Below, piece by piece: positions 1 to 64,000 of a DNA stretch of 64,000 nucleotides. The stretch covers positions 262,165-326,164 of the forward strand of contig JAOPKE010000004.1 in the NCBI GenBank assembly GCA_025517465.1, read 5' to 3'. Made by a program: the position numbers and the translations under genes. Every line of letters begins with the position of its first letter. Position 1 is the first letter of the stretch. The notes under the pieces are model-generated. The model ran no database searches, was not told the DNA's origin, and saw only the letters and a list, made by a program, of their open reading frames with translations. The stretch is from Halobacteria archaeon HArc-gm2 (lineage in GTDB: Archaea; Halobacteriota; Halobacteria; Halobacteriales; Haloarculaceae).

Positions 1-989
1 GGAGCCTCACCCGTCGTCTCGACCGACACCTCGCACTGGTGCATCCCGGCGGCGTGGTCGAGGACGTCGTCCGCGCGCTCGCGCATGTACTCCATGAGCT
101 GGGTCGTCTCGCCGCGGACCTCGCCCTCGATGGTGGCCTGCTCGGGGACGATGTTCGTCGCGGTGCCGCCCTCGACGACGCCGGCGTTGACGCGAGTCGC
201 GCCGCCCTCGTTTCGCGGGATGGCGTAGAGGTTCTGGACGGCGGCGGCCATCGCCTGTACGGCGTTGCGGCCCTGGGCCGGGTGACCGCCGGCGTGGGCC
301 GGTTCGCCGGTGAAGTTCGCCGCGAACTGGCTGACGGCGAGGAAGTCGGTGATGCCGGCGACGACCTCGCCGGTCGTGTGGTCGAGACCGACGTGGACGG
401 CCAGGAACGAGTCGACGTCGTCGAGGTGGCCGCTCTCGGCGACGGGTTTCGCCCCGCCGACGACCTCTTCGGCTGGCTGGAAGAGAACTTTCAGCGTCCC
501 CTCGAAGTCGCTCTCGGCGACGGCCTCCAGGACGCCGAGGCCGAAGACGGCGTGGGCGTCGTGGCCGCAGGCGTGCATCGCGCCGGTCTCCGAACGGAAC
601 CCCTCGTCCGCGGGAAGGTGACCCGGGTCGGTCGATTCCTCGCGCGGCAGGCCATCGATGTCGACGCGCAAACCGACGGTGGGCCCAGGTCCCTTCTCCA
701 GCACGGCGAGGACTCCGGTGTTGCCACCTCGGAGTCGTTCGAGGACGTCGGGGTCAGCGCCGGCATCGCGTGCGCGGTCGTACCAGCGGTCGAGTTCGTC
801 GGCGTCGGGGACGGCGAGGCGGTCCTCGGGCGAGTAGAGGTCCGGACCGACGTACTGGCGGTCGACGCCGATGCGGTCCAGCTCGTCGACGATTCGTGCA
901 GTCGTGTAGAACTCGCACCACGCGGGCTCTGGATGACGGTGTAACTCGCGTCGGAGCGAGACGAGTCGGTCGAAGCGGTCGGCGTCCAT
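1..989 (-). CDS. M20 family amidohydrolase, AbgA/AbgB-like, 3' end outside window
   Basis: The gene starts at 989 and runs off the window at position 1, so about 329 residues are visible. The protein opens with an HRHPE motif and has MHACGHDAH near residues 132-140, the metal-binding signature of M20D peptidases. A second metal-site stretch, QPAEEVVGGAKP, follows. The relatives are zinc- or cobalt-dependent carboxypeptidases and aminoacylases that split amide bonds in N-acyl amino acids or p-aminobenzoyl-glutamate. The long segment between the HRHPE motif and the metal site (RWYDRARDAG region) resembles AbgA more than HipO. The substrate cannot be told from sequence. No obvious operon partner lies upstream; the next gene is on the same strand 74 bases away. 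Confidence 0.85.
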   Translation of the reverse strand, partial: MDADRFDRLVSLRRELHRHPEPAWCEFYTTARIVDELDRIGVDRQYVGPDLYSPEDRLAVPDADELDRWYDRARDAGADPDVLERLRGGNTGVLAVLEKGPGPTVGLRVDIDGLPREESTDPGHLPADEGFRSETGAMHACGHDAHAVFGLGVLEAVAESDFEGTLKVLFQPAEEVVGGAKPVAESGHLDDVDSFLAVHVGLDHTTGEVVAGITDFLAVSQFAANFTGEPAHAGGHPAQGRNAVQAMAAAVQNLYAIPRNEGGATRVNAGVVEGGTATNIVPEQATIEGEVRGETTQLMEYMRERADDVLDHAAGMHQCEVSVETTGEA

Positions 990-1016
990 ACCCGAGCGAC
1001 GACGCCGGAGAACTTA

Positions 1017-1082
1017 GGATCAGTTGCCGGGAGTCCGGGGATCAGTTGCCGGAGAACCGGGGATCAGTTGCCTGCGTGCGTA
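1017..1082. repeat. 22-nt tandem repeat, three copies, spanning the stop codon of the S10-like gene
   Basis: Units begin at 1017, 1039 and 1061, each starting ggatcagttgcc. The third unit holds the true 3' end and TGA stop (1064-1066) of the S10-like gene. The two extra copies lie just downstream and repeat the same stop. Units 1 and 2 differ at few positions. The pattern suggests slippage duplication of the gene end. Confidence 0.85.
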
Positions 1083-1390
1083 CGCTGTTCGACTTCGGCC
1101 TCGACGTGGATCCCCTCGGGATACTCGCTGCCGGCGACGTCGCGGGCGAAGTCCTCGTACCCGACGATCTCGATGGTGCGCGTGTAGACGGTGTACTCCC
1201 AGGACTCGAAGCGGGCGCTCCCGGGACCGAGGGTCTTCGACTGGGGCACCCGGAGGTGCTCGGGGGGGCTCGGGTGTGGCCCCTTCAACTCGACGCCCTT
1301 GCGCGAGGCGCGGCGCTTGATGTCGTCGACGACGTCGTCGAGACGGTGCCGGTCCCCGCTTTCCAGGGTGAGTTTGGTGACGAACGGCAT
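1064..1390 (-). CDS. uS10/mL48-type ribosomal protein S10-like protein
   Basis: This is a 108-residue protein beginning MPFVTKLTLESGDR. It has the alpha/beta S10 fold pattern: an N-terminal strand, a helix that includes VVDDIKRRA, and the S10-like loop KGPHPSPPEHLRVPQSK that resembles the tRNA-facing loop of uS10. Haloarchaea carry a canonical uS10 elsewhere plus this shorter paralogue, whose role is not established. The start at 1390 is chosen because the similarity begins there; an upstream extension to 1486 is Arg-rich and looks like shadow coding. It is divergent from the NUDIX gene. Confidence 0.7.
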   Translation of the reverse strand: MPFVTKLTLESGDRHRLDDVVDDIKRRASRKGVELKGPHPSPPEHLRVPQSKTLGPGSARFESWEYTVYTRTIEIVGYEDFARDVAGSEYPEGIHVEAEVEQRTHAGN

Positions 1391-1517
1391 CTGTCGATCC
1401 GTCCGAATGCGAGGGTGAAAAGCGCACCTCTTCGTGGGCGGCATGTCACTCGTCCACCACGAGTGGCCACGCGCGCGTCGCTGCACCCGGTCTGGCCGTC
1501 GGGCGTCCGATATGCTC

Positions 1518-1525
1518 TTAAGTTA
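1518..1525 (+). promoter_or_regulatory. TATA box for the NUDIX gene, leaderless start
   Basis: TTAAGTTA lies 21-28 nt before the ATG at 1546. This spacing fits transcription starting at or next to the initiation codon. It supports the ATG at 1546 over the in-frame TTG at 1540. Confidence 0.5.
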
Positions 1526-1545
1526 CGGTCGTATACCCGTTGATA

Positions 1546-1998
1546 ATGATAGAGGCCACGAGCGCGGGAGCCATCCTCTTTCGCGACACGCGTGGCCGGC
1601 GGGAGTACCTGCTGCTCAAGAGCCGCCCGGGTGACTGGGAGTTCCCCAAAGGTGGGGTCGAGGGCGAAGAGGAGCTACAACAGACCGCCATACGCGAAGT
1701 GAAAGAGGAGGCCGGAATCGGCGATTTCCGGCTGTTAGACGGCTTTCGCAAAGACTACGACTACGTCTTCGAGGCGAACGGGAAGACCATCCACAAGACG
1801 GTCCACCTGTTCGTCGCGAAATCGTACGAGGCGTCGGCAGAACTGTCCAACGAACACCGCGACCTGCAGTGGCGCGACTACGAGCAGGCGATCAACACGG
1901 TCACGCAGGACGGCCCCCGCGAGATCCTCGAAGAGGCCCACGAGTTCCTCGACGAGAAACTCGAAGCGGGCGAGGACGAAGAAGAAGTCGAGGAGTAG
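1546..1998 (+). CDS. NUDIX hydrolase, bis(5'-nucleosyl)-tetraphosphatase-like
   Basis: The protein has 150 residues. The Nudix box covers about residues 36-58: G36, E42, R50-E51 and E54-E55 with G57, so all canonical metal and catalytic positions are present. The short acidic protein with WEFPKGG before the box resembles the archaeal diadenosine tetraphosphatase (Ap4A hydrolase) group, which clears alarmone dinucleotides. The C-terminus is an acidic tail (EDEEEVEE) of the haloadaptation type. It is a single gene, convergent with the zinc-ribbon gene downstream; the two are separated by a nested inverted repeat. The substrate is inferred from family resemblance only. Confidence 0.85.
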   Translation: MIEATSAGAILFRDTRGRREYLLLKSRPGDWEFPKGGVEGEEELQQTAIREVKEEAGIGDFRLLDGFRKDYDYVFEANGKTIHKTVHLFVAKSYEASAELSNEHRDLQWRDYEQAINTVTQDGPREILEEAHEFLDEKLEAGEDEEEVEE

Positions 1999-2060
1999 CG
2001 CGTCCGATAACGCGGTCCCGGTCCCAGTTCACCCCGGTTCGAGAGCGGCGCATCCGGATC

Positions 2061-2142
2061 ATAGTGGTGGTTGTAAGCCCGTACTGTCGTTCGACGTGGC
2101 CGGTACCGTCGAACGCCGGAACAAAGTTACAACCACCACTAT
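2061..2142. repeat. Nested inverted repeat between convergent genes
   Basis: The outer arms are perfect 16-mers: ATAGTGGTGGTTGTAA at 2061-2076 and its complement at 2127-2142. Inside them is a second perfect 9-bp pair, CGTTCGACG at 2088-2096 and its complement at 2108-2116. Short CCGGATC/GATCCGG segments (2054-2060, 2154-2160) flank the outer arms. The right arm touches the stop codon of the minus-strand gene. It could be a bidirectional terminator or a small mobile element. Confidence 0.8.
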
Positions 2143-2696
2143 CAGTCGACGACGATCCGGCCGGCGTTGATCTTCTCGGCCTGGTCGTAGGCGTCGTAGG
2201 CGGCGACGACGTGGACGAACAGTTCGACGGGGGCCCAGACGAGGAAGAAGATGCCGAGCGTCAGCGTCGTGACGACGAACGCGACGAACTCCCACACCAT
2301 CCAGCCGACGAAGACGATGGCACCGCGGCTGACCTGTCCGTTGTACAGCTGCCCGACGCCGGGGAGGAGGAAGGAGAGGACGGCGCTGACGCCGGACTCC
2401 TTCTCGTCGCTCGATCCGGACCCGGGGGCCACCTGGCGGACGCCACACTCCGGACAGATCTCCGCGTCGCGACTGATCTCGGCACCGCAGTCCGTGCAGT
2501 ACTTGGTGTCACCGACCGCGTCGCTGGCTGCCGAAGATGCACCCGTGCTGGCGGTCGAGGAGCCATCGGCAGCCGATTCGGCCGCTCCGGTGGCCGACGC
2601 AGCCCCGCCGGCATTGCGGTCGTCCTCGGTCACCGCGTCGTCCGACGTCTCCGCGGCCGTCTGGTCCCGATCGTCCTCCCGTTCGTCCTCAGACAT
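2142..2696 (-). CDS. Zinc-ribbon plus TM2-like membrane protein
   Basis: This 184-residue protein has three parts. Residues 1-70 are low-complexity, acidic and Ala/Ser-rich. Next comes a CxxC...CxxC zinc ribbon (CTDCG then CPECG). The C-terminal half has two or three hydrophobic segments, including LSFLLPGVGQLYNG, the signature of TM2-type domains. Such proteins are common in haloarchaea and their function is unknown. The start at 2696 gives MSEDERED; the longer frame to 2717 adds residues before the usual acidic N-terminus. It is not in an operon. Confidence 0.75.
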   Translation of the reverse strand: MSEDEREDDRDQTAAETSDDAVTEDDRNAGGAASATGAAESAADGSSTASTGASSAASDAVGDTKYCTDCGAEISRDAEICPECGVRQVAPGSGSSDEKESGVSAVLSFLLPGVGQLYNGQVSRGAIVFVGWMVWEFVAFVVTTLTLGIFFLVWAPVELFVHVVAAYDAYDQAEKINAGRIVVD

Positions 2697-2816
2697 ACCC
2701 GTGAAGCTACGTGTCACGGTCTTAAAACTGCCGTCGAGGCGGGTCGAAACCAGACGCTAGAGCTCGTCTCGCAACGGTACGATATCGGAACCGGTCCCTC
2801 GCTCCCGCGTCGGGCA

Positions 2817-2824
2817 GTATATTA
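2817..2824 (+). promoter_or_regulatory. TATA box for the DUF5787 gene
   Basis: GTATATTA sits 23-30 nt before a GTG at 2847. Because haloarchaeal leaderless transcripts start about 25 nt after the box, it argues for the GTG as the true start codon. Confidence 0.5.
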
Positions 2825-2846
2825 CGCCCCGGGTCTTTCGGCCGGT

Positions 2847-3884
2847 GTGGTCGACAGCGAGTTCGCGTTCGAACTGCGGGTCTGCCAGTGGGCCGAGGAC
2901 AACTGGCCACCCACTGGTTCGAACGACCCACCCGCCATCGTCGCCCGGCAGCTCGGCACGAAACGACGCCGGTGGGACACCATCGTCGTCGAGTGCGACC
3001 CCGCGGAGCTCCGCCAGCGAGCCCGCTTCGGCGAGAAGCGCCTCGACTCGGACCTCCTCGATATCCTTCCCCACGCGCCCGCGGAGTGGGAGTGGTACCA
3101 GGACGCCCTCCCGGACCCGGGCTACCCCTGGCAGTACGTCCGCGAGGCGATACATCGGGCGGGGGACCGGGGCATTCTCGACACCCGCAAGCGCGGGAAC
3201 AAGATAGAAATTCGGCGCACGTACGAGTATCCCGACTGGGTCGAGCGCGTCGTCGCCATCGAGAACAAACCGGACCTGGACGCCAGCGCGGCCCGCGACC
3301 TGGCCCCGCAACTCCACCGCGACGTTGCCCTCGGCCTGGCCGACGAGGTGTGGGTCGCCACAGCCGCCACCGGCGAGACGGTCGAACCCATCCTGCTGGA
3401 GGACCTGCCGGTCGACGCCGGCGTCCTGACGCTCGACGTCGACGCGGACGAGGCCGAGACTTCCTGGCATCCACGGACGCTCGCCGTCGACGAGCCCGGG
3501 ACCCAGATCCTGGAGAATCCCGGTCCGAGCGAGCACGCGACGACGGCGGGCCGGTTCGAGTACGCCGACCCCGAGTGGAAGGCACAGAAGCGCCTGGAAA
3601 TCGCCGAGCGAGCCTACGAACGTGGCTGGCGGTCGTTCGCCGACACGATGCGACCCGACTGCCGGCACTTCCAGCTTCGGGCTGACGAGACTGGCTTCGT
3701 CCCCCACTGCACGGCGAAGGGGCGGACGCCGACCGCCAGCGAGTGTCGACACTCCTGTCCGTCGTTCGAACCCGAACCACCGGTCTGGCGCTCGCGCGGC
3801 TGGCCAATCGAGGGCGGCCCTGGAAAGGGTATCAAGCGACTGCTCGCCGACCAGCGACGGCGTGAGCGGCCGGGACTGGACTAG
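2847..3884 (+). CDS. DUF5787 family protein, possible PD-(D/E)XK nuclease with Cys cluster
   Basis: This is a 345-residue protein, set to a GTG start by the TATA box spacing. It belongs to a haloarchaeal family of unknown function. Visible features are Cys13 in LRVCQW, a strand with Asp44 (WDTIVVEC), a strand ending IENK (E139-x-K141), Gln155 in the following helix, and four C-terminal cysteines at about 272, 288, 300 and 304. One early Cys, a D/E-x-K core and clustered C-terminal Cys is the layout of Cas4/AddB-type iron-sulfur nucleases. That reading is my inference; a zinc site is the alternative. It is a single gene with no linked repair or CRISPR genes. Confidence 0.75.
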   Translation: MVDSEFAFELRVCQWAEDNWPPTGSNDPPAIVARQLGTKRRRWDTIVVECDPAELRQRARFGEKRLDSDLLDILPHAPAEWEWYQDALPDPGYPWQYVREAIHRAGDRGILDTRKRGNKIEIRRTYEYPDWVERVVAIENKPDLDASAARDLAPQLHRDVALGLADEVWVATAATGETVEPILLEDLPVDAGVLTLDVDADEAETSWHPRTLAVDEPGTQILENPGPSEHATTAGRFEYADPEWKAQKRLEIAERAYERGWRSFADTMRPDCRHFQLRADETGFVPHCTAKGRTPTASECRHSCPSFEPEPPVWRSRGWPIEGGPGKGIKRLLADQRRRERPGLD

Positions 3885-4040
3885 CGGTATCGGTGGGCTC
3901 TGACTCTTCAGAGACAAGCCCGACGAATCGTCGATCGGTAGACCTCTAAACAGATCACTGGTTTTTATCTCGGACATAATCGGTTTTGTCGGGAAATGAC
4001 TCCGCAAACCCTGTCGCAATTGCCTTCTCACTCCAACCGG

Positions 4041-4062
4041 GCAAGTAATTCAACTGACTTGC
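4041..4062. promoter_or_regulatory. Inverted repeat just upstream of the Lrp/AsnC gene
   Basis: GCAAGT and ACTTGC are separated by 10 nt, ending 16 nt before the ATG at 4079. The position would suit autoregulation by the Lrp-family product. A possible TATA element (tttttatc) lies near 3961-3968. A GAGGTGA run at 4071-4077 abuts the start with unusually tight spacing. Confidence 0.35.
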
Positions 4063-4078
4063 TCCCGAATGAGGTGAC

Positions 4079-4591
4079 ATGGCCGATGATCCACTCAACA
4101 ATCTCGACCGCCGTATCCTGCACCTGCTTCAGGTGGATGCCCGTGGTGCCACTGACACAGACATTGGCGAGGAAACTGACGTGACCGGGACGACAGTCCA
4201 TAATCGGATCAAGCAACTCGAGGAGCAAGGGGTCATTCTCGGGTATAATCCAGAGATCAATTACGAGGAGGCAGGCTACCCGATGCGCGTCCTGTTTATC
4301 TGTTCGACTGAACTCTCCAAACGGTCGGAAATGGCCGAGAAAGCACTTGACGTACAGGGTGTCGTCAATGTCCGGGAGATGTTGTCGGGTGAGGAGAACC
4401 TCCACATCGAAGTCGTGGCCGAAGCAACCTCCGACGTGAAAGAAAGTACTGAGCAGTTAGACGCACTTGGACTCCGCATTATAAGTAGTAATATACTTGC
4501 AGAGGAGCATATCCAGCCCTGGAATCATTTCCACCAGGAGATGGCTGGTAAACCCGACACACTGTCAGAAAGCGAATCTACTGAGGAATAA
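4079..4591 (+). CDS. Lrp/AsnC family transcriptional regulator
   Basis: This 170-residue protein has an N-terminal helix-turn-helix (NLDRRILHLLQ to TTVHNRIKQLEEQG, about residues 8-50). A RAM-like alpha/beta domain with GVVNVREMLSGEENLHIEV follows, then a polar tail. Lrp/AsnC proteins bind DNA as dimers or octamers and often sense amino acids. It is clearly paralogous to the regulator at 31965, sharing the EINYEEAGY-type segment. The local base composition is lower in GC than the flanks, and no metabolic target is adjacent. It lies tandem to the DUF7344 gene 173 bases downstream and may belong to a transferred patch. Confidence 0.9.
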   Translation: MADDPLNNLDRRILHLLQVDARGATDTDIGEETDVTGTTVHNRIKQLEEQGVILGYNPEINYEEAGYPMRVLFICSTELSKRSEMAEKALDVQGVVNVREMLSGEENLHIEVVAEATSDVKESTEQLDALGLRIISSNILAEEHIQPWNHFHQEMAGKPDTLSESESTEE

Positions 4592-4763
4592 TCTTCGCCA
4601 GTAATGCGCCATTAGTTGGACTATTGAAGGTATGACGGCGTGCTTGACTGCTACCGTTCGTTTTGCTTGGGAAAGTCAATCAATCATCGCTCCCCACGTA
4701 GATTTATCAAAAGTGTATAATTACAACTAGGGAGACATTATACGGCTTCGGCCCAATCGATAG

Positions 4764-5126
4764 ATGATGACAACGATGAATACATCACGACTGAACGAGA
4801 CCTTCGACCTTCTGACTCATCCACATCGTCGGTACGTGTTGTATCATTTGAAAAACAAAACCGGAGACGTTGGCATCGAGCCACTTGCAGCCGCGATTGC
4901 CGATTCGGACGAGGTCCACCCGGGGATGGAACGGGCCACCAGTATTGACGAGATCAAGACGAAGCTGTATCACACCCACCTCCCGAAACTCGCGGAGGCC
5001 GGCTTCATTACAGTTGGTCCAACCATGGACTCCATTGTACTTGCGGCACCGGACGGACTCGATCGCTTCCTCGCTGAATCGGCGCCGATCGATGGCTATG
5101 AAGACACCATTACCACTGCGGATTAG
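4764..5126 (+). CDS. DUF7344 winged-helix regulator
   Basis: A 120-residue protein with the family opening ETFDLLTHPHRRYVLYHL, a winged-helix core, and the KLYHTHLPKLAEAGF recognition-helix region around residues 70-85. Members are haloarchaeal HTH proteins, probably transcription factors; targets are unknown. Three ATGs compete (4764, 4767, 4776); the first is used. AT-rich promoter-like sequence (agtgtataatta near 4713-4724) leaves a leader of about 15-25 nt. It shares the lower-GC patch with the upstream Lrp gene. A GC-rich relative is at 17770. Confidence 0.8.
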   Translation: MMTTMNTSRLNETFDLLTHPHRRYVLYHLKNKTGDVGIEPLAAAIADSDEVHPGMERATSIDEIKTKLYHTHLPKLAEAGFITVGPTMDSIVLAAPDGLDRFLAESAPIDGYEDTITTAD

Positions 5127-5244
5127 TTAGCCGAATGTAACTCTCTGGGTCCCAGGCAGGTGTGTTATATCGTTGCCCTGTAATGCCCCGGTTTCAGTGG
5201 ACGGCAGTCCTGTGTGACCGTCGACGAACCCCGGAGAACGACGA

Positions 5245-5721
5245 CTATTCCTCCAGCGTCTCGACGTCGAGCTGGTCGCGCTCGACGGCCAGCCGGAACG
5301 TCGGCACCGTCTTCTTGACCGTCTCGACGACGCCCTTGTCGACCAAGCTTCGCAGGGCCGAGCGGACCTCGTCGACGGTCGGGTCCCGTCCCGTCTCGCG
5401 CACGTCGTGGAGCACCGAGACGACGCTCTGGCTGTCCTCGTCGGGGCCGGCGATGACCTCGAGAATCGCCGACTGGAGCGCAGTGACGGCGATAGTCTGC
5501 CCTTCGGCGTCGGGGCCGCCGACCAGTTCGACCGCCTCCGGCGTCGCGCAGATGAGGCTGTCCTCGTTGCGGTAGTAGTACTCCTTGAGTTCGTTCTCGA
5601 GGAACTGGTGGACCTCGCTCCCGCTCTCCATGTCCCACCGGTCCTGGAGTTCGGCGTTCTTCGTGGGCTGGAGTTCGACGACGTCCACGAGCCGTTCCCG
5701 TGCCTCCTCCGAGAGTGCCAT
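5245..5721 (-). CDS. DUF5797 family protein, winged-helix-like
   Basis: This 158-residue acidic protein starts MALSEEARERLVD. It contains a YYYRNEDSLICAT segment in its first half and ends with a helix-rich block that includes RSALRSLVDKGVVETVKK and resembles a winged helix-turn-helix. The family is restricted to haloarchaea and has no assigned function. The start at 5721 is preferred over an upstream Arg-rich extension. It lies 50 bases downstream of, and on the same strand as, the ABC permease, so it could be the last gene of that transcript. Confidence 0.7.
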   Translation of the reverse strand: MALSEEARERLVDVVELQPTKNAELQDRWDMESGSEVHQFLENELKEYYYRNEDSLICATPEAVELVGGPDAEGQTIAVTALQSAILEVIAGPDEDSQSVVSVLHDVRETGRDPTVDEVRSALRSLVDKGVVETVKKTVPTFRLAVERDQLDVETLEE

Positions 5722-5771
5722 CGCGTGTTGGTACGACGAGGGGGCTATAAGGTGGTTCTGGAGTAGCCCCG

Positions 5772-7007
5772 TCACTCGTGGCGCAGCGCGTCGATAGGGT
5801 CGACGCGGGCGGCGCGCCAGGCCGGGTAGAGCCCCGAGACGACGCCGACGAGCACGCCCACGGCGACGGCGAGGGCCATCCAGACCGGTGCGAGCGCGAA
5901 CGACACCTCGGCGTATCGCGTCGCGGCCCACCCGACGACGAGGCCGAGCGGGACACCCACCGCGGAGCCGGCCAGCCCAAGCAGCGCGGCCTCGAACAGG
6001 AACAGCTGCATGACGTCGCGGTTGCGCGCGCCGACGGCCTTCATGATCCCGATCTCGCGAGTCCGCTCGGTGACGCTAACGAGCATGATGTTGGCGATGC
6101 CGATGGCCCCGACGACGAGGGCGATCACGGCGATACCGGTGACGAAGCGGGTGATCTGGCCGATCACGTCGCCGATCTGTTCGGCGAAGTCGCCGCTGGT
6201 CCGGGCGACGAGTTCCACGTCGTCGCTCTTCAGCTGGCCGGCGTCCGACTCGTTCGCCAGGTACGCCGCGACCGACTGCTCGACGGCCTCGGTCCGGGCA
6301 GGGTCGGCGACGACGGTCACCTGTGGGTACGCCAGCTGGTTGACGCCGACGGTCGGGCTCTCGACGACGGTCCGGTAGAACGGGTCGGCTGGGACGTAGA
6401 TCCGGGGTTGCTGGCCGAACCCGCCGACGGGTAACTCGCCCGCTGTCCCGTTGACGATACCGACGACAGTCACGTTCCGGGCCCCGCCGTCGGACAGTTC
6501 CAGCCGCAGTTCGTCGCCGACAGAGAGGTTCTCTCGAAACCCGGTCGCAGCCTCCTCGTTCACCACTGCTTCCGCGGCGCCCAGTTCGAACGGTCGGCCG
6601 GCGACGGTCGAACCGTTCGAGAACGTCTCCGGAACCGTCGCTGTCACCTGTTGCCTGGCGACCGTCTCGTTCCCGTGGGTGACGGCGCTCACCTGGACGA
6701 TACCCTGGGGGACGACGGCCCGCACGCCGTCGATGTCGCGGATCTGGTTCACGTCGTAGGCAGTAAAGAGCGGCTGGACCGCCCGGTCGAACCCGTCGTC
6801 GTCTTCGGGAGACGCGAAGACGTAGACGTTGTTCGCGCCCGAGCCCTCCAGGTCACCCAGGACCTCCGCCTCGACGCTGGCACCGAACGTCGCGAACGTG
6901 ACGACGGAGGCGATACCGATGACGATACCCAGGACGGTCAGGACCGACCGGAGCCTGTGGGACCGGATCGACCGCACCGCCATCGAGACCGCTTCTCGCG
7001 GGTTCAT
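5772..7007 (-). CDS. ABC transporter permease, MacB/FtsX family
   Basis: A 411-residue integral membrane protein with the MacB layout. One N-terminal transmembrane helix (RSVLTVLGIVIGIASVV, about residues 20-40) is followed by a large extracellular MacB_PCD-type domain of about 230 residues and three C-terminal helices. The C-terminal block carries EIGIMKAVGARNRDV, the FtsX signature that contacts the ATPase. It pairs with the ATP-binding gene, whose 3' end overlaps its start by 4 bases. Such pairs work as mechanotransmission systems on lipoproteins or exported peptides rather than as classical channels. The substrate is unknown; the nearby LolA-like gene is a suggestive neighbour. Confidence 0.9.
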   Translation of the reverse strand: MNPREAVSMAVRSIRSHRLRSVLTVLGIVIGIASVVTFATFGASVEAEVLGDLEGSGANNVYVFASPEDDDGFDRAVQPLFTAYDVNQIRDIDGVRAVVPQGIVQVSAVTHGNETVARQQVTATVPETFSNGSTVAGRPFELGAAEAVVNEEAATGFRENLSVGDELRLELSDGGARNVTVVGIVNGTAGELPVGGFGQQPRIYVPADPFYRTVVESPTVGVNQLAYPQVTVVADPARTEAVEQSVAAYLANESDAGQLKSDDVELVARTSGDFAEQIGDVIGQITRFVTGIAVIALVVGAIGIANIMLVSVTERTREIGIMKAVGARNRDVMQLFLFEAALLGLAGSAVGVPLGLVVGWAATRYAEVSFALAPVWMALAVAVGVLVGVVSGLYPAWRAARVDPIDALRHE

Positions 7008-7708
7008 CGGTCGCCGAGGTCCTCTATCCGCTCGATAGTTCCGTCGCGAACGTGGACGATGCGCTCGGCGTGCTCGGCGATGCGGCGCTCGTGGGTCACC
7101 AGCAGGATGGTGTGGCCGTCGGCGTGCAACTCGCCGAGGAGCGCCATGATCCGGTCGCCGGTCTCCGTGTCGACGTTGCCGGTCGGTTCGTCGGCGAGGA
7201 TGATCGCGGGATCCGTCGCGAGCGCACGCGCGATGGCGACGCGCTGTCGCTGACCGCCGCTCAGCTCGGTCGGGAGGTGTGAGAGGCGGTCGCCCAGTCC
7301 CACGTCTTCGAGCAGCTCGCGTGCGCGCTCGGTACGGTCGGCGCGGCCCCAGCCGTCGAAGACCAGCGGCAGGGCGACGTTCTCGACGGCCGTGAGCCGC
7401 GGCATCAGATTGAACGTCTGGAAGACGAAGCCGACGTCGGTGCCCCGGACCGCCGCGAGTTCGTCCTCGCTGGCGGTCGAGAGGTCGCGCCCGTCGACGG
7501 TGACGCGACCCTCGTCGGGCGTATCCAGGCCGCCGACGAGGTTGAGCAGGGTGCTCTTGCCCGACCCGCTCGGTCCCATCACGGCCGTGTAGGACCCGGC
7601 GTCGAGCGAGAGCGACACGCCGGCCATCGCCTCGACGACGCCGCCGACGTAGTACGTCTTCCGGACGTCGGCGAGTTCGACCACGGGCGCGGCGCTGGCG
7701 GAGCCCAT
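7004..7708 (-). CDS. ABC transporter ATP-binding protein, LolD/MacB type
   Basis: A 234-residue ATPase with Walker A GPSGSGKST near residues 46-54, a Q-loop (GFVFQTFNLMP), the signature LSGGQRQRVAIARAL, Walker B ILADEPTG and an H-loop (LLVTHE). The sequence class is the LolCDE/MacB branch. It overlaps the downstream permease by 4 bases, so the two are translationally coupled. It is divergent from the LolA-like gene at 7808. It would energise the permease from the cytoplasmic face. Confidence 0.93.
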   Translation of the reverse strand: MGSASAAPVVELADVRKTYYVGGVVEAMAGVSLSLDAGSYTAVMGPSGSGKSTLLNLVGGLDTPDEGRVTVDGRDLSTASEDELAAVRGTDVGFVFQTFNLMPRLTAVENVALPLVFDGWGRADRTERARELLEDVGLGDRLSHLPTELSGGQRQRVAIARALATDPAIILADEPTGNVDTETGDRIMALLGELHADGHTILLVTHERRIAEHAERIVHVRDGTIERIEDLGDR

Positions 7709-7807
7709 CGGTCGATCCGTCGTGTTGGAACGGTATCAGGTTTGGTGAGAACGAGTGGCCCGTAACTGGCGAGAATCAACTTTCCAGCCCCGGGCCAAGA
7801 TCACCCG

Positions 7808-8878
7808 ATGGAACGACGTCACCACAACGTTCGGACCACGGCCGCCCTGCTCCTGGCGGTCGTGGTCGTCGGTAGCATCGGGACGGGCGCGGCCGGCGCA
7901 ATCGACGCCGTCGACCAGCGCCAGCAGCCGACGGGCGACGAGATCCTCGACCGCGTCGAGCAACGATACGAGAGCACAGACACCATCGCCGGGCGTGCGG
8001 TCCTCACCACGAGCAACGCGTCGGCGACGACCACGGCGAACGTCTCCTTCGCCGTCGCCGACCCGGACAGTTCGCGACTGGTCGTCGAGCGCGGCGACGA
8101 GACGTACCGCTACGGGACCAACGGGACGGTAACGTGGACGGTCGGGCCCGCAGGCACGTTCGTCTGGGACGCTGACAGCGCGGCGCCGTTCGACCAGGGC
8201 CAGGTTCCCGGGGACGACGACGCACTGGAGTGGACGGTCCCGACTGACGGCAACGAGACGGACAACGTTTCCGCGACCCTGGCTGGCACGACCGAAGTCG
8301 ACGGCGTCCCGGCCTACGAACTCGAACTCCGACCCGCTGGCGGCGGGGAGGTCGGCGACGTGACGGCGCTGTGGGTCGCCCAGGAAGACTACCGCGTCCT
8401 GAGGGTCGAAACCACCGACGGGACGAACACGACCACGGTTGACGTCACGGAGACCTTCTTCGACGTCAGCATCGACGAGAGCACGTTCCAGCCGCCCGCG
8501 GACCGGCTGACGGCGTGGTCGTTCGACCGGTACGAGAGCTTCGCAGCGGCCCAGGACGCCACTGACCTCAACCTCCCGGGCCTCGACGGTAGTAGCTTCT
8601 CCGAGGCCACGGTCACGGTCCAGGGAGGCGAGACCGTCGTCTCCCAGCGCTACGAACTCGACGGCGAGAACGTGACCGTCGTCTCGACGACGAGCGACCG
8701 CTTCAGCGGCGAGACGGAGAACGCCTCGACCGTCGAAGTCGACGGACAGAACGCGTCCGTGACCGACTTCGGCGACCGCTCCGCCGTCTTCTGGACCGAG
8801 GACGACGTCACGACGGTCGTCATCGTCGAGGGATCGACCGACCGCGCCGTCGAGGTCGCGGAGCGAGTGGACGGCTAG
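7808..8878 (+). CDS. LolA-like exported protein
   Basis: The protein has 356 residues. A hydrophobic segment (TAALLLAVVVVGSIGTGAAGA, about residues 10-30) acts as signal peptide or anchor. A long beta-rich region follows, starting GDEILDRVEQRYESTDTI, which matches the LolA/outer-membrane lipoprotein-sorting fold found in many haloarchaeal secreted proteins. The tail (VVIVEGSTDRAVEVAERV) resembles a DUF4367-type ending. It probably sits outside the membrane and binds lipid or lipoprotein. It diverges from a LolD/MacB-type ABC pair, so a functional link is plausible but unproven. Confidence 0.75.
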   Translation: MERRHHNVRTTAALLLAVVVVGSIGTGAAGAIDAVDQRQQPTGDEILDRVEQRYESTDTIAGRAVLTTSNASATTTANVSFAVADPDSSRLVVERGDETYRYGTNGTVTWTVGPAGTFVWDADSAAPFDQGQVPGDDDALEWTVPTDGNETDNVSATLAGTTEVDGVPAYELELRPAGGGEVGDVTALWVAQEDYRVLRVETTDGTNTTTVDVTETFFDVSIDESTFQPPADRLTAWSFDRYESFAAAQDATDLNLPGLDGSSFSEATVTVQGGETVVSQRYELDGENVTVVSTTSDRFSGETENASTVEVDGQNASVTDFGDRSAVFWTEDDVTTVVIVEGSTDRAVEVAERVDG

Positions 8879-8890
8879 CGGGGGACGGCC

Positions 8891-9637
8891 TCATTCAGTG
8901 AAGGCGTCCCGGACGAGGGGGAGCAGCCGTTCGAGTCGCTCCTCCGGACCCCCGACGTCGGCGGTCCACTCGTCGCCACACAGCGAGTCGAACGGTGCGA
9001 GGACGGCGCCGGCCTCGACCCCGTGGTACCGAGCGACGGCGTACACCGCAGCGACCTCCATCTCGACGGCGAGGACCCCCTCACTCGCGTAGTGGTCCAC
9101 TTCGGCTCGCGTCTCCCGGTAGATGGCGTCCGTCGTCCACGTGGCCCCGGTGCGCGTGTCGACGTCGTAGTCCGCCCCGGCCCGCTGGAGGGACGACAGC
9201 ACGGTTCCGGACCCGGACACAGTCCTGGCGGACTCCAGGTAGTGATACGAGGTCCCCTCGTCACGGATAGCGTCCTCGATCAGCAGGGCTTCGTCGCCCG
9301 TGACATCCGGCTGGAGGACGCCGGCCCCGCCAAGGACCACGAACCGCTCGGCGCCGCGTGCGCGAAGAAATTCCATGATCGCCGCTGTCTCTGGGGCACC
9401 GATGCCGAATTCCCCGGCAACGCCGATTGTACCGTCGGTCTCTGTCAGCCGATGGAATGAGAAGGGCGCACCGACAGAGATCTCACCCGCCGATTGCTCG
9501 GCGACGAGCCAGTCCCAGAAGTCCGGCTGGTAGGTCAGGACCACCGTTTCCGGCACGTCGTCATCGGCATCGACGTGGTGGGCGGGTTGCAACATCGCGG
9601 GCTCGCCGTGTTTGTCCGGGTAGTTCGGGATGGGCAT
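8891..9637 (-). CDS. Nucleoside phosphorylase, uridine/purine phosphorylase family
   Basis: This 248-residue protein fits the NP-I phosphorylase family. FGIGAPETAAIMEFL corresponds to the phosphate- and base-binding region and GVLAVEMEVAAVYAVA is the conserved ribose-binding Glu-Met-Glu motif. The reaction is phosphorolysis of a nucleoside to base plus ribose-1-phosphate; in archaea this feeds the AMP/nucleoside salvage route. Base specificity cannot be read from the sequence. The gene is convergent with the LolA-like gene, 12 bases apart. Confidence 0.87.
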   Translation of the reverse strand: MPIPNYPDKHGEPAMLQPAHHVDADDDVPETVVLTYQPDFWDWLVAEQSAGEISVGAPFSFHRLTETDGTIGVAGEFGIGAPETAAIMEFLRARGAERFVVLGGAGVLQPDVTGDEALLIEDAIRDEGTSYHYLESARTVSGSGTVLSSLQRAGADYDVDTRTGATWTTDAIYRETRAEVDHYASEGVLAVEMEVAAVYAVARYHGVEAGAVLAPFDSLCGDEWTADVGGPEERLERLLPLVRDAFTE

Positions 9638-9689
9638 ACCAGCGAGACGGCGAGCACCTGATTCAAATTGACGGTCGTATGCGACTCGG

Positions 9690-10166
9690 TCACAACCCTA
9701 CGAGCGTCTCGGCCACGTCGTCCCAGTGGCTGCCTTTCCAGAAGTGCTGGCCGCAGTCGACGCAGCACCAGACGTCGGTTTCCGCTGAGTCCGGCGCGTA
9801 CTCGGGCGTCGGTTCGGTCGGGTCCACCGCCTCGACGCGACCGTTGCAGTTCCCGCAGCGCGACGGTTCGTCGGGCAAGGCAAGATCGAAGCCAGCGTCG
9901 GCGAGTTCCCGAAGCTGGCCCGTGACGTCTCTCGATTTCAGCAACACCGCGTCCCCGGCACGGTCGGCGAGCTGACGGTCCCTGGTGACGATACGGCGGT
10001 CCTCGGTCTCGGCACGTGCAAGTAAGTCGTCGTCGCTGGGGGCGCGGTCGCTTTCGAGCGACTCCCCCTCGCCGGCGTCGAGCGCGTACGCGGCGTCGTA
10101 CCCGCACATCCGCAGGTAGGTGGCGAGTTTGCCACACATCGTATCGAGGAGGAGGCTGTCCGGCAT
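9690..10166 (-). CDS. Mut7-C RNase domain protein
   Basis: A 158-residue protein with a PIN-like N-terminal half: LLDTMCGKLATYLRMCGYDA, then DDLLARAETEDRRIVTRDRQL with its acidic residues. The C-terminal half is a four-cysteine zinc ribbon (CGNC near residue 103, CVDCGQHFWKGSHW near 136). This is the Mut7-C architecture, predicted to be an RNase acting on structured or damaged RNA. It sits 25 bases downstream of PolX on the same strand and may share its transcript. Confidence 0.85.
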   Translation of the reverse strand: MPDSLLLDTMCGKLATYLRMCGYDAAYALDAGEGESLESDRAPSDDDLLARAETEDRRIVTRDRQLADRAGDAVLLKSRDVTGQLRELADAGFDLALPDEPSRCGNCNGRVEAVDPTEPTPEYAPDSAETDVWCCVDCGQHFWKGSHWDDVAETLVGL

Positions 10167-10191
10167 GGGTACGAAAGGGGCGAGCGCGGAG

Positions 10192-11940
10192 TCAGTCGTG
10201 GAGGAACTCGCGGACGCCGTCGGCGTCGCGGGCGTTGAGCACGTCGGCGGCCTCGGCCCAGCCGCGGCGAGCGGTGTGGACGCCGTAGCGGACGTTGGCG
10301 AACTCCGGCGGCGAGTGGGCGTCGGTGTTGATGATGATGGTCGCGCCCGCCGCTATCGCGGTCTTGACGGCGCCGCCCCAGAGGTCGAGTCGCGATGGAT
10401 TGGCGTTGATCTCGAGCGCTGTGCCGTGGTCGGCGGCGGCAGTCGCCAGTCGCTCGACGTCGACGTCGAGGCCGGCCCGCTGGTTCAACATTCGCCCCGA
10501 CGGGTGGCCAATGATATCGACGGCAGGGTGTTCGGCCGCGGCGACGAGCCGCTCGGTGCCGTCGCCGTCCAGCCCGGAGTGGGGCGAGGCGACGACGCAG
10601 TCGAGGTCCGCGAGCAGGTCGTCACCGACGGAGACGTCCCCGTCGGCGTCGATATTGGCCTCGACGCCCGCGAACACGTCGATTGCGGCGTCGTCGGCGA
10701 CGGTCCTGATTTCGCTCAGTTGCTCGCGGATCTCCTCGTCGTCCAGGCCGACGCCGCCGACCATGCCCGGACCAGTGGCGTGGTCGGCGATGCCGACGTA
10801 GTCGTGGCCGAAGTCCGCCGCCGCCCGGACGTGGTCCGCGACGGTGTCGGCGCCGTCGGACCACTCCGTGTGGGTGTGGAGGTCGCCGCGGACGTCGTCC
10901 TCCGCGATCAGGTCGGGCAGGTCGCCGTCCACGGCAGCCTGTATCTCGCCGCGGTTCTCGCGCATCTCCGGTGGGATCCAGGGCATGTCCAGCGCGTCGT
11001 ACATCGACTCCTCGGTGTCGCCCGCGACGCGTTCACCGGCCCGCTGGTCCGCCTCGGCCTCGTCGCGGTCGAGGTCGCTCACGTCGAACATCCCGTACTC
11101 GTTCATCTTCAGGCCGGCGTCGATCGCCACGTTCCGGACGGCGACGTTGTGCTCCTTGCTCCCGGTAAAGTACTGCAGCGCGCTGCCGAACTCCCGCGGG
11201 ACGACGACGCGCAGGTCGACGCGAACCCCGCCGGCGCGGACGCTCGCCTTGGTGTCTCCGGCCTCGATGAGGGAGTCCGCCTCGGGCCAGTCGGTGAAGG
11301 CGTCGACGACCGCCTCGCCGTCCTCGCTCCCGACGAGCACGTCGACGTCGCCGATGGTGGCCTTCCAGCGCCGGAGCGACCCACCGAGCGCCACGTCGTC
11401 GACGGCAGGGACACCGTCGAGGAAGCGGACGATGCTCTCGCCGGAGGGCCGGGCGGTCCCGAGCAACTGGCGCTCCTGGGTCTGGCGGGCGAATTCGATG
11501 TTGTCGAGGATGTTCTGCTCGGTCTTGGCTCCGAAGCCAGAGACCTCCTGGATCTCACCGGCCTCTGCAGCCATCTCCAGGTCGTCCAGGTCCATGATCC
11601 CGAGTTCCTCGTACAGCGTGCCCGCAGTCTTTGGCCCGACACCTTCGACGCTGGTGATGGCGGCGATGTCCATCGGGTACTCGTCCCGGAGGTCGTTCAA
11701 CTCCTCGATGTCGCCGGTCTCGACGTACTCGACGACCTTCGAGGCGATGGCGTCGCCCACGCCCTCGATGTCGTCGAGCGCGTCCTCGCCCTCCGCCGCG
11801 AGGGTCTCGATGGCGCCGGGGTACTCCCGTACGTTCTCGGCCGCCCGGCGGTAGGCCCGCGGTTTGTACTCGACGCCCTTCGCGTCCAGCAGGTCGGCGA
11901 ACTCTTCGAGTCGGCTCGCGATTTCGGCGTTTCGGCTCAT
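10192..11940 (-). CDS. polX: DNA polymerase/3'-5' exonuclease PolX
   Basis: A 582-residue protein with the full bacterial/archaeal PolX arrangement. An N-terminal helix-hairpin-helix 8-kDa-like domain (residues about 1-130, GVGDAIASKV and GVGPKTAGTL) precedes the polymerase X palm with GGSLRRWKATIGDVDVLV, whose Asp pair binds metal. The C-terminal PHP domain carries GDLHTHTEWSDG and later His/Asp metal ligands (DIIGHP, NTDAHS). PolX fills short gaps in base-excision and end-joining repair, and the PHP domain gives 3'-5' exonuclease and AP-site processing. Its length is normal for the family. Confidence 0.95.
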   Translation of the reverse strand: MSRNAEIASRLEEFADLLDAKGVEYKPRAYRRAAENVREYPGAIETLAAEGEDALDDIEGVGDAIASKVVEYVETGDIEELNDLRDEYPMDIAAITSVEGVGPKTAGTLYEELGIMDLDDLEMAAEAGEIQEVSGFGAKTEQNILDNIEFARQTQERQLLGTARPSGESIVRFLDGVPAVDDVALGGSLRRWKATIGDVDVLVGSEDGEAVVDAFTDWPEADSLIEAGDTKASVRAGGVRVDLRVVVPREFGSALQYFTGSKEHNVAVRNVAIDAGLKMNEYGMFDVSDLDRDEAEADQRAGERVAGDTEESMYDALDMPWIPPEMRENRGEIQAAVDGDLPDLIAEDDVRGDLHTHTEWSDGADTVADHVRAAADFGHDYVGIADHATGPGMVGGVGLDDEEIREQLSEIRTVADDAAIDVFAGVEANIDADGDVSVGDDLLADLDCVVASPHSGLDGDGTERLVAAAEHPAVDIIGHPSGRMLNQRAGLDVDVERLATAAADHGTALEINANPSRLDLWGGAVKTAIAAGATIIINTDAHSPPEFANVRYGVHTARRGWAEAADVLNARDADGVREFLHD

Positions 11941-11956
11941 TGTCTTTCTCTCTCCG

Positions 11957-12000
11957 TCATCGTCCCCTGCTCGCTCCGGCTCATCGTCCCCTGCTCGCTC
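11957..12000. repeat. 20-nt direct repeat spanning the DUF5788 stop codon
   Basis: The sequence tcatcgtcccctgctcgctc occurs at 11957-11976 and again at 11981-12000, a 24-nt period. The second copy includes the TGA of the DUF5788 gene (11981-11983). The first is an extra copy in the gap before PolX. The pattern parallels the duplicated gene ends at 1017-1082 and 30310-30581. Confidence 0.8.
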
Positions 12001-12433
12001 GTCCGGTGCCCGAATCCGCGGCTTCGTGGCCCAGCGCCTTCTGCAGGAACTTCATCCAGCGCTTGCGATCGGCCATCTCCTGGGCCTGTGCCTCGCCCTC
12101 GATGTTGGCCGGTCCGAGCTGTTCGAGCGCGTTGAGCGCCCGGTCGATCCCGACGACGTCCTCGACCAGCGCTTCGCCCTCCTCGAAGCTGACCTCGCCC
12201 TCCTCGACCAGCTGGCGACGCTGGAGCCGTTCCCGCCGGAGGTTCTTCTTCGCCGTCTCCACGCGCTCGCGCTCGCCCTTCGGAATGGTGTCCCGGCGCT
12301 TGATCTCGAAGACGAACGACTGGAGGTCCAGGTCCTCGCCCTGGACCTCGATCTCCTCGGGGATGGACGCCCCCACCGTCGCGCCCTCCCGGTCCAGGCG
12401 TTCGAGCAACTGCTTGCGCTCGAATTCCTTCAT
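11981..12433 (-). CDS. DUF5788 family protein
   Basis: A 150-residue, highly charged, mostly helical protein beginning MKEFERKQLLERLDREG. It has an ESF-like start (ATVGASIPEEIEVQGEDLDL) and a long charged helix (RDTIPKGERERVETAKKNLRRERLQRR). It is a haloarchaeal family of unknown function. It lies 40 bases upstream of PolX on the same strand, so co-transcription with the repair polymerase and the Mut7-C RNase is likely. The C-terminus (DSGTGRASRGR) falls in a short duplicated region. Confidence 0.75.
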   Translation of the reverse strand: MKEFERKQLLERLDREGATVGASIPEEIEVQGEDLDLQSFVFEIKRRDTIPKGERERVETAKKNLRRERLQRRQLVEEGEVSFEEGEALVEDVVGIDRALNALEQLGPANIEGEAQAQEMADRKRWMKFLQKALGHEAADSGTGRASRGR

Positions 12434-12579
12434 TGGCGATTCGTTTGGTTCGAGGGACCTTACTCGCTTCGCTCGTCTGTCGAGTCACTGGAACAGAAGC
12501 GTTTCCGCACGACGCGAGCGAGTGTGAAAGCCGCGCGAGCGAGGGTGTTCCCGAACGAACGGGAGCAGGCGGCCTGGTG

Positions 12580-13350
12580 TTACAGTCGCCAGGTGAAGAT
12601 GGTTCGCAGCACCACGACGAGGCTGTTCCGCTCGCCCGTTCCCCAGATCGCCGTCTCCTCGATGGAAGACGCGTCCGCACGGTCGACGAGGACGCTCACG
12701 AGGGCGGTTCGCCTATCCGTGACGAGCAGGCTTCCCGCACCCTCTTCGGCCCACTTCCATGCGGTTTCGAAGCTCTTCGTGGAGGGGACGCGGTCCAGGA
12801 CTCGGGATTCGACGTCTGCCGAGACGTTGCCGAGGTGGATATCGACGCCTCGCGCCTCGGCCGCACTCAGCGCGGCGAGGTGGTCGTCCGTGAGGAGTTC
12901 GTCGACCGTCATGTAGATAATTTCGTCCTCGGCGTCGTCGACGAACTCGACGAGTCGACTGGCGACAGCCGCTCTATCGACGACTGTCCAGACGCCGAAC
13001 TCTTCGGGGTGGGGTTCGGCGGGTTCGAGCTGGTCGAACAGTGCGCGCAGCTTCGTGAGGTGGTTCTCACGCTGGAGTTCGAGTTTGCGGATCGCCGTCT
13101 CGCGTGAGACGGGCGTAAATCGCTTGGGCGAGGAATACTGGACGTCGACGAGACCGGCCTCGTGGAGTGTGTCAACCGCGTCGTAGACGCGGGTTCGGGG
13201 AACGCCATCGATGTCTGCGACGTCCTTTGCGGTCCCGGATCCGAGCCGGAGGAGATAGACGAACGTGTAGGCCTCGTACTCGCTCAAGCCGAACTCCTTG
13301 AGCAGGGTGACACACTCGTATTCGAGCCGTTCGTTCGAGTTACCCGCCAT
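12580..13350 (-). CDS. TrmB family transcriptional regulator
   Basis: The protein has 256 residues. The N-terminal winged helix is typical of TrmB (LLKEFGLSEYEAYTFVYLLRLGSGTAKDVA, with the DNA-contact stretch GVPRTRVYDAVDTL, residues about 12-65). A short coiled-coil (RKLELQRENHLTKLRALFDQLE) and a phospholipase-D-like half-domain (AEDEIIYMTVDELLTDDHLAAL) follow. It lacks the sugar-binding domain of full-length TrmB. It may therefore sense something other than maltose-type sugars. The start at 13350 removes an Arg-rich extension. It is divergent from the rhomboid gene; the 261-base gap between them shows no clear operator. Confidence 0.85.
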   Translation of the reverse strand: MAGNSNERLEYECVTLLKEFGLSEYEAYTFVYLLRLGSGTAKDVADIDGVPRTRVYDAVDTLHEAGLVDVQYSSPKRFTPVSRETAIRKLELQRENHLTKLRALFDQLEPAEPHPEEFGVWTVVDRAAVASRLVEFVDDAEDEIIYMTVDELLTDDHLAALSAAEARGVDIHLGNVSADVESRVLDRVPSTKSFETAWKWAEEGAGSLLVTDRRTALVSVLVDRADASSIEETAIWGTGERNSLVVVLRTIFTWRL

Positions 13351-13611
13351 GGCTGAGCGTAGGGACCCCACGTAGAAGTAGTGGTTGGCGGGAACTCCCG
13401 AGGCGGCGTTCCGGGTCGATTCCCCCGACAGGCGACCCTCACTCGACAGAGACCACCCCCAGCGGTCGACTCGCGACCGTCGCCGAAGCGCACGACGCCA
13501 CCGTGAAATGGACAGCGAACGACCATTCTGGAACCCCAGTACATCCAGCTGGGCGTCTCCCGATCCGTCGAAGCACAATCCCTTTGCACCGGCCTCGCTA
13601 ATTCCCCATCA

Positions 13612-14538
13612 ATGTCGAGTTGCGACGTGTGCGGCAAGAACGAAAACATGCCGTACCAGTGTCACCACTGCGGCGGGACCTTCTGCGCCGAACACCGGCT
13701 CCCCGAGGCGCACGACTGTCCCGGGCTGGACCAATGGAACGACCCGGGAGGGGTGTTCGACAGCGGGTTCGACGACAGCGTCGAGGACCGCGGCGGGTCG
13801 GGTGGGCTCGCCGACCGGCTGTCGCTGAACACCGGCCCCGGTGGACTCTTCGGGTACTTCCGGGGTAACATGACCTACGTGTTCCTCGGGCTGATGTGGA
13901 TCACGTTCCTGCTGCAGCATATTGTCGCGTTCACCGCCGGCGCTGACGTTTACAGGGCCGTTTTCGTCCTGACACCACAACATCCCGAGTACGTCTGGAC
14001 CTGGTTCACGTCCATCTTCTCGCACTCGCTGGGCGGCTTCTGGCACATCGGTGGCAACAGCATCATCATCTTCTTCTTCGGCCGGATCGTCGAGGATTAC
14101 CTCGGCTCGAAGCGCTTCACTGCCCTCTTCATCGTCTCCGGGGCACTCGCGGGACTATCACAGATAGCGCTGAACGTGCTCCAGGGGTCCCCCTACGGAG
14201 TTCTCGGGGCCAGCGGTGCCGGCCTGGCTATCATGGCCTTCCTCAGCGTCCTGAACCCGAGCCTCCGTGTCTACATCTGGTTCCTGATCCCGGTCCCGAT
14301 CTGGGTCATTACCATCGGCTACTTCGCGCTGAGCGTCGGCGGCATCTTCGGAACGGGACCGAGCATCCTGACCGGGAACGTCGCCAACATGGGCCATCTC
14401 GCCGGCCTGATCATCGGTCTGCTCTACGGGATTAAGATGAAAGGGCAACAACGGGCCCCACAGCAACTCCAGTTCGGCGGCGGCCGGGGCCCGGGCGGAC
14501 CGGGCGGTCCCGGGGGGCCCGGCCGCGGTCGGTTCTGA
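13612..14538 (+). CDS. AN1 zinc finger-rhomboid intramembrane serine protease
   Basis: A 308-residue protein. Residues 4-36 form an AN1 finger (CDVCG, CHHCGGTFC, HRLPEAHDC). After a Gly/Asp-rich linker comes a six-helix rhomboid core. The catalytic Ser is about residue 201 in GASGAG and the His partner about 262 in NMGHLAG; the HIGGNS motif of the second helix is also present. The tail is a Gly/Pro repeat (GGPGGPGG). Rhomboids cut transmembrane helices inside the bilayer, and the fused AN1 finger may deliver ubiquitin-like or misfolded clients. This fusion recurs in haloarchaea. Endonuclease V follows after 3 bases. Confidence 0.92.
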   Translation: MSSCDVCGKNENMPYQCHHCGGTFCAEHRLPEAHDCPGLDQWNDPGGVFDSGFDDSVEDRGGSGGLADRLSLNTGPGGLFGYFRGNMTYVFLGLMWITFLLQHIVAFTAGADVYRAVFVLTPQHPEYVWTWFTSIFSHSLGGFWHIGGNSIIIFFFGRIVEDYLGSKRFTALFIVSGALAGLSQIALNVLQGSPYGVLGASGAGLAIMAFLSVLNPSLRVYIWFLIPVPIWVITIGYFALSVGGIFGTGPSILTGNVANMGHLAGLIIGLLYGIKMKGQQRAPQQLQFGGGRGPGGPGGPGGPGRGRF

Positions 14539-14541
14539 GCG

Positions 14542-15351
14542 ATGGAGGTCGTTCGCCCCGAGTTCCTCCCCGACCCCGCGCTCTCCCGCGAGGAGATGGA
14601 GGCCCTCCAGCGCGACATCGCCGGGGAGGCGACCTTTCTCGACGACTTCGCGTTCGACGTCGGACGCGTGTGCGAGGACGACGCCGACCAGCAGCGACTC
14701 GGAGATCCGACGGCGTCAACGGAAGCGTCCGCCGACCCGCCGCTCGTCGCCGGCGTCGATCAGGCGTTCGTCGACGACCGGGCCGTCTCGGCTATCGTCG
14801 TCTCGCGGGGCGACGAGGTGGTCGAGCGCGTCTCCGCCGTCGTCGACACGGAGATCCCCTACATTCCGGGCCTGCTCAGTTTCCGCGAGGGCGGCGCCAT
14901 CGTCGCCGCGTTCGAGGCGCTCGAATCCGAGCCCGATCTCGCGCTGGTCGACGGCAGCGGCCGGATCCACTTCCGCGAGGCCGGCCTGGCGACCCACGTC
15001 GGCCTCCTGTTCGACCTGCCAGCGGTCGGCGTCGCAAAGAGCCTGCTCTGTGGCACGCCGACGCAGTCGCTGGACGAGAAGTTCGACGTGGGAACCCGGG
15101 TCCCCATCGAGGCCAACGCGAAGGTCGAGACGGCCGAAGCCGGAACGGTCATCGGCTACGCGCTCCAGACGCGCCAGTACGCGAACGCAGACCGCTACGT
15201 CAACCCGCTGTACGTCAGCCCGGGCCACCGCTTCAGCGCCGAGACGGCCGCCGACGTCGTCGAAGGCTGCTGTGCGGGGTACAAGCTCCCCGAGCCGACC
15301 CGGATGGCGGACTCCTACGCCGACGAGGCGAAAGCCGAGTTCCGGACGTAG
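14542..15351 (+). CDS. nfi: Endonuclease V
   Basis: A 269-residue protein with the EndoV/RNase H-like fold: AGVDQAFVDDRAVSAIVV supplies the first catalytic Asp region, YIPGLLSFREG is the conserved PYIPGLLxFRE wedge, and LALVDGSGRIH with HVGLLFDLPAVGVAKSLLCG completes the active site. It cuts DNA (or RNA) one phosphodiester 3' of deoxyinosine and starts deaminated-base repair. It is likely co-transcribed with the rhomboid gene, although the functions look unrelated. The N-terminal 30 residues extend beyond bacterial Nfi. Confidence 0.93.
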   Translation: MEVVRPEFLPDPALSREEMEALQRDIAGEATFLDDFAFDVGRVCEDDADQQRLGDPTASTEASADPPLVAGVDQAFVDDRAVSAIVVSRGDEVVERVSAVVDTEIPYIPGLLSFREGGAIVAAFEALESEPDLALVDGSGRIHFREAGLATHVGLLFDLPAVGVAKSLLCGTPTQSLDEKFDVGTRVPIEANAKVETAEAGTVIGYALQTRQYANADRYVNPLYVSPGHRFSAETAADVVEGCCAGYKLPEPTRMADSYADEAKAEFRT

Positions 15352-15423
15352 GGGCTCGCGAGACGACCTATCAGCGGACGTAACTACTAGAGTCTTAACT
15401 GACAGGGCTTCGTCACACCGCGT

Positions 15424-16245
15424 ATGGCGAAGACCGTGCTGATTACGGGTTGTTCCTCGGGGATCGGTCGCGCGACGGCGCTGGCGTTCCTGGACGAATC
15501 GTGGTCCGTCTGGGCGACGGCGCGCGACGAAGACGACGTCGCCGACCTGGCCGACGAGGGGTGCCGGACTGCCGAACTCGACGTGACGAACGCACGCGAC
15601 TGCGAGCGTGTCGTCGAACGAGTCCTCGACACCGAGGGCCGGATTGATTGTCTGGTCAACAACGCCGGCTACGGCCAGTACGGGCCACTTGAGGACGTCT
15701 CTCTCGAGGAACTCCACGCCCAGTTCGACGTCAACGTCTACGGCCCCCATCGGCTCGTCCGCGAGGCGCTCCCGCACATGCGCGAGCGCGGCGACGGGAC
15801 CATCGTCAACGTCTCCAGCGTCTCCGGGCGCATCGCGACGCCGGGCAACGGCGCCTACAGCGGGTCGAAGTTCGCCCTCGAGGCGATGAGCGACTCGCTC
15901 CGGGCCGAAGTAGACGGCTTCGGCGTCGACGTGGTGGTGGTCGAACCCGGGCCCGTCGACACCGCCTTCGACGACCGGTTCGAGAAGGAACTCGAAGCCG
16001 GCGATCACACGCCCGAGTACGACTGGCTCTACGAGATGTACGACGACGCCTCGCTGGTGGGCGGCGGCGGGACGCTGTCGATTCCGCCCCGGGCCGTCGC
16101 CCTCACGATCCGAGACGCCGCCTACGCCTCGGATCCCGAGCCCCGCTACCCAGTCGGCGAGTTCGCGAAGATTGCCCTCATGACCAGGTTCCTCCCCGGC
16201 AAGTACCGCGACTTCGCCTTCCGGCTCTTGCAGAAGCTGGTATGA
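15424..16245 (+). CDS. Short-chain dehydrogenase/reductase
   Basis: A 273-residue classical SDR. The NAD(P) motif is TGCSSGIGRATA (residues 8-19), NNAGYG comes near 78, and the catalytic Ser (NVSSVSG) with YSGSK supplies Tyr and Lys near residues 146-150. The Ala/Arg pattern after the Gly motif suggests NADP preference. The family uses diverse alcohols and ketones, so the substrate is open. It overlaps the glycerate kinase start by 4 bases (ATGA), indicating translational coupling. Confidence 0.9.
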   Translation: MAKTVLITGCSSGIGRATALAFLDESWSVWATARDEDDVADLADEGCRTAELDVTNARDCERVVERVLDTEGRIDCLVNNAGYGQYGPLEDVSLEELHAQFDVNVYGPHRLVREALPHMRERGDGTIVNVSSVSGRIATPGNGAYSGSKFALEAMSDSLRAEVDGFGVDVVVVEPGPVDTAFDDRFEKELEAGDHTPEYDWLYEMYDDASLVGGGGTLSIPPRAVALTIRDAAYASDPEPRYPVGEFAKIALMTRFLPGKYRDFAFRLLQKLV

Positions 16246-17582
16246 TCGACGACCGGCCGTCCCTCGCGCGAACGCCGGCCCACGACCTCGCGCTGGAGTG
16301 CGTCGAAGCCGGTATCGAGGCGGCGACGCCCGAACGCGTGATCCGCGACCGGGTCTCGCTCGACGGCGACGTCCTCCGCATCGCCGACGGCGAGTACGAC
16401 CTGGCGGCGTTCGACGACGTCGTCGTCCTCGGTGGCGGCAAGGCCGCCGCTGGCGTGGCCGCCGCGCTCGAAGCCGTTCTCGGCGACCGGCTCACCGGCG
16501 GCGTCGTCGTCACCGACGAACTGCCGGCAGGTGCGACCGACACCGGCGCCAGGACCGGTGGCGTCGACGTCGTCGTCGGCGACCACCCGGTCCCCAGCGA
16601 GCGGGGGCTGGAAGGCGCTCGCCAGGTCCTCGATGCCGCCGCCGCGGCCGAGGAGGGCACGCTCGTCCTCGCCGTCATCACCGGGGGTGCCAGCGCCCTC
16701 CTGCCTGCGCCCGTCTCCGGTGTCGGGCTCTCGTCGCTCCGGACGGTCACCGAACTCCTGCTCGAGTGCGGCGCCACCATCGACGAGATAAACGCCGTTC
16801 GCAAGCACTGCTCGCGCATCAAGGGCGGCCAGCTGGCGACGACGGCCGCGCCAGCGACGGTGGCCGGCCTCGTCTTCAGCGACGTCGTCGGCGACGACCT
16901 GTCCGTCATCGCCAGCGGCCCCACGGCGCCGGACGAGTCGACCTACGCCGACGCCCTGACCGTCCTCGACCGGTACGACGTCGAGGCGCCGGACGTCCGC
17001 CTCCACCTCGAACACGGCGACGTCGGCGACTTCCCCGAGACCGCCGCCGCCGACCACCCGGCGTTCGACCGCGTCGAGAACTACGTCCTGGCCAGCGGGC
17101 GGACCGCCATCGACGCCGCCCGCGAAGTCGCGCGCGATGCCGACTACCGACCGCTCGTGCTCTCGTCCACGGTCCGGGGAGAAGCCAGCGAAGCCGCACT
17201 CACCCACGTCGCGATAGCGGAGGAAGCGCTGTCGAGGGGCGACCCGGTCGAACCGCCCGCCGTCGTCCTCTCCGGCGGCGAGTGCACGGTCACCGTCGAG
17301 GGCGACGGGTCGGGCGGCCCCAACCAGGAGTTCGCGCTCGCTGGTGCCGTCGAACTCCCCGAGGACGCCGTACTGGCCTGTGTCGACACCGACGGCGTCG
17401 ACGGGTTCTCGGAGGTGGCCGGCGCTATCGTGGACGCGTCGACGGTCGAGGACCGGGCAACCGCCCGCGACGCGCTGGCTCGTAACGATGCGGGAAGCCA
17501 TCTCGACGAACGCGACGCGACGGTTCGAACCGGACCGACCGGAACGAACGTCAACGACCTGCGCGTGCTCGTGCTGGGGTAG
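16242..17582 (+). CDS. Glycerate 2-kinase, MOFRL family
   Basis: A 446-residue protein with the GckA/MOFRL arrangement. An N-terminal domain has the GGGKAAAGVA motif and ITGGASALL. The C-terminal MOFRL domain carries LSGGECTVTVEGDGSGGPNQEFAL and DTDGVDGFSEVAGA. The enzyme phosphorylates D-glycerate to 2-phosphoglycerate, feeding lower glycolysis; in archaea it serves the non-phosphorylating Entner-Doudoroff route or glycerate salvage. It is coupled to the SDR upstream, which could be a hydroxypyruvate/glycerate-type reductase by context only. Confidence 0.9.
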   Translation: MIDDRPSLARTPAHDLALECVEAGIEAATPERVIRDRVSLDGDVLRIADGEYDLAAFDDVVVLGGGKAAAGVAAALEAVLGDRLTGGVVVTDELPAGATDTGARTGGVDVVVGDHPVPSERGLEGARQVLDAAAAAEEGTLVLAVITGGASALLPAPVSGVGLSSLRTVTELLLECGATIDEINAVRKHCSRIKGGQLATTAAPATVAGLVFSDVVGDDLSVIASGPTAPDESTYADALTVLDRYDVEAPDVRLHLEHGDVGDFPETAAADHPAFDRVENYVLASGRTAIDAAREVARDADYRPLVLSSTVRGEASEAALTHVAIAEEALSRGDPVEPPAVVLSGGECTVTVEGDGSGGPNQEFALAGAVELPEDAVLACVDTDGVDGFSEVAGAIVDASTVEDRATARDALARNDAGSHLDERDATVRTGPTGTNVNDLRVLVLG

Positions 17583-17769
17583 CGACGCCCGAGAGCGTGA
17601 GCGGGGTTGCCGGCGCAGCACGACACGCGACACCAGAACCACAGCCCGCACGGACCCCGACTCACCGGGGCCGTTCTGTCACCCGTTTTCTCGATACACA
17701 CGAACCGCGTGAAATTGTGGGATATTTAACACCCATTCGTTCGTCGGAACGACGTGGGAAGTGGCAGGA

Positions 17770-18189
17770 ATGGTACCGAACGACCGTCTGTTCGACGCAC
17801 TGGCGCACCGCCAGCGACGGCTGCTGTTACTCGACTTGCTCGACCACGAACCGAGAGCCGTCCCGAGATTGTCGAGCGCGTCACGGGAGATAGCGGCGGC
17901 CAACGACGCGTATCTCGCGGAGTACCTCTCCTCTGCTATCGAGATTCCCGACGTCGACAAAGCAGCCGTTCGGGTCCACCACGTTCACCTGCCGAAGCTC
18001 GTCGACTACCGGTACGTCGAATGGGACGAGGAGGCCCACGTCGTGTCGCGTGGGGCCGACTTCGACGACCTGCGACCGTTACTGGAACTACTCGAGGACG
18101 ACAGGGACGACGCGTCCGATCCAGCGGTCCCGCTACTCGTCCGGGGAGACCACCGTCGACGGGTCCCGGAATCGTCCTCGAACCGGTGA
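17770..18189 (+). CDS. DUF7344-like winged-helix protein
   Basis: A 139-residue protein from the ATG at 17770 (a GTG at 17761 would add three residues). The start FDALAHRQRRLLLLDLLDH and the later VRVHHVHLPKLVDYRYVEW match the DUF7344 HTH pattern of the 4764 gene, but the middle differs and the C-terminus is a long acidic then basic tail. It is probably a transcription factor. An AT-rich box (atatttaa, 17723-17730) lies about 40 nt upstream. It is followed by the DJ-1 gene after 46 bases. Confidence 0.7.
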   Translation: MVPNDRLFDALAHRQRRLLLLDLLDHEPRAVPRLSSASREIAAANDAYLAEYLSSAIEIPDVDKAAVRVHHVHLPKLVDYRYVEWDEEAHVVSRGADFDDLRPLLELLEDDRDDASDPAVPLLVRGDHRRRVPESSSNR

Positions 18190-18235
18190 GAACCCTTCCG
18201 ACACCGATTTTGCCGTCCTCCGCCTGTGTTCCGCC

Positions 18236-18853
18236 ATGTCCGGCAACTCGACAATCGGCGTCGTCGTCTTCGACGGGTTCGAGGAACTCGACGCCGTGGG
18301 TCCGTACGACGTGTTCCAGACGGCCGCCCGCGAAGGAGCGCCCGTGTCCGCGGAACTGCTCGCCGTCGACGAGGCCGAACTGGTCACGGCGAGCAAGGGA
18401 CTCCGCGTCGAACCTGATGGCGTGCTCGCCGTCGACGACGCGCCCGATCACCTCGTCGTCCCCGGCGGCGGGTGGAACAGCCGAGAGGAGGCCGGTGCCT
18501 GGGCCGAGGCGGAGCGAGGTGTCCTGCCGGACCGAATCGCCGCGTGCCACGACCGGGGAACGACGGTCGCGTCGGTCTGCACCGGTGGGATGATCCTCGA
18601 CCGGGCGGGATTGCTCGACGGTCGGCCCGCAGTCACCCACGGCGGCGCACTCGCGGAACTCCGGGAGGGAGAGGCGGACGTCGTCGACGCGCGCGTCGTC
18701 GACGACGGCGACGTGCTCACCTGCGGCGGCGTCACCGCCGGCATCGACCTGGCGCTGTGGCTCGTCGAACGCGAGTGGGGAGAAGACGTCGCCGCCGCCG
18801 CGTCGACCGAACTCGAGTACGAACGGACACGGGACGTGTATCAACGCGCCTGA
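18236..18853 (+). CDS. DJ-1/PfpI family protein
   Basis: A 205-residue protein of the class I glutamine-amidotransferase-like DJ-1/PfpI fold. VVVFDGFEELDAVGPYDVF contains the conserved acidic residue near position 20. The nucleophile elbow ASVCTGGMIL places the reactive Cys near residue 115. Related proteins act as glyoxalases, chaperones or HTH-linked sensors. There is no HTH domain here. It ends 4 bases from the convergent ArsA gene. Confidence 0.85.
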   Translation: MSGNSTIGVVVFDGFEELDAVGPYDVFQTAAREGAPVSAELLAVDEAELVTASKGLRVEPDGVLAVDDAPDHLVVPGGGWNSREEAGAWAEAERGVLPDRIAACHDRGTTVASVCTGGMILDRAGLLDGRPAVTHGGALAELREGEADVVDARVVDDGDVLTCGGVTAGIDLALWLVEREWGEDVAAAASTELEYERTRDVYQRA

Positions 18854-18857
18854 GCCG

Positions 18858-19949
18858 TCAATCCAGACACGCAGCGACCACGCGCAGCAGTTCCTCGCCG
18901 CGGACCTCCTCGGCCAGCAGCGGCACCCGCTTGACGTCGTGGCCGCGGAACAGGTCCTGGGAGCGCTGGAGCGCCCCTTGCTGGACCTGCCAGCGGCGGG
19001 CGCAGAACTCGCAGTGGTCGAGGTTCGGACCGACGTAGGCGTCGGCGACGTCGGCGTCGACGACGTCCGAGAGATCCTGCATCACGCGATTGACGACGAT
19101 AGTGCCGACGGGGACGCCGAACCCCTCCAGGCGAGAGAGGAGTCGTTCGGACTCCATGACGGAGAGCTCCTCGGGAACCAGCACGATGCGGAAGTCCGTC
19201 TTGTTCGGGTCCCGGAGGACGTCCCGGAGCTTCTCGATCTGTTTTCGGACTTCCTCGAGGTCCTGCATCTCTTCCTCCGCGTCGGGTCCGTCGTCGCCGA
19301 ACAGCCCGCCCAGTCCGTCGAGCACCCCCGAGAGGCGCTCGCGCAGGGTCAGGATCTTTCCGAGCATGGAGTCCATCGCCTCCGGAAGTTCGAGCAGGCG
19401 GAGGGTGTGGCCCGTCGGCGCGGTGTCGATGACGACGCGGTCGAAGCGGGGGTCGTCCATGTACTCCAGCAGGAGTCGGATGGCCGCGGCCTCGTCGGAT
19501 CCGGGCATCGAACTGAGCGGGTTGGCGTCCTCGCCGAGCGGCCCGTCATCGGCCGACCCATCCCCACCCCCGAACGGGGCGCCCTCGCCGCCCATCGGGC
19601 CGCCCCCGCCGAGTAGCTGTTCGAGCCCACCCATGTCGCCGCCCATCCCGAACGGCCCCTCGTCCATGGCCGCCTCCGGGTCGATTTCTGCGGCGTACAG
19701 CGGAATATCGTCCCGGACCTGCGTCGGCTCGCCCGGGACGTCGGTCTCCAGCGTGTCCGACAGCGAGTGCGCCGGGTCCGTCGAGACGACGAGCGTCGCC
19801 GTCCCGTCTCGGGCGCTGGCCAGCGCCGTCGCCGCGGCCATCGTCGTCTTGCCGACTCCGCCTTTCCCCCCGTAGAGCACGTAGTCCGGGGCCTCGACTC
19901 CCTCCGGCGCGTCGATGTCCTCGACCGCCTCCACGTCGATATTGCTCAT
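18858..19949 (-). CDS. ArsA/Get3 family ATPase
   Basis: A 363-residue single-domain ATPase. The deviant Walker A GGKGGVGKTT is near residues 28-37, STDPAHSLSD is switch I, and DTAPTGHTLRLLELP is switch II. A Cys pair near the end (CEFCARRW) matches the zinc-bridged dimer site of Get3. A Gly/Asp-rich insert of about 60 residues (GGDMGGLEQLLGGGG) replaces part of the client-groove region. In eukaryotes Get3 targets tail-anchored proteins; archaeal homologues can bind similar clients. No ArsB or ArsR gene is nearby, so arsenite export is unlikely. Confidence 0.88.
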   Translation of the reverse strand: MSNIDVEAVEDIDAPEGVEAPDYVLYGGKGGVGKTTMAAATALASARDGTATLVVSTDPAHSLSDTLETDVPGEPTQVRDDIPLYAAEIDPEAAMDEGPFGMGGDMGGLEQLLGGGGPMGGEGAPFGGGDGSADDGPLGEDANPLSSMPGSDEAAAIRLLLEYMDDPRFDRVVIDTAPTGHTLRLLELPEAMDSMLGKILTLRERLSGVLDGLGGLFGDDGPDAEEEMQDLEEVRKQIEKLRDVLRDPNKTDFRIVLVPEELSVMESERLLSRLEGFGVPVGTIVVNRVMQDLSDVVDADVADAYVGPNLDHCEFCARRWQVQQGALQRSQDLFRGHDVKRVPLLAEEVRGEELLRVVAACLD

Positions 19950-20040
19950 GGCGATTCCTTCTGTGCCTGGCCTTGTGTACCTTTAGAAACGACCACGAGG
20001 ATGGCGCGTCGCCGGCCACACGGCCCGGACCAATTCGGTC

Positions 20041-20376
20041 CTACTGGTCTTCCAGCGTGGCCTGGTTCCCGGGCGGCGTCTCCGCCGGAGTGGGCCACCT
20101 GGAGCCACCGACCAGATAGCCGTCAGTCTCCCCGTCGTCCCACGGGACGGCGTCCTGTATCCAGACGAACGCGCCCGGGCCGGCGCACTCCCGCGCCCAC
20201 TCCCGAGCGTGAGCCTTGGACGGGAACCGACGCGTCGGACCGTTCCGGTTGACCCACCGCCCGACGGCGGCGTTCGACTTCCGCGCCGAGGGCTTGACCG
20301 CGACCACGTAGCCCTCGTCGGCCACGGCGTCGTCGTCGGCATCGCTCTTCTCGTTCGCCGCGCTCTCCTCGCTCAC
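20041..20376 (-). CDS. Haloarchaeal conserved hypothetical protein
   Basis: A 111-residue protein with a disordered acidic N-terminus and a compact C-terminal part: VVAVKPSARKSNAAVGRWVN, RRFPSKAHAREWAREC and AFVWIQDAVPWDDG. I do not recognise a characterised family. The GTG at 20376 is chosen because the frame upstream of it is basic and unlike the rest. Its stop lies 91 bases upstream of the ArsA start on the same strand, so co-transcription is possible. Confidence 0.6.
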   Translation of the reverse strand: MSEESAANEKSDADDDAVADEGYVVAVKPSARKSNAAVGRWVNRNGPTRRFPSKAHAREWARECAGPGAFVWIQDAVPWDDGETDGYLVGGSRWPTPAETPPGNQATLEDQ

Positions 20377-20469
20377 TATCGGTCCCTTTCGTGCGGGGGA
20401 CCGTAAACGGGTCGGCCACGGCTCGGCGTTCAAGGGTAGTCGGCACACCGATCAGCTGACTTCGGGCAG

Positions 20470-20577
20470 GACTGAAAGGGGCGAGCGTCTGAACGAAGGC
20501 GAACGAAGTAAGCACCGCAGGCGAAGCCGAGGAGCGCAACGAGTTCCCCGAGTTCAGACGCTCGGGGCTTTCAAGCC
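20470..20577 (+). repeat. Structured repeat family R1, copy a
   Basis: The element begins GACTGAAAGGGGC and ends GGGGCTTTCAAG. A perfect 12-bp stem joins GAGCGTCTGAAC (20483-20494) to its complement at 20552-20563. Between them is the core cgaagtaagcacc shared with other copies. It lies between the gene at 20376 and the DUF151 gene and fills most of the 289-base gap. No protein is predicted in it. Confidence 0.85.
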
Positions 20578-20665
20578 GTTGCTGTCCGAGGTATCTCGAC
20601 AGTTCCCAGTTCGTGATCCTCCGAAACGCCGAGGCTTTTCATACCCCGACTCCCAATCAACTGAC

Positions 20666-21133
20666 ATGGAACACGAGGCCACCGTCGAGGGCGTCGGCAT
20701 CGGGGTGGGCGACGAGGGATCGGGCGCGCCGGTCGTCCTCCTGCGTGCGCGCGGGGAGGTCGTCCCCATCTTTGTCAGCTCCGACCAGGCCCAGTCGATG
20801 CAACTGGCGATCGACGGCGAGCCCTTCGAGCGGCCGCTCACCCACGACCTCATGGTGGAGATGGTCGCCGAGTTCGGCGCGGCCATCGACCGCGTCCGGA
20901 TCGACGACCTCGCCGACGGTACGTTCTACGCGAAGATAGACACCGAGCAGTACCTCGACGACCGGCGCAAGGAGATGGTGTTCGACGCCCGCCCCTCGGA
21001 CGGCATCGCCCTCTCGCTGCGGACCGACTGTCCGCTGATCGTCTCCGACGAAGTCGTCGACGCGGCCGGCCGGTCACCCGAGGAGTTCCAGACGGAGGAG
21101 GAGCAGGACGACGAGAACGACTTCAAACTCTGA
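20666..21133 (+). CDS. Bifunctional nuclease family protein (DUF151)
   Basis: A 155-residue protein with the DUF151 core: LLRARGEVVPIFVSSDQA, then PLTHDLMVEMVAEFGAAIDRVRIDDL and FDARPSDGIALSLR. The last motif is the strongly conserved signature. Plant and bacterial members show RNase and DNase activity; the archaeal role is untested. The ATG at 20666 is used because the sequence before it is repeat R1a. The acidic tail (EEEQDDENDFKL) is typical of haloarchaea. Confidence 0.9.
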   Translation: MEHEATVEGVGIGVGDEGSGAPVVLLRARGEVVPIFVSSDQAQSMQLAIDGEPFERPLTHDLMVEMVAEFGAAIDRVRIDDLADGTFYAKIDTEQYLDDRRKEMVFDARPSDGIALSLRTDCPLIVSDEVVDAAGRSPEEFQTEEEQDDENDFKL

Positions 21134-21184
21134 GTCGCAGGCACCGCACGGTCGGTCCGGGTCGATTGTCGTCCGGCGCCGACG

Positions 21185-21886
21185 CTAGTCCGCCGCCGCT
21201 CGCTCGCGGAATCGTTGGACGGCCTCGGGCCACGTCTCCCGCGTCGTCGGCTCGTCCGGGCTCGTGACGGGGACGCCCAGGTAGCCACAGCCGACACAGG
21301 ACAGCGACTGGCTCCCCTGGAGTTCGTACCGCTCGACGTGGTCGCCACACCGGGGACAGGCGAGTCCGTCGGTCGCGACGTCGCGGTCGGTCTCCTCGCG
21401 GATGGTACGCAGGGCCGCGAGGACCGCCACGGCGGTATCGCCGTCGCTACCGGCCGTCGCGAGCGTGTTGAGGCGGCCGGCGAGGCGCTCGATCGACCGG
21501 TCGTCGAGCGAACGCTCGTAGGCCGTCGCCAGGGCCGCCGTCGCGCGGACGGCCGTCCGCCGGACCGACGGGTCGTCGTCCCGAACTGCCGCCAGGAGGA
21601 TCTCCTCGACGACCCACCACGTGTCGGCAGCAGACCGCGGCCGCGGCCGGTCCGCCCCGTCGAGGCCCGCTGTCGCCCGGGCAAGTTCCCGCAGGAAACG
21701 GACGACTGCTCGACGCTGGAACGGGTCGCCGTCGCGGTAGCTCGCCCGGCACCAGTCGACGTTCTCCTCGACGAGTCTGGCCCGGTCGCTCGGCCAGGTC
21801 ATGCGGACGGCCCGAAGCGCCGCCCCCACCGACGCGGGATCACCCGATTCGATCGCGGACGAGTACCACCCTGCCTCCCGAAGCAT
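21185..21886 (-). CDS. HEAT-like helical protein with C-terminal zinc ribbon
   Basis: This 233-residue protein has alpha-helical repeats, including DDDPSVRRTAVRATAALATAY with a HEAT-like rhythm, followed by a CxxC...CxxC ribbon (CPRCGDHVERYELQG, CVGCGY). No catalytic motif is seen; a scaffold or adaptor role is likely. The start at 21886 is favoured by a TATA-like TGTATTACG about 25-33 nt upstream on the minus strand (near 21911-21919). It is convergent with the DUF151 gene. Confidence 0.6.
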   Translation of the reverse strand: MLREAGWYSSAIESGDPASVGAALRAVRMTWPSDRARLVEENVDWCRASYRDGDPFQRRAVVRFLRELARATAGLDGADRPRPRSAADTWWVVEEILLAAVRDDDPSVRRTAVRATAALATAYERSLDDRSIERLAGRLNTLATAGSDGDTAVAVLAALRTIREETDRDVATDGLACPRCGDHVERYELQGSQSLSCVGCGYLGVPVTSPDEPTTRETWPEAVQRFRERAAAD

Positions 21887-22012
21887 AGACGGTTCTCTCC
21901 GTGCAGCCCCGTAATACATTCTATCCGGTCCGGCGGGAACGAAACGGCGCCGTCGCTCGTCACGGACGGAAACGGAAGAAGGTGTCAGAGGCGACTTCCG
22001 TCGGTCTGGAAG

Positions 22013-23140
<1,128 letters not shown>

Positions 23141-23252
23141 CTAACCAACAGACGATGCGCCTGTCAGCACCAGTCAGGAGAACAGCGTGCGTGCGAGCAA
23201 CCAGTCAGCTCACCACGTGCAATCGGCGCTGATAGCGGTGATACGAAGAGAG

Positions 23253-25829
23253 TTACTCCGAGAAATCCAGATCGGTCGTTCCCTCGGTCTCCCGGTACCG
23301 GTCTCGCCCGCCCCAGTCGGCGATGCTGGAGTGGGTCTCCCAGACGGCGATTTCGAGGTGTTCCCGGGAGACCGGCGAGTCGTCCCGCAGGGCGTGGCGA
23401 GCGGCGTCCTCGGCCAGCAGTTCGAGGTCGCTCGCGGCGTAGCCGTCGGTCGGTTCGACGACGGCGTCCCAGTCGATATCGTCAGAGACGGGGCGGTCCC
23501 GGAGGTGGATCTGGAGTATCTCGCGGCGGGCCGCGGCGTCCGGCGGCGGCACCTCGACGCGTTCGTCGAACCGTCCCGAGCGCCGCAGCGCGGTGTCGAC
23601 GTCGTCGACGAAGTTGGTCGCGCCCACGACGACGACGTCGTCCTCGGCGGCCCCCTCGAGTTCGGTCAGCAGCTGATTCACCAGTTGCTGCTCGCTCGTG
23701 TTCATCCCGCCGCGGCGGGAGCCGGCGATGCCGTCTATCTCGTCGATGAACAGCACACAGGGGGCGTTGGCCCGCGCGACCTCGAACAGGTCGGCGACGT
23801 TCCGGGCGGGCTCGCCCATCCACTTGCTCGTCACGTCGGCCGGCGACACCTCGACGAAGCTGTGGTCCAGTTCGCCGGCGAGCGCGCCCGCGAGGTACGT
23901 CTTCCCGCAGCCCGGCGGGCCGTAGAGGAGCAGGCCCGACAGCACGTCGATACCGTACGACTCGTACTCCTCGGCGTTTTCCAGCGGGTCGAGGACGGTC
24001 TCTTCGAGCCGTTCCTTGAGCTCGCCCATCCCGCCGACGTCCGCGAAGGTCCGGCCGGGGTCGGCGTCGACGAGGGAACTGGCCTGGAGGTCGACGCCGT
24101 CGGGCTGGACGACGCCGTCCTCGGCGACCGCCGCCGGGTCGACCCACTCGGCGATGCTCGTCTCCGCTTCCTGGGCGGCCGAGAGCAAGTGGTCGGTGCC
24201 GATGGGCGCGTCCTCGCGGAGCGCCTGCCGGGCGGCGTCCTCGGCGAGCAGTTCCAGGTCGCTCGCCGCGAAGCCGGCCGTCTCATCGACGGCCGGTTCG
24301 AGGTCGAGGTCCTCCGCGGTCGGGCGTCCGGCGAGATGTATCTTGAGTATCTCTCGGCGGGCCTCGGCGCCGGGGTGGGGCACCTCGACGCGCTCGTCGA
24401 ACCGGCCCGACCGCCGGATGGCGCCGTCCACGTCCTCGACGAGGTTCGTCGCGCCGACGACGACGACGTCCTCGTCGGCGATCCCCTCCAGTTCGGTCAG
24501 CAGCTGGTTGACGAGTTGCTGCTCGCTGGAGTTCATGTTATTGTCCCCGTCGCGCGAGCCCGCGATGCCGTCGATTTCGTCGATGAAGAGGATACACGGC
24601 GCGTTCGCGCGGGCGACGGCGAACAGCTCCTGGACCTTCTGTGCGGGCTCGCCCATGTACTTGCTCGTCACGTCGGCGGGCGACACCTCGACGAACGCGT
24701 GGTCGACCTCGCCGGCCAGCGCGCCGGCGACGTACGTCTTCCCGCAGCCCGGCGGGCCGTGCAGGAGGACGCCGTTGACGACGCCGATGCCGTACTCCTC
24801 GAACGCCTCGGGGTCCTCCAGCGGCCGGACGACCTTGTGGTTGAGCGTCTCCTTCAGGCCGGCCATCCCGCCGACGTCGGCGAAGCTCCGGTCCGGATCG
24901 AGCTCGACAAGCTGGTCGGCCTGCAACTCGACGCCGTCGGGCTGGACTACCTCGCGTTCCTCGACGGGGTCGGGCGACTCGCGGTTGATCGTCGGGGCGC
25001 CGTCGTCCGGACGGTTCGTCGGCTGCGTCCGGCGGTCGTCCGGTATCGAGTCGACCCCCTCACCGCTTTGCCCGTCCTGGTTCGTCCGCTCGCGGATGTT
25101 CCGTTCGAGCCGATCCCTGTCGACCTCGTATCCGTATGTCGCGAGCCGGCGAGGGTCCTCGCTGACGTACTCCGAGAGCCAGGCGTCGCGGCGCATCGCC
25201 TCGACCGACTCCTCGGGGTCCCGGAAGCTCACCATCACGACGTCGTCACTGTGGGGCGAGTGGAACTCGGCGAGCCAGAACGGGAGGTAGATCCGCTCGA
25301 TACCGAGGACTTCCTCGAATCCGTCGGGGTCGAAGTCGCCCGGCAGGCCGTAGGCCTCCCGGAGTTTCCGCAGGAAGACGTTCGCCGTCTCCGCCCGGCC
25401 GTCGCGGTCGTGTTCGCGATACTCCGTGACCCGGTTGTGCAGCAGCGACTCTGCCCGGTCGTTTGTCACCTGAAACTGGAGGAGGACGGACCGGCCCAGT
25501 CCCGGGACGTCGGCACCGAAGTCGTAGTCGTTCGTCGCCCGGCGGACGAGATCGTCGGTCCCGTCGGCGTACCGGGAGAGCGCGCGGTCGTTGTCGTCCC
25601 AGAGGCCGTCGAGCAGGGCGACGGCCCGCTTGGTCTCCGTCCCGAAGAGCTTCCCCTTCCCGGTCTCGTACTCGTACTCGACGCGGAACGCCGGGTAGAA
25701 CACGCGGTGGAGCCGTTCGAGGCGTTCGTCGTCGCCGAATTTCGTGAGCGTCTCCGAGTCCAGGGTCTCCCGGACGCTCTCTTCGTCGGGTATCCGACGG
25801 TCGGCGTAGACGTACGTCGGGAGGCTCAT
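23253..25829 (-). CDS. Double AAA ATPase, Cdc48-like, with unknown N-terminal domain
   Basis: An 858-residue protein. Residues 1 to about 250 form an unrecognised domain rich in aromatic and charged residues, followed by a disordered linker. Then come two AAA modules, each introduced by VVQPDGV and a DVGGM motif. Both have Walker A GPPGCGKTY, Walker B ILFIDEIDG or VLFIDEIDG, and the arginine-finger segment RRSGRFDERVEV. The paired modules resemble Cdc48/VAT but lack its Cdc48_N barrels, so this is a lineage-specific unfoldase or remodelling ATPase. Its start overlaps the 3' end of the phosphopantoate ligase gene by 4 bases. Confidence 0.85.
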   Translation of the reverse strand: MSLPTYVYADRRIPDEESVRETLDSETLTKFGDDERLERLHRVFYPAFRVEYEYETGKGKLFGTETKRAVALLDGLWDDNDRALSRYADGTDDLVRRATNDYDFGADVPGLGRSVLLQFQVTNDRAESLLHNRVTEYREHDRDGRAETANVFLRKLREAYGLPGDFDPDGFEEVLGIERIYLPFWLAEFHSPHSDDVVMVSFRDPEESVEAMRRDAWLSEYVSEDPRRLATYGYEVDRDRLERNIRERTNQDGQSGEGVDSIPDDRRTQPTNRPDDGAPTINRESPDPVEEREVVQPDGVELQADQLVELDPDRSFADVGGMAGLKETLNHKVVRPLEDPEAFEEYGIGVVNGVLLHGPPGCGKTYVAGALAGEVDHAFVEVSPADVTSKYMGEPAQKVQELFAVARANAPCILFIDEIDGIAGSRDGDNNMNSSEQQLVNQLLTELEGIADEDVVVVGATNLVEDVDGAIRRSGRFDERVEVPHPGAEARREILKIHLAGRPTAEDLDLEPAVDETAGFAASDLELLAEDAARQALREDAPIGTDHLLSAAQEAETSIAEWVDPAAVAEDGVVQPDGVDLQASSLVDADPGRTFADVGGMGELKERLEETVLDPLENAEEYESYGIDVLSGLLLYGPPGCGKTYLAGALAGELDHSFVEVSPADVTSKWMGEPARNVADLFEVARANAPCVLFIDEIDGIAGSRRGGMNTSEQQLVNQLLTELEGAAEDDVVVVGATNFVDDVDTALRRSGRFDERVEVPPPDAAARREILQIHLRDRPVSDDIDWDAVVEPTDGYAASDLELLAEDAARHALRDDSPVSREHLEIAVWETHSSIADWGGRDRYRETEGTTDLDFSE

Positions 25830-26572
25830 TCGAGGTCACCTCCGCGGATAGCCCGTTCGGCGGCGTCGAGCGCCGCCTGGGCGTCGAACTCGTCGATGGC
25901 TTGCTGCTGGGCTTCGGGGTCGCCTTCCATGTCGTGGGCGTGCTCGGTGATGGTTGGAATCGCGCGAATGATGTTGTCGACGATGGGGACAGTCGCCGTC
26001 TGGGCAGAGCGAGAGAGAGGGTTGAGGTCGACGACGAGTTCGGTCTTGCCCATCGCCGCGAGCGCCTCGGCGCGGTCGCCGTCCTCCAGCGGGACGAGCA
26101 CGACGTCGGCGTCGCCGATTCCGTCGGCGTCGACCTTCGCCCGCTCGTGGTCGAGGCCGGGGATGCGTCCGTCCGCGGTGAGCCCCTTGACGCCCCCGGC
26201 CCCGTGCTCGCGGAGGTGGTCTGCGATGGCTCCCATCCGCTCCTCCGTCCGGTTGAACAGGTTCACTTCGAGGTCCGCGCCGGTCGCCTCGGCCAGTTCG
26301 ACCATCTCACCCGGGACGAGCGCGGCGACGTTACCGTTGATCGAGAGAACGGCGTGGTCGGCCCGGAGCAGGTGCGCGGCGGCGGCCCGGGCGGCGGCGT
26401 CGGCGGTCGGGATGGTCCGCTCGCCGAGCAAATAGTCGTACGCTTCGCCTCGCCCCTGTGCGATGAGGCCCTGTTTCGAGGTGATCCCCTTCTCCACGCC
26501 CTCCTCGATGCGATGGCGCGTGAGGAGGGACTCGTACCGGGGGTGGCTCTCGGGGACGTCGACGTCGGTCAT
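25826..26572 (-). CDS. 4-phosphopantoate--beta-alanine ligase
   Basis: A 248-residue protein of the archaeal phosphopantothenate synthetase family (DUF137). Conserved blocks are SHPRYESLLTRHRIEEG, GLIAQGRGEAYDYLLGE, LSINGNVAALVP and LVVDLNPLSRSAQTA. It joins 4-phosphopantoate to beta-alanine using ATP, the archaeal counterpart of PanC working after pantoate kinase. The pantoate kinase gene lies 242 bases upstream on the same strand, and the MfnA-type decarboxylase at 61490 could supply beta-alanine. Its 3' end overlaps the AAA ATPase start by 4 bases. Confidence 0.92.
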   Translation of the reverse strand: MTDVDVPESHPRYESLLTRHRIEEGVEKGITSKQGLIAQGRGEAYDYLLGERTIPTADAAARAAAAHLLRADHAVLSINGNVAALVPGEMVELAEATGADLEVNLFNRTEERMGAIADHLREHGAGGVKGLTADGRIPGLDHERAKVDADGIGDADVVLVPLEDGDRAEALAAMGKTELVVDLNPLSRSAQTATVPIVDNIIRAIPTITEHAHDMEGDPEAQQQAIDEFDAQAALDAAERAIRGGDLE

Positions 26573-26644
26573 AGAATTAGCTCACTGTCGACTGTAGAAA
26601 AGGCATCGCCTCAGACGAGCCGTGTGACCGCCGGAACGAGCGCA

Positions 26645-26790
26645 GGTTTATACGTGATCAGGGGACCAAAACCGCCGATGTCCTGACGAGTCGCCGCGAA
26701 GCGGTCCGCGGGAGCGCGACGCCCCGCTTCGCGGTCCAGACGCGTCGCCTGTTCGCAAGCGACACAGACCCACGAGCCCGCAAGGAGCGC
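26645..26790 (+). ncRNA. Possible structured RNA between the two CoA genes
   Basis: A TATA-like tttatac (26648-26654) faces the plus strand. About 25 nt later the sequence becomes hairpin-rich: ccgcgaagcgg and ccgcttcgcgg form an 11-bp inverted pair near 26692-26740. A smaller gtcgc...gcgac hairpin follows and is itself followed directly by ACA, as in H/ACA guide RNAs. There is no open frame. A terminator or remnant is the alternative. Confidence 0.3.
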
Positions 26791-26813
26791 TCTTTCGGCG
26801 ACCGACCGTCAGG

Positions 26814-27644
26814 TCAGTCCAGCAGCGTCGCCCCACCCGGATGGACGCTCGTCACCTGAGCGTCGTAGCCGGCGTCGGTCAGCCCATTTCCGGGGGCGAA
26901 CACCGTCTCGCCGAGCATCGCCATCGACGCCTCGCCGCCGGCGTCGGCCACGTCCATCACCACCTCGCGGACGTCGGGCGTGAGCAGTTCGGCCTCGCGG
27001 GCGAACTGGCGCGAGGCGCGCATGAAACTCGACAGGGTGGGTTCGCCGACGACCCGGGAGAGGGCGCGCTGCCCGGCGGTCGAGAGCGTGTGGGTGTCGC
27101 CGGAGAGGACGTCCTCCGTCGAGAGTTCGTCGATGACGTAGTACTCCACGCGCGTGCGTTCGGGGATAGCGTCGATGTAGTTGTGCTGTGGCCCGCCGGG
27201 GTCGAGCCGGAGGGGGATCCCACCGCGTGCCTGGGCGACGACGTCACCCAGACCGGTCCCGGCCTGAACCTCGGCACCGTGGGCGATGGTAACCAGTTCG
27301 TTCTCGGACAGGGGTCGGTCGAAGGCCTCGCTGGTGGCGAGGGCGGTGCCGAGCGCCATCGCTCCCGAGACGCCGAATCCGGCACCCAGCGGCAGGTCGG
27401 TCTCGCCCGTCACGGTCGCCGTCGCTTCGAGTGCGTCGAGCACTCGCTCGACGGCGCCCATCTCCAGGTCGACGCCGTCGAGCGAGATCGCGGTCTCGTC
27501 GGCGGGTCGGACCGTCACTTCGACGCCGTCGTCGAGGGCGATGCCGCCGCCGCGGGAGCCCGCCTTCGTCGGGTCGTCGTCCCGCTCGCTGGTGAAGAAG
27601 CCGGTGACGTGGCCGGGCACGTACGCCGTCGCAACGTCGGTCAT
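26814..27644 (-). CDS. Pantoate kinase
   Basis: A 276-residue GHMP-superfamily kinase. AYVPGHVTGFF is the N-terminal substrate loop, LPLGAGFGVSGAMALGTALA is the GHMP ATP loop near residues 85-104, and GGEASMAMLGETVFA is the third motif. It phosphorylates pantoate to 4-phosphopantoate, the first archaeal-specific step toward coenzyme A, in the cytoplasm. The phosphopantoate--beta-alanine ligase follows on the same strand. The N-terminal MTDV mirrors that of the ligase. Confidence 0.92.
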   Translation of the reverse strand: MTDVATAYVPGHVTGFFTSERDDDPTKAGSRGGGIALDDGVEVTVRPADETAISLDGVDLEMGAVERVLDALEATATVTGETDLPLGAGFGVSGAMALGTALATSEAFDRPLSENELVTIAHGAEVQAGTGLGDVVAQARGGIPLRLDPGGPQHNYIDAIPERTRVEYYVIDELSTEDVLSGDTHTLSTAGQRALSRVVGEPTLSSFMRASRQFAREAELLTPDVREVVMDVADAGGEASMAMLGETVFAPGNGLTDAGYDAQVTSVHPGGATLLD

Positions 27645-27713
27645 TGGCCACCTCTCGGTGGGGCCGGGGTAAAATCCTTGGCAGTTACTCCGCCGCGAGG
27701 AAAGATCCGGTCG

Positions 27714-28268
27714 TCACTCGTGGGTCGGCACGATGCGCGCGTGCGGGTGCTGGTCGGCGAGTTCTTCGACGTATCCTTCCTCGCGCAGTCGCTCTATCTC
27801 CGACTTCGCCCCGTCGCGGCTATAGGGTCCGAGCGCGCTCACCGCGTCGAGCAGGAGGTCCTGGGGCACGCCGTCGCCGGTCGCCCCCGTCGCCGTCTCC
27901 TTCTCGCCGCCCGCCAGGTCGTCGTCGATCACGTCGACGTACCGCAGGACGTCGGCTTCTCCCCGTAGTTCGTCGTGCCACCGCGCCGGGAACGCGCTGA
28001 ACCCGTCGCCGACGTCGTAGATGGCGTCCGAATCGACCCAGGTCTCCGCGTCCGTTCGGTCGGCCTCGAGGAGTTCGTCCATCTGCTCGGCGTCGACCGA
28101 CTGGACGCCTCGCTCGTCCAGCGCGTCGGCGTAGGCTTCCAGCCGGTCGACGAGGACGCCGCGTTCGACCTCGTCGTCGTACTCCTCGATGAAGGTCAGC
28201 AACTCCTTCGCCAGCAAGTACTGGCCGCGCTCCTCCGCCGTGTCGAGGGCCTCGCTATCGAGTTCCAT
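27714..28268 (-). CDS. Haloarchaeal hypothetical protein
   Basis: This 184-residue acidic protein starts MELDSEALDTAEERG. The first half is helical (LLAKELLTFIEEYDDEVERG), the middle has YDVGDGFSAFPARWHDELRG, and the end is a winged-helix-like stretch (AKSEIERLREEGYVEELAD). I do not recognise a functional family. It lies 69 bases from the pantoate kinase stop-side neighbour on the same strand and is divergent from the toxin-antitoxin pair. Confidence 0.65.
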   Translation of the reverse strand: MELDSEALDTAEERGQYLLAKELLTFIEEYDDEVERGVLVDRLEAYADALDERGVQSVDAEQMDELLEADRTDAETWVDSDAIYDVGDGFSAFPARWHDELRGEADVLRYVDVIDDDLAGGEKETATGATGDGVPQDLLLDAVSALGPYSRDGAKSEIERLREEGYVEELADQHPHARIVPTHE

Positions 28269-28332
28269 CGGTGGTTCGTGTTGGTTCGCCGACCAGATAA
28301 ACCCTCTACCGGGGGTCCCGGTCACCCTACGG

Positions 28333-28340
28333 ATTTATGT
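28333..28340 (+). promoter_or_regulatory. TATA box for the UPF0175 antitoxin gene
   Basis: ATTTATGT lies 25-32 nt before the ATG at 28365, the leaderless spacing. It would drive the antitoxin-toxin pair. Confidence 0.45.
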
Positions 28341-28364
28341 CGGACGGTGTGTGAAAGCGTACAC

Positions 28365-28667
28365 ATGCCGACCATCAGCGCCCGGTTGCCCAGAGAGGAG
28401 AAAGCCGACCTCGACGAGGTCGCGGAGTTGCTCGCGGAGGACCGCAGTACGACGATCAGGAAGGCGCTCAGGGAGGGACTGGAGACGATGCGATTCCGCG
28501 TGGCCGCAGAGCGCTACCAGTCGAACGACGTCTCCATCGCCGAGGCGGCCCGCATCGCGGACTGCTCGGTGGCCGAGTGGCTGGCCTACGCCCACGACAC
28601 GCACCTGACCTCGCACCTCTCGCCGGAGGACGTCGAGCGCGACGTCGAGGAAGCCACCGAGCTATGA
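28365..28667 (+). CDS. UPF0175 family antitoxin
   Basis: A 100-residue protein with an N-terminal ribbon-helix-helix-like part (TISARLPREEKADLDEVAELL, STTIRKALREGLE) and the UPF0175 segment (VSIAEAARIADCSVAEWLAYA). UPF0175 proteins are HTH-type antitoxins usually next to DUF3368 PIN-like proteins, as here. The stop overlaps the toxin ATG by 4 bases, so toxin translation is coupled to antitoxin translation. The antitoxin would bind the toxin and repress the shared promoter. Confidence 0.85.
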   Translation: MPTISARLPREEKADLDEVAELLAEDRSTTIRKALREGLETMRFRVAAERYQSNDVSIAEAARIADCSVAEWLAYAHDTHLTSHLSPEDVERDVEEATEL

Positions 28668-29179
28668 CGCGCATCTACGTCGGGCCCACGGTGCTCCACT
28701 CGCTGGGCCAGATCGGCGAGCTCCCGCTGCTCACGCACCTCGACGGGCGACTCGTCATTCCCGACGCCGTGACGGCGGAGGTGGACTCCGAGCCCGCGCG
28801 GACGGGCGTCGCGGAGTTCCTCGAAGACGAGGACGTCTCGACGGCAGTTCCCTCGAAGGCACTCGAACGAGCGACGTCGATGCTCGACACCGAGGCGGAG
28901 ACCCACGAGGCGGCCGTCCTGGCGGGCGTGCTGGCCCACCGCGACGGCGACGACCGGACCGCCGTCGCCGTCCTCTCGGAGGACACCCACCTCCGGGCGC
29001 TGGCCCACGGTCTCGGCGCGACGGTCACGAGCAGCTACGGGGTCGTGGCGCGAGCGGCCATCGAGGACAAGTACCTCTCGTCGTCGGCCGCCAAGCGGAT
29101 CATCCGCCGGACGGACAAACACGGGTTGCACATGACCGGTGAGTTACGCGAGCGCGCCGTCGGTGAAGTGGCCGACTGA
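28664..29179 (+). CDS. DUF3368-like PIN-domain toxin
   Basis: A 171-residue protein that starts IYVGPTVLHSLGQIGELPLL, followed by RLVIPDAVTAEVD with conserved Asp/Glu and AVLSEDTHLRALAHGLG with the C-terminal acidic site. This is the divergent PIN arrangement of DUF3368 proteins partnered with UPF0175. The first Asp of classical PIN nucleases is replaced by Gly-Pro (VGPT), so catalysis is uncertain. The C-terminal third (AKRIIRRTDKHGLHM) is basic. It is the second gene of a coupled pair. Confidence 0.75.
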   Translation: MTRIYVGPTVLHSLGQIGELPLLTHLDGRLVIPDAVTAEVDSEPARTGVAEFLEDEDVSTAVPSKALERATSMLDTEAETHEAAVLAGVLAHRDGDDRTAVAVLSEDTHLRALAHGLGATVTSSYGVVARAAIEDKYLSSSAAKRIIRRTDKHGLHMTGELRERAVGEVAD

Positions 29180-29257
29180 TCAGGAGCGGCCGGAAACGGG
29201 GACGAGAAAGCCTGCCGTGGCGGATAGACTTTTGGTGGATTGCTCTCTTGAACGGCC

Positions 29258-30250
29258 ATGGGCGTGGTTTCGTACGCAGGAGTGGTGGGGATAGTTATCG
29301 TCGTCGGGTTCGCGATTCCGCGGTTCGAACCGGCGGTCGTCGACCACCTGTCGCGGCAGGTCGAACTCGACCGCACGAAGGGTATCGGACTGTTCGCAGT
29401 CGCGGTCCTGTGGATGTTCCTGCCGCTCCTTGGCGGCGCGGAGGCGGGAGAAGGAGAACTGTGGGTGGCGGGCTCGGCCGTGGCCGGCGGGGGGTTCTAC
29501 CTGGTCGCCGTCGCGGCCAGTTCGCTCGACGAACACCGCCTCCTTGATCGGGCGACGCGATACGGACCGGACGCTGTCCCACCCGGCGCGAGCGACGACG
29601 TCGTGGCGATTTCGGGCGTACCGTCCGTCGAGCGCGAGACTGACGCGACGACTCCGTTCTCCGGCGTCCCCGCCGTCCACACGGAGTGGATGGTCCAGCG
29701 GCGGCGACGGATCGGGTTCCGGAAGACGTGGAGCGCTATCGCGAGCGGCGTCGAGCACGTCCCGTTTACGCTCGGAGATGGTGCGGTCCGCGTCGAGGCC
29801 GGACGCGCCCGGGCGTTCACCGACGCCGAGTTACACCGGACCGTCGACCCGGACGAGGACCTCCCCAGCAGGACGGACGGGGCGTTCCTCCGGGACCACG
29901 AGGCGCTACCGGACCCCGACGACCGGGAGAAATCGCTGACCCTCATCGAGCAGTTCGTCCCCGCCGACGAGCACGTCACCGTCGTCGGGACGCCGCGGCA
30001 GGGCGGCGAGCCCGGGCAGGTAGTCGTCGACGAGGCACCGCCCGACGACCTGCTCGGGACCCACGCCGACTACACCGCCGGCGACGGCTCCGAGGCCGAC
30101 GCCGTCCTGATCCGCGGCGACCTCGACGCGGCGGCGTCGCAACTCCGGAGACGGGTCTACGGCGCGGGCATCCTGGGCGGCATCATGGTCATCGGCGGCC
30201 AACTGCTCGCGTTCTGGCTCTCGCCAGCGACGCTGAGTGGACTGTTCTGA
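29258..30250 (+). CDS. GIDE-domain-like membrane protein
   Basis: A 330-residue protein with two N-terminal transmembrane helices (VVGIVIVVGFAIP; GIGLFAVAVLWMFLP), a third at about 75-90, a soluble domain of about 170 residues, and a C-terminal helix (YGAGILGGIMVIGGQLLAFWL). The soluble part reads like the GIDE/MULAN domain: an SGVPSVE...VHTEWMV stretch, VPFTLGDGAVRV, and ERDEYVLP-like elements. No RING finger follows, so it is not itself a ligase. A membrane quality-control role is a guess from the domain only. Confidence 0.65.
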   Translation: MGVVSYAGVVGIVIVVGFAIPRFEPAVVDHLSRQVELDRTKGIGLFAVAVLWMFLPLLGGAEAGEGELWVAGSAVAGGGFYLVAVAASSLDEHRLLDRATRYGPDAVPPGASDDVVAISGVPSVERETDATTPFSGVPAVHTEWMVQRRRRIGFRKTWSAIASGVEHVPFTLGDGAVRVEAGRARAFTDAELHRTVDPDEDLPSRTDGAFLRDHEALPDPDDREKSLTLIEQFVPADEHVTVVGTPRQGGEPGQVVVDEAPPDDLLGTHADYTAGDGSEADAVLIRGDLDAAASQLRRRVYGAGILGGIMVIGGQLLAFWLSPATLSGLF

Positions 30251-30561
30251 GCGACGCTTCGGCAATCCGAGTCGAGTAGGCGAAAAACGGTCGGTGGACC
30301 GACGCGGTTTACGGGCTCAACCGCTGGCGATCTCGCGGGAACGCCGTCAGACTCGCTTCGCTCGACTGACGAGCTCCCGCTCGACAGTTCCGCTGTCTGC
30401 CTGGGGCGACAGACGCTGCCGGTCCTGCGAGACTCGCTGCGCTCTTCTCGCTGGCTCCCAGGGTTTCGCCCTACGGGCTCAACCGCTGGCGATCTCGCGG
30501 GAACGCCGTCAGACTCGCTTCGCTCGACTGACGAGCTCCCGCTCGACAGTTCCGCTGTCGC
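30251..30561. repeat. Gene-free 311-base gap holding most of a 110-bp direct repeat behind aspS
   Basis: Copies at 30310-30420 and 30472-30581 have a period of 162 bases and are identical over the first 88 bases. Each is hairpin-rich: GACAG...CTGTC, GTCAG...CTGAC around tcgagcgaagcgag, and CGAGC...GCTCG. The second copy includes the last codons and stop of aspS; the first is a duplicate beyond it. It may act as a duplicated terminator. Confidence 0.85.
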
Positions 30562-31860
30562 CTAGGGCGACAGACGCTGCCTGTCTCGCGGAAAGAGAAC
30601 CGCTTCACGGATGTTACCGAGCCCGAGCATCGTCATGACGAGGCGCTCGCCACCCAGTCCCCAGCCGGCGTGGGGCGGCATGCCGTACTTGAACATCCTG
30701 GTGTAGTAGTCGAAGGCCTCGGGGTCCAGCCCCTGCTGCTCGAACCCTGCGACGAGCTGGTCGTAGCGGTGTTCGCGCTGACCGCCCGAGACCAGTTCCA
30801 TCGTCGGGTGCATCATGTCGAAGCCGGTGGAGACGTCGTCGTCCTTGTCCATGATGTAGAAGGGCTTGATCTCGCTGGGCCAGTCGGTGATGAAGTAGTG
30901 CTCGCCGACGTCCTGGCCGAGCGCGTGCTCGCCCTCGGTCGGGAGGTCGTCGCCCCAGACGAGCGGTTCGTCGAGTTCGCCCGTGGCGTTGATGCGCTCG
31001 ATGGCCTCCTCGTAGGTCAGGCGCGGGAAGCTGTCGGCGGGGGCCTCGAACTCGTCGGCCAGGTCGAGAGCTTCGAGCTGGTCCTGACAGTTCGCCTCGA
31101 CGGCCTCGTAGGCGGCGCGGACGACGGACTCGCAGGCGTCCATGGCGTCCTCGTGGTCGGCGAAGGCCGATTCGAAGTCGATGCTGGTGGCCTCGTTGAG
31201 GTGCCGCGGCGTGTTGTGCTCCTCGGCGCGGAAGATCGGGCCGATCTCGAAGACTCGCTCCAGGCCGGAGCCGACCATCAGCTGCTTGAACAGCTGCGGG
31301 CTCTGGTTCATGAACGCCTCGCGGCCGAAGTAGGTGATCGGGAACAGCTCGGTGCCGCCCTCGGTCCCCGTGGCGACGATCTTCGGCGTGTTGATCTCCG
31401 TGCAACCGATCTCGCGGAACTGCTCGCGGACGGCGCGGAGGACTTCGGCGCGGATCTCGAAGATCGCCTTGGTCTCGTCCTTGCGCAGGTCGAGGGTGCG
31501 GTTGTCCAGGCGAGTGGAGAGTTCGGCGTCGACCTTCCCGGAGGGGTCGAGCGGGAGTTCGGGGTCGGCCTCCGAGATGACGTCGACGGAGTCGGGCGTA
31601 ATCTCGACACCGGTCGGGGCGCGCGGCTCCTCCTCGACGTCGCCGGTGACGGCGATGACCGACTCGCGCTGGACGTTCAGCCCCGTCTCGACGAGCTCGT
31701 CGGCCATCTCGTCTTTCTCGAATTTGACCTGGATCTTGCCCGTGGTGTCTCGCAGGATCAGGAAGGCGATGCCACCGAGGTCCCGTACCTCGTGGACCCA
31801 GCCGGCGACAGTGACCGTGTCGCCCGGCTCGGCGTCGGCCGTGTAGGTGCGGTCGTCCAT
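30562..31860 (-). CDS. aspS: Aspartate--tRNA(Asp/Asn) ligase, non-discriminating type
   Basis: A 432-residue archaeal AspRS. An OB-fold anticodon domain (residues 1 to about 100) precedes the class II core with motif 2 (FRAEEHNT) and motif 3 ([11 protein letters not shown]). His23 in GWVHEVRD and Pro82 in APTGVEI correspond to the two positions (W26H, K85P in the Thermococcus enzyme) that let the synthetase accept tRNA(Asn). It should therefore charge both tRNA(Asp) and tRNA(Asn) with Asp; GatB, encoded at 45991, is part of the amidase that converts Asp-tRNA(Asn) to Asn-tRNA(Asn). A TATA box at 31884-31892 supports a leaderless start at 31860. Confidence 0.95.
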
Positions 31861-31883
31861 ACGTGCCCGTTCTGGAGGACCGG

Positions 31884-31892
31884 CCTTAAAAA
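31884..31892 (-). promoter_or_regulatory. TATA box for aspS
   Basis: On the minus strand TTTTTAAGG lies 24-32 nt before the aspS ATG. The spacing supports the start at 31860 over a longer frame to 31950. Confidence 0.55.
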
Positions 31893-31964
31893 CCGTCTTT
31901 TCGGTCGCCGACGGCCGGTGCCCACAGGGAAAAGGCCTACTGTCCGTCACGCCAGAGCCAGGGT

Positions 31965-32432
31965 ATGAACGACGAGCCGCTCGACGCCCTCGACAAGCGG
32001 ATCATCCACGCGTTGCAGTGTGACGCCCGGAAGACCTCGGCCAGCGACGTCGCCGGGAACGTCGGCGTCTCGGCGAGCACCGTCCGGAACCGGATCCGCA
32101 AACTGGAGGACGCGGGTATTCTGATGGGGTATCGGCCCGAAGTGAACTACGAGAAGGCGGGCTACCAGCTCCGGACGCTCATCGTCTGTACCGCCCCGAT
32201 ACCCGAGCGCGAAGAACTCGCACGGGATGCGCTGGAGGTACCGGGCGTCGTCGCCGTCCGCGAGATAACGACGGGAACGGAGAACGTCCACGTCGAGGCC
32301 ATCGGCACCGACGGCGACGACCTCAGCCGGATCGGCCAGGACCTCGACGCGCTGGGCCTCGAAGTCGTCGACGAGGACCTCATCCGTAACGAGTACGAAC
32401 ACCAGTTCCACGAGTTCGACGTCGACGTCTGA
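31965..32432 (+). CDS. Lrp/AsnC family regulator
   Basis: A 155-residue protein. The HTH is at about residues 6-50 ([37 protein letters not shown]), and the RAM ligand domain follows ([21 protein letters not shown]). It is paralogous to the regulator at 4079 and lies 397 bases upstream of an amino-acid-permease-type gene on the same strand, so control of that transporter is plausible. It is divergent from aspS, with 104 bases between starts. Confidence 0.92.
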
Positions 32433-32829
32433 CTCGCGTCGGTCGAACCCCGTCGTTCGCTGCGACTGGCATCGGACGTCGGAGAGACGCCGGGACGAAG
32501 CCAGCGTGCTCCGCCGACGGCGACCAGCCTACTGCCGCTCGGAGTGTCCCGAGAGATGCCGGGTTCGATCACCACCTTCGGACGACCCCACAGAATATAG
32601 ACTATATATTCACGCTTCCGCAATCAAATCGGGCTCTTTATCGGGATGCGGGAAGGATACCCAGCTATCCAACCGATGATCGACGGTGGAGTGGACCGAT
32701 CGAACACTGAAATGATTTCGGCTCTACAGGTAACGTGACGGACAGCTCACCGAATCGGCCCCGCGACGTTCCGACGGAGGCCCCGCTGCGACGTATCGAC
32801 GAGACTGCTGCCAGTCGGCGACTACTGAC
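32433..32829. other. Gap of 397 bases before the APC-UspA gene
   Basis: The first 150 bases show nothing. At 32593-32611 is a 19-bp AT-rich palindrome in otherwise GC-rich DNA, and at 32636-32642 a TATA-like ctttatc. The transporter ATG lies about 165 nt beyond the latter, so the transcript would carry a leader of over 150 nt, unusual for haloarchaea. No small open frame of quality was found. Confidence 0.6.
32593..32611. promoter_or_regulatory. AT-rich palindrome, operator candidate for the Lrp-type regulator
   Basis: GAATATA-GACTA-TATATTC: perfect 7-bp arms around 5 nt. Lrp-family proteins often bind such AT-rich palindromes. It lies between the Lrp/AsnC gene and the permease gene, upstream of a TATA-like element. 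Confidence 0.5.
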
Positions 32830-35040
32830 ATGCCAAAGGAACTAGAACGAGACCTCGGATTGTTCGCGGTGATAGCGATAAGCATCGGTGCGATGGTCGG
32901 GAGCGGCATCTTCATCCTCCCGGGCCTCGCGCTGGAGACGGCCGGGCCGGCGGTCATCCTCGCGTACCTGCTGGCCGGCGTGCTCGTGCTCCCGGCCGCC
33001 CTCTCGAAGTCGGAGATGGCGACGGCGATGCCTCAGGCCGGCGGGACCTACATCTACATCGAGCGCGGGATGGGGCCGCTGCTCGGGACCATCGCCGGCG
33101 TCGGCACCTGGTTCTCGCTGTCGTTCAAGGGCGCACTCGCGCTCGTCGGCGGCGTCCCCTACATGCTGTACCTGTTCGACCTCCCCCAGAAGCCCGTCGC
33201 CCTCGGGCTCGCGGCGGTCCTCATCGTCGTCAACATGCTGGGCGCCAAGCAGACCGGTCGGTTGCAGATCGGCATCGTGGCCGTCATGCTCGCGGCGCTG
33301 CTGTGGTTCGTCCTCGGAGGACTCCCCGACACGACGCCGGCCTACTACGGCGGCTTCTTCGACGAGGGGTCGGGCGGCCTGCTCGCGGCGACCGGCCTCG
33401 TCTTCGTCTCCTACGCGGGGGTGACGAAGATCGCGAGCGTCGCAGAGGAGGTGGAGAACCCCGACCGGAACATCCCGCTCGGGATCCTCGGATCGCTGAC
33501 GTTCACCACGCTGCTGTACGTCCTCATCGTCGTCGTGATGGTCGGCGTGACGACGCCTGACCTGCTCAGCGACTCGGACGTCCCGATGATACACGCCGCC
33601 GAAGCGTCGCTGGCGCCGGTCGGCGTGTTCGCCATCATCGCCGCCGCGGTACTCGCGCTCGTCAGCACCGCCAACGCCGGTATCCTCTCTTCATCGCGCT
33701 ACCCGTTCGCGATGGCCCGCGACGACCTGGCGCCGCCGTCGTTGACCGAGATCCACGACAAGTACGGGACGCCGGTGCGAGCGATCACGCTCACCGGCGC
33801 CGTGATGCTCGTGCTCATCGCGTTCGTCCCCATCGCCGAGATCGCCAAGCTCGCCAGCGCGTTCCAGATCGTCGTGTTCGCGCTCGTCAACGGCGCCGTC
33901 ATCGCCTTCCGCGAGGGCGCCGTCGGCGACTACGACCCCTCCTTCGAGTCGCCGCTGTACCCCTGGACGCAGATCGTCGGTATCCTCGGTGGCCTCCTGC
34001 TCATCGGGTTCATGGGGACCATTCCTCTCGTCGGCGCCCTGGTCATCACGGTCGGCTCCGTGCTCTGGTACTTCTTCTACGCCCGCGAGAAGGTCGACCG
34101 CGAGGGCGCGGCGACCGACGTGGTCCGCCGGAGCGTCGGCCGCAAGGCCGTCGAGCGGACGAAGTCGGCCTTCGACGACGTCACGGGCTACGAGGTGCTG
34201 GTGGCCATCACCGAGCACACGAGCGAGGAGCGGGAACGGTCGCTCCTCCGAATCGCCGCCGACGTCGCCCGCAAGAACGACGGCTCCGTCACCGTCGTCC
34301 AGTTCGACGAGGTGCCCGACCAGGTGACGCTCGAACACGCCTCCGAGACGCAGTCGCCCGCCGACGTCAAGTTCGAACGCCAGACGGAGGAACTCACCGC
34401 CGAGTTCGACGTCCCGATCCGCTACGGCGAGATCGTCAGCCACGACGCAGAGCGAGCCATCGTCAACTTCGCCGACCACGAGGACCCGGACTTCCTGCTC
34501 CTCACCCGCCGCGACGACCCCCTCTACGCGTCGGTGTTCGGCACCGGCATCGAGTGGATCACCAGCAACGCGCCGTGTGACGTCCTCCTCGTCGAGGACC
34601 GGGACCTCGACCGCATACACACGATCACCGTCGTCACCGACAACGGCCCGTTCGACCCCGAGCGGATCGCCGTCGCGAGCGCGCTGGCGACCGAGACCGG
34701 GTCGCGCATCGACCTGCTCTACCCCATCGAGGGCACTGCGACCGACGCCCAGCGCGAGACCATCACCGAGTACCTCGCCGAACTCGAGGAACTGTGTTCG
34801 GTCCCCGTCCACCGGGAAATCGTCGACTCCGAGGACCCCAGCCGCGACATCGTCTCGGCCATCGACCCGGCGGACCTGCTGATCATCGGCACCGACGGCG
34901 GCCGGATCACCGGCAACCTCTTCGGCCGCCCCGCCGACCGCATCGTCGACGCCGTCGACTGCACAGCCATCCAGGTCCACCCACAGGGCGCCAAGCGGTC
35001 GACGATCCTGCGCCGCCTCTTCGAACGCTTCGTCTTCTAA
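32830..35040 (+). CDS. APC amino acid permease fused to UspA domains
   Basis: A 736-residue protein. Residues 1 to about 420 hold about 12 membrane helices of the APC superfamily, starting IAISIGAMVGSGIFILPG, the substrate-binding helix 1 motif. Residues about 450-590 and 600-725 are two cytoplasmic UspA-type domains; the second ends with a GTDGGRITGNLFGRPADRIVD loop matching the UspA ATP-binding G-x2-G-x9-G-S/T pattern. This fusion is common in haloarchaea and suggests transport is gated by nucleotide or stress signals. The neighbouring Lrp/AsnC gene may regulate it. The amino acid is unknown. Confidence 0.92.
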   Translation: MPKELERDLGLFAVIAISIGAMVGSGIFILPGLALETAGPAVILAYLLAGVLVLPAALSKSEMATAMPQAGGTYIYIERGMGPLLGTIAGVGTWFSLSFKGALALVGGVPYMLYLFDLPQKPVALGLAAVLIVVNMLGAKQTGRLQIGIVAVMLAALLWFVLGGLPDTTPAYYGGFFDEGSGGLLAATGLVFVSYAGVTKIASVAEEVENPDRNIPLGILGSLTFTTLLYVLIVVVMVGVTTPDLLSDSDVPMIHAAEASLAPVGVFAIIAAAVLALVSTANAGILSSSRYPFAMARDDLAPPSLTEIHDKYGTPVRAITLTGAVMLVLIAFVPIAEIAKLASAFQIVVFALVNGAVIAFREGAVGDYDPSFESPLYPWTQIVGILGGLLLIGFMGTIPLVGALVITVGSVLWYFFYAREKVDREGAATDVVRRSVGRKAVERTKSAFDDVTGYEVLVAITEHTSEERERSLLRIAADVARKNDGSVTVVQFDEVPDQVTLEHASETQSPADVKFERQTEELTAEFDVPIRYGEIVSHDAERAIVNFADHEDPDFLLLTRRDDPLYASVFGTGIEWITSNAPCDVLLVEDRDLDRIHTITVVTDNGPFDPERIAVASALATETGSRIDLLYPIEGTATDAQRETITEYLAELEELCSVPVHREIVDSEDPSRDIVSAIDPADLLIIGTDGGRITGNLFGRPADRIVDAVDCTAIQVHPQGAKRSTILRRLFERFVF

Positions 35041-35173
35041 CGGGTACCCAGAAAGATCTCGGCGCGCTCTCAGGAGTCGGAACCGCGACCGCCAACAACC
35101 AGAAAGCCTTCGGCGCGCTCCCTGAAACTAACACTGCGACCGCTAACAACCAGAAAGCCCTCGGCTCGCTCCG

Positions 35174-35283
35174 GCACCGAAAGACTCGCTTCGCTCGTCT
35201 TTCGAGCTCTCGTTCGCTCCGCTCACGAGCACCGAAAGACTCGCTTCGCTCGTCTTTCGAGCTCTCGTTCGCTCCGCTCACGA
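35174..35283. repeat. 55-nt perfect tandem repeat inside L1
   Basis: Copies at 35174-35228 and 35229-35283 are identical. Each contains the hairpin cgaaagac...gtctttcg and a second one around cgttcgctccg. It is probably a recent duplication of a hairpin module. Confidence 0.9.
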
Positions 35284-35304
35284 GAATCCCGGGGCTTGCT
35301 GCGC

Positions 35305-35380
35305 GTGGTTCGAAAGGCGCTTCGCGCCTTTCGTCATCACGAGAGAGCTTCGCTCTCTCGAACGACCTCACTCCGTTCGG
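35305..35380. repeat. Two-hairpin element, copy A
   Basis: The order is GTGGTT, a 10-bp hairpin (35311-35333, loop ttc), TCATCA, a 9-bp hairpin (35340-35360, loop ttc), then AACGACCTC. It shares linkers but not stem sequences with copy B at 37194. Confidence 0.8.
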
Positions 35381-35893
35381 TGCTTGCTGCGCCCGGATTC
35401 CCGGAGCCCGCCTCGCCCTTTCATTCCTCCAGGCACAGCCACGCTCGCGCCACGGAGGCGCTCGCGATTGAGTCCGCCAAACCTCCCCGAATTCGCGGCG
35501 TCCGCCGCGAATCACGCTTCCTTCAGCAACCGCACGGCGGTCGGCCGGGAGCGCGTTTCATCGCGCGACCAGGGGAAGGGCAGGGCTGCTGTGCAGTCCC
35601 TGGAGGACTGAAAGGGCGAGGTGCGGTCGGGGAAGCTGGGACCCCCAAGCACCGGAGCGGAGTGAGGAGCGCAGGGTGGTCCCCGCGACCCGAGCGCGCC
35701 GAGGGCTTTCGAGGTGTTGTTGTTGGCTTCAGTGCCGACTGCAGAGAGCGCGCCGAGGGCTTTCTGGTTGTTGTTGGATTCAGTACCAACTCCAGAGAGC
35801 GTGCCGAGGACGTTCCACAAGTTGCCGTCTCCAGTCTCCGTCGCCAGTTCGCCCACCACCAAATTCGAGGGTCTCGCGGGCAGCGTCGGGGGC

Positions 35894-36325
35894 CTACTCT
35901 CCGGCGATGTCGACGATGAGGACGGGGCGGCGGGCGCGCGAGACGATCTCTTCCGAAACGCTCCCGAGCATCGTCTGGCTGTAATCCCGACGCCGGGTCC
36001 CCATGACGATCAGGTCCGTATCAGTCTCGTCTGCGTGGGCAACGATCTCCTCGGCGGGGTCCCCGCTGAGATTGGTCGTTTCGACGTCGACCCCTTCCTG
36101 TTCGAACCACTCGACGGCGCGCTGGGTCGCCTGCTCGCCCTGCTCTCCGAGTTGTCGTTCCACGTCGTCCATGATCTCCTCGTCGAGAGTCAGGTAGGCA
36201 CGCTTGTCGACGACGTGGACGACGTCGAGGGATGCCTCGTGGCGCTTGGCGATCTCGGCTGCGTGTTCGAAGACGGCTTCCATCTGCTCGCCGTCGTCGG
36301 TCGGGATCAGGATACGATCGTACAC
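35894..36325 (-). CDS. Universal stress protein, UspA family
   Basis: A 143-residue single UspA domain. MYDRILIPTDDGEQMEAV supplies the N-terminal strand, and the C-terminal VMGTRRRDYSQTMLGSVSEEIVSRA contains a G-x2-x9-G-S ATP-loop pattern with the first Gly followed by Thr-Arg-Arg. It probably binds ATP and acts in stress adaptation. It is convergent with the APC-UspA gene, with element L1 between them. A TATA box at 36350-36357 fits a leaderless start. Confidence 0.9.
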   Translation of the reverse strand: MYDRILIPTDDGEQMEAVFEHAAEIAKRHEASLDVVHVVDKRAYLTLDEEIMDDVERQLGEQGEQATQRAVEWFEQEGVDVETTNLSGDPAEEIVAHADETDTDLIVMGTRRRDYSQTMLGSVSEEIVSRARRPVLIVDIAGE

Positions 36326-36349
36326 ACCTGCCGCGTTGTCGAGGACGGG

Positions 36350-36357
36350 ATTAATAC
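36350..36357 (-). promoter_or_regulatory. TATA box for the UspA gene
   Basis: On the minus strand GTATTAAT lies 25-32 nt before the ATG at 36325, the leaderless spacing. Confidence 0.5.
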
Positions 36358-36421
36358 TCGCCGGAATCCGCTCACCGTCTCAGACAGCGGCAGCGCCGAT
36401 AGACGAAGGAGGTCGCCGAAC

Positions 36422-37135
36422 CTACTGCGTCGCGCGCTGGGCGTCTTTCGCCCCTTCGACCGTTTCGCGGACCGCGTCGATGCCTTCGTCGTGGACCAGG
36501 TCGCCGACGACGACGGTGTCGGCGACGCCGGCCATCTGGCGCGCGGAGTCGTAGTCGTGGATGCCGCCGCCGTAGAACAGCGTGGCCTCCTCGAGGGCCG
36601 ACGCGGCGGCCTCGACGATTTCGGGGTCGCCGAGTGTCCCCGAGTACTCGACGTAGACGATGTCCTGGCCGAGGAGGTGCTCGGCCACTTCGGCGTAGGC
36701 CGCGACGTCGTCGGCTTCGAGGTCGCAGTCGGCCTGCGTGTAGCTGGCGACGGAGGCCTCGGGGTTCATGACGATGTACCCCTCCGTCCAGGTGCGCGAC
36801 CAGTCGATGCCGTCGTCGAGGCGCGCCCACTCCTTGTGCGCGCCCGTGATCCACGTGACGTCGCCCGCGTTGAGGACGACCGGGACCAGATAGCCCTCGT
36901 GGAGGTCGCTGTGGACCACCGACGCCGGGTTGGACGGCTCGATGTACACCGGCACGTCGTGTTTCCCGCAGGCCTCGACGACGCGGGCCATCTTCTCCTC
37001 TGTCATGCCGGTCGTCCCGCCGACCTCGATGGCGTCGGTGCCCGTCGCCGCGACGTCCTCGAACGTCTCCCCCTCGACCAGCGTCTTGTCCGGGTCGATC
37101 TTCACGATGTGGTCCCAGTCCGCCCAGTCAGTCAT
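36422..37135 (-). CDS. Geranylgeranylglyceryl phosphate synthase
   Basis: A 237-residue TIM-barrel protein of the PcrB/GGGPS family. [29 protein letters not shown] and FYGGGIHD are its phosphate-binding and active-site loops. It joins geranylgeranyl diphosphate to sn-glycerol-1-phosphate, the first ether bond of archaeal membrane lipids, at the membrane surface. Length and motifs match the haloarchaeal group I enzymes. The start at 37135 removes an atypical extension. The hairpin element at 37194-37260 is directly upstream. Confidence 0.93.
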
Positions 37136-37193
37136 TGGTGGGTGACTCTCGCCGGACGGTAAAACCGCTTCGGAACCACCTTTTTTCACGGGG

Positions 37194-37260
37194 GTGGTTC
37201 GAGAGACCGGAGGTCTCTCGTCATCACGAAAGAGCGCGGGCGCTCTTTCGAACGACCTCG
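37194..37260. repeat. Two-hairpin element, copy B
   Basis: The order is GTGGTT, a 9-bp hairpin (37200-37220, loop gga), TCATCA, an 11-bp hairpin (37227-37250, loop gg), then AACGACCTC. It lies between the GGGP synthase start and the methylase-tail remnant. Confidence 0.8.
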
Positions 37261-37319
37261 CTTCGCTCGACCCCCGCCAAAAAATCTGGACCAAAAAAGC
37301 CGCTCGCTCACTCCGTTCG

Positions 37320-37555
37320 CTCGCGGTACTCAGTCCTCGCCGACCGCTTCTTCCACGATCTCGATTTCCTCGTCGGTCAGGCCATAGAGTTCGTAGACGA
37401 TCTCGTCGATGAGGTCGTCGGTCCGCTGGATCTTCGCTTCCAGTTCCTCGGCGCGCTCCATCGTCTCGACGTAGCTCACCAGCCCCTCGCGCACGTCGTC
37501 GACGGCGGGGAGGGTGAGTTTCCGGAGGCGGTCCACCAGCGAGTTGGTCTTCGTG
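37320..37555. repeat. Left direct repeat of the toxin-antitoxin island
   Basis: About 230 bases, starting near the shared ctcgcggtact and ending near gttggtct. It matches 39160-39395 at roughly nine bases in ten, same orientation. Both copies encode the same methylase C-terminus. Outside these limits the two loci differ. Confidence 0.85.
37330..37536 (-). pseudogene. C-terminal remnant of an Eco57I-like DNA methylase, copy 1
   Basis: A frame of 68 codons from a GTG reads [18 protein letters not shown] and ends [22 protein letters not shown]. That ending is the characteristic C-terminus of large haloarchaeal Eco57I-type restriction-modification methylases of over 1000 residues. The rest of the gene is missing: an in-frame TAA lies just upstream, where similarity to copy 2 stops. 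It could still be expressed as a small helical protein, but decay is the simpler reading. Confidence 0.65.
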
Positions 37556-37591
37556 CGCGGTTATCGGACACGACCTGCCGTGTCGATACCG

Positions 37592-37873
37592 CTAGTCGTC
37601 TCCTGGCTTGTAGGCCCCACCGCGTCGTTCGATAGTGTAGACGTCGAGTACCCGGTTGGCGTGGTCGCACTCGGCACCGAGTCTGAACTGTCCGATGCGG
37701 AGTTTCGAGTGCGGAACGCCGGTCAACGGTTCGAGTTAGTCGCCCGGTTCCCGCCACTGGTCAGTGACGATTTCGTCAAGCTTGTCGGTGATCCTGTCCC
37801 GTGCGTGGTCGTCGAGATCGTCGTAGGTCCGCTTGGCCGGTGCCCGAAATTGCCACGTCCAGCTACCCGTCAT
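37592..37873 (-). pseudogene. RelE/ParE-family toxin interrupted by an in-frame stop
   Basis: The frame opens ATG at 37873 (MTGSWTWQFRAPAKRTYDDL) and codes for 93 residues to a TAG at 37592-37594. Codon 46 is TAA (37736-37738), right after WREPGD. Beyond it the same frame continues with LEPLTGVPHSKLRIGQ, RVLDVYTIERRGGAYK, the conserved C-terminal half of RelE toxins. Homologues have Tyr at this position, so one TAC to TAA change explains it. The truncated 45-residue product lacks most catalytic residues. The start overlaps the antitoxin gene by 11 bases. Confidence 0.8.
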
Positions 37874-38138
37874 CGCCGAGGATCTCTTCGCGCGAGAACG
37901 ACTCGCTCTCACCAGTTCGGCGGGCGTGTTCGACGGCCGCTATCTCTTTCCAGCTCTCCCGGGTGAGATCGGGATGGCGCACGGCGTCGCGGAGCGCCTC
38001 GCGGATGAACTCGCTCCGGCTGTTGTACCCCAGCTCCCGCCACGTGGCGTCGATGTCCTCCAGAAACGTCTCCGTCAATCGCATGTTGATGTTCGTCGTT
38101 TCCGGGTCTTCAGGCCGGCCCGTATTTGCATCCGACAT
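37863..38138 (-). CDS. Ribbon-helix-helix antitoxin of a RelE-type pair
   Basis: A 91-residue protein. NINMRLTETFLEDIDATWRE and NSRSEFIREALRDAVRH form a MetJ/Arc/CopG-like DNA-binding fold (residues about 17-55), and the acidic tail (ESESFSREEILGDDG) would wrap the toxin. The start at 38138 trims an unrelated extension. It precedes and overlaps the RelE remnant. With the toxin broken it may be an orphan antitoxin kept for regulation or as protection against related toxins. It diverges from VapB by 128 bases. Confidence 0.85.
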   Translation of the reverse strand: MSDANTGRPEDPETTNINMRLTETFLEDIDATWRELGYNSRSEFIREALRDAVRHPDLTRESWKEIAAVEHARRTGESESFSREEILGDDG

Positions 38139-38266
38139 ACGTCTGCATTGCACCGGCTGTGCAAAGAACGTTTTGCCGCGAGTGGCATCGGTCAGTCCGT
38201 GCCGTTCGCGTTGATTTCGCATCTGCGGACCACATCGTTAAGTGAGCGTGCTACCATAGTATCACT

Positions 38267-38602
38267 ATGAAGTACGCCAACGTCAGCGTCAAGTTCCCGC
38301 GCGAACTCGACGACGAACTCGAACGATTCCTCGCCGAGACGGGAATCTATACGAACAAGAGCGAGTTCATCAAGGAGGCCGTTCGAAGTCACCTCCAACA
38401 ACTGAACGACCAGACTGGTATCGCCGCCCTCCGGCTCGAGCAGATGTTGGCGCAGGCCGAACAGCGTTCCGAGAGCGACGAGGAACTTCACGCCCGGCTC
38501 GAGGACCTGCGTGCAGAAGTCGACGCCGACCCCGAAGCGGTCGCCGCAGCCGTCGAGGCTGCACGCGAAGAAACTGCGGAACGGACGTTCGAACAGTCGT
38601 GA
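38267..38602 (+). CDS. VapB-type ribbon-helix-helix antitoxin
   Basis: A 111-residue protein. YANVSVKFPRELDDELERFLAETG and NKSEFIKEAVRSHLQQL give the N-terminal RHH DNA-binding domain, followed by a long charged helical tail (EQRSESDEELHARLEDLRAEV) that would bind the toxin. The stop overlaps the VapC GTG by 4 bases. It would repress its own promoter with VapC. It lies within the island bounded by methylase-tail repeats. Confidence 0.85.
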   Translation: MKYANVSVKFPRELDDELERFLAETGIYTNKSEFIKEAVRSHLQQLNDQTGIAALRLEQMLAQAEQRSESDEELHARLEDLRAEVDADPEAVAAAVEAAREETAERTFEQS

Positions 38603-39066
38603 AGATTCTCGATACCAATCTCTGGGTATTCGGGACGCTCGGTACCCACGGACGAGCGACCGAGTTACTCGACGAAATCGAACGTGGCAACGTCACCTCG
38701 GCGATCAACGCGCACATGGTTCAGGAGGCGCTCGACGCCTTCGACCGCACGCCGGGGCTTTCGACCACCCAGCGAGACGCTTTCAAAACGGAATTCCTGG
38801 CACGTCTCGTCAGAATGACGGGCCTCATCGAAGCCCCATCCAGTCGAGACGTCTCTGCGACGGTAATCGACGACCGACGGTCACAGACTCACGTTCGATT
38901 GCTCGCGCAAATTCTCGATATGCAACCGAAGGACGTGCCGATTCTGACGCTGGCCTTCGAGCACGCCGACCGGAAGCCCCGAATTCTCACAAACGACGAA
39001 TCGTTCGCCAGCCTGTCCCCGGGAGCGCACAACCTTCCGGCGTTGACGCTCGAACACGTCGCGTAA
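38599..39066 (+). CDS. VapC-type PIN-domain toxin
   Basis: A 155-residue PIN protein starting at a GTG. Asp5 in KILDTNLWVF is the first metal ligand, NAHMVQEALDAF supplies the Glu, and RILTNDESFASL the C-terminal Asp. These are the VapC RNase residues. It probably cuts tRNA or rRNA when VapB is degraded. The reading frame is intact, unlike the RelE toxin of the same island. Confidence 0.87.
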   Translation: MKILDTNLWVFGTLGTHGRATELLDEIERGNVTSAINAHMVQEALDAFDRTPGLSTTQRDAFKTEFLARLVRMTGLIEAPSSRDVSATVIDDRRSQTHVRLLAQILDMQPKDVPILTLAFEHADRKPRILTNDESFASLSPGAHNLPALTLEHVA

Positions 39067-39159
39067 CGAACGCCCTGTGCCCCTGGACAGGAAGCAACGA
39101 ATCCCACTCGCCCCCATACGCACCGTTCAGCAACGAACGACGTCCGTTCCCGTCGTCGC

Positions 39160-39395
39160 TCGCGGTACTATTCGTTCCCGACCGCCTCCTCCACGATCTC
39201 GATCTCTTCGTCGGTCAGGCCATATAGCTCGTAGACGATTTCGTCGATGAGGTCGTCGGTCCGCTGGAACTTTGCCTCCAGTTCCTCGGCGCGCTCCATC
39301 GTCTCGACGTAGCTCGCCAGCCCCTCGCGCACGTCGTCCACCGCGGGGAGGGTGAGCTTCCGGAGGCGGTCCACCAGCGAGTTGGTCTTGGTCGC
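39160..39395. repeat. Right direct repeat of the toxin-antitoxin island
   Basis: The partner of 37320-37555, same orientation, with substitutions mostly at third codon positions. The copies are about 1.84 kb apart, and recombination between them would delete both toxin-antitoxin modules. Confidence 0.85.
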
Positions 39396-39437
39396 CGTCT
39401 CGCGGAAGCCCGCGAACCCGCTGGCCTCGTCGACCAC
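39168..39437 (-). pseudogene. C-terminal remnant of an Eco57I-like DNA methylase, copy 2
   Basis: An 89-codon frame (GTG start) reads [27 protein letters not shown] and the same [10 protein letters not shown] end as copy 1. It keeps about 20 residues more at the 5' side than copy 1. A TAA in frame just upstream and a Rieske gene beyond it show that the rest of the methylase is gone. Third-position differences between copies imply some time since duplication, or independent origin from two methylases. Confidence 0.65.
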
Positions 39438-39474
39438 CCCCAGACCTTAGTCCCTCTCACTCCACAACACGGCC

Positions 39475-39897
39475 ATGCCGACGGGAACCGAACTCACCAC
39501 CGTCTCCGACGTCCGCGAGAACCGCTCCTATCGCTTCACGGCCACGGACGAGTACGGCGCCGAGGAGGAGCTACTCGTCGTCCCCTGCGACGAGGAGGAC
39601 CGACCCGTGAGGGCCTTCGTCAACCGCTGTACCCACGAGGCTCAGCGCCTGGACACCGGGCGCGGCGTCGCCATGCGAGACGGCCAGATCATCTGCCCGA
39701 AACACGGCTCGATGTTCGACTCCTGCTCGGGCCACTGCGACAACGGCGACGCCGCCGACACGACCCTCCCCGACGTCGACCTCGCCGTCGACGACGGCGC
39801 CGTCTTCCTGACCGACGACGAGTACTCCTTCGCCCACGAGGGCGGCATCGACGACGGCGACGACGGACCCAGTTCCACCTCCCACATCGGCTTCTAG
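39475..39897 (+). CDS. Rieske [2Fe-2S] domain protein
   Basis: A 140-residue protein with one Rieske domain: first motif NRCTHEAQRLD (Cys-x-His) and second ICPKHGSMFDSCSGHC (Cys-x2-His). The Cys/His pairs bind the 2Fe-2S cluster. Extra Cys residues follow. The C-terminus is acidic and Ser-rich. It is a ferredoxin-type Rieske (NirD or dioxygenase-ferredoxin class) rather than a bc1 subunit, as there is no membrane helix. The electron partner is not in this window. Confidence 0.9.
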   Translation: MPTGTELTTVSDVRENRSYRFTATDEYGAEEELLVVPCDEEDRPVRAFVNRCTHEAQRLDTGRGVAMRDGQIICPKHGSMFDSCSGHCDNGDAADTTLPDVDLAVDDGAVFLTDDEYSFAHEGGIDDGDDGPSSTSHIGF

Positions 39898-39981
39898 GTG
39901 TTCGGTATCTCGGTAGTAGCGAGCGAGACTGATGGGGCACTGGACGATTTGCCGGAGCAGCTGTGACCACGACGTCTAATA

Positions 39982-40590
39982 CTTCGAAAGCCCTCGGCGC
40001 GCTCTCTGGAATTGGCACTGGAACCAACAACAACACCTCGAAAGCCCTCGGCGCGCTCTCATGAGTCGGGATTGAGACCGCCAACAACACCCAGAAAGCC
40101 CTCGGCGCGCTCGACTCGTGCGAACCCGCTGCGCGCGCTCGTTCCTCGCGTGCTTACGGGTTCGGACTTCGTCGACCACGCCTCGCCCTTTCAGTCCTCC
40201 AGGCCCAGCACCGCTCGCGCGATGAAACGCGCTCACGATTGAGTCCGCCAACCCTCCCCGATCGCTCGCCGTCCGGCGAGCGATACGCTTCCTGACCGCA
40301 CAGCACGGCCGGGAGCGGCGTTTATGCCGCGACCAGGGGAAGGGCAGGGCTGCGGTGTGTACCTGGAGGACTGAAAGGGCGAGGTGCGGTCCGGGAACCC
40401 GGGCGCCGCTAGCACCGGAGCGTAGCGAGGAGCGCAGCAAGCCCCGGGACTGGAGCGAGCCGAGGGCTTTCTGGTTGTTAGCGGTCGCAGTGTTAGTTTC
40501 AGGGAGCGCGCCGAGGGCTTTCTGGGTGTTGGCGGTCGCGATCCCGACTCCTGAGAGCGCGCCGAGGGCTTTCTGGGCGGTGGTGGTCTT
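39982..40590. repeat. Composite inverted R1 element L2, about 0.61 kb, in an 810-base gene-free gap
   Basis: It has the same plan as L1. Reverse tails begin at 39982, 40035 and 40089, and the reverse head ends near 40195. The centre spans 40201-40360. The forward head GACTGAAAGG is at 40369, with 51-nt tandem tails beginning at 40459, 40510 and 40561. The central hairpin is ATCGCTCGCC-GTCC-GGCGAGCGAT (40261-40284), same loop as in L1 with a different stem. The remaining 115 bases to the RCK gene show nothing. Confidence 0.85.
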
Positions 40591-40707
40591 GTTTCTCCCA
40601 GCATCAATCAGACCGAGAACCGACCATTCACTCGAAACACACACTCATCAACCTGCAATCCCCCACGAACGACCCACACAATAGCAAGTCTCGCCACGAA
40701 CGCCCCA

Positions 40708-41487
40708 TTGATACCCAATACCACATACCATAGAAGCGTGGCACCTGTTCCGCTCGGCGGCTTGCTCCGTCGACCACTGCTCAGACACGCCCTCAAACCG
40801 ATCGCGGCGTTCGCGGCCGTCGTCCTCGCCGGCGTCGCGGGCTTTACCGCCCTCGGCGGCGTCGGCGTCGTCGACGCGTTGTTCTGGTTGCTCGACCCGA
40901 CGAGCATCGAGTTGCACTTTCAGAACCACGACGGGCCGGCGACGCTGGTGAAGGGGTACGCTATCGTCGTCCTCACGGGGCTCGTGCTCTCGGGGCTGTG
41001 GACCGGCGAGACGGTCCTGACGGCGGCGTTCGGCGGGCAGATGCGCGACGAACTCAGAGCGATGCAGCTACTATCCACCATCGGCGACCTCGACGACCAC
41101 GTCGTCGTCTGCGGCTACGGCACCTTCGGCAAGACCGTGGCTCGCAGCCTCGACGACGCCGGTCGCGACGTGGTCGTCGTCGAGACCCAGGAGGCACAGT
41201 ACGACCAGGCCATCGACGACGGCGTCCTCGCGGTGAGAGGCGACGCCAGACGCGAGGAGACCCTCGGCGACGCGGGCATCGAACGGGCCCGCGCCGTCGT
41301 CGGCGCCATCGACGACTCGAACGCGAACATCCAGATCGTCCTCGCGGCGAGCCAGCTGGCACCGACTGTCAGACTGGTCGTCCGCGTCGGCGACGAGACC
41401 GACGAGACGCTAGCCCGCCGCGCGGGCGCCGACGAGGTGATCATCCCCGAAGTCGTCAGCGGCGAGCGCGTCTCGACGACGCTGTAG
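40708..41487 (+). CDS. RCK/TrkA-N protein with two membrane helices
   Basis: The protein has 259 residues. Two hydrophobic helices (residues about 30-50 and 95-112) flank a loop reading WLLDPTSIELHFQNHDGPATLV. An RCK Rossmann domain follows with VVCGYGTFGKTVARSL and an acidic strand end (VVVVE). The arrangement copies a two-helix potassium channel, but the loop has no TVGYG-like filter. It may be a channel-derived NAD-binding regulator or resemble CASTOR-type channels. An alternative start is GTG at 40738. Confidence 0.8.
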   Translation: MIPNTTYHRSVAPVPLGGLLRRPLLRHALKPIAAFAAVVLAGVAGFTALGGVGVVDALFWLLDPTSIELHFQNHDGPATLVKGYAIVVLTGLVLSGLWTGETVLTAAFGGQMRDELRAMQLLSTIGDLDDHVVVCGYGTFGKTVARSLDDAGRDVVVVETQEAQYDQAIDDGVLAVRGDARREETLGDAGIERARAVVGAIDDSNANIQIVLAASQLAPTVRLVVRVGDETDETLARRAGADEVIIPEVVSGERVSTTL

Positions 41488-41529
41488 CTCATCAGTCGAC
41501 AGCCGCTGGGCCAGAGAACCGGAACTCGG

Positions 41530-44115
41530 TCAGTCCGCAGCGGGCGCTTCGCCTTCGCCGTCGAGGGTCTCCTGCCACTCCTCGACCTGCTTGGCAGTGA
41601 CACCCTGGACGGTGGCGGCGACCTCGCCCGGTTCGACGTCTTTCAGGTCGTCCGGCGAGTCGACGCCGACGTCGGCGAGTTTCTCCGCAGTCGCGCCGCC
41701 GATACCCGACAGGTCCTCCAGGTCGTCGACGCGCTGGCGGGCCTGGTACTCCTCGAAGTTGCAGATGGGACAGCCCAGTTCCCACGGTCCGTCGTCGTCT
41801 GCCTCGTCGCCAGCGCCGTCTTCTGCTTCCTCGGCTACCTCGTCCTCTGTCCCGTCGCCAGCCCCGTCGCCCGCCTGGTCGTGGATCTCGATCTCCGGCA
41901 GGTCGTGCTCCTCACAGCGCTCCTCGGTGACGACGATGTCGCCGTTGCGCGGCAGCGGGAGCGAGTAGTCGCAGTCGGGGTAGCGTGTACAGCCGACGAG
42001 TCGGGAGCCAGAGCGGAGACGTTTGATCGCCAACTCGCCGTCGTGCTCCTCCCCACACTCCGGACAGACGCCGATGACCTCGTCTTCGGTGTCGTCGGCC
42101 TTCTCCGCTTCACAGCGGGGACAGCCGTGGACGAAGGTGTCCCGGCCGGCGAGCATCTTCACGTGGTTCATCTCGTGTTCCTCGCAGGTCTCCTCGATGA
42201 CGAGCGGGTCGCCCGTCGAGGGGAGCGGGAGCGTGTACTCGCACTCGGGGAAACCGTCGCAGCCGACGAAGTACGACCCCTGGCGCGACCGGCGGACGAG
42301 CAGGTCGTCGCCGCAGTCGGGACACGGACCGAGGCGCTTGTCGGCCTTGAGCGACTCCTGGAGGTGTTCACCGACCTCCTCGCGGGAGGAGGCGAGTTCC
42401 TCGAACACCGCCTCCAGCATCTCGCGGGACTCCACGGTGACGTCGTCGAGCGTCGCCTCGCCGTTGGCGATGGCGGACATGTCCGCCTCCAGCTGGGCGG
42501 TCATGTCGTCCGAGACGACGTGGTCGGCGAACTCCTCGGCCGCCTTGACGACGGCCTTGGCCAGCGTCGTCGGCCGCGGCGGGTCGTTCTCGATGTAGCC
42601 ACGGTCGTACAGCTTCTCGATGGTGTTGTGGCGGGTCGCCTTCGTCCCGAGCCCGAGTTCCTCCATCTTCTGGATGAGCCGGGACTGGCCGTAGCGCCGT
42701 GGCGGCTGGGTCTGTTTTGCCTGTAACTCGACGTCGGACATCGCGAGTTCCTCGCCCTCCTCGACGGCGGGGACGAAGTTCTCGCTCGCGCTGGAGTACG
42801 GATAGACCTCGTGGTAACCCGGTTCGATCAGGCGCTTGCCGTTGGCCTTCAGCGAGTGGTCCGCGGCTTCCGCGACCACGCGGAGGTGGGCCCACTTCGC
42901 TGGCTCGGCCACCGTCGCGAAGAAGCGGCGGACGACGAGTTCGAACACTTCCCACTCGTCCTCGCCGAGTTCGCGCGGCGCGGGAATCTCGCCGGTCGGG
43001 TGAATTGGCGGGTGGTCCGTCGTCTCGTCGTCGCCCTCCGTGGGCACGATGTCCTCTTGCTCCAGCAGCATCTCGGCGTGCTCGCCGAACGTCGAGTCGC
43101 CGACGAACTCGTCGAGCAGTTCGTCCGGCTCCAGGTCGTCCGGGTACACCGTGTTGTCCGTCCGCGGGTAGGTCATGTACCCCGCGGTGTACAGGTCCTC
43201 GGCGATGGACATCGAGCGCTGGGCAGAGTAGCCCAGCGAACTCGCCGCGGAGATGAAGGCCGTGGTGTTGAACGGCTCCGGTGGGTCGTCGGTGCGGGTC
43301 CGCCGACGGACGGCGGTGACCGTCGCGGCGTCCGTGCTCGAGATGGCCTCGTAGGCGGCCTCGGCCGCGTCCTCGTCCCAGACGCGCTCGGCCTCGGTGC
43401 CGTCGTCGTCGTAGAAGTACTGGGCCTCGAAGGATTCGGCACCCTTGGTCAGGTCGCCGTAGATCTCCCAGTAGTCCTCCGGGTCGAAGGCCTCGATCTC
43501 TCGCTCGCGGTCGACGATGAGCTTCAGCGTCGGGGACTGGACCCGGCCGACGCTGATGAAGTCGTTTCCCAGCTGGCGCGCCGAGAGGGAGAGAAAACGC
43601 GTCAGTGCGGCGCCCCAGACGAGGTCGATGATCTGGCGGGCCTCGCCCGCGGCGGCCAGGTCGAAGTCGATGTCGTCCGGGTTCGCGAAGGCGTCCCGGA
43701 CCTCGCGTTCGGTGATCGAGGAGAAGCGCACGCGCTTGACGGGGACGTCCGTCTCGTCGCGGATCAGCTCGTACGCTTCCTTCCCGATGAGTTCCCCCTC
43801 GCGGTCGTAGTCAGTCGCGATGGTGGCCTCCTCGGCCTTGCGGGCGAGAAAGCGCAGCGTCTCGACGATGTTCTCCTGGGTCGCCGACTTGACGACGTCG
43901 GCGTCGACCAGTTCCGCCGGCTCGACGTCGCGCCAGTCGGAGTACTCGGGCGGGAAGTCGACCCCGACGACGTGGCCCGAGAGCCCCATCACGCGCTTCG
44001 AGCCCCAGCGGTAGACGTTGACCCCGTTCTTGCGCTCGGCCTGCGCGCTCCCTTCGCTGAGAATCTCCGCGATCCGGCGGGCAGCGTTCTCCTTCTCGGT
44101 GATGATCAGCTCCAC
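41530..44115 (-). CDS. topA: DNA topoisomerase I, type IA
   Basis: An 861-residue protein. The Toprim domain is N-terminal (ITEKENAARRIAEIL, Glu; ATDYDREGELIG, the DxD pair). The catalytic Tyr is in AGYMTYPRTDNT near residue 318. Three or four C-terminal zinc ribbons (CPDCG...CDGFPEC; CPRC...CPECG; CTRYPDC) and a helix-hairpin-helix ending (LSGIGGATAEKLADVGV) follow. It relaxes negative supercoils through a 5'-phosphotyrosine. The acidic Ala/Gly insert before the last ribbon is a haloarchaeal expansion. Start and length fit the family. Confidence 0.96.
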   Translation of the reverse strand: MELIITEKENAARRIAEILSEGSAQAERKNGVNVYRWGSKRVMGLSGHVVGVDFPPEYSDWRDVEPAELVDADVVKSATQENIVETLRFLARKAEEATIATDYDREGELIGKEAYELIRDETDVPVKRVRFSSITEREVRDAFANPDDIDFDLAAAGEARQIIDLVWGAALTRFLSLSARQLGNDFISVGRVQSPTLKLIVDREREIEAFDPEDYWEIYGDLTKGAESFEAQYFYDDDGTEAERVWDEDAAEAAYEAISSTDAATVTAVRRRTRTDDPPEPFNTTAFISAASSLGYSAQRSMSIAEDLYTAGYMTYPRTDNTVYPDDLEPDELLDEFVGDSTFGEHAEMLLEQEDIVPTEGDDETTDHPPIHPTGEIPAPRELGEDEWEVFELVVRRFFATVAEPAKWAHLRVVAEAADHSLKANGKRLIEPGYHEVYPYSSASENFVPAVEEGEELAMSDVELQAKQTQPPRRYGQSRLIQKMEELGLGTKATRHNTIEKLYDRGYIENDPPRPTTLAKAVVKAAEEFADHVVSDDMTAQLEADMSAIANGEATLDDVTVESREMLEAVFEELASSREEVGEHLQESLKADKRLGPCPDCGDDLLVRRSRQGSYFVGCDGFPECEYTLPLPSTGDPLVIEETCEEHEMNHVKMLAGRDTFVHGCPRCEAEKADDTEDEVIGVCPECGEEHDGELAIKRLRSGSRLVGCTRYPDCDYSLPLPRNGDIVVTEERCEEHDLPEIEIHDQAGDGAGDGTEDEVAEEAEDGAGDEADDDGPWELGCPICNFEEYQARQRVDDLEDLSGIGGATAEKLADVGVDSPDDLKDVEPGEVAATVQGVTAKQVEEWQETLDGEGEAPAAD

Positions 44116-44338
44116 GAGACATCACCAGATTGCTCGCTCATTACAGGGTGATAGGGCGAGGTGCATGCAAAAGTGTTTCGTCCGAAATCGGCAGATAGCG
44201 CGTGTGTGCGGGCAGTTGGGCGGGCGCGGGCGTCCGCGCACGGCGCGTGTTCGTTCCCGCGCTCGCACACGTGCGCGGAGGTGTCCGTTCCCGGCGCGTA
44301 TCGACGCGCTCTTGGCCCCGCTCGTCCGCGTTTCGGAC

Positions 44339-44839
44339 ATGAACGACCGGTACGTCCGCGCGGCGCGGGCCGCCGTCGCCGCCCTCGTGTTCGTCACCGC
44401 GGCCTACCACCTCTGGTGGGGGTTCCCGCGGAGTCTCATCTACGGAACCGCCCTCCTCGACCTGGCCTCGCGCGGCCTGCCGCCGGACCCCCGACCGTTC
44501 CTCTTCGTCGCCTTCGCGCTCGCGCTCCTGTCGGGGCCCTACCTCGTCATCCACGACAAACTCTCGCTCCGCCGGGCCTACCAGCTCGGCCTGGCGTTGA
44601 TGGTGCTCTCCTTTCTCGGCTGGGTGTTCTGGCACGAGACGGGCCACGGCGCCTTCCTGACAGGGGCACCCGCCCCCGGCGCCGGCGGCGGCCACTCCCA
44701 CGGCGGGGGCGTCCTCGGGACCATCGCCGAACACTACGTCGTCGAACCGGTCGAGGGGGTCATCAAGAGCGTCGAACTGCTCGCGGCGGCGCTGTTCGCG
44801 TTCCTCCTGCGGTTCGATTCCGACGCCGACACGGAGTAG
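44339..44839 (+). CDS. Four-helix membrane protein of unknown function
   Basis: A 166-residue protein. Helices are at about residues 8-24 (AAVAALVFVTAAYHLWW), 50-68, 78-96 and 140-158. A His-rich loop, GAGGGHSHGGG, lies between the last two and could bind metal. I do not recognise a characterised family. It sits 223 bases from topA in divergent orientation; that gap is GC-rich with no clear element. It is followed by the rhodanese lipoprotein. Confidence 0.65.
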   Translation: MNDRYVRAARAAVAALVFVTAAYHLWWGFPRSLIYGTALLDLASRGLPPDPRPFLFVAFALALLSGPYLVIHDKLSLRRAYQLGLALMVLSFLGWVFWHETGHGAFLTGAPAPGAGGGHSHGGGVLGTIAEHYVVEPVEGVIKSVELLAAALFAFLLRFDSDADTE

Positions 44840-44901
44840 TGGCGCGCCCGGCGACCGCTCCCGACGACTTTATCATTCCTTTCGACTAACGTTTCGGCAA
44901 T

Positions 44902-45627
44902 ATGAATCGGCGAACTCTCCTGGCGTCGTCCGCGGCGCTGGCAGGCGGTCTCGCGGGGTGTCTCGGCGGTGGATCGGGCGATAGTTCGGGCTCGGGGACG
45001 GAGTCTGAGTACCAGACGCTGGATGTCGGCGGTGAGCAGGTCCCGCTGGTTCCCGTCGACGAATCCCACACGTGGCACCAGGAGACCGACACGAAGTTCG
45101 TGGACGCCCGCGGCCAGCGGCAGTACGACGAGGCGCACATCACAGACGCGGTCCTGAGTTCTGCACGTCGCGTCGAGGACTGGTCGAAATCACGGCAAGA
45201 CGACCCGACAGACGAGTGGTCCCAGGACCAGCGTATCGTCTGTTACTGCCGGTGCCCGCACCACCTCTCGTCGCTCCGGGCCGGCGAGTTGATCTCCGAG
45301 GGGTACGAGGACGTCTACGCCATCGACGAGGGATTCGGCGCCTGGATGGACAACGGCTATCCGACCACCGGCAGCGGGTCGAACGCCAGCTTCGAAATCC
45401 GCGGCCAGTCGGACCCCGCGGACGCCGGCGAGTACGCCTGGGCCAGCCACGAGGCCAGCGACCAGCAGGAGGCCGTCCCCATCGCCGACGACGGCAGCTA
45501 CCAGATGACGCTGCACTTCAGCGGTCTCTCTTCGACGTCGCCCATCGACCTGCGAACGCCGAGCTACGAACTGACGGCGCCGCTGTCGGATCTCACCGAG
45601 GGCGTCGTCGACGGGTCTCTGGAATAG
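44902..45627 (+). CDS. Rhodanese-domain lipoprotein
   Basis: A 241-residue protein. The signal MNRRTLLASSAALAGGLAGC ends in a lipobox Cys, and the double Arg suggests Tat export followed by lipid anchoring, common in haloarchaea. A rhodanese-like domain follows: FVDARGQRQYDEAHITDAV, VCYCRCPHHLSSLRAGEL with active-loop Cys, and VYAIDEGFGAWMDNGYP. Rhodaneses transfer sulfane sulfur. The C-terminal 80 residues look like a beta-rich domain. It acts outside the membrane; the sulfur acceptor is unknown. Confidence 0.87.
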   Translation: MNRRTLLASSAALAGGLAGCLGGGSGDSSGSGTESEYQTLDVGGEQVPLVPVDESHTWHQETDTKFVDARGQRQYDEAHITDAVLSSARRVEDWSKSRQDDPTDEWSQDQRIVCYCRCPHHLSSLRAGELISEGYEDVYAIDEGFGAWMDNGYPTTGSGSNASFEIRGQSDPADAGEYAWASHEASDQQEAVPIADDGSYQMTLHFSGLSSTSPIDLRTPSYELTAPLSDLTEGVVDGSLE

Positions 45628-45666
45628 GTCTCCGACGCTACGATTCTACTCCGACTCGTCCACGTA

Positions 45667-45963
45667 CTAGAGCAGGTCCCACTCCATCTGGGCCAGGTCC
45701 TCGGCGGCCGGGTTGTCCCGGTTGATCGCGTACATCTGGCTGTTGCCCACGCGACGCGTCTCCTCGATCATCTCGTAGTCGAGCAGGTCGTCGAGGTGGT
45801 CGTAGAACGTGCTCCGGTCGATACCCGCGAGGCGGGCGATCTCGGTCGCGTTGATATCGCGGTCGTTTTCGCTCAGCAGCGCGGTCAGTATCTTCACCTT
45901 GGCGTGGGGTCCAAGGACATCTGTCAATACGGTGTCTTCGACGGCGGATTCGGTCTTGCTCAT
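45667..45963 (-). CDS. Small winged-helix regulator
   Basis: A 98-residue protein with one winged-helix domain: VLGPHAKVKILTALLSEN, NATEIARLAGIDRSTFYDHLDDLLDYEMI, and the wing RRVGNSQMYAINRDNP. It is a recognised haloarchaeal small HTH type without a sensor domain. It lies 27 bases downstream of gatB on the same strand, so it may be transcribed with it, and is convergent with the rhodanese gene. The start at 45963 (MSKTES) is preferred over 45975. Confidence 0.8.
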   Translation of the reverse strand: MSKTESAVEDTVLTDVLGPHAKVKILTALLSENDRDINATEIARLAGIDRSTFYDHLDDLLDYEMIEETRRVGNSQMYAINRDNPAAEDLAQMEWDLL

Positions 45964-45990
45964 GGAAATACTCACTCCTGTGAGATTGGT

Positions 45991-47508
45991 TTACTCTTCC
46001 AGCTCCTCCCGCAGCAGCCCGTTCACTTCACCGGGGTCGGCACTTCCACCGGTCTTCTGCATGACCTGGCCGACCAGGAAGTTGATGGCGCCGTCGTCGC
46101 CGTCGTGGAAGTCTTGGACGGCGTCGGGGTTTTCGTCGATGGCGTCTTCGACGGCCACCTGTATCTCGTCGCCGCTGGTCTTGCCGAGGTCCTCGGCCTC
46201 GACGATGCTGTCCGGGTCGTCGCCGTCGTCGAGCATCCCGCGGAGGACGGTCTCCCTGGCGTTCTTGGCGGTGATCTCGTCCTCGGCGACGAGTTCGACG
46301 AGGCGGGTCACCTCGTCGAAGCGGTCCTCGACGTCGGTGATCTGCATGTCGCGGTAGTTGAGTTCACCCAGCAGTTCGTCGGCGACCCAGGTGGCCGCGA
46401 GGTCGGCGTCGAAGCGCTCGGCGACGCTCTCGAAGAAGTCCGCGACCTGCTTGGTGCTCGTGAGCTTCGAGGCCGCCTCGTCGCTCAGGCCGTACTCCGA
46501 GACGAAGCGCTCGCGACGGGCGTCGGGGAGTTCCGGGATGGCGATCTCTTCCTTCCAGTGGCTCACGCGGAGCGGCGGGAGGTCGGCCTCGCGGAAGTAG
46601 CGGTAGTCCTTCTCCTCTTCCTTCGAGCGCATCCCGACGGTGTTGCCGTGGGTCTCGTTGAAGTGGCGGGTCTCCTGTTCGACCTCGCGTCCGGACTGGA
46701 CGAGTTTCTTCTGGCGGGAGGCCTCGAAGGCCAGGGCCTGCTCGGCGCCCCTGTGGCTGGAGATGTTCTTGACCTCGGTCCGGTTGGCGTCTTCGAGGAC
46801 CGACTCGTCGATGCTCCCGTCCTCACCGACGTCGTCCGCGTCGACCAGCGAGAGGTTCGCGTCGATGCGGAGGCTGCCGTCCCGCGTCGCGTCGAAGACG
46901 CCGAGGTACTCGAGAACCTCCTCCAGCTTTTCGAGGAACGCCCGAACCTCACCGGGCGCCCGGAAGTCGGGCTGGGTGACGATCTCCATCAGCGGCGTGC
47001 CCGCGCGATTGTAGTCGATGAGCGTGTAGTCCGCGCGGTCGATGCCCGTCGTTCGGGATTCGAGCGGTCCGCTGCCGTCGCGGACGTGCTTGATCGAACC
47101 GGGGTCCTCTTCGAGGTGCGCCCGGCGGATGTCGACCGCCCGGCGCTCGCCCTCGTGGGAGAACTCAAGCGTGCCGTCCTGGCAGATGGGGGCGTCGTAC
47201 TGGGTGATCTGGAAGTTCTTCGGCAGGTCGGGGTAGTAGTAGTTCTTCCGGTGGAAGGTGGTCTCCTCGGGGACGTCGGCGTCGATGGCCTTGCCGACCT
47301 TCACCGCCGACTCCACGGCGGCCTCGTTGACGACGGGGAGCGCGCCGGGGAGTCCGAGACACACGGGGCAGGTGTGCGTGTTGGGTTCGTCGTCGCCCAC
47401 GTCGGTCGAACAGCCGCAGAAGATCTTCGTCTCGGTCTCGAGCTGGACGTGGACCTCGAGCCCGATGACGGTCGCGAGTTCGCGCGACTCCGTGGCCTGA
47501 GCAGTCAT
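45991..47508 (-). CDS. gatB: Asp-tRNA(Asn)/Glu-tRNA(Gln) amidotransferase subunit GatB
   Basis: A 505-residue GatB. The kinase-like cradle domain begins GLEVHVQLETETKIFCGC. Zinc ligands include CGC and CPVCLGLPGALP, and ADYTLIDYNRAGTPLMEIV and HRGAEQALAFEASRQ follow. The C-terminal YqeY-like tail domain ends near KTGGSADPGEVNGLL. GatB activates the side-chain carboxylate of mis-charged tRNA for amidation. gatA and gatC are not adjacent. With the non-discriminating AspRS it implies tRNA-dependent Asn synthesis. Confidence 0.96.
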   Translation of the reverse strand: MTAQATESRELATVIGLEVHVQLETETKIFCGCSTDVGDDEPNTHTCPVCLGLPGALPVVNEAAVESAVKVGKAIDADVPEETTFHRKNYYYPDLPKNFQITQYDAPICQDGTLEFSHEGERRAVDIRRAHLEEDPGSIKHVRDGSGPLESRTTGIDRADYTLIDYNRAGTPLMEIVTQPDFRAPGEVRAFLEKLEEVLEYLGVFDATRDGSLRIDANLSLVDADDVGEDGSIDESVLEDANRTEVKNISSHRGAEQALAFEASRQKKLVQSGREVEQETRHFNETHGNTVGMRSKEEEKDYRYFREADLPPLRVSHWKEEIAIPELPDARRERFVSEYGLSDEAASKLTSTKQVADFFESVAERFDADLAATWVADELLGELNYRDMQITDVEDRFDEVTRLVELVAEDEITAKNARETVLRGMLDDGDDPDSIVEAEDLGKTSGDEIQVAVEDAIDENPDAVQDFHDGDDGAINFLVGQVMQKTGGSADPGEVNGLLREELEE

Positions 47509-47638
47509 TGTCCGGGATTCGACGCCGTTCGGCTAAAGGCTAACGAAGGGGTTCGTTCCGCTCGTCGACGTGCATGCCCCGGGCTAAGCGATTAGGGGGT
47601 AACGTTTTGAGTGGTGGCCGAGGTCTTTCGGACCTAAA

Positions 47639-48523
47639 ATGGAAGGTACCTGGGGGTCGACTGGGTCAGCGACGCGTCGAAACGTACTGAAGGGGATCGG
47701 GGCCGCGACTGCCGCGGCGCTCGCCGGCGGTGCGGTGCCCGCGAGCGGGGCGGCGGAGACGAGCGGCGATGCCGTCGTTCTGGGCGACTTCGAGTCGGAC
47801 CTGGACGGCTGGCGAGGCGTCGGCGAGACGACGCTCGACCGGGTCGCGAAATCGGATCGACCGGTCGCTGTCACGAGCGGCGAACACGCGCTGGCGGCGA
47901 CGACGGACCGAACAGGGGGTCAGATCGAGAACGAGGAACGCGTCAGGAACGCCGACCTCGTCGCGGCTCCCTCGCTGTTCGCGACGGTCACGCCCGGCCG
48001 GATTCCCGAAGGGGACGTCGCCGTCTCGGTGCGATTTCGATTGCACTACGCAGACGACGGGCTCTTCGGCGAGGACACTGCCGTCGTCGAATCGGACGCA
48101 CAGACCGTCCGGCCGCACGCGCCCGCAGTCGTCTCGTGGGACCTGCGCGGCCTGGCAGAGACGACCCGCGCCGACGCGACGAAACTGGAGATCGGCTGGT
48201 CTCCGGCCACGGACTCCGTGTCGGGCTCGCTGGACAGTGACGCCGGCGAAGCGTGGACGACCGTCGTCGACGACGTCTACCTTGGTGACGACGGCGACCG
48301 GATCCGGCGCGTGCGACTGGGCGAGCACTTCGAACGCCTCCAGTTCGCCCTCGGGGCCTACCGCTCGACGGAGGTCCACTTCCGGACGGAGCACCTGGAA
48401 TCCGGCGAATTCGTCTTCGAGGGCGGCGAGTCGGTGCCCTACACCGTCGAGACGCTGACCGACGACGGGGTGGAGTTCGTGCTGGACGGCGTCGAGTACC
48501 TGTTCGGAGGTGAGTGGCTGTGA
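47639..48523 (+). CDS. Tat-exported protein of unknown function
   Basis: This 294-residue protein has a Tat signal (ATRRNVLKGIGAATAAALAGG, RR about residue 13). After it, DFESDLDGWRGVGET reads like the start of a carbohydrate-binding jelly roll, with DDVYLGDDGDRIRRVRLGEHF closing that domain. The last 60 residues form a second small beta domain (VHFRTEHLESGEFVFEGG). No catalytic motif is seen. It overlaps the next gene by 4 bases, suggesting the two products work together outside the cell. Confidence 0.6.
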   Translation: MEGTWGSTGSATRRNVLKGIGAATAAALAGGAVPASGAAETSGDAVVLGDFESDLDGWRGVGETTLDRVAKSDRPVAVTSGEHALAATTDRTGGQIENEERVRNADLVAAPSLFATVTPGRIPEGDVAVSVRFRLHYADDGLFGEDTAVVESDAQTVRPHAPAVVSWDLRGLAETTRADATKLEIGWSPATDSVSGSLDSDAGEAWTTVVDDVYLGDDGDRIRRVRLGEHFERLQFALGAYRSTEVHFRTEHLESGEFVFEGGESVPYTVETLTDDGVEFVLDGVEYLFGGEWL

Positions 48524-49689
48524 GTGACGAGACGGTGACCGGGTCGGCGACGACGCTCTCGTTGATCCCCGGCGGTAGCGAACACAGCGCCGCGGGTGGC
48601 GACGACCTCGACAGCGCGATGCCGGATTACTGGGGGAAAGGCCTCGACGCGTGGTTCCTCGGGGACCAGCGCGAGTCCCTGCCGACGGACCTCGACGACG
48701 CGCTGGCGGCCAGGAAGACGTTCCCCGAGTACCCGGGCGAGGAGTTCCATGCCTACCGACTGAAGAACCACCTCCAGGTGCGCCTCCCGTCGAGCGACGG
48801 GAGGCAGATCGACAACTGGGACGCGGTGACGGTGACCCTCGACGAGCACGAACCGGTCTGGGTCTGCGTCGAAGGGGAGACCGACCACGGCGAGGACAAC
48901 GCGATGCGGACCCTGATCGAGGACCCCCCGAGCGAGTTCTGGGACTGGTTCGACGGGCGCGAGAAGGCCAGGGCACACCGCATTCGCTACGACGACGATA
49001 TCGTCGAGCGAGGGGACGGCGACGGCGACGGCCACGGCCACGAACCCAGGTCCGAGGACGTGAATCGCGTCGCAGTGGACGGGCCGGACGGCGAGACGGT
49101 CGAGGGCGTCCGCGTCTCGGCCATCGTCGGCGGCCAGGACACCTACGTCCGGAAGCTCAACGAACTGTTCTACCGGGACCCGGTCCGGTTCCAGGTGGAG
49201 TTCCCGGACAACGGGCCGGAGGACGTCCCGTCGTACATTCGGACGCCGCCGACGGTGTACACGTTCCTGGACCTGATCGTGCTGGCCGACGGCACGACGC
49301 TGGCCCGCACGTGGGACGCCAGCCCGTACCCGCTCCACGTCTTCTACGTCAACGGGACCCAGCCCGAAGGCGGGATGACGAACGGACTGGAGCGAGGGAC
49401 TGACGAGCGTCTCGACGGAAGCGTCGAGGACGGCAACTGGCTCCGGAACCAGGAGATGAACCGGGAGCGGTTCGTCCCGTGGGCGACGCAGGCGTACCTG
49501 CCGACCGGGACGGAGCCGTTCTCGCCCCACTCGCCGCTGGCCTACGAGGCGAACTGGGACGCTGACGTGCCGGGATTGACGCCGCAGGACCATCCCGTCA
49601 TGGTCGACGGAACGGACGGATCGACGGTGACGAGCGACGGCGTTCGCGAGCAGTGCGACGACCCGTTGTTCCCGTGGACGGACGCGTAG
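48520..49689 (+). CDS. Unknown protein coupled to the Tat-exported protein
   Basis: The protein has 389 residues, from a GTG at 48520 (another GTG at 48514 is possible). I do not recognise it. Visible blocks are DYWGKGLDAWFLGDQRE, VWVCVEGETDHGEDNAM, a Gly/Asp/His-rich linker, VEGVRVSAIVGGQDTYVRKL and TLARTWDASPYPLHVFYVNG. No signal peptide or membrane helix is evident. The W/P/Y content and beta rhythm suggest an extracellular or surface domain. The coupled start suggests interaction with the upstream product. Confidence 0.55.
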   Translation: MSDETVTGSATTLSLIPGGSEHSAAGGDDLDSAMPDYWGKGLDAWFLGDQRESLPTDLDDALAARKTFPEYPGEEFHAYRLKNHLQVRLPSSDGRQIDNWDAVTVTLDEHEPVWVCVEGETDHGEDNAMRTLIEDPPSEFWDWFDGREKARAHRIRYDDDIVERGDGDGDGHGHEPRSEDVNRVAVDGPDGETVEGVRVSAIVGGQDTYVRKLNELFYRDPVRFQVEFPDNGPEDVPSYIRTPPTVYTFLDLIVLADGTTLARTWDASPYPLHVFYVNGTQPEGGMTNGLERGTDERLDGSVEDGNWLRNQEMNRERFVPWATQAYLPTGTEPFSPHSPLAYEANWDADVPGLTPQDHPVMVDGTDGSTVTSDGVREQCDDPLFPWTDA

Positions 49690-49761
49690 CCGTCGCGTGT
49701 CGCTATCAGCGATGGGAATCGCCCCGCATCGTATTTAGCACGCCGCCCGAACGAGGAGGCA

Positions 49762-50517
49762 ATGGGACTCGCCGACATCATCGCAGACGTCGACTCCGGT
49801 GAGAAGACGCTCACGATACGGAATCGGGACGAACCGGAGCCGCTCGTTCGAATGCTCAGGCGGATGGTCGACGCACCGGACGTGCGGATTCGAGAGGACG
49901 AACCCGCCGAGGGAAGCCCCGGCAACCTCGTCATCCTCGAAGGAGACGAAGAGGGAGCGGCGCAACTCGCCATCTCGTCTATCGCCGACGTGGGAAACAG
50001 CGTCCTGATGGTCAACTCCGACCTCTACGTCACCGGGACGCGGTCCATCGACGAAGTCGACACGCCGGACGTCCTCGCGGGTCTGGACGAGACGACGTTC
50101 ACCGTCGCGGGCAAGCAGAAGATGCTACTGATCGAGATCTCGCGCCACGTCGAGGCCCTGGCGTACCGGTCCGGCGGGAGCACGTTACACACCGGTTTTC
50201 AGCACCTCGCTCGCATCGAGGACGAACGCGGGACGAAGTCGGTGTACGAGCGCCTCGTCGACGCCGGCATCGGCGTCCACGTGTACGGGTCGCCGGACGG
50301 CCTGCCGTCACTGCCCGACGAACTCACGGTCCACGCGGACGATAGCGAGGAGATTCGCACCTCGTGGTTCGTCGTCAACACCGATTGCCCCGACGAGTTC
50401 AAGGGCGCCCTGCTCGCGACGGAAGTCGGGCCGAACGAGTGGACGGGCGTGTGGACCTTCGACCCTGCGGTCGTCGACCGCACCGCCGCGTATCTCGACG
50501 AGGCGTACGGAGGATAA
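49762..50517 (+). CDS. DICT sensory domain protein
   Basis: A 251-residue protein matching haloarchaeal DICT-domain proteins. The N-terminal GLADIIADVDSGEKTLTI is followed by a VLAGLDETTFTV segment, EISRHVEALAYRSGGSTLHTGFQ and SPDGLPSLPDEL, with a C-terminal domain (TSWFVVNTDCPDEFKGALLA). DICT domains are associated with signal transduction, possibly light or redox sensing. No output domain is attached. It is a single gene with 101 bases to the next. Confidence 0.82.
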   Translation: MGLADIIADVDSGEKTLTIRNRDEPEPLVRMLRRMVDAPDVRIREDEPAEGSPGNLVILEGDEEGAAQLAISSIADVGNSVLMVNSDLYVTGTRSIDEVDTPDVLAGLDETTFTVAGKQKMLLIEISRHVEALAYRSGGSTLHTGFQHLARIEDERGTKSVYERLVDAGIGVHVYGSPDGLPSLPDELTVHADDSEEIRTSWFVVNTDCPDEFKGALLATEVGPNEWTGVWTFDPAVVDRTAAYLDEAYGG

Positions 50518-50618
50518 TCGCCACATTCCGACCGGATTCGTCGAAGCAGACAGGTCGGGGAGTTGTCAATCTCGCTGTCAATGTCTGACGGAGGTTTAAG
50601 GGCTCTCAGTCGCGCTGT

Positions 50619-50939
50619 ATGTCCATGTGCGGTAACCGTGTCGAGGAACTCGAATCGCGCGTGAAGGAACTCGAAGCGTCCGTCGAAGGGCTCACCGACG
50701 AACTCGTCGAGTGCAAGGTCCGCCTCCGCGAACTGGAAAACGCCGTCGACACCGATATCGGACTCAGCAACGAGAACGCCGGGTCCTCGGGCGATTCGAC
50801 GTCGAACAGTGCGCAAACTGACACCACGCCGGCAGCGGAGCAGGGGGCAGCCGACACACATAAAGCCGAGGACGCCACAACTGAGGACAACCGGGAGGAA
50901 AGCGAGGCCGACTCCGGCTCCGACATCATCGTCGCGTAG
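50619..50939 (+). CDS. Small coiled-coil protein upstream of smc
   Basis: This 106-residue protein has a heptad-like N-terminus (NRVEELESRVKELEASVEGLTDELVECKVRLRELE split over residues 6-40) and a disordered Ser/Asp/Glu-rich tail. A Cys sits at residue 4. It lies 23 bases before smc on the same strand; a similar small gene precedes smc in other haloarchaea (DUF7518-type). It may be an accessory of the Smc-ScpA complex, inferred from position only. ATG at 50625 is an alternative start. Confidence 0.7.
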   Translation: MSMCGNRVEELESRVKELEASVEGLTDELVECKVRLRELENAVDTDIGLSNENAGSSGDSTSNSAQTDTTPAAEQGAADTHKAEDATTEDNREESEADSGSDIIVA

Positions 50940-50962
50940 GCCGGACGGCCACGAGCGACCCA

Positions 50963-53900
50963 ATGCACATCAAAGAGCTCGTCCTTGACAACTTCAAGAG
51001 TTTCGGCCGGAAGACGCGGATTCCGTTCTACGAGGATTTCACCGTCGTCACCGGACCGAACGGGTCGGGGAAGTCGAACATCATCGACTCCGTCCTGTTC
51101 GCGCTGGGCCTGGCCCGCACGTCGGGCATCCGGGCCGAGAAGCTGACTGACCTCATCTACAACCCGCGGGACGCCGAGGACGAGGACGACTTCGGCGGCG
51201 AACGCGAGGCCAGCGTCGAGGTCATCCTCGACAACACTGACCGCAAGCTCCAGCGCTCGCAGGTGATCAACGCCGCCGGGACGGAAGACGTTGGAAACGT
51301 CGACGAGATATCGATCCGCCGGCGCGTGAAACAGACCGAAGACAACTACTACTCTTACTACTATATCAACGGCCGCTCGGTCAACCTCTCCGACATCCAG
51401 GACCTGCTGTCTCAGGCGGGCGTCACGCCCGAGGGGTACAACGTCGTGATGCAGGGCGACGTCACCGAGATCATCAACATGACGCCGGGTGCCCGCCGGG
51501 CGATCATCGACGAGATCGCCGGCGTCGCCGAGTTCGACCAGAAGAAGGAAGCGGCCTTCGAGGAACTCGAGGTCGTTCAGGAACGCATCGACGAGGCCGA
51601 ACTACGGATCGAGGAGAAGCAGAACCGTCTCGACCAGCTCGAAGACGAACGGGAGACCGCTCTCGAATACCAGAGCCTTCGCGAGGAGAAAGAGGAGTAC
51701 GAAGGCTACCGCAAGGCGGCCGAACTCGAAGACAAGCGCGAGGAACTCGAGGAGATCGAATCGGAGATCGACGAGCTCGAAGACGAACTCGCCGAACTCC
51801 AGGAGGAGCTCGACCAGCGCCAGGGCACCGTCGTCCGCCTGGAAGAGGACCTGGAAGACCTGAACGCGGAGATCGAACGCAAGGGCGAGGACGAACAGCT
51901 CGCCATCAAGCGAGAGATCGAGGAGATCAAGGGCGACATCTCCCGGCTCGAGGACAAGATCGAGACCGCCGAGGAGAAGGTCGAAGACGCCGAGAACACC
52001 CGCCGGCAGGCGTTCGTCCAGATCGACCGCAAGCAGGAGACCATCGACGACCTGGAGAGCGACATCCGCGAGCGCAAGGTCGAGAAGTCCAACGTCAAGG
52101 CGGAGATCCAGGAGAAGGAAGCCGAACTCGAGGAGGTCCAGCAGCGGATCGACGAGGTCGGCGACGAGTTCGAGGAGGTCAAGAACGAACTCGAATCGAA
52201 GCGCGCCGACCTCGAGGAAGCCAAGTCCGAGAAGAACGACCTCCAGCGCGAACAGGACCGCCTCATCGACGAGGCCCGGCGCCGCTCGAACGAGCAGCGT
52301 GAGAAGCGCGAGGCCATCGAGGAGGCCGAGGCCGAGATCCCCGACCTGGAATCGGAGATTGGCGACCTGGAGAACGAACTGGAGAAGGCCGAGAAGAACA
52401 AGCAGACCATCACCGGCGTCGTCGAGGACCTCAAGAGCGAGAAGCAGGAGCTCCAGTCCAGAATCGACGACCTGGAGGACGACATCTCCGCCAAGCAGCA
52501 GGAGTACGCGGAACTCGAAGCCCGCGCAGGCCAGGACGGCGACTCCTCGTACGGCCGCGCGGTCACGTCCATCCTCAACGCCGGTATCGAGGGCGTCCAC
52601 GGCACCGTCGGCCAGCTGGGTGGCGTCGACCCGGACTACGCCACCGCGTGTGAGACCGCCGCGGGCGGCCGACTCGCCCACGTCGTCGTCGACGACGACA
52701 CCGTCGGCCAGCGTGGTATCGAGTACCTGAAATCCAAGGGCGCCGGCCGCGCGACCTTCCTGCCCATCACGGAGATGCACCAGCGCGGGCTGGGCAACCT
52801 GCCCGACAAGGACGGCGTCGTCGACTTCGCGTACAACCTCGTCGACTTCGACCCCGAGTACGCGGGCGTGTTCTCCTACGTGCTCGGCGACACCGTCGTC
52901 GTCGACGACATCGAGACGGCCCGGGACATGATGGGCCAGTTCAGGCTCGTCACGCTGGACGGCGACCTCGTCGAGAAGTCCGGCGCCATGACCGGTGGTT
53001 CTTCCTCCGGAACTCGCTACTCCTTCTCCGGCGGCCAGGGCAAACTCGAACGCGTCGCGAAGAAGATCAACGACCTCGAGGACGAGCGCAAGGCGGTCCG
53101 CGAGGAACTCCGCGACGTCGAGGGCCGCCTCGACGACGCCCGCGACCGGCAGGCCGACGCGGCCGACCAGGTCCGCGAGATCGAGGCCGACGTCGAGCGC
53201 AAGGAGACGGCCATCGAGGACGCGGAAGAGAAGATCCAGCGTCTCGAAGACGAACTCGCAGAGATCGAGGAAGAGCGCGAGGCCGTCTCCGACGAGATGG
53301 ACGAACTCGAGGCCGAGATCTCGGAGAAGGACGAGACCATCGCCGGGCTGAACGCCGACATCGAGGAGCTCGAGGCGGAGGTCGCCGACTCCGACCTCCC
53401 GGACCTCACCGACCAGAAGGACCGGATCAACGCCGAGATCGACCAGCTGGAGGACCGCCAGGACGACCTCGACGCCGACCTGAACGAACTCAACCTGGAG
53501 AAACAGTACGCGGAGGACGCCATCGACGACCTCCACGACGACATCGAGACGGCCCAGAACCGGAAGGCCGACGCCCAGGAGCACATTGCCGAGTTCGAAT
53601 CCGAAATCGAGGACCACCGCGAGAAAAAGTCCGAGAAGGAGGCCGAAGTCGAGGAACTCGAAGCAGAGCTGGCAGACCTCAAGGACGAGCGTGAGGATCT
53701 GCGCGAGGAACTCCAGGAGGCCAAGGAGGCCCGCGACGAACAGCAATCGGAAGTCAGCGACGTCGAGCGCGACCTCGACGACGCCCGCGAGGAGGAAGAG
53801 CGCCTGGACTGGGAGATCGAGGAGCTCGAGGCCCAGGTCGGCGACTACGACCCGGAGGACGTCCCCGACCACGACACGGTCCAGTCCGAAATCGACCGGC

Positions 53901-54556
53901 TCGAAGGCGAGATGGAGAAGCTGGAGCCGGTCAACATGCGCGCCATCGAGGAGTACGACAGCGTCGCCGAGGACCTGGGCGAACTCGAGGACAAGAAGGA
54001 GACGCTCGTCGAGGAGGCCGAAGAGATCCGGAACCGGATCGAGACCTACGAGGCCCGGAAGAAGGAGACGTTCATGGAGTCCTACGACGCCATCGACGAG
54101 AACTTCCAGGACATCTTCGAGCGCCTCTCCGACGGGGAAGGACGGCTCTTCCTCGAGAACGAGGCGGACCCCTTCGACGGCGGCCTGACGATGAAGGCCC
54201 AGCCCGGCGACAAGCCGATCCAGCGCCTCAACGCGATGTCCGGCGGCGAGAAGTCGCTGACCGCGCTGGCCTTTATTTTCGCCATCCAGCGCCACAACCC
54301 CGCCCCGTTCTACGCGCTGGACGAGGTCGACGCCTTCCTCGACGCCGCCAACGCCGAGCGCGTCGGCGAGATGGTCGACGAGCTGGCCGGTCAGGCGCAG
54401 TTCGTCGTCGTCTCCCACCGCTCGGCCCTGCTCGACCGCTCCGAGCGCGCCATCGGGGTGACGATGCAGGACAACAACATCAGCGCCGTCACCGGAATCG
54501 ACCTCTCCGGCGACGTTGATATCGACGGTGACGGGGAGGTGCCAGCGGATGATTGA
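50963..54556 (+). CDS. smc: Chromosome segregation protein Smc
   Basis: A 1197-residue Smc. The N-terminal head has Walker A GPNGSGKSN near residues 32-40 and the QGDVTEIINMTP Q-loop region. Coiled-coil arms span about 165-500 and 680-1020. The hinge is about 505-670 (GIEGVHGTVGQLGGVD, GGRLAHVVVDDD, ending MTGGSSSGTRYSFSGG). The C-terminal head has the signature LNAMSGGEKSLTALAF and Walker B FYALDEVDAFLD. It forms a dimer that organises and segregates DNA. ScpA overlaps its end by 8 bases. No ScpB gene is seen. Confidence 0.97.
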   Translation: MHIKELVLDNFKSFGRKTRIPFYEDFTVVTGPNGSGKSNIIDSVLFALGLARTSGIRAEKLTDLIYNPRDAEDEDDFGGEREASVEVILDNTDRKLQRSQVINAAGTEDVGNVDEISIRRRVKQTEDNYYSYYYINGRSVNLSDIQDLLSQAGVTPEGYNVVMQGDVTEIINMTPGARRAIIDEIAGVAEFDQKKEAAFEELEVVQERIDEAELRIEEKQNRLDQLEDERETALEYQSLREEKEEYEGYRKAAELEDKREELEEIESEIDELEDELAELQEELDQRQGTVVRLEEDLEDLNAEIERKGEDEQLAIKREIEEIKGDISRLEDKIETAEEKVEDAENTRRQAFVQIDRKQETIDDLESDIRERKVEKSNVKAEIQEKEAELEEVQQRIDEVGDEFEEVKNELESKRADLEEAKSEKNDLQREQDRLIDEARRRSNEQREKREAIEEAEAEIPDLESEIGDLENELEKAEKNKQTITGVVEDLKSEKQELQSRIDDLEDDISAKQQEYAELEARAGQDGDSSYGRAVTSILNAGIEGVHGTVGQLGGVDPDYATACETAAGGRLAHVVVDDDTVGQRGIEYLKSKGAGRATFLPITEMHQRGLGNLPDKDGVVDFAYNLVDFDPEYAGVFSYVLGDTVVVDDIETARDMMGQFRLVTLDGDLVEKSGAMTGGSSSGTRYSFSGGQGKLERVAKKINDLEDERKAVREELRDVEGRLDDARDRQADAADQVREIEADVERKETAIEDAEEKIQRLEDELAEIEEEREAVSDEMDELEAEISEKDETIAGLNADIEELEAEVADSDLPDLTDQKDRINAEIDQLEDRQDDLDADLNELNLEKQYAEDAIDDLHDDIETAQNRKADAQEHIAEFESEIEDHREKKSEKEAEVEELEAELADLKDEREDLREELQEAKEARDEQQSEVSDVERDLDDAREEEERLDWEIEELEAQVGDYDPEDVPDHDTVQSEIDRLEGEMEKLEPVNMRAIEEYDSVAEDLGELEDKKETLVEEAEEIRNRIETYEARKKETFMESYDAIDENFQDIFERLSDGEGRLFLENEADPFDGGLTMKAQPGDKPIQRLNAMSGGEKSLTALAFIFAIQRHNPAPFYALDEVDAFLDAANAERVGEMVDELAGQAQFVVVSHRSALLDRSERAIGVTMQDNNISAVTGIDLSGDVDIDGDGEVPADD

Positions 54557-55559
54557 CGATAGCGGGGACGAGGAGAACAGCAAAGACGGTGAGGACCGGA
54601 ACGACGACATCCCGTTGAACATCGCGGGACACGAGGACAGGGAGCCGCCTGGCGGTTCCGATGCGGCAGATCTCTTCGGCGCGAGCGACGACGTCGACGA
54701 GGAGTCTGAAACCACATCGGACGCCGAGAGTATGGCAACAGAGAACGAGGACGCCGAGTCCGACGAGGACGACGACGAGAACGTCGAGCCGGTCGAGGTG
54801 CTCGTCCAGCTGGCGGACGAGGGAGAGATCGACCCGTGGGACATCGACGTCGTGCGGGTGACGGACAAGTTCCTGCACGTCCTCGACGCCCAGGACCTGC
54901 GAACCTCGGGGCGGGCGCTGTTCTACGCCTCGGTCCTCATCCGGATGAAGAGCGACGCGATGCTCACCGAGGACGACGAGGAGGAGGCCGAACAGGTCGA
55001 GCCCTGGGAGCAGGCGATGGGCGAGGACGCGCCCATCGACGAGCCGGACCCCTTCGCCTCGCTCGAACAGGAGATGGACCGGCGGCTCGAACGCCGGCGG
55101 GCGCGCGGGATGCCCCAGACGCTGGACGAGCTGGTGCGGGACCTGCGGGACGCCGAGCGCGAGTCGTGGTGGAAAGAGTCCCGTGAGTACGACACGAGCG
55201 ACTCCCCACAGGGGTTCCAGCGCGGGACCCAGGAACTGGACTACCGGTCGGCCGACGACCTGCGGATGGATGACGAGCCGACGGAGGACGACGTCACCGG
55301 GACGACCCACGCGGAGAACATGGACGACATCATCGACGCCGTCTACGAGGTGCTCCGGGAGCACTACGACGCCGGCCGCGACGAGGTGCTGTACCGTGAA
55401 GTCCACATGGCAGGCGGGTCGCGCGTCGAGACGTATCTCGGCCTGCTCTTCCTCTCCCACCGCGGCCGCGTCCGCCTCCAGCAGGACGAACTGTTCGGCG
55501 ACCTGTGGGTACAGGACCCCGCCGCGCCGACGGGGTCGGAAGAAGCGTTCGCGGACTAA
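54549..55559 (+). CDS. scpA: Segregation and condensation protein A
   Basis: A 336-residue kleisin. Residues 1-85 are disordered and acidic. The ScpA N-terminal helix region contains LADEGEIDPWDIDVVRVTDKFL and GRALFYASVLIRMKSDAML (near 90-140). The C-terminal winged helix holds EVLYREVHMAGGSRVETYLGLLFLSHRGRVRL and bridges to the Smc head. The ATG at 54549 overlaps smc. Together they form the haloarchaeal condensin-like complex. Confidence 0.94.
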   Translation: MIDDSGDEENSKDGEDRNDDIPLNIAGHEDREPPGGSDAADLFGASDDVDEESETTSDAESMATENEDAESDEDDDENVEPVEVLVQLADEGEIDPWDIDVVRVTDKFLHVLDAQDLRTSGRALFYASVLIRMKSDAMLTEDDEEEAEQVEPWEQAMGEDAPIDEPDPFASLEQEMDRRLERRRARGMPQTLDELVRDLRDAERESWWKESREYDTSDSPQGFQRGTQELDYRSADDLRMDDEPTEDDVTGTTHAENMDDIIDAVYEVLREHYDAGRDEVLYREVHMAGGSRVETYLGLLFLSHRGRVRLQQDELFGDLWVQDPAAPTGSEEAFAD

Positions 55560-55637
55560 TATTCCGGTTTTCCCCACCCTCACACCAGTTAGTCGTCGGA
55601 ACGGGAACGGCTATCTACTCCGTGTGCATAGATACCA

Positions 55638-55763
55638 ATGGCCATGACGCCTACGTCAATTCGCGAACGCCTCGAGGAGGTCGGTGACGGGGTCGACCCC
55701 GAGGAGTTCGTCGCAGCGCTCGAGTACGTCCGCGACGACGGTCGGTCCCGCCGTCAGCACTGA
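55638..55763 (+). CDS. Possible 41-residue small protein
   Basis: The frame ATG 55638 to TGA 55763 encodes MAMTPTSIRERLEEVGDG followed by EFVAALEYVRDDGRSRRQH: one predicted helix with charged ends. A TATA-like ctatctac (55611-55618) lies 20-27 nt upstream, matching a leaderless start. It is convergent with the AEC transporter gene by 3 bases. It could be a chance frame, but promoter and composition favour a real microprotein. Confidence 0.45.
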   Translation: MAMTPTSIRERLEEVGDGVDPEEFVAALEYVRDDGRSRRQH

Positions 55764-55766
55764 GAG

Positions 55767-56717
55767 TCAGATCACGACGCCGGACTGGAGAATCGCGACC
55801 AGGGCAGTGACAGTGACGACGCTCGCGACGGTCGTCAGGAACACTGTCGCGCTGACGAACTCGCTGGCGGTGACGCCGTCGGTGTCGCCGCTGAAGGCGC
55901 CGACGAGGATGATCGGTGTCACCGCGGTCGGGCCTGCGAGTAGTAACACGACGACGCGGGCGACGGTGGCGTCGCCGAACCCGACGAGGAGCGCCGCACC
56001 CAGCGCGACCACGGGAGCCACGAGGAGTTTGACCCCGCTCGCGAGCCCAACCGGGCGGAGCGCCCCCTCGACGTCGACGCTGGAGAGCTGGATACCCAGC
56101 ACGACGAGCATCACCGGGATCGACGCGTTCCCGAGCAGTTCGAGCGTCTGCATCACCGTCGAGTCGGTCGGCGGGACGACGCCCAGCCAGCGGGCGGCCA
56201 GCGCGACCACCACGGCGTACACCAGCGGCAGGGTGAACACGCGCTTGACGTTCTCGCGGACGGCGCCCTCGTCACCCCGGGCCGCGACGTAGACGCCGAG
56301 GGTGTATAGCAGGACGCCCTGGACGGCAGTGACGAGGACGGCGACGCTGCGACCGACCTGGCCGAAGGCGAAGTCCGCCAGCGGGATGCCGAAGTTGCCG
56401 ACGTTCGGGAAGATGACTACCATGACGAACGCGCCCAGCAGCGGCTCCGAGCGGCCCGACGCGCGACCGATACCCTCGGCGAGGACGATCATCGCGACCG
56501 AGAAGACGGCGACGACGGCCACGATTTCGAGGATGGTCGACCCGCCCAGGGCCGACGTCGCGAGGCTGTGGAGGACGAGCGCAGGCGCGAGCAGGTACAC
56601 CGTGACCGTGTTGAGCGCGTCCGGCTGGACGCCCTTCACCCGGCCCAGCGCGAAGCCGACGGCGGCGATGGCGATAATCGGGAGGATAGCCGACGCGAAG
56701 ATGCCCAGGAGCGACAC
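55767..56717 (-). CDS. AEC family transporter
   Basis: This 316-residue protein has about 10 transmembrane helices in two halves, starting LGIFASAILPIIAIAAVGFALGR and including PLADFAFGQVG and LELLGNASIPVMLVVLGIQL. The auxin-efflux-carrier family includes PIN-like and malonate/malate permeases; in prokaryotes the substrates are often organic acids. Nothing in the neighbourhood defines its substrate. Confidence 0.9.
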   Translation of the reverse strand: MSLLGIFASAILPIIAIAAVGFALGRVKGVQPDALNTVTVYLLAPALVLHSLATSALGGSTILEIVAVVAVFSVAMIVLAEGIGRASGRSEPLLGAFVMVVIFPNVGNFGIPLADFAFGQVGRSVAVLVTAVQGVLLYTLGVYVAARGDEGAVRENVKRVFTLPLVYAVVVALAARWLGVVPPTDSTVMQTLELLGNASIPVMLVVLGIQLSSVDVEGALRPVGLASGVKLLVAPVVALGAALLVGFGDATVARVVVLLLAGPTAVTPIILVGAFSGDTDGVTASEFVSATVFLTTVASVVTVTALVAILQSGVVI

Positions 56718-56780
56718 GCTCGTGAAGTGCGTGGCGGGGCTAAGAATCCTGTCGAAACCGCACGCGTCGTGTCAGGCCCC

Positions 56781-57473
56781 TCACTCGACGAGTGACCAGC
56801 CGTCGCCGGTCCAGTCGACGACGTCGCGGCGTTCCATCTCGGTCAGGACCTCGCCGAGGCGGTCGGGCTGGGCGATCTCCATCTCGATGCGGTCGACATC
56901 GTGGTACGTCCGGAGCAGGCCGCGGACGGCCTCCTCTTCGAGCACGTCCTGGTCGGCGCGCTCCATCACGCCCTCGACGAGTTCGATCATGTCCTCGATG
57001 AAGTTCCAGGGGTAGACCACCCAGGTCCACTCCTCCAGGTGCTCGCCGACGAAGTCGGGCTGGAACTCGCTGGTGTCGAGCAACTGGAGCGTCGCGGTTC
57101 GCACCTCGCCGCAGTCCCGGTCGGTGACGTACTCGTGGGCCCGGCTGATCGACCCACCGGTGTCGGCGATGTCGTCGATGATCAGGACGTCCTTGCCCTC
57201 GACGGAGCCGGCCGGCATGGGATACCGGACCTGCGCCTCGTCGGCCTTCTGGGCCGTCCCGACATAGTGTTCCATCTTCAGGCTCGTCAGGTCGTCGAGG
57301 CCCAGGAAGTCACACAGGCAGCGCCCGGCGAACCAGCCGCCGCGGGCGAGCGCGACGACGACGTCCGGTTCGAACTCGGCGCGCTTGACCTCGTCCGCGA
57401 CGTCACGGCAGAGCCCGTAGATGTACTCCCAGTTCGTGATGGTACACGAGAAGTCGTCCGGCAGGTCGCTCAT
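56781..57473 (-). CDS. Phosphoribosyltransferase family protein
   Basis: A 230-residue protein. Residues 1-150 carry a type I PRTase fold: VVVALARGGWFAGRCLCDFLG and the PRPP loop DVLIIDDIADTGGS, with YVGTAQK as a flexible loop. The C-terminal 75 residues are a small winged-helix-like addition (DRLGEVLTEMERRDVVDWTGDGWSL). It is a GPT/XPRT-like enzyme or a PRPP-binding regulator; haloarchaeal homologues are often annotated as purine PRTase. The start at 57473 removes an Arg/Ser-rich extension. Confidence 0.85.
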   Translation of the reverse strand: MSDLPDDFSCTITNWEYIYGLCRDVADEVKRAEFEPDVVVALARGGWFAGRCLCDFLGLDDLTSLKMEHYVGTAQKADEAQVRYPMPAGSVEGKDVLIIDDIADTGGSISRAHEYVTDRDCGEVRTATLQLLDTSEFQPDFVGEHLEEWTWVVYPWNFIEDMIELVEGVMERADQDVLEEEAVRGLLRTYHDVDRIEMEIAQPDRLGEVLTEMERRDVVDWTGDGWSLVE

Positions 57474-57570
57474 GTGTTGGTGTGCAACATCGCGGACCTT
57501 CCGTGTTTCGAGTACGTGGATGCGGAGTCGTAGTGGATGCGAATTACGCCCCGGGAGCAGCGACCAATTC

Positions 57571-57691
57571 CGCCAACAACTCGAAAGCCCCGAGTGCCTG
57601 AACTCGGGGGCCTCGCTGCGCGCTTCGCTCACTCCGTTCGCTCCAGTGCTTGCGTCGTCCGCCTTCGTTCAGGCACTCGCCCCTTTCAGTC
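57571..57691 (-). repeat. Structured repeat family R1, copy c
   Basis: On the minus strand it starts GACTGAAAGGGGC and ends GGGGCTTTCGAGTTGTTGG. The perfect 12-bp stem GAGTGCCTGAAC pairs 57667-57678 with 57592-57603. The core reads cgacgcaagcac. It lies head-to-head with copy b, joined by a G/C-rich inverted repeat (cagtcccgccc / gggcgggactg). Confidence 0.85.
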
Positions 57692-57720
57692 CCGCCCGAC
57701 GTAGCAAACCAGGCGGGCGG

Positions 57721-57830
57721 GACTGAAAGGGGCCGGTCGCTCGTGGAGCGAGACGAAGTAAGCACGGCCGAAGGCCGCGCGCAGCGAGTCGGAGCCCACG
57801 AGCGACCGGGGGCTTTCGAGTTGTTGGCGG
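57721..57830 (+). repeat. Structured repeat family R1, copy b
   Basis: It starts GACTGAAAGGGG and ends GGGCTTTCGAGTTGTTGGCGG. A perfect 14-bp stem, CCGGTCGCTCGTGG, joins 57733-57746 to 57796-57809. The core reads cgaagtaagcacg. With copy c it fills most of the 438-base gap between the PRTase and PhzF genes. Confidence 0.85.
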
Positions 57831-57911
57831 TGATCTCCACCACACTCGCAGTACCAGTCACAACACCTAGTCAGGGGAATCGTTTTCACGCGCGTCGGCA
57901 AACCCCAGGCC

Positions 57912-58814
57912 ATGGACACTCGGCAAGCATTATTAGTCGACGCGTTCGCGGACGAGCCGATGGCCGGGAACCCGGCCGGCGTCCTGCCGGACGCGTCCGA
58001 CCTGAGCGAAGACCAGATGCAGGCGATAGCGGGTGAACTCGGGGCCAGCGAGACGGCGTTCGTGGTCCCCTCGGAGGACGCGGATCGACGGCTGCGCTAC
58101 TTCACACCGGAACGGGAGGTGGACCTGTGCGGGCACGCGACGATCGCGGCCCACGCCTACCTGTTCGAGCGGGCCGTCGTCGACGACGGGACCCACACCC
58201 TGGAGACCGAGGCGGGGACCTTCGAGATCGAACTCACCATCGACGGCACCGTGTGGATGGAACAGGCCGACGCAGAAATCGGGCGGGCCGACGTCGACGA
58301 GCAGGAGGCCGCGGACGCGCTGGGCGTCGACGTGGCGTCGCTCCGGGACGTCGGCGCGGACGTCCCCATCGGGAAGGTATCGACCGGCATGCCGTTCCTC
58401 ATGGTGCCGATCAACTACTTCGAACACCTGAGCAACGTGAACCCGGACATGACCGCTATCGAGGATCTGTGCGAGCGAACCGGCTGCGAGGGACTGTACG
58501 CGTTCACGTTCGACACGCTCGACATGGACACGACGGTCCACGCGCGGGCGTTCGTCCCGCTCGCGGGCATCCCGGAAGACCCGGTCACGGGGACGGCCGC
58601 GGGCGCACTCGGCGCCTATCTCCGGCGACACAACGCGATGGACGGGGAGTTCGACGAGATACTCGTCGAGCAGGGCCACTTCCTCGACCGCCCGGGGACG
58701 GTCCGGGTCGAGTCCGACGGGGACGAGGTCCGCGTGGGCGGGCGCGCCGTGACGACCTTCGACGGCGACCTCGTGATCCCCGACGACGACGAGGACGAGA
58801 TAATCGAGGTCTGA
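57912..58814 (+). CDS. PhzF family isomerase/epimerase-like protein
   Basis: A 300-residue protein with the two-domain diaminopimelate-epimerase-like fold. LLVDAFADEPMAGNPAGVLPDA, the catalytic Glu in GASETAFVVP, FTPEREVDLCGHATIAAHAYL and EDPVTGTAAGALGAYL are the family motifs. PhzF itself isomerises a phenazine precursor, but most archaeal members have unknown substrates. There are no other phenazine genes here, so that pathway is not implied. Confidence 0.9.
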   Translation: MDTRQALLVDAFADEPMAGNPAGVLPDASDLSEDQMQAIAGELGASETAFVVPSEDADRRLRYFTPEREVDLCGHATIAAHAYLFERAVVDDGTHTLETEAGTFEIELTIDGTVWMEQADAEIGRADVDEQEAADALGVDVASLRDVGADVPIGKVSTGMPFLMVPINYFEHLSNVNPDMTAIEDLCERTGCEGLYAFTFDTLDMDTTVHARAFVPLAGIPEDPVTGTAAGALGAYLRRHNAMDGEFDEILVEQGHFLDRPGTVRVESDGDEVRVGGRAVTTFDGDLVIPDDDEDEIIEV

Positions 58815-58923
58815 CGGGCGATACCGTGGCGAGCCGTCGACACAGTGACGAGAGAACAGGTCGGAGAAGCGATTGATTCGATTCCGAGTCAGGGGTACTA
58901 GATGGTGCCGGCTTCGACACTAC

Positions 58924-58931
58924 CTTAATAT
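58924..58931 (+). promoter_or_regulatory. TATA box for the PEP synthase gene
   Basis: TTAATATT lies 27-34 nt before the ATG at 58958 within AT-rich sequence. It supports that ATG over the GTG at 58943. Confidence 0.5.
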
Positions 58932-58957
58932 TTGTACATGTAGTGACGAACGAGTAC

Positions 58958-61333
58958 ATGGCGCTACGATGGCTCGACGAGATTACGGCCGACGACCTCG
59001 ACTCGGTCGGCGGCAAGGCGGCGTCCCTCGGTGAACTCACGGCAGCCGGGCTCCCCGTTCCGCCCGCGTTCGTCGTCACCGCGGACACGTATCGCTCCTT
59101 CATCGAAGACACCGGCATCGACGTCGAACTGTTCGAAGTGGTCGACGTCGACACCGACGACTCACAGGCGCTCGCGGCGGCCGCCGAACGTGCGCAGGAA
59201 CTGATTCTGGAGACCGAGGTCCCCGACCACGTCCGTGACGAGATCGTCGGGGCCTACGACGACCTGGGCCACGACGTCGTCGCGGTGCGGTCCTCGGCGA
59301 CGGCGGAGGACCTGCCCGACGCATCCTTCGCCGGCCAGCAGGAGACGTTCCTCAACGTCGAGCGCGCGGACCTCCTCCAGCGCGTCAAAGAGTGCTGGGC
59401 TTCGCTGTTCACCCAGCGGGCCATCTACTACCGCCAGGAACAGGGCTTCGCCCACGATATCGTCGACATCGCCGTCGTCGTCCAGGCGATGGTCGACGCG
59501 GACACGAGCGGCGTCCTGTTCACGAGCCACCCCTCGACCGGGGCACCGACGTCTATCATCGAAGCCGCGTGGGGGCTCGGTGAAGCCGTCGTCTCCGGCG
59601 CCGTCTCGCCGGACAACTACGTTATCGACCGCAAGACCGGTGACGTAGAGGAGGTCACCGTCGCGGACAAGAAGATGATGTACGTCCGCGACGGCGGCGA
59701 GACCGTCGAGCGCGCCGTCCCCGACGAGAAGCGCGAACAGCGCGTCCTGGACGACGACGACGTCGACCGACTGGTGACCCTCGGTGAGCGCATCGAGGAC
59801 CACTACGAGACTCCGCAGGACGTCGAGTGGGCCATCTACGACGACGACGTCTACCTGCTCCAGTCCCGGCCCATCACCACCATCGACGAAGCCTTCGACG
59901 CGCCCGCCGACGGAAGCGACTCACAGTCCATCGAAACGGACGCCGACTCCGCCAGCGTCAGCGCCGACGCGGGCCTGGCCGACGGCGGGGGGATGGCGAG
60001 CCAGGAGGAAGGCATCCTCGCCGACGGCCTCGGCGCCGGCCCCGGGTCGGCGACGGGCGACGTCCGCATCGTCACCAAGCTCGACCAGCTGGACAAGGTC
60101 GAGTCGGGCGACATCATCGTCACCGAGATGACGACGCCGGACATGGTGCCCGCGATGAAACGCGCCGCCGGGCTCGTCACGGACGAGGGCGGGATGACCT
60201 CCCACGCGGCCATCGTCTCGCGAGAACTCGGCGTCCCGGCCGTCGTCGGGACGAACGACGCGACGGCACGGCTCCAGGACGGCCAGCGCGTCACTATCGA
60301 CGGCGAACGGGGGACCGTCCGCCCGGACAGCGCAGAGGGTTCCAGTGAAAGCGACGACGAACCCCAGACCGCGACGGCGCCGGACGGCCAGTCCGGCCAG
60401 TCTGCCGACGGGCAGTCCGGGCCCACCGGCCAGCCGGCGACGAAGCCGATGACCGGCACGGAGATCAAGGTCAACGTCTCCATCCCGGCCGCGGCCGAGC
60501 GGGCGGCAGCCACCGGCGCCGACGGCGTCGGTCTGCTCCGCATCGAGCACATGATCCTCTCGACGAGCAAGACGCCCGAGCGCTACATCGCAGACCACGG
60601 CGAGCGGGCCTACGTCGACGAGATCGTCGACGGCGTGCGCACCGTCGCCGAGTCCTTCTACCCGCGCCCGGTACGGGTCCGCACGCTCGACGCGCCCACC
60701 GACGAGTTCCGCCAGCTCGACGGCGGCGAGGACGAGCCCAACGAGCACAACCCGATGCTGGGCTATCGGGGCATCCGTCGCAGCCTCGACCGGCCCGAGA
60801 CCTTCCGGCTGGAACTCGAAGCCTTCCGCCGGCTGTACGACATGGGCTACGACAACGTCGAGATGATGCTCCCCCTCGTCACCGACGCCGAGGACGTGCT
60901 GCGGGCGAAGGCCATCATGGAGGACGTCGGCCTCGACCCGGAGAAGCGCTCGTGGGGCGTGATGGTCGAGACGCCAGCCAGCGCGCTCTCGATCGAATCG
61001 ATCTGTGAGGCCGGCATCGACTTCGCCAGCTTCGGGACGAACGACCTCACCCAGTACACCCTCGCCGTGGACCGGAACAACGAGAACGTCGCCGACCGGT
61101 TCGACGAACTCCACCCCGCCGTCCTCGAACTCATCGGGAGTACCATCGAGACCTGCCGCGAGCACGACGTGGCGACGAGCATCTGCGGACAGGCCGGCTC
61201 GAAACCCGAGATGGTGCGCCACCTCGTCAACAGCGGCGTCACCTCCATTAGCGCCAACATCGACGCCGTCTTCGACGTCCAGCAGGAGGTCAAGCGCGTC
61301 GAACAGCGATTGCTGCTCGAATCGGTACGGTAA
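58958..61333 (+). CDS. ppsA: Phosphoenolpyruvate synthase
   Basis: A 791-residue protein with the PPDK/PpsA domain order. The ATP-grasp N-domain (GGKAASLGELTAAGLPVP; AVRSSATAEDLPDASFAGQQ) covers residues 1 to about 330. The phosphohistidine swivelling domain with GGMTSHAAIVSRELGVPAVVG (catalytic His near 420) follows. The C-terminal PEP-utilising TIM barrel has GVMVETPASAL and SFGTNDLTQY. An acidic Gly/Ser/Gln linker separates the last two. It converts pyruvate plus ATP to PEP for gluconeogenesis. The start at 58958 is chosen by TATA spacing. Confidence 0.95.
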   Translation: MALRWLDEITADDLDSVGGKAASLGELTAAGLPVPPAFVVTADTYRSFIEDTGIDVELFEVVDVDTDDSQALAAAAERAQELILETEVPDHVRDEIVGAYDDLGHDVVAVRSSATAEDLPDASFAGQQETFLNVERADLLQRVKECWASLFTQRAIYYRQEQGFAHDIVDIAVVVQAMVDADTSGVLFTSHPSTGAPTSIIEAAWGLGEAVVSGAVSPDNYVIDRKTGDVEEVTVADKKMMYVRDGGETVERAVPDEKREQRVLDDDDVDRLVTLGERIEDHYETPQDVEWAIYDDDVYLLQSRPITTIDEAFDAPADGSDSQSIETDADSASVSADAGLADGGGMASQEEGILADGLGAGPGSATGDVRIVTKLDQLDKVESGDIIVTEMTTPDMVPAMKRAAGLVTDEGGMTSHAAIVSRELGVPAVVGTNDATARLQDGQRVTIDGERGTVRPDSAEGSSESDDEPQTATAPDGQSGQSADGQSGPTGQPATKPMTGTEIKVNVSIPAAAERAAATGADGVGLLRIEHMILSTSKTPERYIADHGERAYVDEIVDGVRTVAESFYPRPVRVRTLDAPTDEFRQLDGGEDEPNEHNPMLGYRGIRRSLDRPETFRLELEAFRRLYDMGYDNVEMMLPLVTDAEDVLRAKAIMEDVGLDPEKRSWGVMVETPASALSIESICEAGIDFASFGTNDLTQYTLAVDRNNENVADRFDELHPAVLELIGSTIETCREHDVATSICGQAGSKPEMVRHLVNSGVTSISANIDAVFDVQQEVKRVEQRLLLESVR

Positions 61334-61489
61334 GTCGCCGGGCCGCCACTGTTTTCGATACGACTCGATCTTTCTTGACGCGTCGGACGTGAACGAGCAG
61401 GGCACTAGTCGGCCACTCCAGAACTCTGATTCCACGCTCCTCGCTCGAACACAACGGCTAAAGGCCACAGGCCCGTGGTATGGGATAGA

Positions 61490-62545
61490 ATGCAGCAGGC
61501 CGCACCGCAGGATTTCGACCGCGTGCTCTCCTCGATGTGCACGGAACCGCACCCGGCGGCCCGCGAGGCGGCGGAGCGATTCCTCGCGACGAATCCCGGC
61601 GACCCCGGGACCTACGAGACGATTGCTGACATGGAACGCGAGGCCGTGGAGCGACTCGGCGCCATCTCCGGCCTCGCCGACCCCGCGGGCTACGTCACCA
61701 GCGGCGGGACGGAGGCCAACATCCAGGCGGTCCGCATCGCACGTAACCGGGCCAGCGACGCGACGGACGACCCGAACGTCGTCGCGCCCGAGCACGTCCA
61801 CTTCTCGTTCCGGAAGGCGGCGGAGATGCTCGGCGTCGAGTTGCGAACGGCGCCCGCGACGGGCCATCGGGCCGACGTCGACGCGATGGCGGAACTCGTC
61901 GACGACGACACGGTCGCTCTCGTCGGCGTCGCAGGCACGACGGAGTACGGCTTCGTCGACCCCATCCCGGCCATCGCGGACCTGGCCGCGGACGCCGGCG
62001 CGCTCTGTCACGTCGACGCGGCCTGGGGCGGCTTCTACCTCCCCTTCACCGACCACGAGTGGAGTTTCGACCACGCCGCCGTCGACACGCTCACCATCGA
62101 CCCGCACAAGGTCGGCCAGGCTGCGGTCCCCGCTGGCGGCCTGCTCGCGAACTCGACCGATCTGCTGGACGAACTCGCCATCGATACGCCCTACCTCGAA
62201 TCGACCAGTCAGGTCACGCTCACGGGCACGCGCTCCGGCGCGGGCGTGGCCAGCGCCGTCGCCGCGATGGACGCGCTCTGGCCCGAGGGGTACCGCGAGC
62301 AGTACGAGCGCTCGATGGCCAACGCCGAGTGGCTCGCCGACCAGCTGGACGCCCGCGGCCACGACGTCGTCGGCCCCGAGCTACCCCTCGTCGCCGCGGA
62401 CCTCTCCGTCCCGATGACGGCCGAACTCCGCGAGCGGGGCTGGCGCGTCTCCAAGACCGGCGCCGGCGAGATGCGCGTCGTCTGTATGCCCCACGTCACC
62501 CGGTCGATGCTGCGCTCGTTCGTCGCCGACCTGGACTGGTACTGA
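61490..62545 (+). CDS. mfnA: Aspartate/tyrosine decarboxylase, MfnA family
   Basis: A 351-residue PLP enzyme of the group II decarboxylases. [15 protein letters not shown] binds the cofactor phosphate, [13 protein letters not shown] the pyridine ring, and [18 protein letters not shown] holds the Schiff-base Lys near residue 208. Related enzymes decarboxylate tyrosine (methanofuran) or aspartate. Haloarchaea make no methanofuran, and CoA genes occur in this window, so aspartate to beta-alanine is the likelier reaction. The ATG at 61490 matches the conserved N-terminus; GTG 61475 is rejected. Confidence 0.88.
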
Positions 62546-62714
62546 GTGGAAACTGAGCCGTCTGTTTCTCCACCCGCGTGCGGTGGCGCGCGCTGGCTCG
62601 CGCTCTGTCGCGAGCCGAAACTGTGCGAGGGATGAACGAGGAGCGAAGCGACGAGTGAATCGGCTGGGGAGGCGTGTGGCTGTGGTGCGGTCTGTCGTCC
62701 TGGTGGAATGAAAT

Positions 62715-62908
62715 GCTCTGTAGGATCGCTCGCCTCCCGGCCTTGGGGGCTGATTTTTGACGGGGTCGAACAACATTACTCAGCTACGATACAACGTTCA
62801 TCCGTAGTAAAATCGACAAGTAATGAGTGCTCCCGATGGCAAACTGGTGAGCTAGTTCCAGAGAGCGATTCCGTTCAACACAGACCCAATCAAGCGATCC
62901 TACAGAGC
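62715..62908. repeat. 16-bp inverted repeat next to R1 copy d
   Basis: GCTCTGTAGGATCGCT (62715-62730) and its perfect complement (62893-62908) enclose 162 bases. A gaatgaaa motif stands just outside each arm in direct orientation (62706-62713 and 62910-62917), the second being the start of copy d. Confidence 0.8.
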
Positions 62909-62909
62909 A

Positions 62910-63026
62910 GAATGAAAGGGCGAGGGGCGGTCGACGACGCACGACGAAGCAAGCACGCGAACGGAGTGAGCGCGCACAGCGAGTCGCGCGAGTCGAGCGG
63001 ACCGAGGGCTTTCGAGGTGATTGCGG
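62910..63026 (+). repeat. Structured repeat family R1, copy d
   Basis: It begins gaatgaaagggcgagg, has the core cgaagcaagcacg, and ends cgagggctttcgaggtgattg. The long stem is weaker than in copies a to c. It is a solitary plus-strand unit. Confidence 0.75.
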
Positions 63027-63310
63027 ATCAAGAATCGACTCCTCTCAGATCATTCGAGAGGCATCCGTCCACACGACACAGACACGTTTTTGAAACCACA
63101 GATCGAATCCCCATCCATGCCAGCGACGTGGTCCCCCGAAATGCGCGGCACGATGCCTTTCTTCTAGCACCGGGTGGACCCACTCGACGACGCCTCGCCG
63201 GTAACGCGACGGGGCGGCCGCCGACTGGTGAACCCCGGTGGGTCACCAGCGTCGTACGCACCGAGTAACTGCACCAGTCACGACACAGATGACAGCACCA
63301 AACCCGCGGG

Positions 63311-63316
63311 TTTTAG
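63311..63316 (+). promoter_or_regulatory. TATA-like box for metG
   Basis: TTTTAG lies 26-31 nt before the metG ATG at 63342, consistent with a leaderless start. Confidence 0.4.
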
Positions 63317-63341
63317 GCCCGCATGGAGGTATCGCACACAC

Positions 63342-64000
63342 ATGAGCCACGACACGCTACCGACCGACAATCCGGCGGTCGTCACGTGCGGGTTGCCCTA
63401 CGCCAACGGCGACCTGCACGTCGGCCACCTCCGGACGTACGTCGTCGGGGACGCCTACTCGCGCGCGCTCGAACGCGTCGGCCAGCAGACCGCCTTCGTG
63501 AGCGGGTCGGACATGCACGGGACGCCCATCGTCGTCAACGCCGCCGAGGAGGGCGTCGACCCCGAGGAGTACGCCCTGGAGTACCACGAGAAGTACGCCG
63601 AGACGTTCCCGAAGTTCAACGTCGCCTTCGACAGCTACGGCCACACCCACGACGAGACGAACACCGAACTCACCCAGTCGTTCGTGGAATCGTGGATCGA
63701 CGGCGACCACGTCTACGAGAAAGAGATCCAGGTGGGATACGATCCCGAGGCCGACCAGTGGCTGCCCGACCGCTTCGTCGAGGGGACCTGCCCCTACTGC
63801 GGCGAGCACGCCCGCGGCGACGAGTGCGACGAGGGGTGCCAGCGTCACCTCGAACCCGGCGAGATCGAGGACCCGGTCTCGACGCTGACGGGCAACCCCG
63901 CCGAGTACCGCTCGCGGGACCACCGGTTCCTCCGCCTGGCGGACTTCCAGGAGTACCTCCAGGGGTTCATCGACCGCCTCGAAGGGACGGACAACGCCCG
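63342..64000 (+). CDS. metG: Methionine--tRNA ligase, 5' part
   Basis: About 219 residues are visible and the gene runs past the window end. The class I HIGH motif appears as HVGH in CGLPYANGDLHVGHLRTY near residues 17-34. FVSGSDMHGTPI follows, and then the connective zinc knot CPYCGEHARGDECDEGC near residues 149-166. These identify MetRS of the archaeal/eukaryal type, which charges initiator and elongator tRNA(Met). The KMSKS loop would lie beyond the window. Confidence 0.95.
   Translation, partial: MSHDTLPTDNPAVVTCGLPYANGDLHVGHLRTYVVGDAYSRALERVGQQTAFVSGSDMHGTPIVVNAAEEGVDPEEYALEYHEKYAETFPKFNVAFDSYGHTHDETNTELTQSFVESWIDGDHVYEKEIQVGYDPEADQWLPDRFVEGTCPYCGEHARGDECDEGCQRHLEPGEIEDPVSTLTGNPAEYRSRDHRFLRLADFQEYLQGFIDRLEGTDNA

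Follow-up and report, generated by a model that had tools for sequence, protein, structure and literature searches.

Background

Chromosomal toxin-antitoxin (TA) systems are not always maintained intact, and their decay by nonsense mutation and deletion has been documented in Escherichia coli (PMC7167474, PMC2654758). In the case of ccdO157, a chromosomal type II TA system of E. coli, many natural isolates carry an inactive toxin according to Mine et al. (2009), as cited in PMC2654758, PMC7167474, and PMC7280312, and the proportion of defective toxins is quoted in PMC7280312 as reaching about 30%. A still higher level was reported for the xre-res modules of Pseudomonas, with defective toxin genes in up to about 50% of homologues (PMC7280312).

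The locus described here lies in a 64,000-nucleotide stretch of a haloarchaeal contig, which was analyzed as a whole and is referred to below as the window. The family to which this locus belongs is an archaeal instance of the same toxin-first decay of type II TA systems.

Organization of the Locus and the Interrupted Toxin Gene

By its sequence features, the locus belongs to the type II TA modules, in a family with a RelE-fold toxin and an RHH antitoxin (Table 1). The antitoxin gene, in which a DNA-binding domain is present, is located directly upstream of the toxin gene, and the same gene order is found in all 37 loci compared. An earlier sequence-only reading had described the toxin frame as open over 93 codons except for a TAA at codon 46, free of frameshifts, and accompanied by an intact antitoxin. 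Minus-strand translation from 37873 to 37592 and alignments with orthologues confirmed the description of the toxin, as the frame has one internal stop and its C-terminus follows in frame; the antitoxin was found intact at the level of an open frame from ATG to stop. When X is placed at codon 46, the toxin frame aligns over codons 2-93 with the intact orthologue from genome G073 (83% identity, E 9.8e-53), and it also aligns with the likewise intact orthologue from the MAG QS_8_69_26, which shows that it is a genuine gene, not an ORF that arose by chance. QS_8_69_26 is the nearest relative of the window, and its open toxin frame has Tyr at codon 46, a residue that is invariant in the open orthologues of alignment A2 (14/14). 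A frameshift or assembly artefact near the stop was also considered and ruled out, the frame being colinear on either side.

Table 1. Features of the window and toxin lesions of the orthologous loci.
Feature	Position	Strand	Remarks
RelE-fold toxin pseudogene	37592..37873	minus	93-codon frame, ATG at 37873, end stop at 37592, nonsense codon 46; model of an orthologue matches RelE structures
In-frame TAA, codon 46 (TTA on the plus strand)	37736..37738	minus	Tyr position in all intact orthologues aligned
RHH/CopG-type antitoxin, 91 aa, open	37863..38138	minus	RHH_1 PF01402, E 2e-5; 11-nt overlap between its end and the toxin start
Operator-like element TGCAATGCAGACGT	38139..38152	minus	directly 5' of the antitoxin ATG; visual alignment of 37 upstream regions, putative function
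Probable TATA-like promoter element AACGTTCTTT	38163..38172	minus	conserved AACRCTYTT-like block, putative function
Divergent neighbour in a second TA-like pair, RHH antitoxin-like gene	38267..38602	plus	E 2e-4 to RHH_8 (under the cut-off)
PIN-like gene of the second pair, partner of the preceding gene, open	38599..39066	plus	E 0.0044 to PF13470 (under the cut-off); 60-66% identity to plasmid homologues beside RHH genes
Eco57I-like restriction-modification gene, 3'-end fragment, left direct-repeat copy	37330..37554	minus	full-length homologue in L063
Same Eco57I-like gene, 3'-end fragment, right copy	39168..39437	minus	93% identical over 215 nt
Window toxin			TAA46
G004 toxin			TGA40
Haloarcula JP-L23 plasmid toxin			TAG40
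G072 toxin			TGA7
G113 toxin			TAG7
G340 toxin			TGA5
G254 toxin			TGA10
Halorientalis salina toxin			TAG74
G347 toxin			TAG8 plus frameshift
Toxins of G055, Haloglomus halophilum, QH_2_65_14, G278			frameshifted (QH_2_65_14 with deletion)
G218 toxin			internal deletion
Toxins of G040 and the second H. marina copy			shortened
Toxins of G315, G503, G499			not recognisable

No RelE/ParE profile matched the window frame (Pfam, NCBIfam) or the intact orthologue L065 (Pfam), and the H. marina orthologue is named a RelE/ParE toxin by PGAP. An AlphaFold2 model was built for L065 (pLDDT 82, pTM 0.73). According to Foldseek, its best match is Thermus RelE (2khe, E 5.7e-6, TM 0.75), followed by RelE1 and RelE2 of M. 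tuberculosis (RelBE1/RelBE2), Pyrococcus RelE (1wmi), and E. coli RelE (4fxe). As modelled, the intact orthologue has the RelE fold and is placed by fold in the RelE/ParE toxin superfamily. A PDB sequence search also returned 7rdr, a designed repeat protein aligned to a helical stretch, which was set aside.

In the L065 model, the strands at residues 56-60, 63-70, and 75-83 all come after residue 46, and the first 45 residues, which are what remains translatable in the window, comprise the first strand and two helices. Because the three core strands after residue 45 are missing, this product would not be expected to form a working toxin, and toxin activity is probably lost. The window copy lacks a complete toxin frame, owing to the TAA at codon 46.

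Toxin Lesions in Orthologous Loci

The search covered 392 genomes (the order and several families), GTDB contigs, and plasmids, and 37 distinct antitoxin loci from halophilic archaea, which make up the close clade of this locus, were collected via the antitoxin. The toxin frame is open in 18 of these loci and broken or missing in the other 19. One in-frame stop interrupts eight toxins, and a ninth (G347) combines a stop with a frameshift. The nonsense codons occupy positions 5, 7, 7, 8, 10, 40, 40, 46, and 74, include TAA, TAG, and TGA, and each differs from the others in position or in codon; the lesion of the window is thus independent of the rest. G247 is counted among the 18 with an open frame but has ACG at the usual ATG start, and judging from this codon its toxin may also be dead.

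The broken copies are scattered over the tree of loci, and G055 and Haloglomus halophilum are the only sister pair with a similar frameshift, from which about 18 independent losses are deduced. Toxin loss had been treated in the sequence-only reading as a single event, and this view has to be given up, the window being one case among those losses.

No internal stop was detected in the 37 adjacent antitoxins. Of the 29 toxins with remains that extend over the whole gene, 9 contained nonsense codons, compared with 0 of 37 antitoxins (Fisher exact p 2.7e-4); the asymmetry is overstated to some extent, as frameshifted antitoxins are missed by an antitoxin-based search. Broken antitoxins (frameshifted or truncated) were observed in G437 and Haloarcula litorea, both found via the toxin and the former only in this way; in both, the toxin has lost its start codon as well, and invariant positions are changed. 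No locus with an intact toxin beside a broken antitoxin was seen, which is the pattern expected of a TA pair. On the plasmid of Haloarcula litorea (L086 3782-4270), the antitoxin C-terminus and the toxin form one in-frame ORF, which is annotated as a hypothetical protein.

Nonsense decay is general among RelE-like subfamilies and is stronger in the 37-locus clade. In the other RelE-like subfamilies of the same genomes, nonsense codons were found in about 17 of 140 among the matches listed (Fisher p 0.02 versus the 37-locus clade).

Upstream Region of the Antitoxin

Comparison of the 37 upstream regions revealed two conserved blocks, both of which are retained where the toxin is dead. A TATA-like block is common to all loci, and a block of the form TGTAAYACrnnnGT, situated between the TATA-like block and the antitoxin ATG, stands directly before this ATG in nearly all of them. 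It appears that the antitoxin-toxin transcript is leaderless, with the TATA-like block as its probable promoter element, and that the second block is a putative operator of the RHH antitoxin, through which the antitoxin might regulate its own expression.

The operator-like site of the window departs from the consensus symmetrically, with a change in each half-site (GTA-A-YAC to GCA-A-TGC), and the antitoxin operon could therefore be decaying as well. In QS_8_69_26, the operator-like site is changed in one half only. In G072 (L033), where TGA interrupts the toxin at codon 7, the antitoxin has ATA in place of ATG as its start; this may mark the next stage of decay.

Age of the Losses and Selection

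Separate dN/dS values for terminal branches were estimated with a purpose-written codon model. The codons past the stop in the eight nonsense lineages gave a dN/dS of 0.071 (about 0.042-0.118 at 2 log units), and the toxin on intact terminal branches gave 0.063, with a likelihood ratio test p of 0.62 between the two; setting the post-stop value to 1 was 28 log units worse. The toxin losses are recent, since the post-stop codons still bear the mark of strong past purifying selection, and from a rough mixture argument we infer that each loss takes up at most several per cent of its branch. The same holds for the window branch itself, where the toxin dN/dS was 0.042 and a value of 1 was 14 log units worse, in agreement with the very recent loss that had been proposed from the letters of the window. 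In frameshifted or deleted toxin remnants, the dN/dS was 0.059.

With regard to the antitoxin, dN/dS was 0.073 on toxin-dead branches versus 0.066 (p 0.62), and 0.084 for the loci with a frameshifted, deleted, or absent toxin (p 0.28). Given that the toxin remnants are equally conserved, the low values of the antitoxin are no proof that it is retained for its own sake.

Explanations of the Interrupted Toxin

We are confident that the lesion in the window is a true recent loss of the toxin by one nonsense mutation. The alternative raised in the sequence-only reading, readthrough controlling the toxin level, supposes that the stop is decoded at a low level and the toxin dose limited in this way. 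The frame beyond the stop is indeed intact and its dN/dS resembles that of a working gene, but frameshifted and deleted members have values just as low, so that recency accounts for the signal. Moreover, the nine orthologues with stops use three stop codons at seven codon positions (5, 7, 8, 10, 40, 46, and 74), and the toxin frame is open in QS_8_69_26 and in G073, the sister of G072. No two relatives have a stop that agrees in both position and codon, and readthrough is exceedingly improbable. Much the same can be said of a function for the 45-residue truncated toxin itself, for example as a co-repressor with the antitoxin: the N-terminal part is still translatable in the window, but the stops of the relatives range from codon 5 to codon 74 and would yield no common truncated product, which leaves this idea hardly credible. 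A sequencing or assembly error at 37736-37738 has to be considered because the base call rests on a single assembly of the species. Random errors, however, would strike toxin and antitoxin alike, whereas nonsense codons occur in eight other orthologues and in none of the 37 adjacent antitoxins, and the nonsense rate of the family (about a third) is far above plausible base error rates; such an error is very unlikely.

On the other hand, it is a serious possibility, though short of an even chance, that the antitoxin is actively kept after the toxin has been lost, either as an anti-addiction protein that counters related toxins on their arrival or in a regulatory role. The absence of a raised antitoxin dN/dS on toxin-dead branches, the persistence of the promoter and operator-like blocks in such loci, and the existence of plasmid-borne relatives are consistent with it, as is the Haloglomus pair, whose frameshift may be old and common to both members and whose antitoxins differ by 2 nonsynonymous and 8 synonymous changes. 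However, the two frameshifts of this pair are not identical in sequence and could have arisen separately, the toxin remnants also have low dN/dS, most losses are too recent for antitoxin decay to have followed, and the antitoxin of G072 has no ATG.

Under the preferred explanation of toxin-first decay, a recent single nonsense mutation disabled the toxin gene in the window genome, and the antitoxin gene, its probable promoter, and the operator-like site stayed in place. The reason presumably lies in the pair itself, in that the toxin could be lost at once and without harm, and the antitoxin could be lost safely only after the toxin; the remaining antitoxin may still be at work. The event in the window is one among numerous independent losses of this toxin-first kind within the family.

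Genomic Surroundings and Mobility

The RelE pair and the second RHH/PIN-like pair (38267-39066) are arranged back to back, and both are enclosed by direct-repeat copies of the 3' end of the Eco57I-like restriction-modification (RM) gene, at 37340-37554 and 39178-39392. The full gene, as present in G001, encodes 1321 aa (PF07669, E 3e-33), and in QS_8_69_26 the intact RelE pair directly follows an Eco57I-like RM gene. In G006, RM 3'-end copies at the same chromosomal place, adjoining the PcrB/GGGP synthase gene, enclose a DUF433 gene together with its broken partner. The occupation of one place by different TA pairs in G006 and in the window suggests that the RM 3' end is a recurrent insertion or landing site for TA pairs.

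RM 3'-end fragments flanking TA pairs were also noticed at L062 4420-5640 and L065 2238-3282. At L062 5016-5560 (G006), the DUF433 gene is open and encodes a putative antitoxin, and it is followed by a frameshifted DUF5615-like partner, a putative toxin whose label was given by reading and without a profile match. In addition, repeat arrays of approximately 51-54 bp occur in the window at 35047-35180, 35678-35866, 39956-40126, and 40445-40624; they are inverted and flank a stretch in which the TA block is found along with the PcrB gene and a Rieske-type gene (labelled by reading).

The clade tree mixes families, as Halorubrum aquaticum falls inside the Halovenus and Halorhabdus copies (support 96-97), and some copies of the TA pair are plasmid-borne; both observations fit horizontal spread among haloarchaea. 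No relatives were found in viral contigs with the query used, and a viral origin of the TA pair was rejected on this ground. Defence-system profiles (PADLOC) gave no meaningful match.

Significance and Comparison with Known Systems

It may be asked whether the toxin is lost so fast that the long-term survival of the module needs horizontal re-supply of working copies. The basis of this idea is that 8 in-frame nonsense losses occurred among 26 full-frame lineages, all within the last few per cent of the branches; at such a rate, nearly all lineages would be toxin-less by now unless dead copies were replaced or purged. We put it forward tentatively and consider it rather unlikely. If true, the TA module would pass through an invade-decay-reinvade cycle similar to that of homing endonucleases.

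The single stop in the window is ordinary, and the 37 species-level loci are more useful, as they provide a clean case from the archaea, with about half of the toxins freshly dead and the adjacent antitoxins without internal stops. With these loci, one could ask whether chromosomal TA modules are selfish elements maintained by transfer or carry selected host functions, and whether leftover antitoxins protect against related incoming toxins. In the latter respect, a likeness may be drawn with the anti-addiction module ccdEch (PMC2654758), in that the leftover haloarchaeal antitoxin could by analogy neutralise related plasmid toxins, although the ccdEch module is wholly intact.

The haloarchaeal locus resembles the RelE/RelB family (Thermus 2khe, Pyrococcus 1wmi, E. 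coli 4fxe) in the RelE fold modelled for the intact orthologue and in the small RHH-type antitoxin located upstream and overlapping the toxin. In contrast to that family, the haloarchaeal toxin is too distant in sequence for the Pfam and NCBIfam RelE models, and the window copy is truncated.

The decay of the toxin in this family is ordinary in kind and unusually frequent (~50%). As in ccdO157, the toxin of a chromosomal type II TA system has been inactivated repeatedly in nature, by lesions that are frequent and independent, and the antitoxin frames have been kept. However, ccdO157 concerns CcdB in one bacterial species, whereas a RelE toxin is affected here and the losses extend across species and genera of halophilic archaea. 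The level of defective toxins (19/37) is the same as that of the xre-res modules, which are composed of RES and Xre proteins and occur in bacteria, unlike the RelE family of the haloarchaea.
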